A stretch of DNA of 44,172 bases from Desulfarculus sp. (GTDB taxonomy: Bacteria; Desulfobacterota; Desulfarculia; Desulfarculales; Desulfarculaceae). Under the pieces are notes generated by a model, which had not been told where the DNA came from, ran no database searches, and was given only the letters and a program-made list of their open reading frames with translations. The stretch lies in the NCBI GenBank assembly GCA_016218705.1, contig JACRDC010000102.1, positions 1 to 44,172 of the forward strand, in the 5' to 3' direction. The position numbers and the translations under genes are program-made. Positions 1 through 44,172 of this stretch are shown piece after piece. The first letter of the stretch is position 1; every line of letters starts with the position of its first letter.

Positions 1-160
1 CCCGCGCCGGCACCCGCACCGGCAAAGCCAGTATGGCCGGGCGGCTCTAGCGGGACACAAAAAGAAACCGCTTAGGCTTTCTTGGGCCGCCTATACCGTA
101 AGGGCTGTACCCAGAGGAAACCTGACGAGAAAACCATACGTATGATCTGAAATGCATATA
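1..160 (+). repeat. Dispersed 375-bp repeat, copy A (3' part, cut by window edge)
   Basis: This is the right-hand part of a repeat also found at 6050-6424, 11818-12191, 19512-19886 (inverted) and from 43865 (inverted). It contains the conserved block around GCGGGACACAAAAAGAAACC, followed by the right end GATCTGAAATGC. No reading frame is shared between copies. It lies just beyond the 3' end of the minus-strand gene at 197-493, the same placement as the other copies. Confidence 0.85.
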
Positions 161-196
161 AATTCTCGCTGGCGCCGGTGGTGGGTGCCTGGCTGG

Positions 197-493
197 CTAC
201 AGCTTGTCCAGCACGCTTTGCACCTTGCCTTCCATGCTGCCGGGCTTGTCGCGGCGGTCGTCAATGTTGATGAGGGTCATCACCCGGGCGGCGCCCTGGC
301 CAAAGGGCAGCTCGTGGGCCTTTAGGATCACGGCCATTATTTCCTCCAGCGGTCCCTCCAGCACCGTGCCCATGGGCGTGAGCTGGCTCTTGAGCCCGCA
401 GCCGGCCAGGAGTCTCTGCACCCCAGCCACGTAGGACGACAGGCTGGTGTCGCCGGTGCCCAGGGGCACCACCGAAAACTGTGCCACGGCCAT
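197..493 (-). CDS. MTH1187-family thiamine-binding protein
   Basis: This is a 98-residue protein beginning MAVAQFSVVPLGTGDTSLS and containing GTVLEGPLEEIMAVILKAHE and VMTLINIDDRRDK. These features and the length fit the small MTH1187/YkoF-like (former DUF77) family, which has a ferredoxin-like fold and binds thiamine or a related ligand. The start is the ATG at 491-493; a longer frame on this strand runs to 1618 but is only the shadow of the plus-strand gene at 737-1639. The gene diverges from that neighbour, and no TPP riboswitch was seen upstream. Family assignment is fairly secure; the in vivo ligand is unknown. Confidence 0.8.
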   Translation of the reverse strand: MAVAQFSVVPLGTGDTSLSSYVAGVQRLLAGCGLKSQLTPMGTVLEGPLEEIMAVILKAHELPFGQGAARVMTLINIDDRRDKPGSMEGKVQSVLDKL

Positions 494-549
494 GGCTGAA
501 CCGGTCCTTTCTCCCGTCCCCGGAGGGCCGGGTTTGGCGGTTGTAAGGC

Positions 550-563
550 CCCAAGGGCTTGGG
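550..563. promoter_or_regulatory. 14-bp palindrome between divergent genes
   Basis: CCCAAGGGCTTGGG is a perfect palindrome lying between the divergent genes that start at 493 (minus) and 737 (plus). It is followed at once by TATAGT, which could be a -10 element. An operator is possible, but no -35 box or regulator gene supports it. Confidence 0.2.
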
Positions 564-736
564 TATAGTTTTAACAGGCGCACATGCGACTGCCCGCGCC
601 ATGTAAACGACTGGCCGCATGGGGGATTTTCCATCGGCGCCAGCCCGGCTGGCCCTCTGCACGGCACCCGCCCCACCCCTGGGGGCGGCGCGCCCCCTCC
701 CGGCAGGCCAGGTCCGCCGGCCACAAGGTGAGCACC

Positions 737-1639
737 ATGCAAAGACCAGACTACACCATCTTGGAAGACGAACAACTGGCGGAGCTGATCTTCATCAGCG
801 AGGACCGCCTGGACCTGGAGGCGGCCCAGGAGCTGGCCCGCCGTACCTCCCTGACGCCGGTCTTGGCCCAGGTGGTGATGGACAAGCAGAACTGGCTGGC
901 CGAGCTGCCCGACTGGTGGGCCGTGGTGCACGCCTCCTACGTGCTGGGCCTCCAGGGCGGCGAGGAGGTGGTGACGCCGCTGTTGACCGCCCTGCGCTGG
1001 GCCGATGCCTTTGACTGCGACTGGGTCACCGAGCTCTTGCCCTCCATCCTGGGGCGCCTGGGGCCGGCGGCCATCCCCGGGCTGACCATGGTGGCCCGCG
1101 ACTTCACCGCCGGCTGGTCGGCCCGCGACGTGGCCATGAAGGGCCTGGCCGCCATCAGCCTGCACAGCCCCGAGTCCAGCGAGCACGTCATGCGCATCAT
1201 CGGCGAGCGCTTCATGGACGAGGGCGAGGACCGCGTGGTGCGCCAGTTGGCCGGCCACGTGCTCCTGGACTTCCGCTGCCAGCAGTACCGCATGGCGCTC
1301 ATCAAGTTCTCCCGCGAGGAGTGGGCCTTCCGCGAGACCGACGCCTGGTACGTGGCCAGCCTGGACCCCGAGGAGGTGGAGTGGGCCTTCCGCCAGGGGC
1401 TGCCGGACCTGTGGCACTACCAGGAAGACTGGATGCGCTTCTACCAGCCGGCCGAGATTCAGCGCCGCCAGAAGCGCTGGGCCCGCGAGCGCCTGATTTC
1501 CCGGGGCGGACGCGGCGACCGCCTGCCCCCGCCCGGGGGGGGGCGCGTGCTCAGCTTCTGGCGCCAGGGCAAGTCCGGCGAGGCCCCGCCCCCCCCGCCC
1601 CCTGGCCAGCCCGACCACGAGGGACCCGCCGGCGAATAG
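737..1639 (+). CDS. Conserved protein with HEAT-like helical repeats
   Basis: This is a 300-residue, largely helical, soluble protein. The stretch from about residue 15 to 200 consists of helical pairs (for example around DRLDLEAAQELARRT, LGRLGPAAIPGLTMVARDF and DVAMKGLAAISLHS) that resemble degenerate HEAT/PBS-lyase repeats. The last 50 residues are basic, then rich in Pro and Gly. The ATG at 737 was chosen because AGGTG precedes it at 727-731; the frame is open from 584, but that extension is Pro/Arg-rich and has no ribosome-binding site. There is no signal peptide. Function is unknown; a protein-interaction scaffold is the most that the fold suggests. Confidence 0.7.
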   Translation: MQRPDYTILEDEQLAELIFISEDRLDLEAAQELARRTSLTPVLAQVVMDKQNWLAELPDWWAVVHASYVLGLQGGEEVVTPLLTALRWADAFDCDWVTELLPSILGRLGPAAIPGLTMVARDFTAGWSARDVAMKGLAAISLHSPESSEHVMRIIGERFMDEGEDRVVRQLAGHVLLDFRCQQYRMALIKFSREEWAFRETDAWYVASLDPEEVEWAFRQGLPDLWHYQEDWMRFYQPAEIQRRQKRWARERLISRGGRGDRLPPPGGGRVLSFWRQGKSGEAPPPPPPGQPDHEGPAGE

Positions 1640-1843
1640 GCCCCCGCCCTCCGGAGGCCGTCCCGGCGCAAGGCCCTTGGCCCTGGGCCGCCGGCCATGC
1701 TAAGCTTTGCCGTTGACCGGCCCCTGGCGCCGGCCGGGTTGCCGGCTGGCGCGGGTGGGCCGTTACCCTGGCGCTCGACCAGCGGGCCGCCGGAGGCCGC
1801 GCCCCGGGCGCCCTCGGCCCCTGCCCTGTCCTGGAGGTGGCAA

Positions 1844-2593
1844 ATGGCATTGAACGCAAGCAAACCGGGCCGCCACCTGTCTTGGCTGGCCCTAGCCTTG
1901 CTCCTGGCCCTGACCGGCTGCGCGTCCCAGCAGGGCATCCAGGGCGACCAGGCCGTGGGACGGGCCCACTACAACCGGGCCATGGCCTTTGGCCAGTCCC
2001 GCCAACTGGACCGCGCCGCCCAGGAGCTGGAGCTGGCCGTCAAGGCCGACCCGGGCATGTACTTCTCCTATTACCAACTGGGCCTGGTCTACGAGGCCCA
2101 GGGGCGCAAGGAGGCGGCCCGCCAGACCTGGGAGCGCGGCCTCCGGGTGGCCAAGAGCGGCCCCGACCGCGAGGACTACTCCCGGCCCCAGGCCATCGCC
2201 GAGATGGAGTCGGCCCTGCTGCGCATCGAACCCCAGCCCGAGTTGCCGCCGCCGTCCGTGGCCCACGCGCCCCTGCCCACCTACCAGCCCCCGCCCTCCA
2301 AGCCCAAGGCCAAGTCCAAATACGCCAGCAGCTCCAAGAAGTCCAAGGCCAAGGCCGGCTCGGGCTATGCGGTGCTGGTCTCCTCCAACCAGCAGAAGGC
2401 CTCGGCCCAGGGCGACGTCAAGAGGCTCAAGGCCAAGGGGTATGGCGCCAAGGTGGTGACCTACAAGGACAAGGCCGGCAAGACCTGGTACCGGGTGGTG
2501 GCTGGCGGCGGCAGTCACGACAAGGCCAAGGCCCTGGCCGCCGACCTCAAGAAGAAGGGCCTGGCGTCGAGCCCCCAGGTGGTCAAACAGTAA
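1844..2593 (+). CDS. Lipoprotein with TPR repeats and C-terminal SPOR domain
   Basis: This is a 249-residue envelope protein. A signal peptide ends in the lipobox LTGC with the acylated Cys at residue 26. Residues 45-105 hold TPR-like helices (HYNRAMAFGQSRQLDRAAQE, YYQLGLVYEAQGRKEAARQ). A Pro/Lys/Ser-rich linker covers about 130-175. The last 75 residues (YAVLVSSNQQKASAQGDVKR to the end) look like a SPOR domain, which binds denuded peptidoglycan at division septa. GGAGGTGG at 1833-1840 fixes the ATG. It probably tethers a complex between the outer membrane and septal peptidoglycan; the partner is unknown. dnaX follows after a hairpin. Confidence 0.8.
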   Translation: MALNASKPGRHLSWLALALLLALTGCASQQGIQGDQAVGRAHYNRAMAFGQSRQLDRAAQELELAVKADPGMYFSYYQLGLVYEAQGRKEAARQTWERGLRVAKSGPDREDYSRPQAIAEMESALLRIEPQPELPPPSVAHAPLPTYQPPPSKPKAKSKYASSSKKSKAKAGSGYAVLVSSNQQKASAQGDVKRLKAKGYGAKVVTYKDKAGKTWYRVVAGGGSHDKAKALAADLKKKGLASSPQVVKQ

Positions 2594-2594
2594 C

Positions 2595-2630
2595 AAGGCA
2601 GGCCGGGCGGCAGAGACTGCCCGGGGCCTT
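2595..2630 (+). terminator. Stem-loop after the SPOR lipoprotein gene
   Basis: CCGGGC (2603-2608) pairs with GCCCGG (2619-2624), and AAGG/CCTT extend the stem outward. It begins directly after the stop codon. No U-run follows, so it may be a weak terminator or an mRNA-stabilising hairpin. dnaX starts 40 bases later. Confidence 0.4.
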
Positions 2631-2669
2631 AGCGTTACCTGAGAGCAATAACACGGAAATACCGGCATC

Positions 2670-4355
2670 GTGTCCTACCTCGTCCTAGCCCGCAAGCACC
2701 GGCCCGGCACCTTCAGCGAGGTGGTGGGCCAGGAGCACATCACCCAGACGCTGGCCGGGGCCATCGCCGCCGGCCGGGTGGCGCACGCCTTTTGCTTCAC
2801 CGGCCCGCGCGGGGTGGGCAAGACCAGCGTGGCCCGCATCCTGGCCAAGGCGCTCAACTGCGAGCAAGGCCCCACCGGCCAGCCCTGCGGCCAATGCTCC
2901 CACTGCCGCGAGATCGAGGAAGGCCGGGCCGTGGACGTGCAGGAGATTGACGCGGCCAGCAACTCCCGGGTGGAGGACGTGCGCGAACTGCGCGAGGCCA
3001 TCCGCTACCGCCCCCAGGCCGCCCGCTTTCGCGTCACCATCCTGGACGAAGTGCACATGCTCAGCAAGGCGGCCTTCAACGCCTTGCTGAAGACCCTGGA
3101 GGAGCCGCCCGAGCACGCCGTCTTCATCCTGGCCACCACCGACGTGCACAAGGTGCCGCTGACCATCCTCTCGCGCTGCCAGCGCTACGACTTCCGGCGT
3201 CTACCCCCCAAGACCCTGGCCGCCCACCTGGGCGCGGTCATGGCCGGCGAGGGCTGGGCGCTCAGCCCCGAGAGCCTGGCGCTGATGGCCCGCGAGGCCG
3301 ACGGCTCCATCCGCGACTCCTTGAGTCTTTTGGACCAGGTGCTCAGCGCCGGCCGCCAAGACTTGAGCCACCAGGAGGTGGTGGAGCTCTTGGGCCTGGT
3401 GGACCGCGAGCTGGTGGCCGCCAGCGCCCAGGCGGTGCTGGCCGGCGACGCCGGCCGGGTGCTGGACCTGGTGGCCCAGGTCTATGCCGCCGGCGGCGAG
3501 ATGCAGGCCTTCTACGGCGCCCTGCAGGAGCACTTCCGCAACCTGGCCGCGGCCAAGGCCGCCCCGGCGGGGGTGGACCTCTTCGGGCTCACCGACGAGG
3601 AGATCGCCGATCTGCGCGCCCAGGCCGGGACGGCCAGCGCCGAGACCCTGCATGAGATTTTCGATGTGCTGGCCCGCGCCGAGGAGCTTTTCCGCCGGGC
3701 CAGCCAGCCCCGCCTGGTCATGGAGATGACCCTCTTGAAGCTCTGCCAGGTGCGGCCGGTATTGAGCCTGGAGGAGGTGATAGAGCGCCTGGGCCAGGCC
3801 GCCGGCCAGGCCGGCCCGGGCGGGGAGGCCCCCGCCAGCCAGCCGGCCCCCGTGGCCCCGGCCACGCCCGGGACTGCCCCGGCCCCGCCGGCCACGCCAA
3901 GGCCCGCGCCAACCGCGCCGCCAGCCCCGGCGGCGGCCGCCCCCGCCCCCGGCCGGACCGCCGCGCCCGGCCCCCGGGCCATGCCCCCGGCGGCCGAGGC
4001 CCTGCGCCAGCTCTTGGACTACGCCAGCCGGGGCGAGCCCCTCTTGGCCGCCACCCTGGGCCGGGGCCAGGCCGGCCTGCAAGAGGGCGCCCTGGTCATC
4101 GAATTGCAGGCCAACGGCCTGGCCGCCTCGGTCTGCACCCCCGAGAACCAGGCCAAGCTCTGTGCGTTGGCCGCCGAGCTGTGGGGGGGCGCCCCGGCGG
4201 TGGTGCTCAGGGCCGTGGCCCAGGAGCCCCCGGCCGCCGGCGAGGACCGCCAGGCCGAGCTAAAGGCGGTCAGCGGCCTGGCCGAGCACCCGGCGGTCCT
4301 AGAGGCCGTTGAGGTCTTCGAGGCCCAGGTGGTGGCGCTGAACCCGGCCAAGTAG
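2670..4355 (+). CDS. dnaX: DNA polymerase III subunit gamma/tau
   Basis: This is the 561-residue clamp-loader ATPase that loads the sliding clamp at the replication fork. The Walker A motif GPRGVGKTS lies at residues 45-53, and the zinc-module cysteines are C64, C73, C76 and C79. The DEVH Walker B follows near residue 126, with the SRC arginine-finger motif (ILSRCQRYDF) near 170. Residues from about 370 to 435 form a Pro/Ala-rich linker, and a tau-like C-terminal domain follows. The start is GTG at 2670 with only weak Shine-Dalgarno pairing; the protein begins exactly where the family does (SYLVLARKHRP). No frameshift heptamer for a separate gamma product was noticed. Confidence 0.97.
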   Translation: MSYLVLARKHRPGTFSEVVGQEHITQTLAGAIAAGRVAHAFCFTGPRGVGKTSVARILAKALNCEQGPTGQPCGQCSHCREIEEGRAVDVQEIDAASNSRVEDVRELREAIRYRPQAARFRVTILDEVHMLSKAAFNALLKTLEEPPEHAVFILATTDVHKVPLTILSRCQRYDFRRLPPKTLAAHLGAVMAGEGWALSPESLALMAREADGSIRDSLSLLDQVLSAGRQDLSHQEVVELLGLVDRELVAASAQAVLAGDAGRVLDLVAQVYAAGGEMQAFYGALQEHFRNLAAAKAAPAGVDLFGLTDEEIADLRAQAGTASAETLHEIFDVLARAEELFRRASQPRLVMEMTLLKLCQVRPVLSLEEVIERLGQAAGQAGPGGEAPASQPAPVAPATPGTAPAPPATPRPAPTAPPAPAAAAPAPGRTAAPGPRAMPPAAEALRQLLDYASRGEPLLAATLGRGQAGLQEGALVIELQANGLAASVCTPENQAKLCALAAELWGGAPAVVLRAVAQEPPAAGEDRQAELKAVSGLAEHPAVLEAVEVFEAQVVALNPAK

Positions 4356-4364
4356 GGGGTAGCG

Positions 4365-4685
4365 ATGTCTTCCCAGAAGCGGCCCTTGCACGGTATCAAG
4401 GTATCGCGGCAGTCCTTGGCCGGATTCTGCCAGCGCCACGGGGTGGCCAGGCTGGGCTTTTTCGGTTCGGTGCTCAGGGACGATTTCCGGCCGGACAGCG
4501 ACCTGGACGTATTGATAGAGTTTCTCCCGGGCAGAGGCGCCGGCTATTTGCGCATGGCCGCCATGGAGCAGGAGTTGTCAGCCTTGCTGGGGCGCAAGGT
4601 GGACCTGCGCACCCCGGGGGAACTCAGCGCGTATTTCCGGGAAGAGGTGATGAAGGAAAGTGCCGTCCAGTATTCCCAGGAATGA
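4365..4685 (+). CDS. mntA: MNT-domain nucleotidyltransferase antitoxin (MntA-like)
   Basis: This 106-residue protein has the minimal nucleotidyltransferase signature GS-x10-DxD: G34-S35 in GFFGSVLRDDF and D46/D48 in SDLDVLIEF. In characterised MntA/HepT pairs this enzyme AMPylates a tyrosine of the HEPN partner and so neutralises it. It overlaps the next gene by 26 bases, consistent with translational coupling. It starts 9 bases after the dnaX stop, so the pair appears inserted into the otherwise standard dnaX-ebfC-recR order. Catalytic residues are intact. It could equally be an orphan MNT protein, but the HEPN neighbour makes the pair assignment strong. Confidence 0.88.
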   Translation: MSSQKRPLHGIKVSRQSLAGFCQRHGVARLGFFGSVLRDDFRPDSDLDVLIEFLPGRGAGYLRMAAMEQELSALLGRKVDLRTPGELSAYFREEVMKESAVQYSQE

Positions 4686-5019
4686 CCTCATCAGGTTGCG
4701 GCACATGCTGGAGGCCGCCCGGGAGGCACTTGCCTTCAGCGCGGGGCGTGGTCCCGCCGATTTGGAGCAGTCGCGGCTGTTGACCTATGGCTTGATTAGG
4801 TGCCTGGAAATCATTGGCGAGGCCGCGGCCCGCATGGGCGAAGGCACCAGGGGTCTACTGCCCTCCGTGCCCTGGCAGCAGATCATAGGCATGCGCAACC
4901 GCTTGATCCATGCCTACTTCGATGTGGATATTGACATGGTCTGGCGCACGGTCAGCGAGGACCTGCCCCTGCTCAATGATTTGCTGACGAATATAATTGA
5001 CCAACACCCCGCGACTTAG
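4660..5019 (+). CDS. hepT: HEPN-domain RNase toxin (HepT-like, DUF86)
   Basis: This is a 119-residue all-helical protein with the HEPN catalytic motif R-x4-H-x-Y as R79-NRLI-H84-A-Y86. In HepT toxins the Arg and His form the RNase site at a dimer interface, and the Tyr is the residue AMPylated by MntA. The start is GTG at 4660 inside the end of the MNT gene, with GAGGTGAT about ten bases upstream; an internal start would shorten a family-typical N-terminus. Because it is flanked by dnaX and ebfC, it probably rides on their transcript, which would place a toxin under replication/repair gene expression. Activity is inferred from intact motifs. Confidence 0.88.
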   Translation: MPSSIPRNDLIRLRHMLEAAREALAFSAGRGPADLEQSRLLTYGLIRCLEIIGEAAARMGEGTRGLLPSVPWQQIIGMRNRLIHAYFDVDIDMVWRTVSEDLPLLNDLLTNIIDQHPAT

Positions 5020-5052
5020 CGTAAGCAACCCCCAGCCAAGGGAGCGAGGCAT

Positions 5053-5379
5053 ATGATCCCCAAGGGAATGGGCGGCATGGGCAACCTGCTTAAACAGGCC
5101 CAGAAGGTCCAGCAGCAGGTGATGAAGATGCAGGAGGAGCTGGCCAACCGTGAGATAAGCGCCCAGGCCGGCGGCGGCATGGTGGAGGCGACTGTCAACG
5201 GCCGGGGCGAAATCTTGCGCCTGCGTCTGGAGCCCGAGGTGGTGGACCCGGCCGACGCCGAGATGCTGGCCGACCTGATCGTGGCCGCCGTGGGCGAGGC
5301 CCAGCGCCGGGCCCAGCAGATGATGCAGGAGGAGATGGGCAAGGTCACCGGCGGCATGAACCTGCCGGGCATGTTCTAG
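5053..5379 (+). CDS. ebfC: YbaB/EbfC family nucleoid-associated protein
   Basis: This 108-residue DNA-binding protein begins MIPKGMGGMGNLLKQAQKVQ, the usual Gly/Met-rich start followed by a long helix. The central strand segment VEATVNGRGEILRLRLEPEV is the family core. It forms dimers that coat DNA and in most bacteria is cotranscribed between dnaX and recR, as here apart from the inserted toxin-antitoxin pair. GGGAGCGAGG lies just upstream of the ATG. It ends 5 bases before recR. Confidence 0.95.
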   Translation: MIPKGMGGMGNLLKQAQKVQQQVMKMQEELANREISAQAGGGMVEATVNGRGEILRLRLEPEVVDPADAEMLADLIVAAVGEAQRRAQQMMQEEMGKVTGGMNLPGMF

Positions 5380-5384
5380 GCCCC

Positions 5385-5984
5385 ATGTATCCGCGTGGGT
5401 TGCAGACCCTGATGGCCGCCCTGGGGCGCTTGCCGGGCATCGGCCCCAAGACCGCCGAGCGCCTGGCCCTGTACCTGGTGCGCGCCCCGGCCGAGGAGGC
5501 GCGCGCCCTGGCCCGGGCCATCGCCCGCCTCAAGGAAGAGGTCGCCACCTGCTCGCGGTGCTTCAACCTGGCCGAGAGCGACCCCTGCTCCATCTGCGCC
5601 GACCCGGGCCGCGACCCGGGGCTCATCGCCGTGGTGGAGACCCCCGCCGACCTCATGGCCCTGGAGGCGGCCCAAAGCTATCGCGGGCGCTACCACGTGC
5701 TGGCCGGGGCACTTTCGCCCCTGGACGGCGTGGGGCCACAGCACCTGCGCCTGGGGGAGCTCCTGGCCCGGGTCAAGGCCCAGCCGGTGCGCGAGGTCAT
5801 CATCGCCACCAACCCCACCGTGGAGGGCGAGGCCACCGCCGATTTGGTGGCCCGCGCCCTGGCCAACACGGGCGTGCTGGTCACCCGCCTGGGCTACGGC
5901 GTGCCCGTGGGTGGCGATCTCAAGTACATGGACGGCCTGACGCTTAGCCGCTCGCTGGCCTCCCGCCGCAAGATCGAAGATTAG
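5385..5984 (+). CDS. recR: Recombination mediator RecR
   Basis: This 199-residue protein acts with RecF/RecO in loading RecA at gaps. The N-terminal helix-hairpin-helix is visible as LGRLPGIGPKTAERLAL. A four-cysteine zinc module follows (C56, C59, C68, C71), then a Toprim domain starting IAVVETPADLMALE, and the C-terminal Walker-like region LGYGVPVGGDLKYMDGLTL. Length and all motifs are canonical. It is the last gene of the dnaX operon and is followed 7 bases later by a strong hairpin. Confidence 0.97.
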   Translation: MYPRGLQTLMAALGRLPGIGPKTAERLALYLVRAPAEEARALARAIARLKEEVATCSRCFNLAESDPCSICADPGRDPGLIAVVETPADLMALEAAQSYRGRYHVLAGALSPLDGVGPQHLRLGELLARVKAQPVREVIIATNPTVEGEATADLVARALANTGVLVTRLGYGVPVGGDLKYMDGLTLSRSLASRRKIED

Positions 5985-5991
5985 ACCAAAC

Positions 5992-6016
5992 GGGCGGGGA
6001 AAAACCCCGCCCCTTG
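5992..6016 (+). terminator. Intrinsic terminator after recR
   Basis: GGGCGGGG (5992-5999) and CCCCGCCC (6005-6012) form an 8-bp perfect stem with an AAAAA loop. The downstream tract (CTTGCTAC) is only weakly U-rich. Position directly after the recR stop supports its role as the operon terminator. Confidence 0.7.
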
Positions 6017-6049
6017 CTACATCAAGAATAAACACGCCATTACAATGTC

Positions 6050-6424
6050 TTATACTATTTTAATGACAATCATACAGTACCAGGTTGTTGGCTCTTGATC
6101 CGGGCATCCTCTGGCCGGCGGGTCTTGATTATTGGCCGCCCAAGCCCCGCGTCCCGCTCTTAGCCCGGCCATTCTTAGGGCACCGGAAGAGGGCTGCTAT
6201 GATCCAACCCGGCAAAGAATACGGGACACCCGCGGCCCCTGCCCACGCCAGGGCGGAGAGTCCTCCCCGCGCCGGCACCCGCACAGGCCAAGCCAGTATG
6301 GCCGGGCGGCTCAAGCGGGACACAAAAAGAAACCGCTTGGGTTTTCTTGGGCCGCCTAAACTGTAAGGGTGTTACCCAGGGGAAATATGCCTAAAAACCT
6401 ATCCGGCTGATCTGAAATGCGTAT
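6050..6424 (+). repeat. Dispersed 375-bp repeat, copy B (complete)
   Basis: This full copy lies between the convergent recR and RACo-like genes. The left end reads TATACTATTTTAATGACAATC and the right end GATCTGAAATGCGTAT. It is the most diverged copy: near the right end it has TGCCTAAAAACCTATCCGGC where the others have TGACGAGAAAACCATACG. The GC-rich centre can pair locally: CCCG/CGGG around 6209, GCCC/GGGC around 6237-6256, and GGCGGC with GCCGCC enclosing GCGG/CCGC at 6304-6356. The reading frames across it are not conserved between copies. Confidence 0.88.
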
Positions 6425-6459
6425 AAGAATGCGCCACGATGGTCATTTCTTGGTGTAGA

Positions 6460-6477
6460 GGCGGGGTTGTCCCCGCC
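6460..6477. terminator. Hairpin downstream of the RACo-like gene
   Basis: GGCGGGG and CCCCGCC form a 7-bp stem with a TTGT loop, 46 bases beyond the 3' end of the minus-strand gene at 6523. No U-tract follows on the minus strand, so function as a terminator is uncertain. Confidence 0.35.
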
Positions 6478-6522
6478 CGTCTTGGCCTGACCTCAAAGGC
6501 TACGCATGTTGCGATACCGGCA

Positions 6523-8397
6523 TCAGCCATCGCCCCCGGCCTGGGGCAGGGCCATGCCCTCCACGAAGCGCTCGGCGAACTGGGGGCAGGCGGCCAGCTC
6601 CAGGTAGCCCAGGCCCCGGGCCAGGTCCTGGGCCTGGGCGCGCCGCCAGCGGTTGAGCAGGGCGGCCAAGGCCCCGGCCCCGGCGGCGTTGCCCACGCCG
6701 GTGATGATCTCGGCCCGGGCGCCGGGGAACAGGCCGATGGCGCCGGCGGCCCCGGGGTCCAGATAGTTGCCGAAGGCCCCGGCCAACAGCGCCCGCTCCA
6801 CCCGCGTTAGGCCCAGGCGCTCCAGCATGATGGCCACCCCGGCGTGCACGGCCGCCTTGGCCAGTTGCACCTCGGCCACGTCCTGGGCGGTGAGCACCAG
6901 GTCCTGGCCGCTGGCGGTCTGGCCCGCCCAGGCCAGAACGAACTCCAAGCCCCGGGGGCCGGGGCGCAGCCGGGGCGAGGCCAGGCCCTGGACAAAGGAC
7001 CCGCGCCCGTTCAGGGCGCCCGCCTGGAGCAGCCCGGCCACGGCGCTGACCACGCCCGAGCCGCACAGGCCCAGGGGCGGCCCGCCGCCGATCACCTTCA
7101 GGCTGGGCTCCAGGTCCGTCCCCAGGCACACGGCCTCCACCGCCCCGGTGGCGGCGCGCATGCCCCAGGCGATGTGCCCGCCCTCGAAGGCCGGCCCGGC
7201 GGCGGCCGAGCAGCAGAGCATCCGGCCCCCGGCGGCCAGGACCATCTCGCCGTTGGTGCCCAGGTCCAGGATCAGGGTGGGCTCGCCCAGGCCGCCGGCC
7301 CCCAGGGCCAGGGCCGCGGCCACGGTATCCGAGCCCACGAAGCCTGCCTTGACCGGGGGCAGATGCAGGGCCGCCTCGCCGGCCAGCTCCAGGCCCACCT
7401 GGCGGGCCGGCAGGTCCAGGCCGGCCCCGGTCACCGGGGCGTAGGGCGCCAGGGCCAGGCCCGTGGGGTCCAGGCCCAGGAAGAGGTGGTGCATGGCCGT
7501 GTTGCCCACCAACACGCAGTCCAGCACCCGGGCGGGCGGCACTCCGGCCTGGGCGCAGGCCTCCCTGGCCAGCTCGTTGACGCAGGCCCGGGCCAGGCCG
7601 GCCAGGGCCTCCAGGTTTTGGGGATCACGGCCGGCAAAGGCGATGCGGCTGACCACGTCCTCGCCGTGGGCTATCTGGGGGTTCATGGCCGAGGTCACGG
7701 CCAGGATGGCGCCGCTGGCCAGGTCGGCCAGGTAGGCCACCACCGTGGTGGTGCCCAGGTCCACGGCCAGGCCCAGGCAGGGCTGCCCCTGGCCGGGGGA
7801 GACGTCCAGCACCCGCCGGCCCTGCCACAGGGCAGCCGCGACCCGGCCCCCCTGCTCGGCCAGGGCCTGGGGCAGGCCGCGCAGCACCCCCAGGGACAGC
7901 TCGGCCGAAGAGCCGGCCAGGTGGGGGCCCAACTCCTGGAGGAGGCGCTGGCCCTGGTCCGTGGGGGACTCCAGGCTGGCCGGGGGCACGGTCAGGTCCA
8001 GGCAGCGCACCGCCGGGTCCAGCTCCACGGGCGCGCCGGCACCCTGGGTCAGGATGACCTGGCGGCCCGGGCGGCTGCGGAAGGGCACCCACACGGAGCC
8101 CCCCTGGGGCAGGGTGGTCTGGCAGGCCAGGCGAAAGCCCTGCTCCGCGGCCTGGCCCAGGACCGCCCGCTCGCCGGGCTGGGGGGGCGGCGGGTCGGGC
8201 AGGTCCAGGCGTACCTGGCACTTGCCGCAAAGGCCCTGGCCGCCGCAAGGGCCAGCCAGGTCCACCCCGGCGGCCCGGGCCAGGTCCATCAGGGTGCTAC
8301 CAGGGGCCGCCGGCACCCGCCGGCCCAGGGGTTGGAAGACCACCGCCGGCCACCTGGCCGGCGAGGAGGCCAGGCCGCAGTCCGGGGGATCAGGCAA
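6523..8397 (-). CDS. [2Fe-2S]/ASKHA reductive activator of corrinoid protein (RACo-like)
   Basis: This is a 624-residue protein. Residues 20-110 form a plant-type ferredoxin domain with cluster ligands C51, C57, C60 and C92. A linker leads to an ASKHA ATPase part (former DUF4445) whose phosphate-binding strand is LAVDLGTTTVVAYLADL, with a second glycine loop in LILDLGTNGEM. Proteins of this design use ATP and one low-potential electron to return inactive Co(II) corrinoid to Co(I). It overlaps the corrinoid-protein gene upstream by 8 bases, so the pair is translationally coupled and the substrate is almost certainly that protein. The N-terminus before residue 15 is not conserved-looking, and the start may lie slightly downstream. 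Confidence 0.92.
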   Translation of the reverse strand: MPDPPDCGLASSPARWPAVVFQPLGRRVPAAPGSTLMDLARAAGVDLAGPCGGQGLCGKCQVRLDLPDPPPPQPGERAVLGQAAEQGFRLACQTTLPQGGSVWVPFRSRPGRQVILTQGAGAPVELDPAVRCLDLTVPPASLESPTDQGQRLLQELGPHLAGSSAELSLGVLRGLPQALAEQGGRVAAALWQGRRVLDVSPGQGQPCLGLAVDLGTTTVVAYLADLASGAILAVTSAMNPQIAHGEDVVSRIAFAGRDPQNLEALAGLARACVNELAREACAQAGVPPARVLDCVLVGNTAMHHLFLGLDPTGLALAPYAPVTGAGLDLPARQVGLELAGEAALHLPPVKAGFVGSDTVAAALALGAGGLGEPTLILDLGTNGEMVLAAGGRMLCCSAAAGPAFEGGHIAWGMRAATGAVEAVCLGTDLEPSLKVIGGGPPLGLCGSGVVSAVAGLLQAGALNGRGSFVQGLASPRLRPGPRGLEFVLAWAGQTASGQDLVLTAQDVAEVQLAKAAVHAGVAIMLERLGLTRVERALLAGAFGNYLDPGAAGAIGLFPGARAEIITGVGNAAGAGALAALLNRWRRAQAQDLARGLGYLELAACPQFAERFVEGMALPQAGGDG

Positions 8398-9037
8398 GGC
8401 CCAGCAACTCCTTGGCCAGGCGCACCGCGGCCACGGCGTCGGGGGCGTAGCCGTCGGCCCCGCATTCCTCCAGCACGAAGCGGGGGGTCAGCGCCGCCCC
8501 GCCGCATAGTATCTTGACCTGGCCGGCCAACTCGCTCTGCTTGATGGCCGCCACCGTGGCCTTGACGTAGGGGTCGCCGGTAGTAAGAAGGCTGGACAGG
8601 CCCACCAACTGGGCCTGGTGCTGGCGGGCGGCCTCCACGAAGCCCGCCGCCGGCACGTTCTCGCCCAGGTTGACCACCTTGAAGCCCGAGCTCTCCAGCA
8701 TCAGGATCACCAGGTTCTTGCCGATGTCGTGCAGATCGCCGAAGACCGTGCCCATCACCACGGTGCCCAGGCTGAGCGCCGCCTGCCCGGCCTGCTCCAA
8801 GAGCGGCTTGAGCACCTCCAGGCCGGCCTGCATGGCCCGGGCGGCGATCATCATCTCGGGCACGAATATCTGCTTCTGCTCGAAGCGCCGGCCCACCTCT
8901 TTCATGGCCTCGATCATGTGCCCGTTGATGAGCGTCTGGGGGTTGGCCCCCTCGTCCAGGGCGGCCTGGACCAGGCCCGGCACCTCGGCGCGCCTGCCCT
9001 TGATGATGGCTTCCCTCAAGGCCTGCATATCCGCCAC
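8390..9037 (-). CDS. Corrinoid (B12-binding) methyl-carrier protein
   Basis: This is a 215-residue protein of the MtbC/MttC type. Residues 1-85 form the helical cap (B12-binding 2), with DEGANPQTLINGHMIEAMKE and a conserved EMMIAARAM. Residues 90-210 form the Rossmann B12 domain with DLHDIGKN (D101, H103, G106); H103 is the lower cobalt ligand. It shuttles a methyl group between the two methyltransferases encoded upstream. The stop overlaps the start of the reactivase gene. The methyl donor cannot be read from this protein alone. Confidence 0.94.
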   Translation of the reverse strand: MADMQALREAIIKGRRAEVPGLVQAALDEGANPQTLINGHMIEAMKEVGRRFEQKQIFVPEMMIAARAMQAGLEVLKPLLEQAGQAALSLGTVVMGTVFGDLHDIGKNLVILMLESSGFKVVNLGENVPAAGFVEAARQHQAQLVGLSSLLTTGDPYVKATVAAIKQSELAGQVKILCGGAALTPRFVLEECGADGYAPDAVAAVRLAKELLGLA

Positions 9038-9070
9038 GCGGGCATCTCCTTTATTGAGTAGGGTTGGGTC

Positions 9071-9925
9071 CTAGATTTCTTCCTCGTGCTGGCGATAGGC
9101 GCCGATGAAGCGCATGGCGTATTCGTCCCGGCCCAGGAGCAGGTCGGAGACCAAGAGCGCCCGCTTGAGCTCCCACACCGTGGGGTCGGTGATGGGGCAG
9201 GTGCAGCCGCGCAACACGGCCATGGCCAGGAACACGGCCCCCACCGCCGGACGCTCGGGCAGGCCGAAGGAGACGTTGCCGGCCCCCACGGTCTGGTTGA
9301 CCCCCAGGCGGTCGCGTATGGCCTGCATGGCCGTGAGGACCACCAGCCCGGCCTGGTCGTCGGCGGCCACGCTCATGGCCAGGGGGTCCAGCACCACGTC
9401 CTCGGCGGGGATGCCCAGCCGGGCCGCCTCGTCCAGGATGCGCTCGGCGATGGCCAGGCGGCTGTCCGCGTCCGTGGGCACCCCCCGGCCGTCCATGGTC
9501 AGGGCCACCACCGCCGCCTTGTAGCGCGCCACCAGGGGCAGCACCTCCCTCAGCTTGGCCTCCTCGCCGTTGACCGAGTTGACCAGGGCCTTGCCGGGGT
9601 AGGCCGCCAGGGCCGCCTCCAGGGCCTGGGGCGAGGCCGAGTCCAGGCACAAGGGGGTGCCGCAGACCTCGCCCACCGCCCGGACCGCCGCCGCCAGGGC
9701 CGCCGGCTCGTCAATGCCGGCCACGCCCACGTTGACGTCCAGCACCGCCGCGCCGGCCCGCGCCTGCCTGAGGGCCTCTGATTGCAGGGGGGCCATGTCG
9801 CCGGCCTGCAGGGCGGCGGCCAGGCGGGGGCGCCCCGTGGGGTTGATGCGCTCGCCGATGATGACCACGGGCTGGTCCGGCCCGATGACCACCCGCTCCT
9901 TGGCGCTCCAGATCGCGGTGTGCAT
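9071..9925 (-). CDS. Pterin-binding methyltransferase (methyltetrahydrofolate:corrinoid type)
   Basis: This 284-residue TIM-barrel protein opens with VVIIGERINPTGR, the pterin-binding strand shared by dihydropteroate synthase, AcsE and the MetH folate module. Further pterin-site features are LDVNVG, LCLDSAS, ALVNSVNGE and LDPLAMSV. The ATG at 9923-9925 was chosen because GGGAG sits upstream on the minus strand; the longer frame to 9994 would run into the preceding gene. With the corrinoid protein it probably moves methyl groups between tetrahydrofolate and Co(I), linking the cluster to the Wood-Ljungdahl methyl branch. Direction of transfer is not determinable. Confidence 0.9.
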   Translation of the reverse strand: MHTAIWSAKERVVIGPDQPVVIIGERINPTGRPRLAAALQAGDMAPLQSEALRQARAGAAVLDVNVGVAGIDEPAALAAAVRAVGEVCGTPLCLDSASPQALEAALAAYPGKALVNSVNGEEAKLREVLPLVARYKAAVVALTMDGRGVPTDADSRLAIAERILDEAARLGIPAEDVVLDPLAMSVAADDQAGLVVLTAMQAIRDRLGVNQTVGAGNVSFGLPERPAVGAVFLAMAVLRGCTCPITDPTVWELKRALLVSDLLLGRDEYAMRFIGAYRQHEEEI

Positions 9926-9944
9926 GGCTGGCTCCCGATTAAGC

Positions 9945-10988
9945 CTAGGAAATACGGCCGTGCTCCCTGGCGGTGACCAGGGCCGCCCGCACATTCTCGT
10001 CGGGGGTGCCGAAGGTCAGCCCCACGGTGTCTATGGAGTAGTTGGCCAGCGGCGCGCCCTGGGCCAGGGCCTCCCTGACCGCCGCCGCCACCTCCTGGGG
10101 GGTGCCGTTTTTCATCAGCACCGGGCTGATGCGGGCGTTGAAGGCCACCTGGGGACCCAGGATGGCCCTGGCCCGGGCGAAGTCGGAGCCGAAGCCGGCC
10201 TCCATGAAGGTCAGCCCCGGCACCTTGGCGTAGTGCTCCACCACCGGGTCCACGCTGCCGCAGTGGTGGATGCCAAAGGGCTGGCAGCGTCCGGCCAGCC
10301 AGGCGTCGTAGGGCAGGCCGAACTCCAGGTAGGTGTCGCCCGAGATCTGCTCCACGGTGCAGTTGGGCACCACGTAGGTCTGGGGGTCGGCCATGGGGGT
10401 GACGTCCACGGCCCCGCTGCCGGTGAGGGGGTACACGGCCCTCCACAGATCGAGCACGCACTGGGCGCAGAAGCCCAGCAGGCCGTGGGCGAACTGGGGG
10501 TCTTCGTAATAGTCAATGTACAGCTCATCGCCCCGGAGCTTCAGCGCCAGGTTTTGCACGCCGGTGACGTTGATGTCGCCCACCACCTGGCCATGCTTGG
10601 CCTTGAGGTGCTCGATCTGGGCGAAGACCTCCTTCATGGGCCAGGCGCCGGCCAGGTCGGGGGGCTGAAGCTGGCGGCACTCTTCCTTGCCCAGGTTGCG
10701 GGGCATGGCCCAGGGCAGGGCACCGTCCTCGAAGACGATCTCGCAGCCCAACAGGGCTGGCAGCATCACCATGCCAAAGGTTATGAGCGGCTTGGGCCTT
10801 GGCTCGGGATGGCCCAGGCCCACCTCGCCAAAGCGCTGGTGCAGCAGCCGGGCCATCTGGGCCTGGGTCTCCACGCGGTAATCAGGGTCAAGGTAGTATT
10901 GCCGGCCAAAGGACAGGCCGTAGTTCTGGTGCCACCAGTCCGGGTAGAACCCCACCCCCAAGGGCACGTGCGTTCTCTGCTCCACCAT
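9945..10988 (-). CDS. Uroporphyrinogen decarboxylase-fold methyltransferase (MtaA/CmuA type)
   Basis: This 347-residue protein has the URO-D fold used by corrinoid methyltransferases. The likely zinc ligands lie in H241-H-C243-G (FGIHHCGSVDPV), the H-x-C motif that activates a thiol or methyl donor in MtaA/MtbA relatives. Features of true heme-pathway HemE are not evident, and the neighbours argue against a heme role. It is the first gene of the minus-strand unit (UroD, pterin methyltransferase, corrinoid protein, reactivase). The methyl donor could be a methoxylated or methylated small molecule. Confidence 0.85.
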   Translation of the reverse strand: MVEQRTHVPLGVGFYPDWWHQNYGLSFGRQYYLDPDYRVETQAQMARLLHQRFGEVGLGHPEPRPKPLITFGMVMLPALLGCEIVFEDGALPWAMPRNLGKEECRQLQPPDLAGAWPMKEVFAQIEHLKAKHGQVVGDINVTGVQNLALKLRGDELYIDYYEDPQFAHGLLGFCAQCVLDLWRAVYPLTGSGAVDVTPMADPQTYVVPNCTVEQISGDTYLEFGLPYDAWLAGRCQPFGIHHCGSVDPVVEHYAKVPGLTFMEAGFGSDFARARAILGPQVAFNARISPVLMKNGTPQEVAAAVREALAQGAPLANYSIDTVGLTFGTPDENVRAALVTAREHGRIS

Positions 10989-11072
10989 GAGCCCCCTTTG
11001 CTAGGCCGTCCCCGGCATATTAACATCATAGGCCGGGCCATGGGCAAGAGCGCAAGCGGCGCGGGGCTGACG

Positions 11073-11078
11073 TATAAT
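11073..11078 (+). promoter_or_regulatory. Putative -10 box for the DUF1638 gene
   Basis: TATAAT lies 28 bases before the ATG at 11107 and 23 bases before its ribosome-binding site. No good -35 hexamer is present 16-18 bases upstream, so this is a suggestion based on an exact -10 consensus in GC-rich DNA. Confidence 0.35.
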
Positions 11079-11106
11079 ACAACCAGGCATGGCCGGGAGG
11101 TGCCCC

Positions 11107-11778
11107 ATGATACTGCCGCCCCACTGCCGGGTGCTGGCCTGCAAGGTGCTGTATCACGAGCTCAGGCTGCTGGGGGTGCCGGACAGCCAGGCCCTGTATC
11201 TGGACCAGGGCCTGCACCGCCACCCCGACGACTTGAGCCGGCAGGTGGCCCTGGCCCTGGCCCAACTGGAGCAAGACCCCGCCGTGGAGACGGTGGTCCT
11301 GGGCTACGGCTATTGCGGGGGCGGCCTGGAGGGGCTCAGGGGCCGGCGGGCGCGCCTGGTGGCGCCCAAGGCCCACGACTGCATACCCCTACTGCTGGGG
11401 CGTCATTTGCCCCCCGGCGCGGGGGTGGACCAGGGCGGCACCTTCTACCTGAGCCCGGGCTGGGTGGACTTCGGCCAGACTCCCTACAGCGAGTATTATC
11501 GCAGCCTGCCCCTGCTGGGCCAGGAGGACGCCCTGTGGTGCTGCCAGCAGATGCTCAAGGCCTATACCGAGGTGGCCCTCATACGCCACGAGCCCCTGTT
11601 CCGCGAGCACCAACGCCGCATGGGCCTGGACATGGCCGGCCTCTTCGGCCTGGCCTATCGCGAAATCCCCGGCGATCTGGGCTGGCTGCAACGGCTCTTG
11701 GCCTGCCGCCCAAGCCACGACGTGCTGGCGGCCCCGCCAGGCCAAGCCCTGCGCCAGGAGATGTTCAACACGGGTTGA
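11107..11778 (+). CDS. DUF1638 family protein
   Basis: This is a 223-residue protein with the layout of DUF1638: an N-terminal segment with a conserved Cys (VLACKVLYHEL), the Gly/Cys-rich loop VLGYGYCGGGLEGL, then APKAHDCIPLLLG and a Tyr-rich stretch. The family is often found beside corrinoid methyltransferase genes, and here it diverges from such a cluster, but its biochemical role is not established. The ATG at 11107 has GGGAGGTG at 11095-11102, which rules out the upstream ATG at 11089. The conserved cysteines suggest metal or substrate-thiol chemistry, which is inference. Confidence 0.82.
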   Translation: MILPPHCRVLACKVLYHELRLLGVPDSQALYLDQGLHRHPDDLSRQVALALAQLEQDPAVETVVLGYGYCGGGLEGLRGRRARLVAPKAHDCIPLLLGRHLPPGAGVDQGGTFYLSPGWVDFGQTPYSEYYRSLPLLGQEDALWCCQQMLKAYTEVALIRHEPLFREHQRRMGLDMAGLFGLAYREIPGDLGWLQRLLACRPSHDVLAAPPGQALRQEMFNTG

Positions 11779-11817
11779 CCCTGGCCACCTGGTTTTCATC
11801 AGCAAATGGTTGGTGTT

Positions 11818-12191
11818 CATACCATTTTAACAACGATCATATAGTATTAGGTTGTTGGCTCTTGATCCGGGCATCCTCTGGCCGGCGGGTTTTGGTTTTT
11901 GGCCGCCCAAGCCCCGTGTCCCGCTCTTAGCCCGGCCATTCCTAGGGCACCGGCAGGGGGCTGCTATGATCCAACCCGGCAAAGAATACGGGATACCCGC
12001 GGCCCCTGCCCACGCCAGGGCGGAGAGTCCACCCCGCGCCGGCACCCGCATTGGCCAAGCCAGTATGGCCGGGCGGCTCTAGCGGGACACAAAAAGAAAC
12101 CGCTTAGGTATTCTTGGGCCGCCTAAATTGCAAGGGTTGTACCCAGAGGAAACCTGACGAGAAAACCATACGTCTGATCTGAAATGCGTAT
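11818..12191 (+). repeat. Dispersed 375-bp repeat, copy C (complete)
   Basis: The left end reads CATACCATTTTAACAACGATC and the right end GATCTGAAATGCGTATC. The reverse complement of the right end begins GATACGCATTTCAG, so the two ends share an imperfect inverted ATAC(G)CATTT-A of about 11 bases. The copy occupies nearly all of the gap between the convergent DUF1638 and msrAB genes; the remaining 90 bases before msrAB contain nothing recognised. Confidence 0.88.
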
Positions 12192-12281
12192 CAAAGGGCA
12201 TGAAATAACCCCGGGGTTGGCCCAGGGTTATCTCAATTCAAGTTTGGCTGTCCGCGCCTGTCCCCAGTTCCTGCCGCCCCA

Positions 12282-13376
12282 TTACTTCTCAAAGAGCTTC
12301 TGGTACTGGCCGTAGCCCTGGGCCGCCAGGTCCTCGGCGGGGATGAAGCGCAGGCTGGCCGAGTTCATGCAGTAGCGCAGGCCGGTGGGCGGCGGGCCGT
12401 CGTCAAAGACGTGCCCCAGGTGGCTGCCGCCCGCGCGGCTGCGCACTTCCGTGCGCACCGAGAAAAGCTTGCGGTCCTCCTTCTCGATTATGTTGCCGGG
12501 CTCCAGGGGCCGGGTGAAGCTGGGCCAGCCGGTGCCCGAGTCGTACTTGTCCAGGGAGCTGAACAAGGGTTCGCCCGAGACGATGTCCACGTAGATGCCC
12601 GGACGCTTGTTGTCATGGTACTCGTTCCTGAAGGGCGGCTCGGTGCCCTCCTCCTGGGTGACGTGGTACTGCAAGGGGGTCAGCCGGGCCTTCAATTCAG
12701 CCGGCGGGGGCTTGACAAAGGCCGCCGCGCCCGCCGGGGCCGGCGGCTTGCCGGCCTGCTTGCCCCAGGTGCGCTCCAGGAACTGGTCGCGGCCGGAGCC
12801 GTGGCGGTAGTACTTGTAGCGCAGGGGGTTGTGCTTGTAGTAGTCCTGGTGGTAGTCCTCGGCGGCCCAGAAGGCCGTGAAGGGCCTGATCTCGGTGACG
12901 ATGGGCTTCTTGAAGGCCCCCGATTCCATCAGCTTGGCCCTGGACTGCTCGGCCAGCACCCGCTGCTCCTCGTCGTGATAGAAGATGGCGGATTCGTACT
13001 GCCCGCCCCGGTCCACGAACTGGCCGCCGGCGTCGGTGGGGTCTATGTGCCGCCAGAACCAGTCCAGTATCTGGGCGTAGCTGATCTTGTCAGGGTCGTA
13101 ATACACCTGCACGGCCTCCAGGTGGCCGGTCTGGCCGGCGGAGACCTGGTTGTAGGTGGGGTTGGCCTCCTGGCCGCCGCTGTAGCCGGAGATGGCCTCC
13201 ACCACCCCGGGCAGCTTCTCGAAATCCGCCTCGGTGCACCAGAAGCAGCCGCCGGCCAGGGTGGCCACGGCCAGTTTCTGACCCTCGGGCCCTGCCTTGG
13301 GCGGTTTCACATCGGCCCAGGCCGCCAGGCTGCCCGCCAGGAACAAAGCGGCAATAATTAGTATGGTAACGCGCAT
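12282..13376 (-). CDS. msrAB: Exported MsrA-MsrB fusion methionine sulfoxide reductase
   Basis: This is a 364-residue bifunctional repair enzyme. The N-terminal signal peptide ([15 protein letters not shown]...AWAD) implies action in the envelope. MsrA follows with GCFWC (C44 and C47) and a [11 protein letters not shown]-terminal motif. MsrB follows from about residue 235 with [18 protein letters not shown] and the catalytic [11 protein letters not shown] (C336). The paired CxxC zinc cysteines of many MsrBs are absent (EPLFSS and [11 protein letters not shown] occupy those places). The ATG at 13374-13376 has AAGGAGG upstream. It reduces S- and R-methionine sulfoxide in exported proteins; its reductant partner is not encoded nearby. 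Confidence 0.95.
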
Positions 13377-13480
13377 GACAGGCCTCCTTGCCCGGCCGAA
13401 GCTGGGGCTGGGCGCCAATGGTTATCACTTTCGTTAATGATAGGTACTCCCCGGCGCCGTGGCCAGGGGGGCGGGCCGTA

Positions 13481-14893
13481 TCAGGCGCGGCGGTTCTTGG
13501 CCCTAAAGCGGGGGTGGCTCAAGTTCAGCTTGTTGAGCTTGTAGGTCATGCGGCTGGGGGAGATGCCCAGAAGAGCGGCGGCGTCCTTCTGCACCCAGCC
13601 GGCCCGCTCCAGGGCGGCCACGATGGCCTGGCGCTCCAGGTCCTCCAGATTGAAGCCCTGGGCCGGCCAGGCCCCGGCGGCGCCCTGGCAGGCCGGCGGA
13701 GTGGCCTCCGGCCCGGGCATGGTCAGGTTGAGATCGCCCACGGTGAGATGGTCGCCCTCGGTGAAGAGCACCGCGCGCTCGATGACGTTGCGCAGTTCGC
13801 GGATGTTGCCCGGCCAGGGGTAATCCAGCAGGGCGCGCCGGGCCTGGGGGGCCAGGCCCACCAGGGAACGCTTGAGTTCGTGGCAGATGCGCTGCAAGAA
13901 CATCTCGGCCATGGGCAGGATGTCGGCCTGGCGCTGGCGCAGGGGGGCCAGGTCCAGGGTGGCCACGTTGAGGCGGTAATATAGGTCCTTGCGGAACAGG
14001 CCGCTCTCCACGGCCTGGGTGAGGTCGCGGTTGGTGGCGGCCATGATGCGCACGTCCACGTGGATCTCCCGCGAACCTCCCAAACGATAGATGACCTGGT
14101 CCTCGATGGCCCTGAGCACCTTGGCCTGGATGGCCGGGCTCATCTCGCCCACCTCGTCCAAAAACAGCGTGCCGCCGTGGGCCTGCTGGAAGCGCCCGGC
14201 CCGGGCCATGTGCGCGCCGGTGAAGGCCCCCTTCTCATGGCCGAAAAGCTCGCTCTCCAACAGGGTCTCGCTCAGGGCCGCGCAGTTGACCGTGACCATG
14301 GTGCCGTCGCGGCGGGGGCTGTTGGCGTGGATGGCCCCGGCGATGAGGCTTTTTCCCGTGCCGGTCTCGCCGGTGATCATCACCGTGAGGTTGGTGGGGG
14401 CCAGACGCTTGATCTGGGTGATGACCTTCTGCATGGCCTCGCTCTGGGCGGTGAGGCTCTCCAGGCGGTAGAGATAAGGCTGTTCGTGGCGCAGGTAGTG
14501 GTAGGCGTGTTGCAGGCTGGCCTTTTCCAGGGCGCGGCGCACCGTCAGGCGCAGATGCTCCAGGTTGAGCGGCTTGACCTGGTAGTCAAAGGCCCCCCGG
14601 CGCATGGCCTCCACGGCGTCCTCCACCGAGCCCGGCCGGCTGACGATGATGACCGGAGTGGAGGGGGCGTGCTCCTGCACGTAGCGCAGCACCTCCAGGC
14701 CGCCGCTGCTGGGCAGGTCCAGGTCGGTGACCACCAACTGGAAGACGTTGTTGGACAACAGCTCCAGGGCCAGGTAGCTGTCCGCCGCCTGGGCCACGCG
14801 GTTGCCATCCTGGCTCATCATGTCCACCACCTGGGCGCGCAGTTCGTGGTCCGGGTCGGCCAGCAGCAGGTGGTTGGTGGAGGTAAGTTCCAT
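13481..14893 (-). CDS. Sigma-54-dependent response regulator (NtrC family)
   Basis: This 470-residue protein has a receiver domain at residues 1-125 (acidic pocket in LLADPD, phospho-acceptor in VVTDLDLP, conserved Lys in QVKP). The sigma-54 AAA+ domain spans about 145-375, with Walker A GETGTGKS, the sigma-54-contacting GAFTGA loop and Walker B GGTLFLDEVGE. A Fis-type helix-turn-helix lies near the end (QKDAAALLGISPSRMTYKL). All motifs needed to activate RpoN promoters are intact. It diverges from two near-consensus sigma-54 promoters at 15159 and 16361, so it is the natural candidate activator for them. No cognate kinase gene is adjacent; the hybrid kinase at 31613 is far away and ends in its own receiver. 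Confidence 0.95.
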   Translation of the reverse strand: MELTSTNHLLLADPDHELRAQVVDMMSQDGNRVAQAADSYLALELLSNNVFQLVVTDLDLPSSGGLEVLRYVQEHAPSTPVIIVSRPGSVEDAVEAMRRGAFDYQVKPLNLEHLRLTVRRALEKASLQHAYHYLRHEQPYLYRLESLTAQSEAMQKVITQIKRLAPTNLTVMITGETGTGKSLIAGAIHANSPRRDGTMVTVNCAALSETLLESELFGHEKGAFTGAHMARAGRFQQAHGGTLFLDEVGEMSPAIQAKVLRAIEDQVIYRLGGSREIHVDVRIMAATNRDLTQAVESGLFRKDLYYRLNVATLDLAPLRQRQADILPMAEMFLQRICHELKRSLVGLAPQARRALLDYPWPGNIRELRNVIERAVLFTEGDHLTVGDLNLTMPGPEATPPACQGAAGAWPAQGFNLEDLERQAIVAALERAGWVQKDAAALLGISPSRMTYKLNKLNLSHPRFRAKNRRA

Positions 14894-15158
14894 GCGTCCT
14901 CTTGCCTAAGATGATTATCCTCTGAAGTCCCTAGCTTATATAGATAACACCCGTGCCAGTAAAATTTCAAATTCAAAATTTGTTGGGCTGTGGATAAAAA
15001 GTTCCGTATTTTTGATTTGCTCTGGGCCGCCTGGGAATTTTTTTCTGGGCCAGCCCCGGGGCGCCCCACGCGGTTTTGCGGGGCCAAGGACTTGGTTTGA
15101 TGGCGATTATTTCCCACGGCCCCGCCATGCGCCCAGCCATGGCGAACCTGTGGCAAAA

Positions 15159-15174
15159 AGGCATGAAGTTTGCT
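15159..15174 (+). promoter_or_regulatory. Sigma-54 promoter of the first PEP-CTERM unit
   Basis: AGGCATGAAGTTTGCT matches the RpoN consensus TGGCACGNNNNTTGCW at all defined bases but two, with exactly 10 bases between the GG (-24) and GC (-12) pairs. The predicted start is near 15185, some 17-20 bases before the riboswitch. The AT-rich 14900-15060 region upstream could hold activator sites. Confidence 0.8.
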
Positions 15175-15200
15175 ATTTTAATATTATTGGGTAGTGTCAG

Positions 15201-15275
15201 ACAAAGCCAAACCCGCCGCGAGGCGGGGACGGAAAGCCCACGGGTCTCCTCCAGGGAGATGGCCGGGTTGCCTAT
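15201..15275 (+). ncRNA. GEMM-I (c-di-GMP-I class) riboswitch 1
   Basis: The conserved aptamer elements appear in order: GCCAAACC (15206-15213), a stem capped by the tetraloop GCGA (15217-15220), the core GGGGACGGAAAGCC, a P3 arm built on GGGTCTCC/GGGAGA, and the closing GGCCGGGTTGCC. Aligned by eye to the Vibrio cholerae Vc2 aptamer, the ligand-contacting position 20 is G (15206), which favours c-di-GMP; Geobacter cGAMP-sensing variants carry A there. The 3' strand also forms a terminator arm, so ligand binding should switch expression on. Confidence 0.92.
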
Positions 15276-15308
15276 GAACTTGCGGGCGGCCTGGCCGTTT
15301 TTATCTTT
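15261..15308 (+). terminator. Riboswitch-controlled intrinsic terminator 1
   Basis: GGCCGGGTTGCCT (15261-15273) pairs over 13 bp, counting G-U pairs, with GGGCGGCCTGGCC (15284-15296) across a 10-base loop. GTTTTTATCTTT follows. The 5' arm is also the 3' closing strand of the aptamer, so aptamer and terminator are mutually exclusive. The coding start is 43 bases downstream. Confidence 0.85.
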
Positions 15309-15350
15309 GAGACAGGACAAGACTTGATCCAAGGCAGGGGGAGGAAGACC

Positions 15351-16106
15351 ATGAACTACAGAAGATTATCGGCAAGCGCCGCATTGTTGGCCCTGGTCCT
15401 GGTGCTGGGCCTTAGCCCCGCCGCCCGGGCCGAGCACATCAACACCCTCACCCTCACCGGCATCACCTGGGGCTACAGCGCCAACATCAGCTTCTATCAC
15501 GGCTCCAGCCGCTCGGTGAATACCGGGGAGATGCAGGTAACCCTCAATAATTTCCAGGATGTCATCGCTTACTGCGTGGAGTTGAACCAGAGCATCGGGT
15601 TCAACTCCTACAACACTTATGACATGTATCCCATCAACCAGACCATGTCCACCCTGCAGGCCGGCTGGCTCCTGGGCCACTATGGCCCCGGCCTGGGCTA
15701 TGCCCACGCCGGCTACAGCACCGCCGCCTCCATCACCGCCCTGCAGTTGGCCATCTGGGAGGTAACCTACGACTACGCCAGCACCTACGACACCACCGGC
15801 TCCAGCACCGCGCTGAGCACCGGCAACTTCATCGCCTACAACGTGGCCAACGAGAACAGCACCGTGCGTTCCCTGGCCCTCTCCTATCTGGCCTCCCTGC
15901 CCACCCAGTTGGCCCAGTTGACCCTGACCGGGCTGGGTTACTCCGGCGTGGCCCGTAGCGGCTATCAGCAGGACTTGGTGGTTGGGGCGGTGGGGGTCAA
16001 CGCCGTGCCCGAGCCGGGCAGCATGCTGCTCTTCGGCTCGGCCGCCGGCCTCTTGGGCTGGTGGCGCCGCCGCCAGGCCCGGCAGGCGACCGCCTCGCCG
16101 GCCTAG
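15351..16106 (+). CDS. Secreted PEP-CTERM protein with thioester-adhesin-like domain (1)
   Basis: This 251-residue exported protein has a signal peptide (residues 1-27, ending PAARA). The mature part has one cysteine, C75 in FQDVIAYCVELNQ, and Q132 in ITALQLAIWEVTYDY. A Cys in a [YFL]C context followed some 60 residues later by QxAIW is the signature of surface thioester (TED/TQXA) domains, where Cys and Gln form an internal bond that can couple covalently to host or surface amines. The C-terminus is a PEP-CTERM sorting signal: VPEPGS (residues 219-224), a hydrophobic helix, then RRRQAR, recognised by exosortase. GGGGGAGG upstream fixes the ATG at 15351. The thioester reading is inference from motifs. 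Confidence 0.85.
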   Translation: MNYRRLSASAALLALVLVLGLSPAARAEHINTLTLTGITWGYSANISFYHGSSRSVNTGEMQVTLNNFQDVIAYCVELNQSIGFNSYNTYDMYPINQTMSTLQAGWLLGHYGPGLGYAHAGYSTAASITALQLAIWEVTYDYASTYDTTGSSTALSTGNFIAYNVANENSTVRSLALSYLASLPTQLAQLTLTGLGYSGVARSGYQQDLVVGAVGVNAVPEPGSMLLFGSAAGLLGWWRRRQARQATASPA

Positions 16107-16134
16107 GCCAGCCGCCAAGCCCCTGGTCAGACAA

Positions 16135-16163
16135 GGCCAGCGCCCCCCGGCGCTGGCCTTTTG
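16135..16163 (+). terminator. Intrinsic terminator after PEP-CTERM gene 1
   Basis: GGCCAGCGCC (16135-16144) and GGCGCTGGCC (16149-16158) form a perfect 10-bp stem with a CCCC loop, followed by TTTTGAATTTT. This separates the first unit from the second, which has its own promoter. Confidence 0.93.
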
Positions 16164-16360
16164 AATTTTGAATTTCGGTATTGGGCGCTTATTGTGAATT
16201 TAAAGTTACATTCTTTTGATTTGACGCCCCCTCCGCAAAAATCCTGACGCCCGCCCCGCCCCAGATGTTCACAGCCACTAGTTGATAATTAACGGTATTT
16301 ATTATTCTAATTAAAAGTTGTGCCTGGAGGTGCCAGTTGACCACAGCGTCTGTGGACAAA

Positions 16361-16376
16361 TGGCATGGGTCTTGCT
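16361..16376 (+). promoter_or_regulatory. Sigma-54 promoter of the second PEP-CTERM unit
   Basis: TGGCATGGGTCTTGCT matches TGGCACGNNNNTTGCW at every defined base except one, with the obligatory 10-base spacing between GG and GC. The predicted start is near 16387, just ahead of the second riboswitch. It is the better of the two RpoN sites in this region. Confidence 0.87.
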
Positions 16377-16397
16377 GTAGCGCTGGGCAGCGGAAAA

Positions 16398-16471
16398 AGA
16401 AAAAGCCAAACCCGTCGCGAGGCGGGGACGGAAAGCCGACGGATCTCCCCGGGGAGATGGCTGGGTTGCCT
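16398..16471 (+). ncRNA. GEMM-I (c-di-GMP-I class) riboswitch 2
   Basis: It shows the same element order as riboswitch 1: GCCAAACC (16405-16412), a GCGA tetraloop (16417-16420), GGGGACGGAAAGCC, a P3 arm with ATCTCC/GGGAGAT, and GGCTGGGTTGCC. The two aptamers differ in stem bases but keep the core, a pattern expected under selection for structure. The base aligned with Vc2 G20 is again G (16405). Overlap with the downstream terminator predicts an ON switch. Confidence 0.92.
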
Positions 16472-16503
16472 AACAACAATCAGGCGACCCGGCCTTTTGT
16501 TTT
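16459..16503 (+). terminator. Riboswitch-controlled intrinsic terminator 2
   Basis: GGCTGGGTTGCCT (16459-16471) pairs along 13 bp, with two G-U pairs, to AGGCGACCCGGCC (16482-16494). TTTTGTTTT follows. As in unit 1, the 5' arm is shared with the aptamer, so folding of one excludes the other. Confidence 0.88.
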
Positions 16504-16543
16504 CCCGAGAGGGGGCTGGGCCAGACCAGGAGGAGAGAAGCAC

Positions 16544-17260
16544 ATGAGAAAGATAGCATTCACCGCCGTCCTGTTAGTCTGCGTCCTGCTGGGTCTGGGC
16601 GGCGCCGCCCAGGCGGACACCATCAACTCGCTGACCGTCACGGGCTACACCGTCACCTCGGGGGTGAACGTCACCCTGAACGGCCAGAACCTGGGCACCA
16701 AGTACGGCGCTCAGTTCAACGTCCATCTGGGCCTGGGCAACAACAACTTCCAGGACGTCATCGCCTACTGCGTGGACCTCTACCAGACCATCGGCACCGG
16801 CACCTACACCGGTTACAGCCTCAACCCGGTGAGCGAGAGCGGCTCCACCCAGGCCGCCGCCTGGCTGCTGGGCCATTACGCCCCCGGCCTGGGCAATCCC
16901 TACGCCCCCAACAGCCTGACCACCACCATCACCGCCCTCCAGGTGGCCATCTGGGAGGTCACCTACGACTACTCCTCCTCGGGCTCCTATGCCCTGGGCG
17001 GGGGCAACTTCAAGGCCTCGGGCCTGACCACCGCCGTGGCCAACCTGGCCAACAGCTACCTGACGGCCCTGTCCGGCGCCAACCCCACCCTCACGGGCCT
17101 GCAATTCTCCGGGGTGGCGCGTAGCGGCGCCAACCAGGACCTCATCGTGGGCAACACCCCCGAGCCGGGCAGCATGATCTTGTTCGGTTCGGCCGCCGGG
17201 CTCATGGGCTGGCTGCGCCGCCGCCGCCAGGCCAAGCAGCGCCTGGCCCTGGCCGCCTAG
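16544..17260 (+). CDS. Secreted PEP-CTERM protein with thioester-adhesin-like domain (2)
   Basis: This 238-residue paralogue of the protein at 15351 has a signal peptide at residues 1-24 (ending GAAQAD). The mature part has a single cysteine, C76 in FQDVIAYCVDLYQ. Q133 lies in ITALQVAIWEVTYDY, and an additional STQAAAW motif at 101-107 is a second possible thioester glutamine. The sorting signal is TPEPGS, a hydrophobic helix and RRRRQAK. AGGAGGAGAG at 16528-16537 sets the ATG at 16544. The short extracellular fold is rich in Thr, Ser, Asn and Gly. It heads an operon with the next two genes. The exosortase that would process it is not in the window. Confidence 0.85.
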   Translation: MRKIAFTAVLLVCVLLGLGGAAQADTINSLTVTGYTVTSGVNVTLNGQNLGTKYGAQFNVHLGLGNNNFQDVIAYCVDLYQTIGTGTYTGYSLNPVSESGSTQAAAWLLGHYAPGLGNPYAPNSLTTTITALQVAIWEVTYDYSSSGSYALGGGNFKASGLTTAVANLANSYLTALSGANPTLTGLQFSGVARSGANQDLIVGNTPEPGSMILFGSAAGLMGWLRRRRQAKQRLALAA

Positions 17261-17285
17261 GACCGGCAGGGAGGAGGACCAAGCC

Positions 17286-18131
17286 ATGTCGCCCCAGCAC
17301 CCCGCCCTGCAACGCCTGGAGCCGGCCGCACCGGCTGCCGCCGCGCCCAAGCGTCAAAATACCGCCGCACCGGCGGCGGCGCCCGCCCCGGCCAGGAACG
17401 CCGCCCCCCTGCGGGTGGTGCCCCCCGCCCCGGCCTGGCGGCAGCCGGAGCCGGCGGCGGAGCCCCCCGCGCCGCCCTCCCTACGCCCCCGTCAGCGCGT
17501 CCTGGAACGCCGTCTGCGCGCCAAGGCCCACCTTAGCTACCTGGGCCTGGCCTGGCATCAGCGCACCCACCTCTTCACCGAGGCCTGGGACCAGGCCCGC
17601 AAGCGCTGCGCCTGCGTGCTGGGCACCTATTTCACCACCCCGGGACCCCGCTGGCAGCACCCCCAGTGGTGGCACTTCGATCAGGGCCGCCGCCTGGCCG
17701 ACCTCTTCGGCGTGCGCTACGAGGACTGGGTGCGGCCCCAGTTCGCCCGCCTGGAGGCCCTGGGCCAGCCAGAGGCCGGGCCCGGCGATCTGCATGGCCG
17801 GGTGGCCTTGGAGGCCTATCTCTTCGGCGGCGCCGGGCCGGCCCTGCCCCAGGCGCCGGCGGAGCCGGGGCGCTTCCCCAGCCTGCGCCCCTTTGCCAGC
17901 GAGTCCTACGACCGCCAGGACCCCCAGCACAACCTGTACGTGGTGGGCATCCTGGCCGAAATGATTGACCTGACCGGCATGCTGGGCGACGGCCGGGGGC
18001 TGAACACCGACAGCGTCTCGGCAGACGACCTGTGGCTGGTGCTGGCCTCCTTCGACGCCGCCCTGCTCATACCCCGGCCCCAGCCGGTGCCCCAGCCGGC
18101 GCCCTGGCACAACGGCGCCATTGACATTTAG
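17286..18131 (+). CDS. Uncharacterised protein in the riboswitch-controlled operon
   Basis: This is a 281-residue protein that I do not recognise. Residues 1-70 are rich in Ala and Pro and look disordered. From about residue 75 there is a compact region with many Trp, Tyr and Arg residues (LSYLGLAWHQRTHLFTEAWD, TTPGPRWQHPQWWHFDQGRR, FGVRYEDWVRPQF). A later helical part contains YVVGILAEMIDLTGMLGDG. There is no signal peptide or membrane segment, so it is predicted to be cytoplasmic. It starts 26 bases after PEP-CTERM gene 2 with GGGAGGAGG upstream, so it shares the sigma-54/riboswitch control. A role in adhesin production or pilus function is a guess from position only. Confidence 0.75.
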   Translation: MSPQHPALQRLEPAAPAAAAPKRQNTAAPAAAPAPARNAAPLRVVPPAPAWRQPEPAAEPPAPPSLRPRQRVLERRLRAKAHLSYLGLAWHQRTHLFTEAWDQARKRCACVLGTYFTTPGPRWQHPQWWHFDQGRRLADLFGVRYEDWVRPQFARLEALGQPEAGPGDLHGRVALEAYLFGGAGPALPQAPAEPGRFPSLRPFASESYDRQDPQHNLYVVGILAEMIDLTGMLGDGRGLNTDSVSADDLWLVLASFDAALLIPRPQPVPQPAPWHNGAIDI

Positions 18132-18201
18132 CCGGCCAGCTGGTGCCGGGCCAGCCGGCCCGGCGGGCATGGAACCACGACCCACGCAAGGGGGGATGGC
18201 C

Positions 18202-18372
18202 ATGAGGATAATGGAGAGACTCAGCCAGTTGCGCCGGGATTGCGCGGGGCATAGCCCCGGCGAGTACACCCTGCTGGCGGTCCTGATGGCGGCCGGCCTG
18301 GCCACGGCGGCCATCATTTTCCTGAGCGTCAACCACGGCGCCCTCATGGTCACCGCCAGCCGGCTGGGCTAA
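18202..18372 (+). CDS. Flp-type pilin-like small membrane protein
   Basis: This is a 56-residue protein with a short charged N-terminus (MRIMERLSQLRRDCAG). GHSPGEY then fits the Flp prepilin cleavage pattern G/xxxxEY, and a hydrophobic helix follows (TLLAVLMAAGLATAAIIFLS). Flp pilins of tight-adherence pili have just this size and layout. An in-frame ATG at 18196 lies directly against GGGGGG, so the ATG at 18202 is the better start. It sits 70 bases after the unknown protein and before a strong terminator, probably the last gene of the c-di-GMP-responsive operon. No tad assembly genes are present here. A generic single-span peptide is the alternative. Confidence 0.6.
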   Translation: MRIMERLSQLRRDCAGHSPGEYTLLAVLMAAGLATAAIIFLSVNHGALMVTASRLG

Positions 18373-18440
18373 AGGCCCGGCCATCCGGCGGGACCGCCCC
18401 AGGGCCCCTGGCGGCGGGTCAACGGCACGCCCGGCATCGC

Positions 18441-18475
18441 GGGGGCGGGGGTTTTCCCCCGCCCCTGGGCTTTTT
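18441..18475 (+). terminator. Strong intrinsic terminator of the second PEP-CTERM operon
   Basis: GGGGCGGGGG (18442-18451) and CCCCCGCCCC (18456-18465) form a perfect 10-bp stem with a TTTT loop, followed by TGGGCTTTTT. It lies 70 bases after the Flp-like gene. Confidence 0.9.
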
Positions 18476-18499
18476 GGCGTGGAAGCCCAGAGAATTGAT

Positions 18500-18588
18500 G
18501 ACCCTGGGGCAGGCCCCGGGGGTCTTTATCGCGGGCGCGGGCTTTACCCCCCGCCCAGGGTGGGTTATGGTGAAAGGCGAAACCCACC
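18500..18588 (+). other. Run of three hairpins before the nitroreductase gene
   Basis: The first hairpin pairs GACCC/GGGTC outside GGGGC/GCCCC (18500-18524) and is followed by TTTATC, so it could be a second terminator. The second pairs GGGCG-GGG with CCC-CGCCC (18533-18556). The third pairs GGTGGGTT (18559-18566) with AACCCACC (18581-18588). The nitroreductase start is 34 bases beyond. No known FMN or other riboswitch core was recognised, so the role is open (leader structure or terminators). Confidence 0.5.
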
Positions 18589-18622
18589 AAGGAACCGGCT
18601 TCACTTTATGGGAGGCACGAGC

Positions 18623-19225
18623 ATGGACGTGGCACAGGCCATCGCCCGCCGGCGCACGGTGCGGGCCTTCGGGCAGGAGCCCATCAGCCGCCAGAGCTTG
18701 ACCAGCCTGGTGGAGGCGGCGCGTTGCGCGCCCTCGGCGGCCAACCTGCAACCCCTGGAGTACGTGGCGGTGGACGACCCCGCCCTGTGCCAAGAGGTCT
18801 TCGATTGCCTCAAGTGGGCGGCCTACACCCATCCCGTGGGCACCCCCGGCCCGGGCCAGCGCCCCACGGCCTACCTGGTGGTGTGCGTGCGGCCGGAGTA
18901 CAAGGCCCTGACCGGCGCGGCCTACGACCTGGGCGCGGCCTTGATGAGCGCCATGCTGCTGGCCGTGGCCGAGGGCCTGGCCAGTTGCTGGCTCAAGTCC
19001 ATCAACGCCCCCCGCCTGGCCGAGCTCTTGAACGTGTCCGCCGGCCTGGAGGTGGACTCGGTGCTGGCCCTGGGCCACCCGGCCGAGGAGCCCGTCATCG
19101 TGGACCTGGCCCCCGAGGCCAAGGGCCGCGAGGTCATCAAGTATTGGCGCGACGAACAGGGCCGCCAGGTGGTGCCCAAGCGGGCGCTCAAAAGCATCCT
19201 ACACTGGCAGCGCCACGGCGAGTAG
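18623..19225 (+). CDS. Nitroreductase-family FMN oxidoreductase
   Basis: This 200-residue flavoprotein opens with the family signature MDVAQAIARRRTVRAFGQEPI, in which RRTVR contacts the FMN phosphate. APSAANLQPLEYVAV is the second FMN-binding segment, and GLASCWLKSIN the third. ALGHPAEEP ends the core. The ATG at 18623 has GGAGG at 18611-18615. Such enzymes reduce nitro compounds, quinones or flavins with NAD(P)H; some relatives act in cofactor or dehalogenation pathways. No neighbour narrows the substrate. The upstream terminators make it monocistronic. Confidence 0.9.
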   Translation: MDVAQAIARRRTVRAFGQEPISRQSLTSLVEAARCAPSAANLQPLEYVAVDDPALCQEVFDCLKWAAYTHPVGTPGPGQRPTAYLVVCVRPEYKALTGAAYDLGAALMSAMLLAVAEGLASCWLKSINAPRLAELLNVSAGLEVDSVLALGHPAEEPVIVDLAPEAKGREVIKYWRDEQGRQVVPKRALKSILHWQRHGE

Positions 19226-19357
19226 TGACGGCTTCCAACGCGCCTCGCCAGTTGCACCAAGCAAAACGAGTGGGGGTTATTCTCGTCCGCTGGCGTATGG
19301 GGCCTGGCGTTGCGGGCAGGTCCAACCTAATCCAAGGACGCCAATATCAGGAATGAT

Positions 19358-19501
19358 GTCATTGCGAGAGTAGCGAAGCAATCTTCCGCTTCGTTCTTCG
19401 TCCAAGCAAGCGTGGCGAAAGAGCGAAGCGGAAGATTGCTTCGTCGTGCCACCCCAGGCAAGCCATGGCTTGCCTGGGGACCCCGGCGCTCCTCGCACTG
19501 A
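19358..19501. repeat. Palindromic MITE-like element
   Basis: The ends are near-perfect inverted repeats: TCATTGCGAG (19359-19368) against CTCGCACTGA (19492-19501). Inside lie two arms of 20 matching bases (19374-19393 and 19424-19443, built around GAAGCAATCTTCCGCTTC). A separate perfect palindrome of 28 bases lies at 19452-19479, centred on AGCCATGGCT. The motif GTCATTGCGAG...GCGAAGCAATC resembles a dispersed repeat I know from many environmental bacterial genomes. It has no coding capacity. It abuts repeat copy D directly. Confidence 0.8.
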
Positions 19502-19511
19502 TACGCATTTA

Positions 19512-19886
19512 ATACACATTTCAGATCAGACGTATGGTTTTCTCGTCAGATTTCCTCTGGGTACAGCCCTTACGGTATAGGCGGCCCAAGAAAGCCTAAG
19601 CGGTTTCATTTTGTGTCCCGCTAGAGCCGCCCGGCCATACTGGCTTTGCCGATGCGGGTGCCGGCGCGGGGTGGACTCTCCGCCCTGGCGTGGGCAGGGG
19701 CCGCAGGTATCCCGTATTCTTTGCCGGGTTGGATCATAGCAGCCCCCTGCCAGTGCCCTAGGAATGGCCGGGCTAAGAGCGGGACACGGGGCTTGGGCGG
19801 CCAGAAAACCAAAACTCGCCGGCCAGAGGGTGGCCAGATCAAGGGGCAACAACCTAATACTTTATGATTGTCGTTAAAATGGTATG
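19512..19886 (-). repeat. Dispersed 375-bp repeat, copy D (complete, inverted)
   Basis: This full copy in reverse orientation lies between the convergent nitroreductase gene and the 1546-residue gene. Read on the minus strand it begins CATACCATTTTAACGACAATC and ends GATCTGAAATGTGTAT. A second ATACGCATTT sits just outside its right end at 19501-19510. In the inner conserved block it has ACACAAAATGAAACCGC where the other copies have five consecutive A. The gap 19226-19956 contains nothing else apart from this and the palindromic element beside it. Confidence 0.88.
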
Positions 19887-19956
19887 ACACTTTTTCTTGG
19901 TGTATTGCCAAACCTGAGAGTATTGGCCAAACGAAGCCCCAGGCGGTGGGACGCGC

Positions 19957-22900
19957 CTAGATCTGGGCCGGGGCGTTGGCGCGCAGCTCCTGGGCGCGGC
20001 TGTCAAAGCGCCCGGCCAGGAGCAGGTCGAAGTCCTTGCCGAAGTGGCGGCGCTGGGCGGCCAGGCGGCGGCGCATCTGGGTCCACAGCTCGTCCAGTTG
20101 GGCGAAGGAGTGTATCTGAGCCAGGCGGCGGGTGGTTTCCTCCAACAACTGGGCGCGCAGCCGCTCCACGTGCATCTCGAACAAATCGCGCAGGCTCTGC
20201 TGACGGTCCTGGCTCAACGGCAGCTCCAGCCCCTCCTCCCAGGCGTTCTGGAACAGGGACTCCAGGCGGTCCAGGTCGTCCTCCTGGGCCATGTGCTGGC
20301 GCGCCCGTTCCATCATGGCCTCGCCCAGGCGGGCCAGGTTGTCGTTGAAGGCCGCCTCCAGACGCTGCTGGTAGTCAAGGGTCTGGTAGGTGGTCAGCTT
20401 GAGCTTCTTCAACTCCTGGTGGTAGATGCGCTTGAGCTTGGCCGGCTGGCTGGCCCGGCGCACGGCCTCGATGCGCCGGTCAATGCGGGCCAGGTCGGCG
20501 ATGTCTATGCTCACCAGGCGGGCCAGGGGGTCGGTTTGCAGGGTGATGCCCTGGCGGGCGCCCACCAGGCCCTTGACCCCCCGGGGCCGGTTGAGGATGG
20601 AGGCCGGGTCCATCTGCGAAAAGGCCTCGTTGACCAGCTCGAACTTGGTCTCCATGACCCTGGCCAGGGGCAGGAAGCTGACCGTCAGCGCTCCGCCCAG
20701 GCCCAGGTCCAGCTTGGCCGCCGCCGTCAGGCCCAGGAGGAGCAGCCGTATCTGGTTGGGGTAGGTGAGCCGGTCGGCGGCCTCGGCGAAGCCGATCAGG
20801 CGCACCGGCCGGCCAGGGTCGGCCAGGGAGTTCTGCACGAAGCCCTGGTATTCCTCGGGCAGGGACAACAGCCCCCGGTAGAGGCGCAGGCCCTCGTAAA
20901 GGTCGCGTTCGAAGTGGGTGATGCCCTGGCTGCGTAGGCCCTTCTGGCGATAGATGAAGGGCACCGGCACCCCGGAGCGCAGCATCATCAAATCCAGGGC
21001 GTCCACGAAGTACAGGCCCCTGAGCTTGAGCAGGCGGTCCAGGCCGGCGTCGCGGCGCCCCTGCTCCAACAGGGCCTGGCGCTCGGGGTCCTGCTCCGGC
21101 AGTTGGGTGGTCTCCAAGAGGTGGCGCAGGCCGGCGGCCGGGGCCTCCTGGCGCTGCACCTCCAGATAGCGCTGGAAGGCCAGGCGCTGGCGGGCGTGCC
21201 CCTCGATGTCGGCCAGGTGGGCGGCCTTGGCCGTGGTGCCCTGCTGGGCCAGCTTGCGCAGGAGCTCATGCAGATGCATGAGCCGCTCCAGGATGTCCTC
21301 GGTGAGGAAGCCCTCTTCGCGGGCCGCCGTGCAGATCACGGCCAGGATGAACAGGGCCTCCACCAGGGGGGGGTCCTCCAGGCGCAGGATGTTATCCAGG
21401 GAACTCAGGCTGGCCTCGCCGGTGACCACCTGGCGCAGATGGTCGTGGTGCTCCAGGAGAAAGCCCAGGTCGCGGTGCAGGGCGCGGGCCAGCTCCAGGC
21501 GGCTGGCCAGCGGCGAAGCCAGCTCGGGATGGCCGCGCAGGCCGGGGCCTTCCTGGTCGTAGAGCAACAGGGCCAGCATGAGCAAGAGGTCCAGGCCGGG
21601 GTGGTTGGCCAGCAGTTGGCCCAGGCTGGCGGTGAGCGTCTGGAACTGCAACTGGGAGATGCCCAGGATGCCGGTGGCGGATGCCCCGAACTCGGCGCGG
21701 GCCAGCTCGTGGGATAGCGTCATGTCCTGGAAGGCGTCCAGGCGGCGGCTCATCAGGGCGCTGAGCTTGGCGGCCGCCGCCAGGCGCTGGGTGGTGCGCG
21801 GCGAGGCGGTGGGCTGGGGCAATACCCGGTCCAGCATGTGGGGGCAGTCCTCCACCAGGCGGCGCAGGTTGACCGCGAAGACCGGCAGGTGAAAGAGCTG
21901 CTCCAGCAGGTAGTGCTCCAGTTGACGGGCCAGGCCCCGGTGCTCCTCCATCACCTCGCCGCGCCAGCGCCGCTCCTCCTCGGGGGGGCGGCGCTCCAGC
22001 TCCAGGGCGCGCACGAAGCGCGCGGCGGCGTGGGCGCGGCGGTCCATGGCCTTGAGGCGCTGGTCGGGCACCTCGGCCAGCCCGCGGCCCAGGGTGAGGT
22101 TGAGCTCGCGCTTGAGGCTGGCCAGCTCCTCCAGCACGTCCACGAAGCGGGGGGTGAGCGCGCCGGTGTGGGCGTCCACGGTGAGGTAGAGGCCCGAGTC
22201 GTGCACGTAGGCCTCGCCGCGCAGGGTCATGGTCTCGCGCAATTGGGCCAGCCACTCCGGCGAGAGCTGGTCGGGGGTAAGGGAGAGCAGGGCGGTTTTG
22301 AGCTTCTCCAGGCGCCCGGGCAAGAGGCCTGGCCGCTCCACCTCCAACAGGCGGTTGAAGTTGATGAGCCGGCGCTCGCTGGTGTGCACGCCGATCCACA
22401 AGAGGGTGAAGCCCGCCGGGGTACCCAGGCGGGTCAAGAGCCGGCCGCTGCCGTGCAGCTCGCTGTTAAGAAGGGCGCGGAAGAAATAGGGCCGGGCCGA
22501 GGAGTCGCCGGCGTAGAAGCGGCCCACGAAACGGCGCACCTGCTGCAACAGGTCAATGACCATCTGGATGCGTTCCAGCTTGCGGCCATCGAAGTCGGCC
22601 ATGGCCTCCTTCTGGCGGGGGCCGGCCCGCTCCAGGTCGCGCCACAGGTTCAGGAAATCGAAGAGATCGAAGAGCTTGAGCATCTTGCGCACGGCCTGGG
22701 CCTGCACCCCGCCCATGCTGCTGATCTGGTCGGCCAGGATGTCGTCCCAGTCCAGGTCGCTGTCGGTGACCACCCGGATGGCGTTGTCGTAGAGGCTGAA
22801 CATCTCCTCCACCTGCTCGGGCCTCAAGCTCCCCTCGGCGGCGGCGGCCGCCTCGGCCACCGAGAGCAGGCGGTAGAGGCGTATCATGCTCAGGGCCTCC

Positions 22901-24597
22901 TCCAGGTCCTGGTAGCGCGACAGGTCGGTGAGCGGACGCAGGGTGGTCTCGGGCAGCTTGCCGAAGGTCACCCGGGCCATGGTGGAATGCCCCAGCACGA
23001 TGAGGTAGAGCTGGCCCAGGGCGCCCTCGTCCAGGCCCAAGAGCGCCAGCTTCTCCAGGTTGTCCATGACCGGGGTGCTGGGCCCCATGATCTCCTGGGG
23101 GTTGAGCCGGGTTTGCAGGCGCCTGAGGCGCTGGACCATGTCCATCAGGCGCAGCACGTCCAGGGTCTGGGGGTGGCGGCTGGACTGCTCGAAGGGCTTG
23201 CGCAGGCGGCTAAGCTCCAGGCGGGGCAGGGAGGTGAAGGTGCCCATGCGCACCTGCTCCAGGATGCCCAGCACCTTGAGCGCGTAGCTGAGCGAGTCCT
23301 TGTAGCCAGCCAAGAGGCCCCGGTCGCAGCCGGCCAGGTTGCGGCGGCCGGCCAGGCTCTCCAGGCGGGCCAGGGTAACCGGTGGCCGGCGGCGCTGGCC
23401 CAGAAAGACCACCTGGGTGTCGGGGAACTCGCCGTCAATGGCGTAGCGCTCGGCCCAGTGCTGGCGTTGGGCCTCGGGCAGGAGCGAGCTCAGGGTCTTG
23501 GTGGCGAAGAAGGGACCCAGCCAGCGCTTCCAGGCCGACAACAGCCGGGGCGCCGAGCCCCGGGGCAGGGGCAGGTCCTGGTAGTCCAGGGCGTCTATCT
23601 CCTTGGGGTCCACCCGGGGCAGGCCGCGCCCGCCCAGGAGCCCCTCCACGGTCTCGTGGTACACGCCCAGGCCGGTGAGGAAGGCGTTGAAGTCGAAGCG
23701 ATTGACGCTTAGGCCCAGGCCCTCGCCGGAGCGGTAGCGCCGGCGGGTGCGGTAGACATGGCTGAAGAGCAAAAAGCGCTTGAACTCCTCCTGGCCCTGG
23801 AAGCGCACGCTGATCGTCTCGCGGCTACTGCCCAGGGGGCGGTCGGCCAGGGCCAGCATCTCGCCGTCCTCCTCCAGGAGGTCGTAGAGGCGGCTGGCCA
23901 CGAAATAGCCGTAGGACTCGCGCAACTGGCGCTCCTTGGGGGGCGCCCCGCCCTGGCTCCTGACCTCGCGCAGGGCGAAATTGCGCGGGTCGCCGGCCAT
24001 GACCACCGCCTGTAGGGGACGCTGAAACTGGGTTAGGGCGGCCAGGGAGGAGATGACCACGAACTCCAGGTGGGGCAGACGCGATTGCAGCTCGGGCAAG
24101 AGCAGCTCGTGGTCGCTGCCCACCAGGCCCACGCGCATGGTCTCGCGCAGGCGCCGGCCCAGGAGGTCGGAGAGGAAATCGGTGATGATGTCGGCCTTGG
24201 CCCGCACCTCCACCAGGAAGTGGGCCACGAACTGGCGGGGGATGAGGTAGAAGGGCCGGCCCAGGCGGCTGAAGCGGATGAGTAGCCCCAGGCGCTTGAA
24301 GATCTCGTTGACCTGGCGGTGGTGGCTGGCCACCTGCCCGGCGTCGTCCAGGTCCAACTCGTCCAGGAGCCGGGCCTCCTCTTGGGGCAGCACGGTCTGC
24401 TCGAACAGACCCAGGCCGTAGGCGTTGCCGCCGAAGCGGTCGGGCAGAAAGGGTGGGTGGTCCTCGGCCGGGAAGGTGCCGAGCGGCACGTCCTCGGGGT
24501 CTACGCCCAGTTCATCGAAGCGCTCCGGGGCGATGAACCGGTAGAGCCCGGAGAAGCGCCTGATCTCGGGGGGCAGTCCAACCCTGGCGCCTTGCAT
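19957..24597 (-). CDS. Giant protein (1546 aa) with a degenerate GlnD-like HD region
   Basis: This is the largest gene of the window: a soluble, mostly helical protein without signal peptide or membrane segment. Around residues 1005-1090, LLMLALLLYDQEGPG, HPELASPLASRLELA, LGFLLEHHDHLRQVV and ALFILAVICTAA follow the order of the HD phosphohydrolase of GlnD-type uridylyltransferases. The metal-binding HD is replaced by YD, so that site is probably dead. A second weakly similar helical segment lies near 520-600. No nucleotidyltransferase GSxxxxxSDxD motif was seen. The C-terminal 250 residues are rich in Arg, Gln and Leu and may be coiled coil. It stands alone with its own promoter at 24688-24716. 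A signalling or scaffolding role is inference. Confidence 0.75.
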   Translation of the reverse strand: MQGARVGLPPEIRRFSGLYRFIAPERFDELGVDPEDVPLGTFPAEDHPPFLPDRFGGNAYGLGLFEQTVLPQEEARLLDELDLDDAGQVASHHRQVNEIFKRLGLLIRFSRLGRPFYLIPRQFVAHFLVEVRAKADIITDFLSDLLGRRLRETMRVGLVGSDHELLLPELQSRLPHLEFVVISSLAALTQFQRPLQAVVMAGDPRNFALREVRSQGGAPPKERQLRESYGYFVASRLYDLLEEDGEMLALADRPLGSSRETISVRFQGQEEFKRFLLFSHVYRTRRRYRSGEGLGLSVNRFDFNAFLTGLGVYHETVEGLLGGRGLPRVDPKEIDALDYQDLPLPRGSAPRLLSAWKRWLGPFFATKTLSSLLPEAQRQHWAERYAIDGEFPDTQVVFLGQRRRPPVTLARLESLAGRRNLAGCDRGLLAGYKDSLSYALKVLGILEQVRMGTFTSLPRLELSRLRKPFEQSSRHPQTLDVLRLMDMVQRLRRLQTRLNPQEIMGPSTPVMDNLEKLALLGLDEGALGQLYLIVLGHSTMARVTFGKLPETTLRPLTDLSRYQDLEEALSMIRLYRLLSVAEAAAAAEGSLRPEQVEEMFSLYDNAIRVVTDSDLDWDDILADQISSMGGVQAQAVRKMLKLFDLFDFLNLWRDLERAGPRQKEAMADFDGRKLERIQMVIDLLQQVRRFVGRFYAGDSSARPYFFRALLNSELHGSGRLLTRLGTPAGFTLLWIGVHTSERRLINFNRLLEVERPGLLPGRLEKLKTALLSLTPDQLSPEWLAQLRETMTLRGEAYVHDSGLYLTVDAHTGALTPRFVDVLEELASLKRELNLTLGRGLAEVPDQRLKAMDRRAHAAARFVRALELERRPPEEERRWRGEVMEEHRGLARQLEHYLLEQLFHLPVFAVNLRRLVEDCPHMLDRVLPQPTASPRTTQRLAAAAKLSALMSRRLDAFQDMTLSHELARAEFGASATGILGISQLQFQTLTASLGQLLANHPGLDLLLMLALLLYDQEGPGLRGHPELASPLASRLELARALHRDLGFLLEHHDHLRQVVTGEASLSSLDNILRLEDPPLVEALFILAVICTAAREEGFLTEDILERLMHLHELLRKLAQQGTTAKAAHLADIEGHARQRLAFQRYLEVQRQEAPAAGLRHLLETTQLPEQDPERQALLEQGRRDAGLDRLLKLRGLYFVDALDLMMLRSGVPVPFIYRQKGLRSQGITHFERDLYEGLRLYRGLLSLPEEYQGFVQNSLADPGRPVRLIGFAEAADRLTYPNQIRLLLLGLTAAAKLDLGLGGALTVSFLPLARVMETKFELVNEAFSQMDPASILNRPRGVKGLVGARQGITLQTDPLARLVSIDIADLARIDRRIEAVRRASQPAKLKRIYHQELKKLKLTTYQTLDYQQRLEAAFNDNLARLGEAMMERARQHMAQEDDLDRLESLFQNAWEEGLELPLSQDRQQSLRDLFEMHVERLRAQLLEETTRRLAQIHSFAQLDELWTQMRRRLAAQRRHFGKDFDLLLAGRFDSRAQELRANAPAQI

Positions 24598-24687
24598 GCT
24601 CCCCTCGAAGCGGGTGGAATGGGCACTTGACGCCGACCGCCGCCCAAGGCGGCGCGGCCACCGGTAACCATGGTGCGCGAAGCTATT

Positions 24688-24716
24688 AATCTAGACCGTG
24701 GCCGCGCCCAAGTCAA
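24688..24716 (-). promoter_or_regulatory. Sigma-70-type promoter for the 1546-aa gene
   Basis: Read on the minus strand, TTGACT (24711-24716) and TAGATT (24688-24693) are separated by exactly 17 bases. The predicted start lies some 80 bases before the ATG at 24597. Confidence 0.65.
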
Positions 24717-24722
24717 TGCGGC

Positions 24723-24751
24723 TTGACGACCGGCGGCCCGGCGGGTAGTTT
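24723..24751 (+). promoter_or_regulatory. Sigma-70-type promoter for the M20 peptidase operon
   Basis: TTGACG (24723-24728) and TAGTTT (24746-24751) are 17 bases apart. The ATG of the peptidase is 37 bases downstream with GGAGGAG between. The site is back to back with the minus-strand promoter, only 6 bases between the two -35 boxes. Confidence 0.5.
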
Positions 24752-24788
24752 GGGCCACAAGAACCCCCATGCCTGGCCGGAGGAGATC

Positions 24789-26015
24789 ATGTCCAGGGCC
24801 GAGGAACTGCTTAGGCGCGTCGAAAGTTATAGCGATCAGATGGTGGAGGCCCTGGCCCGGCTCACCGCCGTGCCGGCCCTGGGACCCAGCAACGGCGGCC
24901 AGGGCGAGATGGCCAAGGCCGAGCTTATCCTGCCCTGGCTGCGCGACATGGGCCTGGAGGTCCAGCGGGCCGACGCCCCGGACCCCCGGGTGGCTTGCGG
25001 GGCGCGCCCCAACCTGCTGGCCAGCCTGGCCGGCGGCCCCGGCCCGGCGGTGTGGGTGCTGGCCCACCTGGACGTGGTGCCCGTGGGCGATCCGGCCCTG
25101 TGGTCCAGCGACCCCTGGACGCTCAAGGTGGAGGGCGGCCGGCTGGTGGGCCGGGGGACCGAGGACAATCACCACGGCCTGGTATCGGCCCTCTTCGGCC
25201 TCAAGGCGGTCAAGGAGCTGGGCCTGCCCCTGCCCGGTCCGGCCGGCCTGGCCCTGGTCAGCGATGAGGAGACCGGCTCCCAGTACGGCCTAGACCATCT
25301 GCTCAAGGCGCGGCCCGGCCTGTTCACCTCCCGGGACATCATAGTGGTGCCGGACGCGGGCCGCCCCGACGGCGGCCTGATCGAGGTGGCCGAGAAGTCC
25401 ATCTACTGGCTACGGGTGGAGGTGACGGGCAAGCAGGTGCACGGCTCCACCCCCCACAAGGGCGTCAACGCCCTCTACGCCGCGGCGCGCATGATGGTCG
25501 AGGCCAGGGCCGTGGCCCAGGAGTTCGGCCAGGACAACCCCCTCTTCCGGCCGCCGCGCAGCACCTGCGAGCCCACGGCCAAGGAAAAAGGCGTGGACAA
25601 CATCAACACCATCCCCGGCCGCGACGTCTTCTGCCTGGACTGCCGGGTGCTGCCCGGCATCCCCCTGGACGAGGTGCGCGCCGAGATAGAGCGGCGCTTC
25701 GGGGCCATCGCCGCCGAGGAAGGCGCCGGCGTGGCCATCAGCGAGGTGCAGCGCTTGCAAGCCCCACCGGCCACCCCCTCCGAGGCCCCGGTGGTCAAGG
25801 CCCTGGAGCGGGCCATCGCCCGCGTGCACGGGCTGGAGCCCCACGCCGGCGGCATCGGCGGCGGCACCGTGGCCGCCTTCTTCCGCCAGCGGGGCCTGCC
25901 GGTGGCCGTGTGGTCCTCCTGCCAGGGCACCGCCCACATGCCCAACGAGTGGACCAGCCTGGAGGCCATGGTCAAGGACGCCCAAGTGTTCGCCCTGCTC
26001 TACGCGGGCCTGTGA
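24789..26015 (+). CDS. M20-family metallopeptidase (ArgE/DapE type)
   Basis: This 408-residue cytoplasmic dizinc hydrolase has the metal-site motifs in order: LAHLDVVPVGD (His and catalytic Asp), GRGTEDNHHG (bridging Asp), VSDEETGS (catalytic base Glu and ligand Glu), a later Asp (VVPDAG) and GTAHMPNEW (C-terminal His). A dimerisation lid domain follows LRVEVTGKQVHGSTPHKGVNA. The family removes N-acyl groups or cleaves small peptides; DapE, ArgE and carnosinase-like members cannot be told apart here. The ATG at 24789 has GGAGGAG upstream. It is 12 bases ahead of the aminotransferase gene, so joint amino-acid or peptide metabolism is likely. Confidence 0.9.
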   Translation: MSRAEELLRRVESYSDQMVEALARLTAVPALGPSNGGQGEMAKAELILPWLRDMGLEVQRADAPDPRVACGARPNLLASLAGGPGPAVWVLAHLDVVPVGDPALWSSDPWTLKVEGGRLVGRGTEDNHHGLVSALFGLKAVKELGLPLPGPAGLALVSDEETGSQYGLDHLLKARPGLFTSRDIIVVPDAGRPDGGLIEVAEKSIYWLRVEVTGKQVHGSTPHKGVNALYAAARMMVEARAVAQEFGQDNPLFRPPRSTCEPTAKEKGVDNINTIPGRDVFCLDCRVLPGIPLDEVRAEIERRFGAIAAEEGAGVAISEVQRLQAPPATPSEAPVVKALERAIARVHGLEPHAGGIGGGTVAAFFRQRGLPVAVWSSCQGTAHMPNEWTSLEAMVKDAQVFALLYAGL

Positions 26016-26027
26016 GAGGCCAGCCCC

Positions 26028-27155
26028 ATGACAAGCGCCCGCCAAGTGGACCTGGACCGGCTGGTGCCGGAGTACGTCAAGCGCTTCGAGGCCTACATCC
26101 CCTCCAAGCCCGACCCCGAGCTGATGCGCCTCTACGGGGTGGACCATCTCCACCGCCTGAACAACAACGAGAACCAACTGGGGCCGCCGGTGCCCTCGCG
26201 CCGGGTGCTGGAGGGCTTCCCGCCGGCCAAGGCCTCCCTCTACCCCAGCGGCGACGCCTGGTACCTGCGCCAACGCCTGGGGGACAAGTTCGGCCTGGAC
26301 CCGGAGCAGTTTTTGGTGGGCAACGGGGCCAACGAGGTCATCGCCTTTGTCATCAAGGCCTTCTGCCAGGAGGGCGACAACATCGTCACCGCCGACAAGA
26401 CCTTCGCGGTCTACGAGTGGGTGGCCGAGTTCTCGGGCTTCGAGGCCAAGCTGGTGCCGCTCAAGGACTTCGGTTTCGACGACCAGGGCATGCTTCAGGC
26501 CATTGACCAGCGCACCAAGATTCTCTTTGTCTGCAACCCCAACAACCCCACCGGCACCTACTGGGACGAGGCCAGGCTACGCAACTTCCTGGACACCGTG
26601 GACGGCCGCCAGATCGTGGTGGTGGACGAGGCCTACCTGGAGTTCGTGGAGCGGCCCGACTTTCCCGACGGCATGCGCCTGCTGTCCCAGTACCCCAACC
26701 TAGTGGTCTTTCGCACCTTCAGCAAGATGTACGCCCTGGCGGGACTACGCATCGGCTACCTGGCCGGACAAAAGGAGGTGGTGGACGTCATCCGCCGCAC
26801 CTGCGTGGTCTACTCGGTCAACACCCTGGCCCAGGAGGCGGCCCTGGCCGCCCTGGAGGAGGACCACAAGCACATCGCCGCCACCCGCGAGTTGATCCGC
26901 GCCGAGCGGGACTACCTGGCCCGCGAGCTGAAGCGCCTGGGGCTCACCACCCAGATCGGCGAGGGCTGCTTTGTGATGATCCGGCTGCCCATGAGCGACA
27001 CCCTGGCCTACCGCAAGCTCATGGCCAAGGGCGTGATGATCCGCTCCATGACGGGCTTTCGCTTCCCCAACTGGATACGGGTGAGCATCGGCCAGCACCA
27101 GGCCATGCGGGCCTTCGTCCAGGCCCTGGAGGAGATATTGGCCGAGAGGGGCTGA
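26028..27155 (+). CDS. hisC: Histidinol-phosphate aminotransferase-like PLP enzyme
   Basis: This 375-residue fold-type I aminotransferase shows the HisC hallmarks: LNNNENQLGPP near the N-terminus, NGANEVI, CNPNNPTGTYW (cofactor-binding Asn), VVVDEAYLEFV (Asp contacting the pyridine N, and Tyr), and TFSKMYALAGLRIGY with the Schiff-base Lys and phosphate-binding Arg. A C-terminal substrate Arg lies in NWIRVSIG. It may serve histidine synthesis or, given the M20 peptidase beside it, a related aromatic or acidic amino-acid route; several HisC paralogues have shifted substrates. Its stop codon shares an A with the next start codon. Confidence 0.88.
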   Translation: MTSARQVDLDRLVPEYVKRFEAYIPSKPDPELMRLYGVDHLHRLNNNENQLGPPVPSRRVLEGFPPAKASLYPSGDAWYLRQRLGDKFGLDPEQFLVGNGANEVIAFVIKAFCQEGDNIVTADKTFAVYEWVAEFSGFEAKLVPLKDFGFDDQGMLQAIDQRTKILFVCNPNNPTGTYWDEARLRNFLDTVDGRQIVVVDEAYLEFVERPDFPDGMRLLSQYPNLVVFRTFSKMYALAGLRIGYLAGQKEVVDVIRRTCVVYSVNTLAQEAALAALEEDHKHIAATRELIRAERDYLARELKRLGLTTQIGEGCFVMIRLPMSDTLAYRKLMAKGVMIRSMTGFRFPNWIRVSIGQHQAMRAFVQALEEILAERG

Positions 27156-28060
27156 TGGGTGCTACCCCGCATCATAGGGGGCTGCCAGGCCGTGGCGGCT
27201 GCTGGCTAGCGGCGGCGCTATTGTGGCTGGCGCTGCTGGCCGGGGGCGTGGCCTGGGCTGTTGAGGCGCCGCCGCTGGCCAAGGAGTGCTTCCGCGAGCC
27301 CGGCCCCGGGCCGGCCCTGGCCTGGTGCGTCACCCGGCTGCCGGGCTGCGACCCGGGCACTGTGCTCTACCACCTGCATGGCCGCAACCTGGACGCGGGC
27401 ATCTGGGCCGACCCCAGCTACTATACAGAGCTGCTCAAGCGCCACTGGCAGGACAGCGGGCTCACTCCGCCCACCATTGTCACTATCTCCTACGGGCCGG
27501 AGTGGGTTCTGGCCCCCCGAGGCCAGGCTAAGAGGACCGGCCTGCGCGAGCAATTTTTGGAACGAGCCTTGCCCGGCATCGAAAAAGGCCTGGGGGGCAC
27601 TACCCGGGCCAGGTTTTTGCTGGGCGAGTCCATGGGCGGGTTCAACGCCATCCAACTCATGGACAGCGGGCTCTTTACCAGGGTGGCCATCCTGTGCGCG
27701 CCCATCTACGACATCGCCTACCCCATCACCATGGCCGGCACTCTGGACCTGGTGCGCCGCACTGGCATGGAATACAAAATCGCCCTGGGATTCTGGTGGT
27801 TGTTGGGAGACTACGTGCAATCCGCCGGTGATTGGGAGGCCATATCCCCCCTGAGGATGGCAGGAAGCCTCGACCCGGCTCGGGCGCCCATGGTCTACCT
27901 GTCCTGCGGCAGCCGGGATCAATATGGCAACTTTTCCGGCAGCCTGCGCTTCCAGGAAACCCTCAGGCAACGGGGGGTGAACGTGCAATGGCGCCCTCTC
28001 TACACCCGGCACTGCGGCATAGATATCCCTTCCCTGGCCGAGTTCCTGGCGGTTCGCTAA
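27155..28060 (+). CDS. Secreted alpha/beta-hydrolase (esterase D-like)
   Basis: This 301-residue protein has an N-terminal signal peptide (hydrophobic WLAAALLWLALLAGGVAWA). The nucleophile elbow is GESMGG in FLLGESMGGFNAIQ. A likely catalytic Asp lies in SCGSRDQYGNFSG, and a His in YTRHCGIDIPS. YHLHGRNLDAG resembles the oxyanion-hole HG motif. The fold and order match the esterase D/putative esterase family, acting in the periplasm. The ATG overlaps the aminotransferase TGA (TGATG), so translation is coupled, though a periplasmic esterase with cytoplasmic amino-acid enzymes is an unexpected combination. The substrate is unknown. Confidence 0.82.
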   Translation: MGATPHHRGLPGRGGCWLAAALLWLALLAGGVAWAVEAPPLAKECFREPGPGPALAWCVTRLPGCDPGTVLYHLHGRNLDAGIWADPSYYTELLKRHWQDSGLTPPTIVTISYGPEWVLAPRGQAKRTGLREQFLERALPGIEKGLGGTTRARFLLGESMGGFNAIQLMDSGLFTRVAILCAPIYDIAYPITMAGTLDLVRRTGMEYKIALGFWWLLGDYVQSAGDWEAISPLRMAGSLDPARAPMVYLSCGSRDQYGNFSGSLRFQETLRQRGVNVQWRPLYTRHCGIDIPSLAEFLAVR

Positions 28061-28113
28061 ACCTCCGGGGCGGCAGCCGTCAACACGCCCTGCCTGGGGA
28101 TCAAAGTTGGCCG

Positions 28114-28797
28114 TTACTGCCTGGCCGCGGCCTCGATGTCGGCGGCGGATGCCACGTTGACCAAGAGCGCGTTGCAGTCCGGGCAGTACTGGGGATAGCG
28201 AATGGTGTGGTCCTGAAAGACCTTACCCGGCCGGAAGCGGTCCAGGAATTCCACGGCCTGGTCCCAGGCCTCCTGGGGCGTGTGGTCCACGGCCAGTATT
28301 TGCAGGCTCTCCAGCACCTGGCCGTCCGGGCGGTGGATGACCACGCTCATCACCTCGGGCTGCTCGCTGTTCTCGCCGAAGATGGTCACCGTGGCCAGGG
28401 CCGGCCCCTGGCCCAGCAAGAGGCCGGCCATGAGGTCCGAGTGGCGGCAGGCCGTGACCGGCGTGGCCGGGTCGTTGACGTACTCGCCCACGGCGTGGGC
28501 CAAATCGTGGCCGCCGGCCAGGCCGTGGCCTGACTTTTCGGCCCAGGGCAGGAACTGGCTGGCCTTGACCGGCACCGGCAGCACCTCCACGCCCATCTCG
28601 CGCAGAAAGTGCATGAGGTAGAAGCTGGTCTTGGCCTGCTGGCGGAACTCGTTCACCGACGAGCCCTGGCTGGGGCGCTGGTAGATCTGCCGCCAGTCCT
28701 CGTAGTCAAAGGCCGGCAGGCGCACGCTCTCATGCCCCTTGGCCACGAACTGCCGGGCCATGGCGCGGGCCTGCTCGACGATGGCGCTGATGTTCAC
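28114..28797 (-). CDS. Conserved protein of unknown function with C-terminal CxxC
   Basis: This is a 227-residue cytoplasmic protein that I do not recognise. Distinct features are the His/Gly-rich GHGLAGGHDLAHAVGEYV near the middle, a central mixed region (VTIFGENSEQPEVMSVVIHR), and a C-terminal QYCPDCNALLVN with a CxxC pair that could bind zinc or iron. The start was set to GTG at 28795-28797 because AAGGAG precedes it by five bases; the frame extends to 28827 without a ribosome-binding site. It is convergent with the esterase gene (53-base gap) and lies alone upstream of a structured intergenic region. Confidence 0.7.
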   Translation of the reverse strand: MNISAIVEQARAMARQFVAKGHESVRLPAFDYEDWRQIYQRPSQGSSVNEFRQQAKTSFYLMHFLREMGVEVLPVPVKASQFLPWAEKSGHGLAGGHDLAHAVGEYVNDPATPVTACRHSDLMAGLLLGQGPALATVTIFGENSEQPEVMSVVIHRPDGQVLESLQILAVDHTPQEAWDQAVEFLDRFRPGKVFQDHTIRYPQYCPDCNALLVNVASAADIEAAARQ

Positions 28798-28825
28798 GGG
28801 TACTCCTTGGCATGCAATTGAGGGC

Positions 28826-29023
28826 ATTGCATGGCGAAACAGAAAAATAGTCTGTAACCGCAGAGGTTAACCTCGCAAAATCCAATTTGGCCATGCAATG
28901 GCCGATGCGGGCCATGGACGGCCCGCCAATTTGCGAGCCTTCTTAGGCTAGCAAATTGGGAGGCTTGGCATAACCGCGTTTTTGCCAAGCCGACATCGCA
29001 CGGGGCAGGATGCCCCGTGCGAT
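28826..29023. other. Structured intergenic region with four inverted repeats
   Basis: ATTGCATGGC (28826-28835) pairs with GCCATGCAAT (28890-28899) and encloses the palindrome GAGGTTAACCTC (28863-28874). Three further stem-loops follow almost without gap: CCAATTTGC/GCAAATTGG (28926-28934/28951-28959), GGCTTGGCA/TGCCAAGCC (28962-28970/28983-28991), and a 13-bp perfect stem with a GGA loop (28995-29023). There is no reading frame of note. The gap lies between divergent genes (28797 minus, 29166 plus), so the structures could be attenuators, an unrecognised RNA or a mobile palindromic element. Confidence 0.6.
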
Positions 29024-29165
29024 GGTCTCCAATTGGGAACAGTTTGCGCCTGCCTGGGGCGTTGGTCAAGGCCCCAGCCGCTGGCCTTGCCTTCCGGGGC
29101 GCATGGGGGTATTGGTGGAGGTAGGGACACCATGAACGCCTCTCAGCGCCTTCCCGGAGGACCCC

Positions 29166-30695
29166 ATGCCCAGACCGGTGTTGTTGGCCGGGGCGTCGCT
29201 GACCCCCTTCGGCCGCACCCGCCACAAGCTCCTAGACCTGTTGGCCCAGGCCGCCCAGGGGGCGCTCAAGGAGGCCGGCCTCCAGGACGTGGACGCCTTG
29301 TACCTGGGGGTGATGAACGCCGAGGAGTTCACCGGCGAGGGCAACCTGGCCGTGGCCCTGGCCGACCGGCTGGGCCTGGGCGGGGCCGCCAGCTCCCGGG
29401 TGGAGACGGCCAGCAGCACCGGGGCCGGCGCCCTGGAGAGCGCCTTTTTTGCCGTGGCCAGCGGCTACCTCCAGAACGTGCTGGTGGTGGCCGGCGAGAA
29501 GATGACCGGGCTCTCCACCCGGGCCACCACCCGCATCCTGGCCGAGGTGATCGCCCCCAGCGAGCGGCGCTACGGGGCCTCCATGCCCGCCCTGGCGGCC
29601 CTCATCGCCCGGGCCTACGGCCGCGCCCACAATCTCGGCGAGGACCAACTCAGGGCCGTGCTGGGGGCCGTGGCGGTCAAGAACCACGCCCGTGGCGCCC
29701 TTAATCCCTTTGCCCAGTTCCAGAAGCCCATCAGCCTGGAGGAGCACCACGCCGCCCGGCCGGTGGCCGAGCCCCTGGGGCTATTCGACTGCGCGCCCAT
29801 CACCGACGGCGCCGCGGCGGTGGTCTTGAGCAGCCGTCGCGGCGGCGTGCGCCTGGCCGGCATGGGCCACGCCACCGACTCGGCGGCGGTGACCCGGCGC
29901 CAGGGGCTGACCAGCTTCAACTCCACACGCAAGGCCGCGGCCCAGGCCTACGCCATGGCCCAGGTCAACCCCCAGGAGGTGGACTTCGCCGAGGTGCACG
30001 ACGCCTTCACCATGTTCGAGGTGATCGGCAGCGAGGACCTGGGCTTCTTCCCGCCCGGGCAGGGCTGGCGGGCGGCCCTGGAGGGGCGCACCGGCCCCGA
30101 GGGCGAGCGGCCCATCAACCCCTCGGGCGGGCTCAAGGCCCGGGGGCACCCGGTGGGGGCCTCGGGCCTGGCCCAGGTGGTGGAGGCCTACTGGCTCTTG
30201 ACCGGCCAGGTTGACGCCGCCCGCCGTCTGCCCAGGGAGCCCAAGGTGGCGCTGACCCAGTCCATCGGCGGCCTGGGCAACAACAACCTGGTGACCATCC
30301 TGGTGCCGGCCTCGCGGCCCCTGCACCAGCCCGGCTCCTGGCAGACCAGCTTCAGCCTGCCGCTCATGCCCCTGGCCCCGCCCCGTCCCGAGCCGCCGCC
30401 GGGCGAGGTGACGGGCAAGGTGCTGGCCTGCACCCTGCTGCACACCCCGCCCGAGGGCTTCACGGCCCCCCTGGGCCTGGCCATGGTGCGCACCGCCCAG
30501 GGCTGGCTCACCCTGGCCCACACCGACCCCGAGCATCAGCCCGCCCTGGGCTCCACGGTGCTCCTGCGCCTGGAGGGCGGGCTGTTCCGGGCCGTCCAGG
30601 TGGGAGACCTGGCCGGCACCTGGCTGCGCACCCGCTCGGCCTGGCGGCGCCTGCCCACCAGCCTGCGCCTGTGGCGCCGGCGGCTAAGCCGCTAA
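29166..30695 (+). CDS. Thiolase-fold protein (SCP-x type) with fused C-terminal domain, nucleophile missing
   Basis: This is a 509-residue protein. Residues 1-385 follow the SCP2/archaeal thiolase pattern: GVMNAEEFTGEGNLAV, VVAGEKMTGLS, FAEVHDAFTMFE (active-site His) and NPSGGLKARGHPVGASG (catalytic His). At the nucleophile, where relatives have ACASG, this protein has A82-S83-S84-T85-G86, so the essential Cys is replaced by Ser. Residues 415-509 resemble a DUF35-type OB-fold that channels acyl-CoA in archaeal thiolase complexes. GGAGG at 29156-29160 fixes the ATG. It may be a non-catalytic acyl-CoA binder or catalyse different chemistry. It probably forms an operon with the next gene. Confidence 0.82.
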   Translation: MPRPVLLAGASLTPFGRTRHKLLDLLAQAAQGALKEAGLQDVDALYLGVMNAEEFTGEGNLAVALADRLGLGGAASSRVETASSTGAGALESAFFAVASGYLQNVLVVAGEKMTGLSTRATTRILAEVIAPSERRYGASMPALAALIARAYGRAHNLGEDQLRAVLGAVAVKNHARGALNPFAQFQKPISLEEHHAARPVAEPLGLFDCAPITDGAAAVVLSSRRGGVRLAGMGHATDSAAVTRRQGLTSFNSTRKAAAQAYAMAQVNPQEVDFAEVHDAFTMFEVIGSEDLGFFPPGQGWRAALEGRTGPEGERPINPSGGLKARGHPVGASGLAQVVEAYWLLTGQVDAARRLPREPKVALTQSIGGLGNNNLVTILVPASRPLHQPGSWQTSFSLPLMPLAPPRPEPPPGEVTGKVLACTLLHTPPEGFTAPLGLAMVRTAQGWLTLAHTDPEHQPALGSTVLLRLEGGLFRAVQVGDLAGTWLRTRSAWRRLPTSLRLWRRRLSR

Positions 30696-30820
30696 GATAC
30701 TGAGATCACGAGGCCTTGCCCTGGCGTTGCCTCCGAGGCCGGGGGAGGGTAACATACCGCCATTGTCCGCTGGCGGCCTTTCATGATCCCCTACCCCCAG
30801 GCCCTTTGGATAATCAGCCC

Positions 30821-31507
30821 ATGGCCCTGCCCGCGCCCTACCGCCCCCTGCCCGTGGTCCCCGGCCTGAGCAACTACGCCCGCAAGGTATGGTGGAGCCG
30901 CTTTGAGCTCATACCCGGGGTGACGCTCAAGACCACGGTGCGCCTGCGCCCCAGCCTGGCGGCGCGGGCCGAGGAGCCCCGCCACCTGCTGCCGGCCCTG
31001 TTGCAGGCCGCCAGCGCGGCCTTAAGCCTGCACCCGCGCCTGAATTTCTACACCTTCTGGGGCCGTCTGTACTGGGCCGGCGAGCCGGTGCGCGTGGGGG
31101 TGGTGGTGGAAAACCCCGATCAGACCTGCGGCATGGCCATCCTGAGCGACGCCCACCGCCTGAGCTGGCCGGAGTTGGACCTGGCCATGCGCAAGGCCCA
31201 CCACGCCCCGCCGCCCACGATTCTAGACCGCCTGCGCGAGGCCTGGCCGGTGCCCACCTATGTTCTGGAACGAATCAGCGGCTTCCACGCGCGCTCATAC
31301 ATGCGCCACAAGGCCCCGCTGTTCATCTCCATGCTGGCCCTGCCCGGCATCGGGGCGCCCAGCTTCGTGCCGGCCCACTCCATGGCCCTGCTGCCCGGCT
31401 GGCCCCAGGGCGGCCTGCTGCCCCTGGCCCTGTGCTTCAACCACCAACTGGCCAACGCCCGGCCCGTGGGACGGCTGCTCTTGACCATCAAGGACCTGCT
31501 GGAGTAG
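30821..31507 (+). CDS. CAT/2-oxoacid dehydrogenase E2-like acyltransferase relative
   Basis: This 228-residue protein resembles a stand-alone chloramphenicol-acetyltransferase/E2 catalytic fold. The clearest similarity is the end, LALCFNHQLANARPVGRLLLTIKDLLE, which parallels the E2 segment normally reading DHR-x-x-DG. Here His is kept but the DG is replaced by NA, so classical acyltransfer may be lost. PAHSMALLPGWPQGGLLPLALCF fits the preceding strands. No lipoyl or peripheral-subunit domain is present. The ATG at 30821 was chosen by family-like start; the ribosome-binding site is weak. Pairing with a thiolase-like gene lacking its Cys suggests a shared acyl-CoA-related role, which is inference. 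Confidence 0.6.
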   Translation: MALPAPYRPLPVVPGLSNYARKVWWSRFELIPGVTLKTTVRLRPSLAARAEEPRHLLPALLQAASAALSLHPRLNFYTFWGRLYWAGEPVRVGVVVENPDQTCGMAILSDAHRLSWPELDLAMRKAHHAPPPTILDRLREAWPVPTYVLERISGFHARSYMRHKAPLFISMLALPGIGAPSFVPAHSMALLPGWPQGGLLPLALCFNHQLANARPVGRLLLTIKDLLE

Positions 31508-31540
31508 GCCTCATACCAAGTTGCGATCAAACGAATCAGC

Positions 31541-31566
31541 AATCAAAGCCGTGGATGGCTTTGATT
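31541..31566. terminator. Bidirectional hairpin between convergent genes
   Basis: AATCAAAGCC and GGCTTTGATT form a perfect 10-bp stem with a GTGGAT loop between the ends of the acyltransferase-like gene and the hybrid kinase gene. The A/T-rich outer stem gives a partial U-tract in both directions, suiting a shared terminator. Confidence 0.65.
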
Positions 31567-31612
31567 GCATATTGGAATAAGATAGCGATTTTCGTGGCGG
31601 GAGAAGGTTTGC

Positions 31613-34600
31613 TCAGGGAGCCGTTGGGCAAGCGCCGTCCAGGATGGCGCGCGCCTGGGCCAGAAGCTCGTGGAAGCGGTAGGGCTTGCCGATCAGCCCG
31701 GCGGCGCCCAACTCGGTGATCTGGCGGGTGGTGGCCTCGTCGGCGTAGCCGGTGGCCACCAGCACCTTGACCTGGGGCTGGGTGGCCACGAGGGTTTGCA
31801 GGCACTTGAGCCCGCCCATGCCCGGCATGCTCAGGTCCAGTATAACCAGGCCGATGTCCTGGGGCGAGCCCAGGTAGATGTCCAGGGCCTGTTCGCCGCT
31901 GGCGGCGGTGAGCACGCCGTAGCCGCATTCCTGCAGGGCCTGGCGGCAGGTATCCAGGATGGCCGCCTCGTCGTCCACCACCAGGATGGTCTCGCTGCCC
32001 GTGGCGGCCTTGGCCGGGGGGCATGGCTCCAGGTTTTCCGCGATGGCCGGGGCCGGGGCCACGGGCAGGTAGATGGTGAAGGTGGCGCCCCGCTGGGGGC
32101 GGCTGTGGCAGACGATGCGCCCGCCGTAGTTGGTCACGATGCCGTAGACCGTGCTTAGCCCCAGGCCGGTGCCCTGGCCCCGGGGCTTGGTGGTGAAGAA
32201 GGGCTCGAAGATGTGCGAGACGGTTTCCTCATCCATGCCCACGCCGGTGTCGCTGACCGTCAGGCGCACGTAGTCACCCGGCGCCAGGCCGGACAGGGCG
32301 CGCGCCTCCTGCTCTCCCAGGGTCAGGTTGCGGGTGCTGAAGGTCAGCTCCCCGCCCTGGGGCATGGCCTGGCCGGCGTTGGTGGACAGGTTCAAGAGCA
32401 CCTGCTCCACCTGGGTGGAGTCGGCGCTGATGGGCCGGAGGTCCGGGGCCAGGCCGGTGACGATCTTAATCATGCGCGGCAGGGTGTGCTCCAGTATCTT
32501 GACCGTGCGCGTCACCTCCTGGTTGAGGTCCACCCGCTCCAGGTGGGTCTGGCCCTTGCGGGCCAGAGTCATCAAGTGCCGGATCATGCCCGTGGCGCGG
32601 GCGATGTACTGCTCCACGTGCTCCAGGCGCTCGCGGCCCAGGGGGCCCAGGTCCTTCTCGGCCAGCATCAATTGGGTGTAGCCCGATATGGCCTGTAGCA
32701 CGTTGTTGAAGTCGTGGGCGATGCCGCCGGCCAGCACCCCCAGGGCCTCGATCTTCTGCGACTGGAAGAGCTGCTCCTGCAGGCGGCGCAGTTGCCGCTC
32801 GGCCATGATGCGCTCCGTGACGTCGCGCCCCACCCCGCTGATGTAGGCCGGGCCGTCGGGTGAGGTGACCAGGGAGCTGTGGTACTCGATGTAGCGGCGG
32901 CTGCCGTCCTTGGCGAAGTACAGGGAAAGGCCGAAGTGGTGCCCCTCTTGACGCAGCTTGCCCAGGTACTCCTGGAGGTAGGCCTCCCTGAATTCGGGTT
33001 TCATGAAGTCCGAGGCCTTGCGGCCCAAAAGTTCCGGTGAGGTGTAGCCGAAGGTCTTGGCCATGGCGGGGTTGACGCTCAGGAAGCGGCCTTCCAGGTC
33101 CTGGGTGTAGATCAGGTCGCTCATGCCGTCGAAGAGCTGGCGGTAGCGGCGCTCGCTCTCCTTGAGGGCGCGCTCGGCCTCCAGGCGCTCGGTGACGTCC
33201 TCGTATATGACCACCTGCCGGCCCGAGGCGATGGTCACCGGCCTGAACAGGATGGTCTTCTGGCTTGAGTCCTTGCACCTGACCTGGTAGGCGCGGGGCC
33301 GGGCCTCGCCGGCCGGGTAGGCACGCAGGTCCTCCCGCCAGTCCCGCTTGGCCTGCCGCCGCTTTTCGGGGTCGGGATAAACCAGTTGGAACCAGGCCTC
33401 GCCGTCGGGCACCTCCTCCAGGGTGTAGCCGAACATCCTGACAAAGGCCGGGTTTACGTACTCGTAGCGTCCCTGGCTATCCAGGAGGCTGATGCCCAGG
33501 GGCGATTCCTCGCTGATGACCCGGAAGCGCTCCTCCGACTCCTTGAGGGCCTCCTCGGCCTTTTTGCGCTGGGTGATGTCCTTGGAGATGCAGATGACCG
33601 TGACCACCCGGCCCTCTTGGTCCTTGACCGGCTTGACCGAGGTGACGAAGTACAAATCCTCCATCGGCTGGGGCACCCGCACCTCGATGACCCGGGTCTG
33701 GCCGCTGGCGAAGACCGCCTTGACCGCGGCGTAGCGCTTGTCGGCCTCGTCCTGGGGGAAGATGTCCCAAATGCGCTTGCCGATGATCTCCTCGGGCGCC
33801 TTGCCGAAGGGCGTGGCGAAGGCCTTGTTGACGTAGGAGTAGGTGCCGCCGGGCAAAAAGCTGAAGATGGGGTCCGTGGACTCCTCCAGCACCAGGCGGT
33901 GCTTGTCCTCGCTCTTGCGCAGGGCCTCCTCGGCCAGCTTGCGGTCGGTCACGTCCATGGCCGCGCCGTCCCAGAGAACCGAGCCGTCATCCAGGCGGCG
34001 GGGGGTTGCGGCCAGGCTGAACCAGCGCAGAAGGCCGCTGGGCAGGCGCGCCTGCGTCTCCATGCTAAATACCGACATCTCGGCCAGGGATTGCTCCTCC
34101 CTGGCCCGCATCTCGGCGCGCTGCTCGGGCAGTATCTGGCTGTAGAGCCGGTTGGCGTCGGCCAGCACCTCCTGGGCCGGCACCTCGCTGAGCCGCTCCA
34201 CGCTGCCGCTGACATAGGTGAAGCGCCGGCTGCCGTCCGGGTGGGCCACCACCTGGTAGAAGATGGCGTTGGGCAGATTGTCGCCCAACAGGCGCAGGCG
34301 GCGTTGGTTTTCGCGCAGTTCCTCCTCGGCCTGCTTGCGCTGGGATATGTCGCGGCACACCGACAGGATCACCGGCTGGCCGGCGCTCTCCACCACGGTG
34401 GCGTTGATCTCCACGGGCAGCTCGCCGCCGCCGGCTGGCAGGTAGGTGACCTCCAGGTTGCGCACCTGGCCCCGGGCCAGGCATTTTTCCACCTCGGACT
34501 GGTTGCGCGCCTGGTCCCGGGGGTGGGTCCACTCCACCACCGGGCGCCCGTGTATCTCCTCCAGGGAGCCCCGGCCGGTCATGCGCACGTATGCCTGGTT

Positions 34601-34951
34601 GGCGTCCAGTACCCGGCCGGCCTGGTCCAGGATCACGAAACCGGTGTCGGTGGTCTCGACCAAGGCCCGGTACTTGGCCTCGCTCTCGGCCAGGGCGGCG
34701 GTGCGGCGCCGCATAAGCCGGCGCAGTTGCAGGTTCCATATCCAGATCAACAGGCTAAGGAGCATCAGCGCGCCGGCCACCACCAGCAGGTGGGGACGGT
34801 ACTGGGCCACCAGGGAGGACAAGGCCGGGAACCAGTATTGGGGCTCGGCGGCGGTATCCTGGGCCAGGGCCGGCCAGGCCCAGCCCAAGGCCCCCAGGGC
34901 CAGGATTGCCACCCAGGAACAGGCCAGCCAGTGTTTTAACCGTAAAATCAC
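31613..34951 (-). CDS. Membrane hybrid histidine kinase with five PAS domains
   Basis: This is a 1112-residue sensor. Two hydrophobic stretches (about 8-30 and 53-73) bracket a short periplasmic segment. Five PAS modules follow at roughly 90-210, 215-345, 350-470, 475-600 and 605-730, each ending in a PAC-like DITQRK/DVTER motif. The HisKA box [13 protein letters not shown] holds the phospho-accepting His. The ATPase domain shows [10 protein letters not shown] (N box), DTGVGMDEE (G1) and [11 protein letters not shown] (G2). A C-terminal receiver ([23 protein letters not shown]) completes a hybrid kinase. The start is GTG at 34949-34951 with weak Shine-Dalgarno pairing. No output regulator lies next to it. 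The signal is unknown; the number of PAS domains suggests redox or small-ligand integration. Confidence 0.94.
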
Positions 34952-35065
34952 CCCAAATCCGGTCCATTTTTAGGTCAAGAGCACCAAAAATCGCCCACCA
35001 CGGCCGCCGGGCTTCTCTGTTCGATTATATATCCAGGCAGGCTTGTTTTTCCGTAAAATCGCCCC
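34944..35065. promoter_or_regulatory. Three copies of AAAATC(A/G)CCC before the hybrid kinase gene
   Basis: AAAATCACCCC (34944-34954), AAAATCGCCC (34987-34996) and AAAATCGCCCC (35055-35065) lie in the same orientation. The outer two extend to a shared 15-base CCGTAAAATC(A/G)CCCC. The first overlaps the GTG start codon of the kinase. They could be sites for a regulator of the kinase gene. Confidence 0.4.
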
Positions 35066-35470
35066 TCCTGGCACAGGCTGCCTGGGTCCCTGGCCCAACC
35101 AGCTCCTGTTCCTGGCGGCCTAGGTGTGCTGTAATGCGACCATTGATGTTAACCGCTTGATATGCATAAATAATAACCGAGGGGCCATCCGAGGATGCTC
35201 CCTAGCCCCTTAAAGCGGTCCAGCCTTTTTGGCCCCGCCCATCCCCCCCAGCGGACACCGTGCCCCCTGGCGCCGCCGCCGTCCGGCAACCGCCGGGTCA
35301 AGAGGCCCCTCAAGCCCGGCATCGGCCCGCCGCCCGGCGGCGGCGCCGGCCCCACGCCCTCCCCGGGCGGTGGCTCCAGCGGGGGCACCAGCGACCCTGG
35401 CTGCTGAGACGCGGGCCGGCCCGGCATTGCCCATCCCCCTGGCGGGGGTCCATGGTGTAATCTTAAGGCC
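34952..35470. other. 519-bp divergent intergenic region without a convincing gene
   Basis: It lies between the hybrid kinase (minus) and the adenylate cyclase (plus). The kinase-proximal half is AT-richer (GATTATATATCC near 35023-35034) and holds the repeated AAAATC motif. A plus-strand frame of 70 codons at 35195-35407 encodes a Pro/Gly-rich peptide ending GGTSDPGC, but GC-rich DNA produces such frames by chance and its ribosome-binding site is poor. Promoters for both flanking genes must be here; none matched a consensus well. Confidence 0.5.
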
Positions 35471-37693
35471 ATGAACTGGAAGGGCCACCTGACATCGCTG
35501 CTCCTGGGCCTGGGGCTCACCGCCCTGGCCCTCTGCCTGTACCTAGTCCAGCCGCGCTTCTTGGCCCTGATGGAACTCAAGGCCGGCGACGCCCTGTTCT
35601 GGGCGCGGGGGCCGCTGCCGATGGCCTCGGGCCAGGTGGTGCTGGTGGCGGTGGGGGAGCGCAGCCTGCACGCCTTGGGGCGCTGGCCCTGGCCCCGCCA
35701 CAAGCTGGCCGAGCTGATCGAGGCCCTGGCCGGGCAGGGGGTCAAGGCCATGGGCCTGGACATGGGCTTTTTCGAGCCCGACCAGCGCCTGGAGGAAGAG
35801 GCGGTCATGGCCCTGGCGAAAGCCGCCCTGGAGGGCCGGCCCCTGTCCCTGGACCAGGTGCGCCAGCGCTTCCACCCCGACCACCTGCTGGCCCAGACCC
35901 TGCGGCGCCACCGGGAAAAGGTAGTGCTGGGCTACTACTTCCACATGGGCGGCGAGGACCTGGCCCACGTGGACCAGGCCGAGCTGCGCCACCGCCTGCG
36001 CGATCTGCAAAAATTCGCCCTGCCGCCCACCCGCTACGCCTCGCCGGCGGCCATGGAGCGGGGGCCGCTGACGGCCCAGGCCCCGGAGAGCAACCAGCCC
36101 ATCCTGGCCCAGGCCGCCCTGAGCGCCGGGTTCTTCAACGTGGTGCCCGACGACGACGGGGTGGTGCGCGCCATGCCCCTGGTCATGCAATGCGGCGACC
36201 GCTACTTCCCGGGCCTGGGCCTGGCGGTGCTGGCCCGCTACCTGGGAGAGCCCCTGAGGCCTGCGCGCGTGGAGGACTTCGGCCTGGAGGAGGTCAGGCT
36301 GGGAGCGCTCAGGGTGCCGGTGGACGAGCGCGGGCAGATGCGCATCAACTTCCGGGGCGGCCACGAGGTCATACCCCAGGTGGAGGCCTGCGATGTCCTC
36401 CAGGGCAAGGTGCCGGCCGAGCGCCTGGCCGGCAAGGCCGCCATCCTGGCCGTGACCGCCACCGGCGTCTTCGACATGCGCACCACGCCCTTCGCCAGCC
36501 TGGAGCCCGGCGGCGGCATCCAGGCCCAGGTGTTGGACAACCTGCTGGCCGGCGATTTCCTCACCCGGCCCGCCTGGGCGCGCATCTTTGATTTGGCCGC
36601 CATCCTGGCCCTGGGGCTGGTGGCCGCCCTGTGCTGCGGGGTCATGCCCCTGGTCCCCGGCTGGCTGTTGACCCTGGGGGCCGGGACCGGCTACGTGCTG
36701 GGCTGCTACCAGCTATTTGTGCGGGGCCACCCCCTGGGCCTGGTCTATCCCCTGCTGGGGCTCGTCGCCACCGGCCTGGGGCTGACCGTGTACCGCAACC
36801 TCACCGAGGTGCGCGACAAGCGCCGCCTGCGCTCGGCCTTCCAGCAGTACCTCAACCCGGCGGTGATCGAGCGGGCGCTCAGGGAGCCCGGCGGGCTCAA
36901 GCTGGGCGGCGAGAAGAAGGTGCTGACCGTGCTGGCTTCGGACATCCGGGGCTTCACCAGCATCTCCGAGAAGCTGGCGCCGGAGCGCCTGGCCCACCTG
37001 CTCAACGACTACATGGACCAGATGACCGCCGAGGTGCTGGAGCAGGACGGGCTGTTGGACAAGTACATCGGCGACGCGGTCATGGCCGTCTACGGCGCGC
37101 CGGCGCCCCAGGCCGACCACGCGGCGCGGGCCTGCCGCACCGCGCTGGGCATGGTCCGCCAAGCCGAGGCCTTGAGCCGCCAATGGCAGGCCGAGGGCCT
37201 GCCCCCTTTAAGCATAGGCATCGGCATCAACAGCGGCCCCATGGTGGTGGGCAACATGGGCTCCCACCGCCGCTTTGATTACACGGTCATCGGCGACAAC
37301 GTCAACACCGCCTTCCGCGTGGAGGGCCAGTGCAAGGTCTATGGCGTGGGCATCATCGTCTGCCAGCCCACCCGCGACCTGTGCCAGGACCAGTTCCAAT
37401 TCCGGGTGCTGGACCTCATCCAGGTCAAGGGCCGCCGGGAGCCGGTGGCCATCTACGAGCTATTGGGACTCCAGGACCAAGGCCCTGGGCCGGCGCTGGC
37501 CGCCCAGTGCCAGGTGGCCTTCCAGGCCTATCTGGCCCGGGATTTCGCCAGGGCCGAGACGCTGTACCAGGCGGTGCTCCAGGATCGCCCCCAGGACCAG
37601 CCCGCCCAGATCATGGCCGCGCGCTGCCGGCGCTATCTGGAAGACCCACCGCCGGCGGATTGGTCCGGGGTGGAGGTCAAGACCGAGAAGTAG
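35471..37693 (+). CDS. CHASE2-domain class III adenylate/guanylate cyclase
   Basis: This is a 740-residue membrane receptor cyclase. A first membrane helix (LLLGLGLTALALCLYLV) is followed by an extracytoplasmic CHASE2 sensor domain (about 35-360, with VVLVAVGERSLHALGRWPWPR). Three helices at about 370-440 then lead to a cytoplasmic catalytic domain. The metal-binding aspartates lie in LASDIRGFTS and DKYIGDAVMAVYGAP, and the transition-state region is GDNVNTAFRVEG. After the catalytic domain a short C-terminal segment resembles a TPR (AQCQVAFQAYLARDFARAE). Cyclases of this type usually make cAMP; the substrate-selecting residues were not resolved by eye. Its last 61 bases overlap the convergent GT2 gene. 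Confidence 0.92.
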   Translation: MNWKGHLTSLLLGLGLTALALCLYLVQPRFLALMELKAGDALFWARGPLPMASGQVVLVAVGERSLHALGRWPWPRHKLAELIEALAGQGVKAMGLDMGFFEPDQRLEEEAVMALAKAALEGRPLSLDQVRQRFHPDHLLAQTLRRHREKVVLGYYFHMGGEDLAHVDQAELRHRLRDLQKFALPPTRYASPAAMERGPLTAQAPESNQPILAQAALSAGFFNVVPDDDGVVRAMPLVMQCGDRYFPGLGLAVLARYLGEPLRPARVEDFGLEEVRLGALRVPVDERGQMRINFRGGHEVIPQVEACDVLQGKVPAERLAGKAAILAVTATGVFDMRTTPFASLEPGGGIQAQVLDNLLAGDFLTRPAWARIFDLAAILALGLVAALCCGVMPLVPGWLLTLGAGTGYVLGCYQLFVRGHPLGLVYPLLGLVATGLGLTVYRNLTEVRDKRRLRSAFQQYLNPAVIERALREPGGLKLGGEKKVLTVLASDIRGFTSISEKLAPERLAHLLNDYMDQMTAEVLEQDGLLDKYIGDAVMAVYGAPAPQADHAARACRTALGMVRQAEALSRQWQAEGLPPLSIGIGINSGPMVVGNMGSHRRFDYTVIGDNVNTAFRVEGQCKVYGVGIIVCQPTRDLCQDQFQFRVLDLIQVKGRREPVAIYELLGLQDQGPGPALAAQCQVAFQAYLARDFARAETLYQAVLQDRPQDQPAQIMAARCRRYLEDPPPADWSGVEVKTEK

Positions 37694-38394
37694 CCGGGGC
37701 GCCGCCGGTTCCAGGCCAGGCGCATCAGCCACCACAAGCGGTAGAAGCCCTCGTGCCCCAGGTTGAAGTGGGAGCGCCGGCGGTCGGAGCAGGTCACCGG
37801 CAGCACGGCCACCCGCCGCCCGCCGAAGTGGGCCGCGCAGATGAGGTTGCCGGCGTAGGCCGTGTGGCGGTCCACCAGATGGGGCAGGCCCCGGGCCAGC
37901 TCCAGCCGAAAGCCCTTGGCCCCGATGGAGTAGTCCCGAAAGGGCAGGCCCAAGAGCAGGCGGGCGCAGGCGATGTACAGCCCGCTGCCCAGCACCCTGG
38001 CCCAGGAGCGCTCCTCGCGGCCCTGGCGCTTGTCGCCCACCACCACGTCGTGCTCTCGCAGCAATTCCAGGGCCTGGGGCACGAAGGCCGGGCTCACCGA
38101 CAGGTCCATGTCCAGGGTGACCAGGCAGGGGGCCTGGGCCATCTCCAGGGCCCGGGCAAAGGCCCGGCCCGGCCCCCGCTGGTCCAGGTGGAAGAAGCGC
38201 AGCCTGGGGTGGCCCTGTTGCAGGGCCAGGCCCAACTGGGGGGTGCGGTCGGTGGAGCCGTTGCTGCCGATGATGACCTCGTAGTCCAGGCCGTCCCGCT
38301 CCAGGCGCTCCAGGAGGGCCTGGGCGTTGGCCTCCAGGATGGCCTCCTCGTTGTACACCGGCACGAACACGCTGACCTGGGGGCTCTTGCTCAT
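37633..38394 (-). CDS. GT2-family glycosyltransferase
   Basis: This 253-residue GT-A enzyme begins VSVFVPVYNEEAILEANAQA. Nucleotide-sugar contacts appear in IIGSNGSTDRT, and the metal-binding DxD equivalent is TLDMDLSVSP. DYSIGAKGFR and the SDRRRSHFNLGHEGFYRLWW tail resemble dolichyl-phosphate-mannose synthase-like enzymes, which act on polyprenyl phosphate at the membrane. No transmembrane helix is present. The start ATG overlaps the stop of the radical SAM gene (ATGA). Its 3' end runs 61 bases into the convergent cyclase gene; the frame remains open, so this looks like real convergent overlap and not an artefact, though the last residues are low-complexity. Confidence 0.88.
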   Translation of the reverse strand: MSKSPQVSVFVPVYNEEAILEANAQALLERLERDGLDYEVIIGSNGSTDRTPQLGLALQQGHPRLRFFHLDQRGPGRAFARALEMAQAPCLVTLDMDLSVSPAFVPQALELLREHDVVVGDKRQGREERSWARVLGSGLYIACARLLLGLPFRDYSIGAKGFRLELARGLPHLVDRHTAYAGNLICAAHFGGRRVAVLPVTCSDRRRSHFNLGHEGFYRLWWLMRLAWNRRRPGYFSVLTSTPDQSAGGGSSR

Positions 38395-39779
38395 CGGCCT
38401 GGCCTCAAAAAGCCCTTGAGCAGGCCCAGGCCTTGCCACAGGCCCCCCGCCCCCACCCGGCGCCCCAGGCGCAGCAGGGTGCGGGGATCCAGGTAGAAGC
38501 TTAAGTAGGCCCGCCGCAGGTCGGCCTCCACCTGGCCGCGGGGCGGGGCGGCGCCCGGAGATGCGAAAACGTCGGCGGCCCCCGCCGCGTGCAGGGGCGT
38601 GCCGGGATAGACGGTCACGCGGTGGAAGGAGCAGAAGCTGGCCCCCAGGCGCACGCCCAGGGCGGCGGCCCCCCGGCGCTGGGTGGCGGTCTCGCCGGGC
38701 AGGCCGAAGAGGAAAAAGCAGGCCAGGGCAATGCCCATCTCCCGGGCCTGTGCCGCCACCCGCGCCACCTGCTCCAGGCCCTGGCCCTTGCCCACGGCCC
38801 CCAACAGCTCGGGCGCGGCGCTCTCCACCCCCAGGTGGATGAGCCGGCAGCCACTGCTGGCCATGGCCGTGAGCAGTTCCGGCCCCAGGTTGTCGGCCCG
38901 GGCCTGGCAGCACCAGGCCAGGCCCAGCTTGGCCTGGCCCAGCCCCTGGCAGATTTCCAGGGCCAGCCCTGGCCGGGCCGCGAAGTCCAAATCCATGAAG
39001 TAGACGCTACGCGCCCCCAGGGCCGTGGCCTGGCGGGCCTCCTCCAACACCTGGGCGGCGCTTTTGTGGCGCAGGCCGGGGCCGTACATGGCCTTGAGGC
39101 AGAAGGCGCAGGCTTTTAAGCAGCCCCGGCTGCTCTCCAAGAGGGCCAGGCGCCCGCCCAGGGGCTCGTAATAATAGTGCTCCGGCGGGGCCAGGTCCAG
39201 GGCCGGCAGGGGCAGGCTGGCCAGGTCCTGGGCCTGGCGGGGGGGGCCGAAAGCCAGGCGGCCAGCCTCCAGAAAGGCCAGGCCCGGCACCTGGGCCAGG
39301 GGCAGGCCCATGGCCAGGCCGGCCATGGCCGGCTCGGGTTCGCCCAGGACCAGGCCCGCCGCGCCCGAGCCCTCCAGCACCCTCTGGGGCAAGAGGGTGC
39401 CGTGGGCCCCGCTGACAAACAGCCGGGGGTGCTGGATCCCCCGGGCCAGGGCCAGAAAGTGCTCCAGCTCCAGGTTGGGGCACTGCCAGCGGTCCAGGGG
39501 GCTGGAGGTGAGGATGACCAGCCCGGCGGAGCGGGCGCGGGCCTGGACCTCGGCCCAGGGCCGGGGCCGGGCGCGCAGGTCCATGAGCTCCACGCTCAAG
39601 CCCTGCCGGCGCAAGAGGGCCGCGCAGTTGAGCAGGTCCAAGGGCGGCCAGGGCCGGTTGTGCCGGGCGCCCAGGAGGCTGACCCGGCCGGGCCAGGCGG
39701 GGTTGATGAGCAACGCGTCGGGCAAGGGCTGGCCTTCCTGGGCAACCGGCGAGCGGGCGGCCCGGGCCAATTCTAGCAA
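38391..39779 (-). CDS. B12-binding-type radical SAM protein
   Basis: This is a protein of about 462 residues. The N-terminal part follows the cobalamin-binding Rossmann layout of class B radical SAM enzymes (DALLINPAWPGR, LLNCAALLRRQGLSVELMDLRA, FVSGAHGTLLPQ). The radical SAM core has the cluster motif C-LKA-C-AF-C (CxxxCxxC), then GARSVYFMDLDF, LIHLGVESAAPELL and FFLFGLPGETATQ. The upstream gene ends at 39838, and no ATG or GTG lies in the gap; TTG at 39777-39779 is the best guess, so the true start is uncertain. The DxHxxG cobalamin His motif is not seen, as is usual for this class. Between a phosphoesterase and a GT2 it may modify a lipid or glycan. Confidence 0.82.
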   Translation of the reverse strand: MLELARAARSPVAQEGQPLPDALLINPAWPGRVSLLGARHNRPWPPLDLLNCAALLRRQGLSVELMDLRARPRPWAEVQARARSAGLVILTSSPLDRWQCPNLELEHFLALARGIQHPRLFVSGAHGTLLPQRVLEGSGAAGLVLGEPEPAMAGLAMGLPLAQVPGLAFLEAGRLAFGPPRQAQDLASLPLPALDLAPPEHYYYEPLGGRLALLESSRGCLKACAFCLKAMYGPGLRHKSAAQVLEEARQATALGARSVYFMDLDFAARPGLALEICQGLGQAKLGLAWCCQARADNLGPELLTAMASSGCRLIHLGVESAAPELLGAVGKGQGLEQVARVAAQAREMGIALACFFLFGLPGETATQRRGAAALGVRLGASFCSFHRVTVYPGTPLHAAGAADVFASPGAAPPRGQVEADLRRAYLSFYLDPRTLLRLGRRVGAGGLWQGLGLLKGFLRPGR

Positions 39780-39837
39780 GCGGAGCGGCCTGGGGCCATG
39801 GTGGATGTGGCCGGCCTGGGCACGGCCTGGTGGAGGC

Positions 39838-40554
39838 CTAGGTGCCCTGGCGGAGCTTGTCCACCGTGCCGGCGGGCAGGCCGGCCTGCCCCAGCAGGCG
39901 GGCCTCCTGCTCCAGGTCGTATTCCAGGCGGATGATCTGGGCCTGGGGCTGGGGCAGGAAGTCAATGATGGCGTAACTGGCCCGGGGGTCGCCGTCCTTG
40001 GACTTGCCCACGCTGCCGGGGTTGACCACCAGCCCCGCCGGCAACTGGCGGATGAAGGGCACATGGGTGTGGCCCATGAGCAGCACCCCGGCCCCAGCCT
40101 GGGTCAACCAGGCCCGCAACTCGGCGTCGGGGTGATCGGGGTGGACGTAGTGGCGCACCCCGGCGGGGCTGCCGTGCACGGCCAGCAGGGCCTGGCCGGC
40201 TATCTCCAGGTTGATGCTTGGGGGCAGGCCGGCCAGGAAGGCGCGGCTGGCCTGGTCCAGGACGGCCTCGGTCCAGGCGAAGACCGCCCGGGGTTCCGGG
40301 CCGATGCCGGGCTTGAGAAAGGTATCCACGCCGGCCTGGCCGCCGGTGAGCACCGCTTGGTCGTAGTTGCCGGCCAGGCAGGCCCAGCCGGCCCGGCGCA
40401 CCAGCTCCACCACCTGGTTGGGACGGGTGAGGTAGCCCACCAGATCGCCCAGCACCAGCACTTGGCCGGGCTGGCGGCGCCGCAAATCAGCGGCCACCGC
40501 CTGGCAGGCGGCCAGGTTGGCGTGCAGGTCGCTCAGCACCGCCAGGCGGGGCAA
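39838..40554 (-). CDS. Calcineurin-like metallophosphoesterase (YfcE/MJ0936 type)
   Basis: This 238-residue dimetal phosphoesterase has all five motifs in order: VLSDLHAN, VLGDLVGY, LAGNYDQAV, VHGSP and LMGHTHVPF. NPGSVGKSKDGDPRASY near the end is typical of the small YfcE-like class, which hydrolyses phosphodiesters. The start is TTG at 40552-40554, giving the canonical MPRLAVLSDLH; ribosome-binding pairing is weak. It starts 18 bases after the HU/IHF gene and is followed by the radical SAM gene on the same strand. The substrate is not predictable. Confidence 0.9.
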   Translation of the reverse strand: MPRLAVLSDLHANLAACQAVAADLRRRQPGQVLVLGDLVGYLTRPNQVVELVRRAGWACLAGNYDQAVLTGGQAGVDTFLKPGIGPEPRAVFAWTEAVLDQASRAFLAGLPPSINLEIAGQALLAVHGSPAGVRHYVHPDHPDAELRAWLTQAGAGVLLMGHTHVPFIRQLPAGLVVNPGSVGKSKDGDPRASYAIIDFLPQPQAQIIRLEYDLEQEARLLGQAGLPAGTVDKLRQGT

Positions 40555-40572
40555 GGCGCGGGCTTGTCCGGC

Positions 40573-40956
40573 CTAGAAGTAGCCCGGACGCAGGACCCGG
40601 CTTTTGTCGGGGCCGTTGCCGGCGGGGCGCGGCTCGGGTTTTTCCTCGGCCGGGGCGGAGGAGGCCAGGGAGCCTTCCTCCTGCACGCGGGCCTTGAGCA
40701 CCCGGGAGGGCCGGAAGGTCACCACCCGCCGGGGCGGCAGGGTCAGGGGGTCGCCGGTCTGGGGATTGCGGCCCCGGCGCTCGGTCTTGGCCCGCACCGA
40801 CCACTTGCCGAAGCCGCTGACCAGCACCTCCTCGCCGGCGGCCAAGGCCTCCTTGATCAGGTCCAAGGACCTCTCCACCGCATCCGCAGCCTCGGCCTTG
40901 GTCAAAAGACCCTGGGCATATACCTCCGCGACGATGTCCGCCTTGGTCAAGGTCAT
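40573..40956 (-). CDS. HU/IHF-family DNA-bending protein with C-terminal tail
   Basis: This is a 127-residue protein. Residues 1-92 form the HU/IHF fold: MTLTKADIVAEVYAQ, VLVSGFGKWSVRAK and the DNA-intercalating arm RRGRNPQTGDPLTLPPRRVV with its conserved Pro. FRPSRVLKARV closes the core, which is closer to IHF-alpha than to HU. A 35-residue Glu/Pro/Ala/Lys-rich tail (EEGSLASSAPAEEKPEPRPA onward) is additional and probably disordered. The ATG at 40954-40956 has AGGAG upstream. IHF assists sigma-54 activation by bending DNA, so a link to the RpoN promoters at 15-16 kb is possible but not shown. Confidence 0.92.
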   Translation of the reverse strand: MTLTKADIVAEVYAQGLLTKAEAADAVERSLDLIKEALAAGEEVLVSGFGKWSVRAKTERRGRNPQTGDPLTLPPRRVVTFRPSRVLKARVQEEGSLASSAPAEEKPEPRPAGNGPDKSRVLRPGYF

Positions 40957-41038
40957 AGGTCAGCACTCCTGCCTAAGTGAGGACACGCTTTAGCCGATGG
41001 TTAACCCCCAGGGGGCCTTACGCCAACCATGGCCGCAC

Positions 41039-41107
41039 GGGCCTGCTAAATGGGGCTGCGGTCCCTATATTAGCAGGCCCCGGAAAGGCCGGGCAAGATT
41101 TTTTTGC
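41039..41107. other. Long inverted repeat with terminator-like tail
   Basis: GGGCCTGCTAA (41039-41049) and TTAGCAGGCCC (41070-41080) are perfect 11-base inverted repeats with a 20-base loop. A second GC hairpin (GCCC-GG/CCGGGC, 41077-41094) follows, then AAGATTTTTTT (41095-41105) on the plus strand. No plus-strand gene lies upstream, since the genes on both sides run minus. It may be the end of an unannotated plus-strand RNA or a leader structure for the HU/IHF gene. The perfect palindrome GCCGGCGCGCCGGC lies nearby at 41151-41164. Confidence 0.5.
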
Positions 41108-41239
41108 ATAATCAGGGGTCTAGCCTGTGAAGTGGCCGGCGGGAGAGCCTGCCGGCGCGCCGGCTAGCGCCAGGAAGGACTCCTGGGAGCCATCTATCTG
41201 CAATTTATGAGTAAAATTCAGCGGCCCCCTGGGGGCGGG

Positions 41240-42889
41240 CTAGGGGGCCAGCCCGGCCGGCCGCCGCAAGATGCCGTATTTCAAGGCCCATAGGGCCAGG
41301 TGCTCCACCTGGGGGGCCGGCAGCCGCCCGGCCAGGGCCGCCTGCAAGCGATCCAGGCCGGCCTGGCCGCCCAGGTCGGCCAGGATTTGCAGCACCAGGC
41401 CCACCTGGGCCGGGTCCAGGCTTTGGCCCATGTCGGGGTAGGGCACCCTGGCCCAGCCGCCGGCCAGGTAGCGTTCGGCCAGGGGGCCGGCGGCCAAGAC
41501 CTCGCCGGCGGCCAGGGTCTGGCTGGGGAAGCCGCCGAAGACCTGGGCCAGACCGGCGCCCAGCACGTTGGGCGGCGCGGGCAAGGGCCCGGCCTCATTG
41601 GCCTGGCGGGCCAGGTCCAGCCACAGCCGCTCCAGGCGGGGCACCACCACGGCCCAATCGAAGCGCTGCTCCACCCGGCGGCGGCCGGCCTGGCCCAGGC
41701 GGCGGCGCAACTCGCCGTCGCCGGCCAGCGTTTCCAGGCGCTGATGCAGGATGCCCAGGTCCACGGCCAGGCGCTGGCTGGTCAGGAGGGCGGCGATGTG
41801 GTCGGCCAGGACCGGCCACACAGAATCCAGGGTTCCGTAGTGGGAGGGACCCAGGGTGGGCACCAGAAAGCCGGTCTTGCCCGGGGCCACCAGGTCGCGG
41901 TAGCCGCTGAAATCGCTGGCCACCACCGGCAGGCCGGCGGCCATGGCCTCGATGATGGCCAGGCCGAAGGTCTCCTGGAGGTTGTCCGAGGGCGAGACGA
42001 AGATGTCGGCGGCGGCCAGCAGGGTGGGCTTGAGGGAGGTATCAAAATTCTTGAAGATATGCACCCGCGAGGCCAGGCCCAGGCCCCGGGCCGTCTCCAT
42101 GAGCGCTTGGCCGTAGAGGCGGTCCTCGGCCCCGGCCAGGACCAGGCGCGTGGGCCGGCGCTGGTTGAGCAGGCTCAGCACCCCAAGCAGGGGGGTTAGG
42201 TCGTACTTGTCGTAGGGGGTGAGCCGGCCCAGGCACAACAGGGTGAGCACCCCCGGCTCCAGGCCCAAGGCAGCCTGGGCCTGGGCCTGGTCCTGGGGGG
42301 GAAAGTCGGCCAGGCGCACGCCCAGGGGCACCAGGTCCAGGCGGCCCGGGTAGCCGGCTTGGCTCAGGCCCAGGGCCTTTAGGCCCTCGGCGGCGGCGCC
42401 CAGGGCCTTTTGCAGGTAGTCGCGGGCGGCCCGGCTGGTGCACAGGATGGAGTCAAAGGGCTGGGGGCCGGGCAAGACCTTGTAGAGGTTGCGCACCTGG
42501 GTGGCCCAGTAGGAAAGCGAGTGGGGTACGCAGGTTATGGGCAGGGTCCGGCGGGCGAACCGGTTGCGCAGGTGGCACAGCTCGGGGAAGTAGCGCTCCA
42601 GCTCGGCGGCGTGCAGGGCGGTGTAGGCCACCTGCTCCAGGGCGGCGGGCAGGGCCTGGGCCGAAAATAACTTGACCCGGCCGGCGTTCTCCGGCCGGCT
42701 CAGCCAGGGGGCGTAACCCTGCTCAAAGGGCCTTAGCGCCGCCTGGAAGGGCAGAAAGAAGTGCAGCTCGTCGAAGCTGGAGTACTCCAGCAGGGCGGCC
42801 ACGGCCCCGTAGTTGGCCACCTTGCGCCCCAGGCGGCGGTCCGGGTCGGCCAGCTCGTCAAAGGAATTGACAAAGCCCAGTATGCGCAT
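41240..42889 (-). CDS. GT4-family glycosyltransferase with C-terminal extension
   Basis: This is a 549-residue GT-B enzyme. The C-terminal nucleotide-sugar domain shows LLCLGRLTPYDKYDL, LVLAGAED and the family E-x7-E motif in ETFGLAIIEAMAAGLPVVASDFSGYRDLV. The N-terminal acceptor domain starts MRILGFVNSFDELADPDRRLGRKVANYG. Residues from about 445 to 549 form an additional helical domain (LAQVFGGFPSQTLAAGE, VGLVLQILADLGGQAGLD) not usual for GT4. GGGAGG upstream fixes the ATG. It is divergent from the ATP-grasp gene by 101 bases. It probably acts on a cell-surface polysaccharide; donor and acceptor are unknown. Confidence 0.9.
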   Translation of the reverse strand: MRILGFVNSFDELADPDRRLGRKVANYGAVAALLEYSSFDELHFFLPFQAALRPFEQGYAPWLSRPENAGRVKLFSAQALPAALEQVAYTALHAAELERYFPELCHLRNRFARRTLPITCVPHSLSYWATQVRNLYKVLPGPQPFDSILCTSRAARDYLQKALGAAAEGLKALGLSQAGYPGRLDLVPLGVRLADFPPQDQAQAQAALGLEPGVLTLLCLGRLTPYDKYDLTPLLGVLSLLNQRRPTRLVLAGAEDRLYGQALMETARGLGLASRVHIFKNFDTSLKPTLLAAADIFVSPSDNLQETFGLAIIEAMAAGLPVVASDFSGYRDLVAPGKTGFLVPTLGPSHYGTLDSVWPVLADHIAALLTSQRLAVDLGILHQRLETLAGDGELRRRLGQAGRRRVEQRFDWAVVVPRLERLWLDLARQANEAGPLPAPPNVLGAGLAQVFGGFPSQTLAAGEVLAAGPLAERYLAGGWARVPYPDMGQSLDPAQVGLVLQILADLGGQAGLDRLQAALAGRLPAPQVEHLALWALKYGILRRPAGLAP

Positions 42890-42960
42890 ACATCCTCCCG
42901 GCTGCCCTACTATAACCGAAGCCGGCCGGCCGGGCCAAGGAGCATCGCCGGCGCCTGGGG

Positions 42961-42966
42961 TATAAT
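42961..42966 (+). promoter_or_regulatory. Putative -10 box for the ATP-grasp gene
   Basis: TATAAT lies 24 bases before the GTG start and 12 bases before the AGGGAGGA ribosome-binding site. There is no recognisable -35 hexamer at the proper distance. If real, the leader would be under 20 bases. Confidence 0.35.
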
Positions 42967-42990
42967 CCAGGCCAGTCAGGGAGGAACGCG

Positions 42991-43866
42991 GTGAGCGGCG
43001 TTATCGTGAACTACCATCCCGGCCTCAAGGCCAACGAAAACCTGCTCTTGGTCTCGCGGCGGCCCCTGGACCGGCGGGACTACCTGGCCGTGGCCGGGGC
43101 CTCGGCGGTGCTCTTGCCCCAGGTCTGCCGGCCCGACCTCTACTCCCTGGTGGCCTCGTTGGGCAAGCCCCATTTCCCCAGGCCGGCCGTGCACCTAAGC
43201 CTTGACGGCAAGGTGGGCAACCACCTGCTCTTCCAGCACCTGGGCCTGCCCCATCCCCGCACCCTGGTCTTCGCGGACCTGGAACAGGCGGCCCAAGCCT
43301 GGCGGGAGGGGAGGGTGGCGGCGGCGGGCATAAAGGCCCCCCTGGTGGCCAAGGGCGCTGGCGGCGGCCAGGGGCGCAACGTGTTTCTGGTCAATAGTCC
43401 CCAAGAGTTGCTGGGCCTGACCGGCCGCCTGGAGACCCATTGCTTCCAGGGGCCCTCGGGGCTGGTCTTGCAGGAGCGGGTGGCCATTCCCGGCCGCGAC
43501 GCCCGCGTGGTGGTGGTGGGCAACGAGGTGGACTCTTTCTGGCGCCTGGCCCCCCATAAGGAGGCCTTTTTCACCAGCCTGAGCCAGGGCGGCCTCATTG
43601 ACCGCTCGGGCTGGCCCGGACCGATGGCCCAGGCCGTGGCCCTGGTGCGTCGGCTGCAAGAAATGGCCGGCCTGGACATGGCCGGCGTGGACGTGCTGGT
43701 GCCCGAGAACTCCCCGCCCCTGCTCTTGGAGATCAATTTCTACTTTGGCCGCAACGCCCACGGCGGCACCGCCGGCCTGCGGCGGGTGCACCTGAAGGCC
43801 GCGCGGCAATGGCTGGCCGGCCTGGGCCTGGACCCGGCGGGGGTGGATTTGGACGACGACGATTGA
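42991..43866 (+). CDS. ATP-grasp ligase-like protein (RimK/glutathione synthase type)
   Basis: This is a 291-residue protein. The ATP-grasp elements are visible in order: LVAKGAGGGQGRNVFLV (ATP-contacting Lys and glycine loop), LVLQERVAIPGRDARVVVVGNEV (hinge Glu and the RD-x-RV strand), and PLLLEINFYFGRNA (metal-binding Glu and Asn). This is the layout of RimK-like ligases that join a carboxylate to an amine with ATP. The start is GTG at 42991 with AGGGAGGA at 42978-42985. The protein ends in a short Asp tract (DLDDDD). The TGA overlaps the first bases of repeat copy E, so the repeat may have shaped this C-terminus. The substrate is unknown. Confidence 0.85.
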   Translation: MSGVIVNYHPGLKANENLLLVSRRPLDRRDYLAVAGASAVLLPQVCRPDLYSLVASLGKPHFPRPAVHLSLDGKVGNHLLFQHLGLPHPRTLVFADLEQAAQAWREGRVAAAGIKAPLVAKGAGGGQGRNVFLVNSPQELLGLTGRLETHCFQGPSGLVLQERVAIPGRDARVVVVGNEVDSFWRLAPHKEAFFTSLSQGGLIDRSGWPGPMAQAVALVRRLQEMAGLDMAGVDVLVPENSPPLLLEINFYFGRNAHGGTAGLRRVHLKAARQWLAGLGLDPAGVDLDDDD

Positions 43867-44172
43867 TACGCATTCCAGATCAGACGTATGGTTTTCTCGA
43901 CAGGTTTCCTCTGGGTACAGCCCTTACGGTATAGGCTGCCCAAGAAAGCCTAAGCGGTTTCTTTTTGTGTCCCGCTCAGCCGCCCGGCCATACTGGCTTT
44001 GCCAATGCGGGTGCCGGCGCGGGGTGGACTGTCCGCCCTGGCGTGGGCAGGGGCCGCAGGTATCCCGTATTCCTTGCCGGGTTGGATCATAGCAGCCCCC
44101 TGCCGGTGCCCCAGGAATGGCCGGGCTAAGAGCGGGACACGGGGCTTGGGCGGCCAAAAACCAAAGCTCGCC
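43865..44172 (-). repeat. Dispersed 375-bp repeat, copy E (inverted, cut by window edge)
   Basis: It begins at the right end of the element with GATACGCATTCCAGATCAG, overlapping the TGA stop of the ATP-grasp gene. It continues through the conserved internal blocks to the window end, where the left part is missing. Its sequence is closest to copies A, C and D. Confidence 0.86.

Follow-up and report, generated by a model that had tools for sequence, protein, structure and literature searches.

The window analyzed here is a 44,172-nucleotide stretch of DNA from Desulfarculus sp. (contig JACRDC010000102.1 of assembly GCA_016218705.1). Positions 15197-17260 hold a duplicated cassette, in which a riboswitch followed by a gene for a thioester-domain (TED) PEP-CTERM protein occurs twice in tandem. 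The features of the locus are as follows.

13481-14893, reverse strand: gene for an NtrC-type sigma-54 response regulator (assigned from sequence), oriented divergently to riboswitch 1
15197-15276, forward strand: GEMM-I aptamer 1 (cmscan alignment to RF03167, match to RF01051)
G15200-C15272 and A15199-U15273, forward strand: P1 pairs of aptamer 1
C15207-G15232, forward strand: pair 21-46 of aptamer 1 (cmscan alignment)
C15208-G15231, forward strand: pair 22-45 of aptamer 1 (cmscan alignment)
15212-15217/15222-15227, forward strand: P2 of aptamer 1, with a GCGA loop
A15233, forward strand: A47 of aptamer 1 (cmscan alignment)
15235-15269, forward strand: P3 of aptamer 1
C15271, forward strand: C92 of aptamer 1, the ligand-pairing base, model position 75 (cmscan alignment)
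15261-15296, forward strand: intrinsic terminator hairpin 1, arms 15261-15273 and 15284-15296 (fold and shuffles)
15298-15302, forward strand: U-tract of terminator 1, five U (sequence)
15351-16106, forward strand: regulated gene 1, TED PEP-CTERM protein of 251 aa (Pfam, alignment)
16396-16474, forward strand: GEMM-I aptamer 2 (cmscan, RF03167 62.2 bits, RF01051 58.7 bits)
G20 at 16405, C21-G46 at 16406-16431, A47 at 16432 and C92 at 16469, forward strand: pocket of aptamer 2
16459-16494, forward strand: terminator 2, arms 16459-16471 and 16482-16494 (fold, shuffles)
16495-16502, forward strand: U-rich tail of terminator 2
16544-17260, forward strand: regulated gene 2, TED PEP-CTERM protein of 238 aa (Pfam, alignment)

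A GEMM-I riboswitch had been predicted at 15201-15308, and the element proved to be real, with a start that had been placed four bases inside the aptamer. Aptamer 1 was matched by cmscan to RF03167 at 15197-15276 with 66.8 bits (E 8.8e-14; gathering score 59) and to RF01051 at 15196-15275 with 59.8 bits (gathering score 35), both above the gathering score. The base equivalent to Vc2 position 20 is G15206, as the original prediction had it, both in the covariance-model alignment, where it occupies RF03167 model position 10, and in a hand alignment of aptamer 1 to Vc2; the two alignments rule out an A at this position. The Vc2 numbering used here agrees with the covariance-model alignment and with that of 4YAZ (A14, C15-G40, A41 and C75; PMC6274999). 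The ligand-contacting bases G20, A47 and C92 are thus intact as G15206, A15233 and C15271, and aptamer 2 carries identical pocket bases. Because these equivalents are present, the pocket of both aptamers is the canonical c-di-GMP triad G/A/C, like that of Vibrio cholerae Vc2 and Clostridioides difficile Cd1.

Since RF03167 describes the variant class c-di-GMP-I-GGC and gave the higher of the two scores, aptamer 1 might be supposed to belong to that class and to have an altered pocket that may read another ligand. This is very improbable. The RF03167 consensus carries G47 (ACGCGAA) where aptamer 1 has A15233, so that the cmscan alignment shows a mismatch there, and every pocket base checked is that of canonical c-di-GMP-I. 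Among the phylum loci typed by a helix-aware scan, A47 is present in all 103 aptamers that fall into the two main G20 kinds, and no credible G47 aptamer was found. From the RF03167 consensus we infer that "GGC" stands for positions 20, 47 and 92, and A47 is our reason for rejecting this class as the true class of aptamer 1. Because the consensus G47 is absent and the typed phylum aptamers have A47, the label thus rests on overall resemblance, namely a short P3 without the tetraloop-receptor motif, and not on the pocket; an RF03167 label in Rfam should therefore be read with caution, since it is not evidence for an altered pocket.

The 13-bp terminator at 15261-15296 and its U-tract, said to reuse the closing strand of the aptamer, were confirmed by folds and shuffles. 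The hairpin, which includes four G-U pairs and closes a 10-nt loop, lies within the minimum-free-energy fold of the full leader (-51 kcal/mol). Its 5' arm consists of the 3' strand of P3, C15271 and the 3' strand of P1, and within it C15271 pairs with G15286. Pairing of the aptamer 3' strand with the downstream arm yields -27.4 kcal/mol, a value reached by 0 of 2000 dinucleotide shuffles of that arm (mean -15.0, s.d. 2.7). In transcripts ending at 15276-15283, no more than 0.2 kcal/mol separates the aptamer fold from the best one; once the full 3' arm has been transcribed (15296), the balance tips to the terminator by ca. 12 kcal/mol. Because C92 can belong to either the aptamer or the terminator but not to both, and no antiterminator besides the aptamer itself was apparent, ligand should raise expression; that is, its binding should block termination and riboswitch 1 should be an ON switch. 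The predicted direction of regulation is further supported by the Geobacter pilM riboswitch, an ON switch whose terminator captures the ligand-pairing C75 via G102 (PMC9262584). Riboswitch 1 shares this arrangement, which is that of the GEMM-Ib ON platform, and differs from pilM in having C-G at pair 21-46, where pilM has U15-G38 (PMC9262584), and a less stable P1.

P1 of aptamer 1 in fact comprises two or three pairs only, as could be expected if the aptamer had decayed or if the hairpin were an ordinary leader terminator uncoupled from ligand. We find such a reading barely credible: the pocket bases and the overlap between aptamer and terminator are conserved in relatives and in both copies, and Cd1, described without P1, nevertheless binds c-di-GMP (PMC9262584).

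Riboswitch 1 is a c-di-GMP-I riboswitch of a subtype close to GEMM-Ib, and that 15197-15302 acts as a transcriptional ON riboswitch for c-di-GMP is our main reading, to which we assign a probability of about 0.83. When ligand is lacking, the nascent RNA would refold in such a way that strand 15261-15273 quits P3 and P1 and pairs with 15284-15296, and the resulting terminator would also hide C15271. When c-di-GMP is bound, Gβ would pair with C15271 and Gα would be read by G15206, with A15233 stacked between them, contacts that would be those known from Vc2 (Gβ-C92, Gα-G20, A47 stacked). Strand 15261-15273 would then be kept in the aptamer, and readthrough by the polymerase would lead to synthesis of a secreted surface protein with a thioester domain and a PEP-CTERM tail. 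The second copy (16396-16502) would switch in the same way for the paralogous gene, and high c-di-GMP, as in the sessile state, would induce both of these anchored surface proteins, which may bind covalently.

Terminator 2 overlaps aptamer 2 as in the first copy, with a duplex of -27.4 kcal/mol that was likewise reached by 0 of 2000 shuffles. The two aptamers in the window are the only GEMM-I aptamers found in the 4.2-Mb genome, and each precedes one gene at a spacing of ca. 80 bases. The gene 1 protein shows an N-terminal signal-like segment, a TED (PF08341, 2.8e-5) and a PEP-CTERM sorting tail (PF07589, 1.1e-6), and the gene 2 protein is 51% identical to it; both exceed the PF08341 cut-off (24.9 and 29.5 bits vs 22). 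Residues Cys75 and Gln132 of the gene 1 TED are invariant in five relatives, and the Cys/Gln pair is invariant among the relatives aligned for both regulated proteins. The two marks of a PEP-CTERM/exosortase substrate, the tail motif and an exosortase encoded in the genome (PF09721, E 2.6e-75, at C120), are both present.

The nearest named relative found, a Desulfarculus MAG (L092; 93% protein identity), has two aptamers of the same kind on one contig. The cassette of switch and TED gene occurs in two or three copies in the Desulfarculia relatives G400 and G403 and in one copy in G399, and all three share the layout with the terminator in the aptamer. The regulatory logic by which a c-di-GMP riboswitch governs a sorted or thioester surface protein is already known, since both cases are on record. 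In Methylophaga GP59 several neighboring c-di-GMP switches each have their own PEP-CTERM gene downstream (PMC12530212), and in C. difficile a class II c-di-GMP riboswitch upstream of CD3246 controls a thioester-domain surface protein (PMC11477304). These organisms belong to other phyla, the C. difficile riboswitch is of another class, and the combination of TED and PEP-CTERM is not mentioned in the available text of either account; our literature search found no paper on this combination. Two further adhesin-like genes, from a Desulfarculus-type bacterium, can be counted as probably controlled by c-di-GMP.

The original prediction also held that G20 favors c-di-GMP over cGAMP, which is borne out by Desulfobacca acetoxidans: in-line probing showed that its G20 aptamers strongly favor c-di-GMP and that its A20 aptamer binds c-AMP-GMP markedly better, all probed aptamers being predicted as ON switches (PMC9481103). 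Among the genomes searched here, G214 is very probably that of D. acetoxidans, judging by riboswitch arrangement alone, because it has four GEMM-I aptamers alongside three for cobalamin in ca. 7 kb of a single 3.3-Mb contig, the arrangement described for the species. Its aptamers L275 and L278 are of type G20/C21-G46/A47 and L279 is A20/C21-G46, and the terminators of these three take the aptamer strand. The Desulfobacca aptamers are apparently of the same subtype as those in the window, with which those of G214 share G20, C21-G46, A47, a P3 without the tetraloop receptor motif and a terminator that takes the 3' strand. They differ in belonging to AdoCbl/c-di-GMP tandem clusters, whereas in the window each copy is a single riboswitch upstream of a separate TED PEP-CTERM gene. 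The Desulfobacca probing is the strongest evidence for c-di-GMP as the ligand of the window riboswitches, and through these homologues it lends indirect support to selective c-di-GMP binding by aptamer 1. Position 20 alone is an imperfect predictor, since changing this base to A or C in Cd1 has little effect on c-di-GMP binding (PMC9262584).

The likeness to GEMM-Ib that had been noted for the element lies in pair 21-46. C21-G46 (C15207-G15232) corresponds to C15-G40 of the cGAMP riboswitch 4YAZ and replaces the G21-C46 of Vc2 and of the RF01051 consensus; Cd1 differs in being an OFF switch whose terminator is separate. Whereas a C-G or U-G pair at 21-46, as in GEMM-Ib/cGAMP aptamers, is thus present, the A20 of such aptamers (A14 in 4YAZ) is replaced by G15206 and G16405. 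The search covered about 395 genomes from the phylum, and ca. 130 aptamer regions, mostly from the highest-scoring matches, were read and typed by the helix-aware scan, which distinguished two main kinds, G20/C21-G46/A47 (n = 59) and G20/G21-C46/A47 (n = 44). Terminators were located by a rough hairpin scan, in which many leaders of either kind gave no hairpin. The terminator 5' arm started in the aptamer strand in 33 aptamers of the C21-G46 kind and the terminator lay downstream in 13, compared to 1 and 21, respectively, for the G21-C46 kind (Fisher p 1.6e-7, counting aptamers individually regardless of ancestry). Counted per family, the split was 12:4 versus 1:13 (p 2e-4). Most aptamers of the window's subtype in which a terminator was found therefore have the layout of riboswitch 1, in line with its assignment as an ON switch.

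Some C21-G46 members, mainly of family f9, resemble OFF switches in having a separate terminator. At the f9 loci with a separate downstream terminator (L050, L052, L059, L061, L176 and L184), the 5' strand of P3 (CCACGGG) is a potential pairing partner of the terminator's 5' arm (CCCGTGG). Two leaders (L055 in G207 and L177 in G183) contain three consecutive C21-G46 GEMM-I aptamers, between which the hairpin scan found no terminator.

A20 together with C21-G46 was found in four genomes (G063, G287, G186 and G214). For U21-G46 cGAMP aptamers (ATCAAAC..GACGGAAAG), a pattern search of the 395 phylum genomes produced scattered matches, none with a visible aptamer. These observations suggest that pair 21-46, besides base 20, separates GEMM-I lineages. 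Since the C21-G46 group, mostly of the ON type, includes c-di-GMP members with G20 as well as cGAMP members with A20, it would allow the ligand switch to be studied by changing one base while the background stays constant. More tentatively, and as a possibility we would not yet call probable, the orientation of the pocket pair may be linked to output: G20/C21-G46 would form a large ON lineage in this phylum, apart from the G21-C46 aptamers with their downstream terminators (where one was found), and within it G20A would shift preference toward cGAMP. The window riboswitches would then be c-di-GMP-sensing members of the stock that gave rise to GEMM-Ib, and a Hypr-type enzyme is already encoded in their genome.

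The genome yields 27 GGDEF matches, and nearly all intact ones carry the diguanylate-cyclase Asp. The Hypr-type enzyme is L027, a GAF-GGDEF protein encoded outside the window (C107:33137-33592; GHLMGS ... YGGDEF). The Hypr signature consists of a Ser replacing the guanine-binding Asp plus the GGDEF motif (PMC6456294), and L027 has Ser at the position of PleD Asp344 together with GGDEF. Its best PDB match is Geobacter GacA 6d9m (E 1.8e-27 vs 8e-22 for the next), and it has Val where GacA has a guanine-contacting Asn at the sugar edge. Both the Ser signature and the Val are conserved in three genomes of the same genus. Of 28 further phylum matches, 26 showed the Ser, the motif not being read in the other two, and most carried the Val as well; the signature VVDTHGHLxGS ... 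YGGDEF marks the large phylum-wide group in which the Val is conserved. Should L027-like enzymes produce cGAMP, both messengers may be present in the cell. Because the genome encodes this enzyme, c-di-GMP is likely but not certain to be the sole ligand in vivo.

Riboswitch 1 might accordingly be thought an ON switch for 3',3'-cGAMP made by L027, or for both dinucleotides, G20 being permissive in combination with C21-G46. The match of L027 to GacA, the conservation of its Ser within the genus and the occurrence of C21-G46 in 4YAZ speak for this, whereas the window aptamer has G20 and not A20, and the G20 homologues of Desulfobacca strongly favor c-di-GMP (PMC9481103). Furthermore, Hypr enzymes were detected in 12 of 36 genomes typed with the C21-G46/G20 subtype, leaving 24 without, and in 10 of 35 with G21-C46, so that no association was found (p 0.80) in a survey whose E cut-off of 1e-25 may miss some enzymes; in this survey, Hypr presence did not predict the subtype. 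In G399 an aptamer with the same core lies upstream of a TED gene, and the protein of this genome that best matches the Hypr query is a GGDEF of the ordinary type. Because of this lack of association and the G399 case, cGAMP is unlikely to be the main ligand of riboswitch 1, and we favor c-di-GMP. The interest of the locus lies in the subtype split and in the coexisting Hypr-type enzyme rather than in the ligand call for one RNA. A rare mixed pocket, A20 with G21-C46, was found in G381 (L181; ACAGCAAACC), and this genome also has a Hypr-signature GGDEF.

Follow-up and report, generated by a model that had tools for sequence, protein, structure and literature searches.

An archaeal-type thiolase-like protein of Desulfarculus sp. 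with a fused OB domain and no nucleophilic cysteine, and its possible non-covalent acyl-CoA chemistry

In the 44,172-nucleotide contig of Desulfarculus sp. analyzed here (JACRDC010000102.1, hereafter the window), a 509-aa thiolase-like protein carries Ser83 where its relatives have the nucleophilic Cys. Judged from alignment and tree, it belongs to a Cys-less, archaeal-type clade that comprises archaea and some, mostly anaerobic, bacteria. Classical thiolysis via an acyl-Cys is not possible for this protein. We give a probability of roughly 45% to the reading that it binds acyl-CoA and carries out non-covalent enolate chemistry as a DUF35-partnered, Cys-less thiolase-fold protein, with the CAT/E2-like protein encoded next to it being a separate matter.

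Results

Active site of the thiolase-like protein

The features of the region are collected in Table 1. Ser83, located in the stretch VETASSTGA, aligns with the nucleophilic Cys of the Cys-bearing relatives and replaces the Cys of the CxS-type motif. The second thiolase Cys is gone as well, with HDAF in place of HDCF and QSIGGLGNNN in the CxG region; in the alignment, HDAF rather than HDCF is found in about all 29 bacterial family rows. The whole protein contains only two cysteines, C209 and C422. Both thiolase histidines are present (H278 in HDAF and H328 in GHP); in thiolases, these two residues stabilise the acyl-CoA enolate. The original prediction of a Ser at the reactive position next to two intact His motifs was thus borne out. 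Its caveat that a Cys from elsewhere might fill the site found no support in the sequence: the sole conserved Cys, C209, is equally common in the Cys-bearing relatives (32/35).

The gene is under purifying selection, with a dN/dS of 0.26 against L039 and of 0.44 against both L040 and L042. Six other thiolases scoring above 200 bits are encoded in the same genome, so that a plain thiolase role would be needless for this protein. Its best NCBIfam matches ("thiolase domain-containing protein" and "acetyl-CoA acetyltransferase") all remain below the curated cut-offs.

Table 1. Positions of the features in the window
Feature	Positions	Strand	Basis
Orphan gene, usual divergent neighbor of the CAT-like gene in its family	28114..28827	-	Neighborhoods and distribution
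Thiolase-like protein, 509 aa, fused C-terminal OB domain	29166..30695	+	ORF; Pfam Thiolase_C_1 and Thiolase_N; model and fold match
Ser83 codon (AGC), thiolase nucleophile position	29412..29414	+	Ser in 28/29 family rows; Cys in 35/35 Cys-bearing relatives
His278 codon (HDAF motif)	29997..29999	+	His in 47/48 rows of the Cys-less clade
His328 codon (GHP motif)	30147..30149	+	His in 48/48 rows of the Cys-less clade
Fused OB domain, about residues 412-479, without zinc ribbon	30399..30602	+	Model strands about 414-478; hhalign against archaeal DUF35; sole Cys there C422
CAT/E2-fold stand-alone protein, 228 aa	30821..31507	+	Start from relatives; fold search
NHQLANA motif, residues 207-213, catalytic-type His208	31439..31459	+	H208, Q209, N212, A213 in 10/10 rows; N207 in 9/10

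A Cys-less clade of archaea and bacteria

Ser at position 83 is a trait of the family, as it occurs in 28 of the 29 bacterial rows, which rules out a sequencing error or a lone mutation. Orthologues with a Cys, which the original prediction had named as a refuting finding, number 1/29 (L157), and this member is nested inside the Ser clade in the tree. Among the archaeal Cys-less rows (n = 19), the position is held by Ser (13), Pro (3), Thr (2) or Ala (1), and all 35 remaining relatives have Cys. The oxyanion-hole histidines are found in 28/29 (H278, lost in one member, L155) and 29/29 (H328) bacterial rows. N318 and D214 are each present in 48/48 rows of the Cys-less clade, and the glycines of GG and GHP in 47-48/48.

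In a quick tree with the motif columns masked, a single branch (SH-aLRT 99) unites the 29 bacterial with 20 archaeal rows, including ST0096 of Sulfolobus tokodaii, and the Cys-bearing relatives fall outside it. On this tree, and within this sampling, the nucleophilic Cys disappeared in a single event at the clade's base. The tree was calculated without bootstrap and contains several flagged long branches, and the p value of the one-clade test is weakened because the test was defined after the tree had been seen. The archaeal rows represent the best-scoring loci among the matches listed and are not a census; Cys was found in 11 of the 20 archaeal-search loci that were kept, and at the strict cut-off only 8/148 genomes gave matches.

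Partial or near-duplicate rows (L056, L062, L064, L067, L069, L070, L133) were omitted from the tree. L056, L062 and L133 were included in the position counts, from which L053, L064 and L065-L071 were left out; the seven alphaproteobacterial ones are Cys-less and lie on another branch. The duplicate loci L040, L042, L044 and L045 and the frameshifted L088 were excluded from the family set, and L048 and L143, both kept, are identical. A search of open-licence PMC articles revealed no literature on the Cys-less clade as such.

The fused OB domain

The original prediction had also proposed a fused OB-like domain, and this holds: a profile built from 13 fused domains matched that of 10 archaeal DUF35 proteins with an hhalign probability of 98.1% (E 1.3e-13). 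By this profile comparison, the C-terminal part of the thiolase-like protein is a relative of the DUF35 OB domains. The window sequence alone reaches 14.1-17.1 bits with PF01796, below the cut-off of 27.1, and the family member L050 scores above it. In archaea, the OB part is encoded by a separate DUF35 gene, located directly downstream in 13/17 loci, and some matches of the fused profile continue past an archaeal stop into this downstream gene. The rubredoxin-like zinc ribbon of DUF35 is absent from the window protein, where C209 and C422 are the only cysteines. Members of the bacterial family carry the OB part of DUF35 as a C-terminal fusion that lacks the zinc ribbon.

Comparison with known thiolase-fold proteins

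The best fold matches are thiolases of archaeal DUF35 complexes (6ESQ of M. thermolithotrophicus, Z 48.1; 7YVY of P. furiosus, Z 47.9). The 6ESQ complex has a DUF35 partner (excerpt of PMC6392133), as has the window clade; these thiolases, however, retain the nucleophilic Cys and have DUF35 as a separate protein, whereas the window protein has Ser and a fused domain. ST0096 (PDB 4YZO; Z 46.7, rmsd 1.5, 340 residues), from the same tree clade, likewise has Ser at the nucleophile position and keeps HD and GHP. With 373 residues, it lacks the fused OB domain, and it has HDMA where the window protein has HDAF. No function of ST0096 was found in the open-licence PMC literature; the excerpt of PMC6392133 names it for its fold only.

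The steroid aldolases Ltp2 and Sal (6OK1 and 9MYR; Z 40.2 and 38.4) share the thiolase fold, a DUF35 partner (in cis and with the OB part only in the window protein) and the lack of the classical thiolase nucleophile. Their catalytic Tyr lies in YDHF or YDCY (excerpt of PMC12329534), whereas the window protein has a His at this place. Membership of the Ltp2/Sal group is ruled out by HDAF and by the missing catalytic Tyr of YDxF/Y. MsTLP1 of M. smegmatis (4EGV) resembles the window protein in its thiolase fold, in the loss of the nucleophilic Cys and in having a fused C-terminal domain, a beta-barrel whose fold may be related to that of the OB domain (excerpt of PMC3406046). It aligns up to residue 479 at only 18% identity, is a monomer and has lost the GHP and CxG fingerprints, whereas the window protein keeps GHP.

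Gene neighborhood

The thiolase-like and the CAT-like gene lie on the same strand with 125 bases between their frames, and the thiolase-like gene stands between the orphan and the CAT-like gene in five of six genomes, all of the window's genus. This arrangement would suit a two-enzyme unit sharing an acyl-CoA substrate. We consider such a unit highly improbable: the two genes are about 117 kb apart in G004 and about 170 kb in G008, and they are found on different contigs in G002, G006, G007, G009 and G016. Each gene is also found alone once, the CAT-like gene in G001 and the thiolase-like gene in G012. Moreover, in seven genomes the CAT-like gene has the orphan, but not the thiolase, beside it. 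All three genes are apart in G016, so that the orphan does not adjoin the CAT-like gene in every genome.

The gene positions across genomes rule out a conserved operon, and the CAT-like gene seems no more than a local neighbor of the thiolase-like gene. The notion of a pair of altered acyl-CoA enzymes, put forward in the original prediction, is not supported, and the CAT-like site is not clearly dead. No convincing match to the orphan was found in Pfam or among PDB sequences. A scan of positions 28700-31700 yielded no promoter (0.2 expected) and two terminator-like sites (1.5 expected), which amounts to no evidence.

Across the clade, the gene neighborhood offers hints to a pathway only, as none of the neighbors is constant. 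Archaeal members are accompanied by genes for CoA-transferase III, FAA hydrolase, AllG, hydantoinase and amidohydrolases. Among deep bacterial members, L049 and L154 have GntR regulators beside the gene. Dipeptide-type ABC transporter genes lie near L049, L050, L154 and L156 (for L156, and in part for L049 and L050, recognized from clustering or a look at the sequence only). Within one family, some members (L149, L151, L152) have enoyl-CoA hydratases nearby.

The CAT/E2-like protein

The likely start of the second gene is the ATG at 30821, as its relatives align only from about there. Its model is of modest confidence (pLDDT 69.7) and supports a CAT/E2 fold: the best Foldseek match reached an E value of 6.8e-9 at a TM of only about 0.5, and VIA-align gave Z 16.0 over 177 residues (rmsd 3.2). 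The matches include the E2 catalytic domains 7B9K and 1DPB (Z 16.0 and 15.2). On the sequence level, PF00198 scores 13.2 bits, below the cut-off of 23, and none of three CAT-like proteins searched against PHROGs had a match there.

The NHQLANA motif and, at the level of the model, the fold were predicted correctly; the change of the site is milder than assumed, since the catalytic His is kept and the Asn occurs in true E2s. H208, Q209, N212 and A213 are found in 10/10 rows, which makes them, like Ser83, family traits rather than chance or error.

A catalytically dead protein appears somewhat unlikely. In E2, a D-R pair flanks the catalytic His (excerpt of PMC8421416). It has become N-Q here (9/10 rows; S-Q in one), and DG has become NA, with Ala for the Gly in 10/10 rows. 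Against a dead site, H208 and S170 are conserved in 10/10 rows. S170, placed on the neighboring strand by strand order only, may be the second catalytic residue; a sequence-only alignment of the family to an E2 misplaced the middle part. Asn at the Asp position also occurs in the E2p of A. vinelandii (excerpt of PMC8421416) and in a true E2 of genome G001, which has lipoyl, E3-binding and catalytic domains. Because of the retained His and this precedent for Asn, the CAT-like protein is possibly a working acyltransferase that stands alone, separate from the thiolase-like protein. Unlike E2, its 228 aa leave no room for lipoyl or E3-binding domains, and it has NHQ/NA for DHR/DG. A part in a 2-oxoacid dehydrogenase was ruled out, as the genome has no PF00198 match (control positive in 10/14 genomes). 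With a dN/dS of 0.46-0.56, the gene is under only moderate constraint. This neighbor is thus neither a leftover of an E2 nor evidently inactive.

Discussion

The binding or repurposed chemistry that the original prediction had suggested is the right class for the thiolase-like protein, as the classical Cys acyl-enzyme route is missing. By tree and alignment, and within the sampling, it is a bacterial member of a clade of archaeal-type thiolase-fold proteins with DUF35 partners from which the nucleophilic Cys was lost; it lacks the second catalytic Cys as well and retains the two enolate-stabilising histidines. The retention of these histidines would favor either non-covalent chemistry on an acyl-CoA enolate or the binding of acyl-CoA. 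The bound acyl-CoA could be decarboxylated, or a C-C bond could be made or broken in the manner of an aldolase or lyase. The fused OB domain may help to keep the CoA ester in place or to form the pocket, by analogy with the DUF35 that shapes the cleft in Sal. Retro-aldolases with a thiolase fold and a DUF35 partner exist (excerpt of PMC12329534). Several observations speak against enolate chemistry: the protein lacks the Tyr of the aldolases Ltp2 and Sal; TLP1, similar in layout, is without thiolase activity (excerpt of PMC3406046); the bacterial branch has fixed Ser, a possible sign that this residue matters; H278 is gone from one member (L155); and the neighboring genes vary between families and define no single pathway.

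Two other readings were weighed. It is unlikely, in our view, that the protein is a catalytically inert pseudoenzyme that serves to bind acyl-CoA or to scaffold a partner such as another subunit with a thiolase fold. TLP1 would be the model for this, and 4EGV was the only chain among the 50 matches listed that aligned past model residue 386, up to 479 (Z 36.1); PhlA, in addition, is an inactive fold relative within the PhlABC complex (excerpts of PMC6392133 and PMC2954200). However, the likeness to TLP1 is partial, since the GHP, CxS and CxG fingerprints are gone from TLP1 (excerpt of PMC3406046), and the window clade conserves H278, H328, N318, D214 and the glycines of GG and GHP almost without exception. 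Quite improbable is a true Ser nucleophile, with transfer or hydrolysis of an acyl group bound to Ser83. Such a Ser has a precedent in the ketosynthase-like DpsC, both histidines are at hand, and Ser predominates in the bacterial and archaeal rows. Ser83 is nevertheless probably not a new nucleophile, because Pro, Ala or Thr replace the Cys in 6/19 archaeal sister proteins with the same histidines; in PhlC, furthermore, a Cys-to-Ser exchange abolishes activity (excerpt of PMC6392133).

Non-covalent enolate chemistry can tentatively be extended to the clade as a whole. The clade may have dropped covalent catalysis once, after which position 83 drifted between Ser, Thr, Ala and Pro and the His pair was kept; the OB domain, fused or separate, would then serve a new non-covalent C-C reaction on acyl-CoA, unlike those of thiolases and of the Tyr-dependent Ltp2 and Sal. 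One lineage would have regained the Cys and, with it, perhaps acyl-enzyme chemistry.

Proteins of this clade are easily mistaken for thiolases, yet the known thiolysis is closed to them. With its Pro, Ala and Thr variants and the one nested member that has Cys, the clade offers a natural mutant series for studying what a thiolase fold can do once its nucleophile is gone, and with ST0096 a solved structure is already at hand. If non-covalent enolate chemistry holds true, a group of misnamed archaeal and bacterial genes would gain a testable function.

Fold and active site of the thiolase-like protein

The observation behind the original prediction was confirmed as a whole, while its interpretation proved half right: it stands for the thiolase-like protein, which has lost its cysteine, but is weaker than claimed for the E2-like protein, where the histidine is kept and the asparagine also occurs in true E2 proteins. 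Pfam assigned the thiolase-like protein to Thiolase_C_1 (1.5e-40) and Thiolase_N (3.7e-19). Its structure model (pLDDT 84.0, built with 18 sequences) best matched the archaeal thiolase 6ESQ (Z 48.1, rmsd 1.6, 374 residues), followed by the archaeal thiolase 7YVY (Z 47.9) and the Sulfolobus thiolase-like protein ST0096 (4YZO; Z 46.7, rmsd 1.5, 340 residues). As anticipated, Ser83 in VETASSTGA replaces the reactive cysteine and both histidine motifs are kept (H278 in HDAF, H328 in GHP). The second thiolase cysteine sites are also altered, with HDAF for HDCF and QSIGGLGNNN in the CxG region. The protein has two cysteines, C209 and C422. Since C209 is equally frequent in Cys-bearing relatives (32/35), it is no special substitute for the lost residue, and a cysteine from elsewhere filling the site finds no support in the sequence. 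Purifying selection acts on the gene (dN/dS 0.26 against the relative L039 and 0.44 against L040 and L042, by simple counting on GC-rich DNA), which is one of 11 PF00108 matches over cut-off in the host genome, six of them above 200 bits.

Distribution and relationships of the Cys-less proteins

The thiolase-like protein shows a clear evolutionary pattern. Its family is discrete: when 395 genomes of the phylum were searched with the profile, 22 matches scored at least 678 bits and the next one 353. A match of 337 bits that lies at the edge of its contig and spans residues 1-198 alone may be a truncated member. Serine occupied position 83 in 18/18 rows of a first alignment and in 28 of the 29 family rows counted (two identical). 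Cysteine in an orthologue, which was named as a possible refutation, occurs in one row, L157 (L157:8383-9930, genome G331; 516 aa, OB part present, VETACSTGA, codon TGT), which is nested inside the serine family. A tree constrained to exclude it from the Cys-less group is worse by 110 log-likelihood units (p-AU 7.7e-5, a test set after tree inspection). L157 carries a carboxyltransferase-domain gene two genes upstream. Another member, L155 (L155:2442-3926, G141), has lost H278 (DDAF), shows the motif VSPTG and may be decaying.

Searches for archaeal relatives used the family profile or a Halorubrum member as query, and the rows are the top-scoring loci among the matches listed. Among these matches, 19 Cys-less rows have serine (13), proline (3), threonine (2) or alanine (1) at position 83, and all 19 retain both histidines (H278 and H328 positions). 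Eleven of the 20 loci kept from one archaeal search carry cysteine and were placed among the Cys-bearing rows. In a tree with masked motif columns (quick method, without bootstrap, long branches flagged), a branch with SH-aLRT 99 unites 29 bacterial and 20 archaeal rows, leaving 32 Cys-bearing and four alphaproteobacterial rows outside. The minimum of three Cys-state changes can be read as one loss in the Cys-less clade, one regain in L157 and one alphaproteobacterial loss. The separate alphaproteobacterial group (L065-L071, Pseudooceanicola and relatives) also lacks the thiolase cysteine (NASASG), on another branch. Residue 365 is cysteine in 12/19 archaeal Cys-less rows and in none of the 29 bacterial or 35 Cys-bearing rows.

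The model shows a small all-beta domain at about residues 412-479, and the proposed fused OB-like domain was borne out by profile comparison, in which 13 fused domains matched 10 separate archaeal DUF35 proteins (probability 98.1, E 1.3e-13). PF01796 scored 17.1 bits on the window OB part alone, under the cut-off of 27.1, and passed in the family member L050 (30.3 bits). In archaea, the next gene downstream of the Cys-less one is a small DUF35 gene, in most cases encoding a zinc ribbon, at 13 of the 17 loci where the script located the thiolase (L199 showed none); the simple gene picker may have missed it in the other four. Some fused-profile matches read through the archaeal stop codon into this gene, to position 465 in G760 and 473 in G766. 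Because the archaeal homologue is a separate downstream gene into which matches cross, the bacterial form is a thiolase-DUF35 OB fusion without zinc ribbon. As a general phenomenon, the fusion of DUF35 relatives with members of the thiolase superfamily has been published (PMC2954200). In Halorubrum salipaludis (L054:4660-8411), the Cys-less gene stands in a row with CoA-transferase III, DUF35 and FAA hydrolase genes. Two archaeal loci (L192 in G789, L195 in G809) have it close to genes for AllG (oxamate carbamoyltransferase subunit) and of CoA-ligase type, a hint of a role in the breakdown of nitrogen compounds.

The CAT/E2-like protein and the locus

Genes at the locus in window coordinates
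Feature	Position	Strand	Remarks
Orphan gene	28114-28827	-	first in gene order; 237 aa
Thiolase-like gene	29166-30695	+	second in gene order
CAT/E2-like gene	30821-31507	+	third in gene order
PAS-domain hybrid sensor kinase	31613-34951	-	convergent, after CAT/E2-like gene

The host genome (4.2 Mb in 126 contigs, completeness 99%) contains the window as contig C72. Near relatives at 74-96% identity are Desulfarculus sp. MAGs and one deltaproteobacterial MAG, followed by Desulfocarbo and Dethiosulfatarculus at 68-69%; those named belong to Desulfarculaceae and other Deltaproteobacteria.

A fold search placed the CAT/E2-like protein with CAT/E2 catalytic domains, and H208, Q209, N212, A213, R214 and P215 are invariant in 10 aligned rows (N207 in 9/10). 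Fold and motif were thus as described, but the alteration was overstated. In E. coli E2p the histidine is catalytic, S551 stabilises the intermediate and a D-R pair flanks the histidine, and the A. vinelandii enzyme has asparagine in place of the DG motif aspartate (PMC8421416). The true E2 of G001 (lipoyl, E3-binding and catalytic domains) also has asparagine there (FDHRAING). As only the flanking pair and the Gly-to-Ala change are unusual, the protein may be active; by strand order, S170 is the putative second catalytic residue. With no PF00198 match, the host genome gives no indication of a classical 2-oxoacid dehydrogenase E2, and membership in an E2-based complex is ruled out.

The CAT-like family occurs in 14/63 genomes of the class, all within the window's family; another five give weak matches only, one of them with stops. 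The orphan product, with a CPDC motif close to its end, gave no convincing match in Pfam and PDB-sequence searches. It is present in 19/63 genomes of the class and mostly points away from the CAT-like gene; in G001, G002, G004, G006, G007, G008 and G009 the two are divergent neighbours separated by one gene at most. Six genomes have the orphan without the CAT-like gene (G005, G011, G012, G019, G060, G061); the reverse holds only for G003, which is 71% complete. Within the window's genus, the thiolase-like gene lies between the two in five of six genomes (G000, G013, G014, G015, G017), and in the sixth, G016, each gene is on its own contig. Since the usual CAT-like neighbour is the orphan and the neighbours of the thiolase-like gene vary from family to family, the proposed pair of altered acyl-CoA enzymes is a local arrangement. 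In the relative L088 (G013:C54), both genes of this pair are split across two frames, by assembly error or decay.

Possible mode of action

In thiolases, the cysteine carries the acyl group and the enolate is stabilised by His/His or Asn/His (PMC3406046). Serine is unlikely to be the general nucleophile of the Cys-less clade, because proline and alanine occupy position 83 in sisters with the same histidines; Ser83 may still play a role in the bacterial branch alone. In PhlC, a DUF35-partnered thiolase-fold enzyme, a Cys-to-Ser exchange abolishes activity (PMC6392133). The main rival of the non-covalent reading given below is a pseudoenzyme, which is less likely: TLP1 has a similar layout and no thiolase activity, but it lacks the GHP, CxS and CxG fingerprints, so that the parallel is partial (PMC3406046).

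Non-covalent enolate chemistry on acyl-CoA would fit the Cys-less clade, since the acyl-carrying cysteine has been dropped and the enolate-stabilising residues are kept. Ltp2 and Sal, thiolase-fold retro-aldolases with DUF35 partners, use the tyrosine of YDxF/Y (PMC12329534). This residue is absent from the window protein, which rejects its membership in that group; the working principle may nevertheless be alike.
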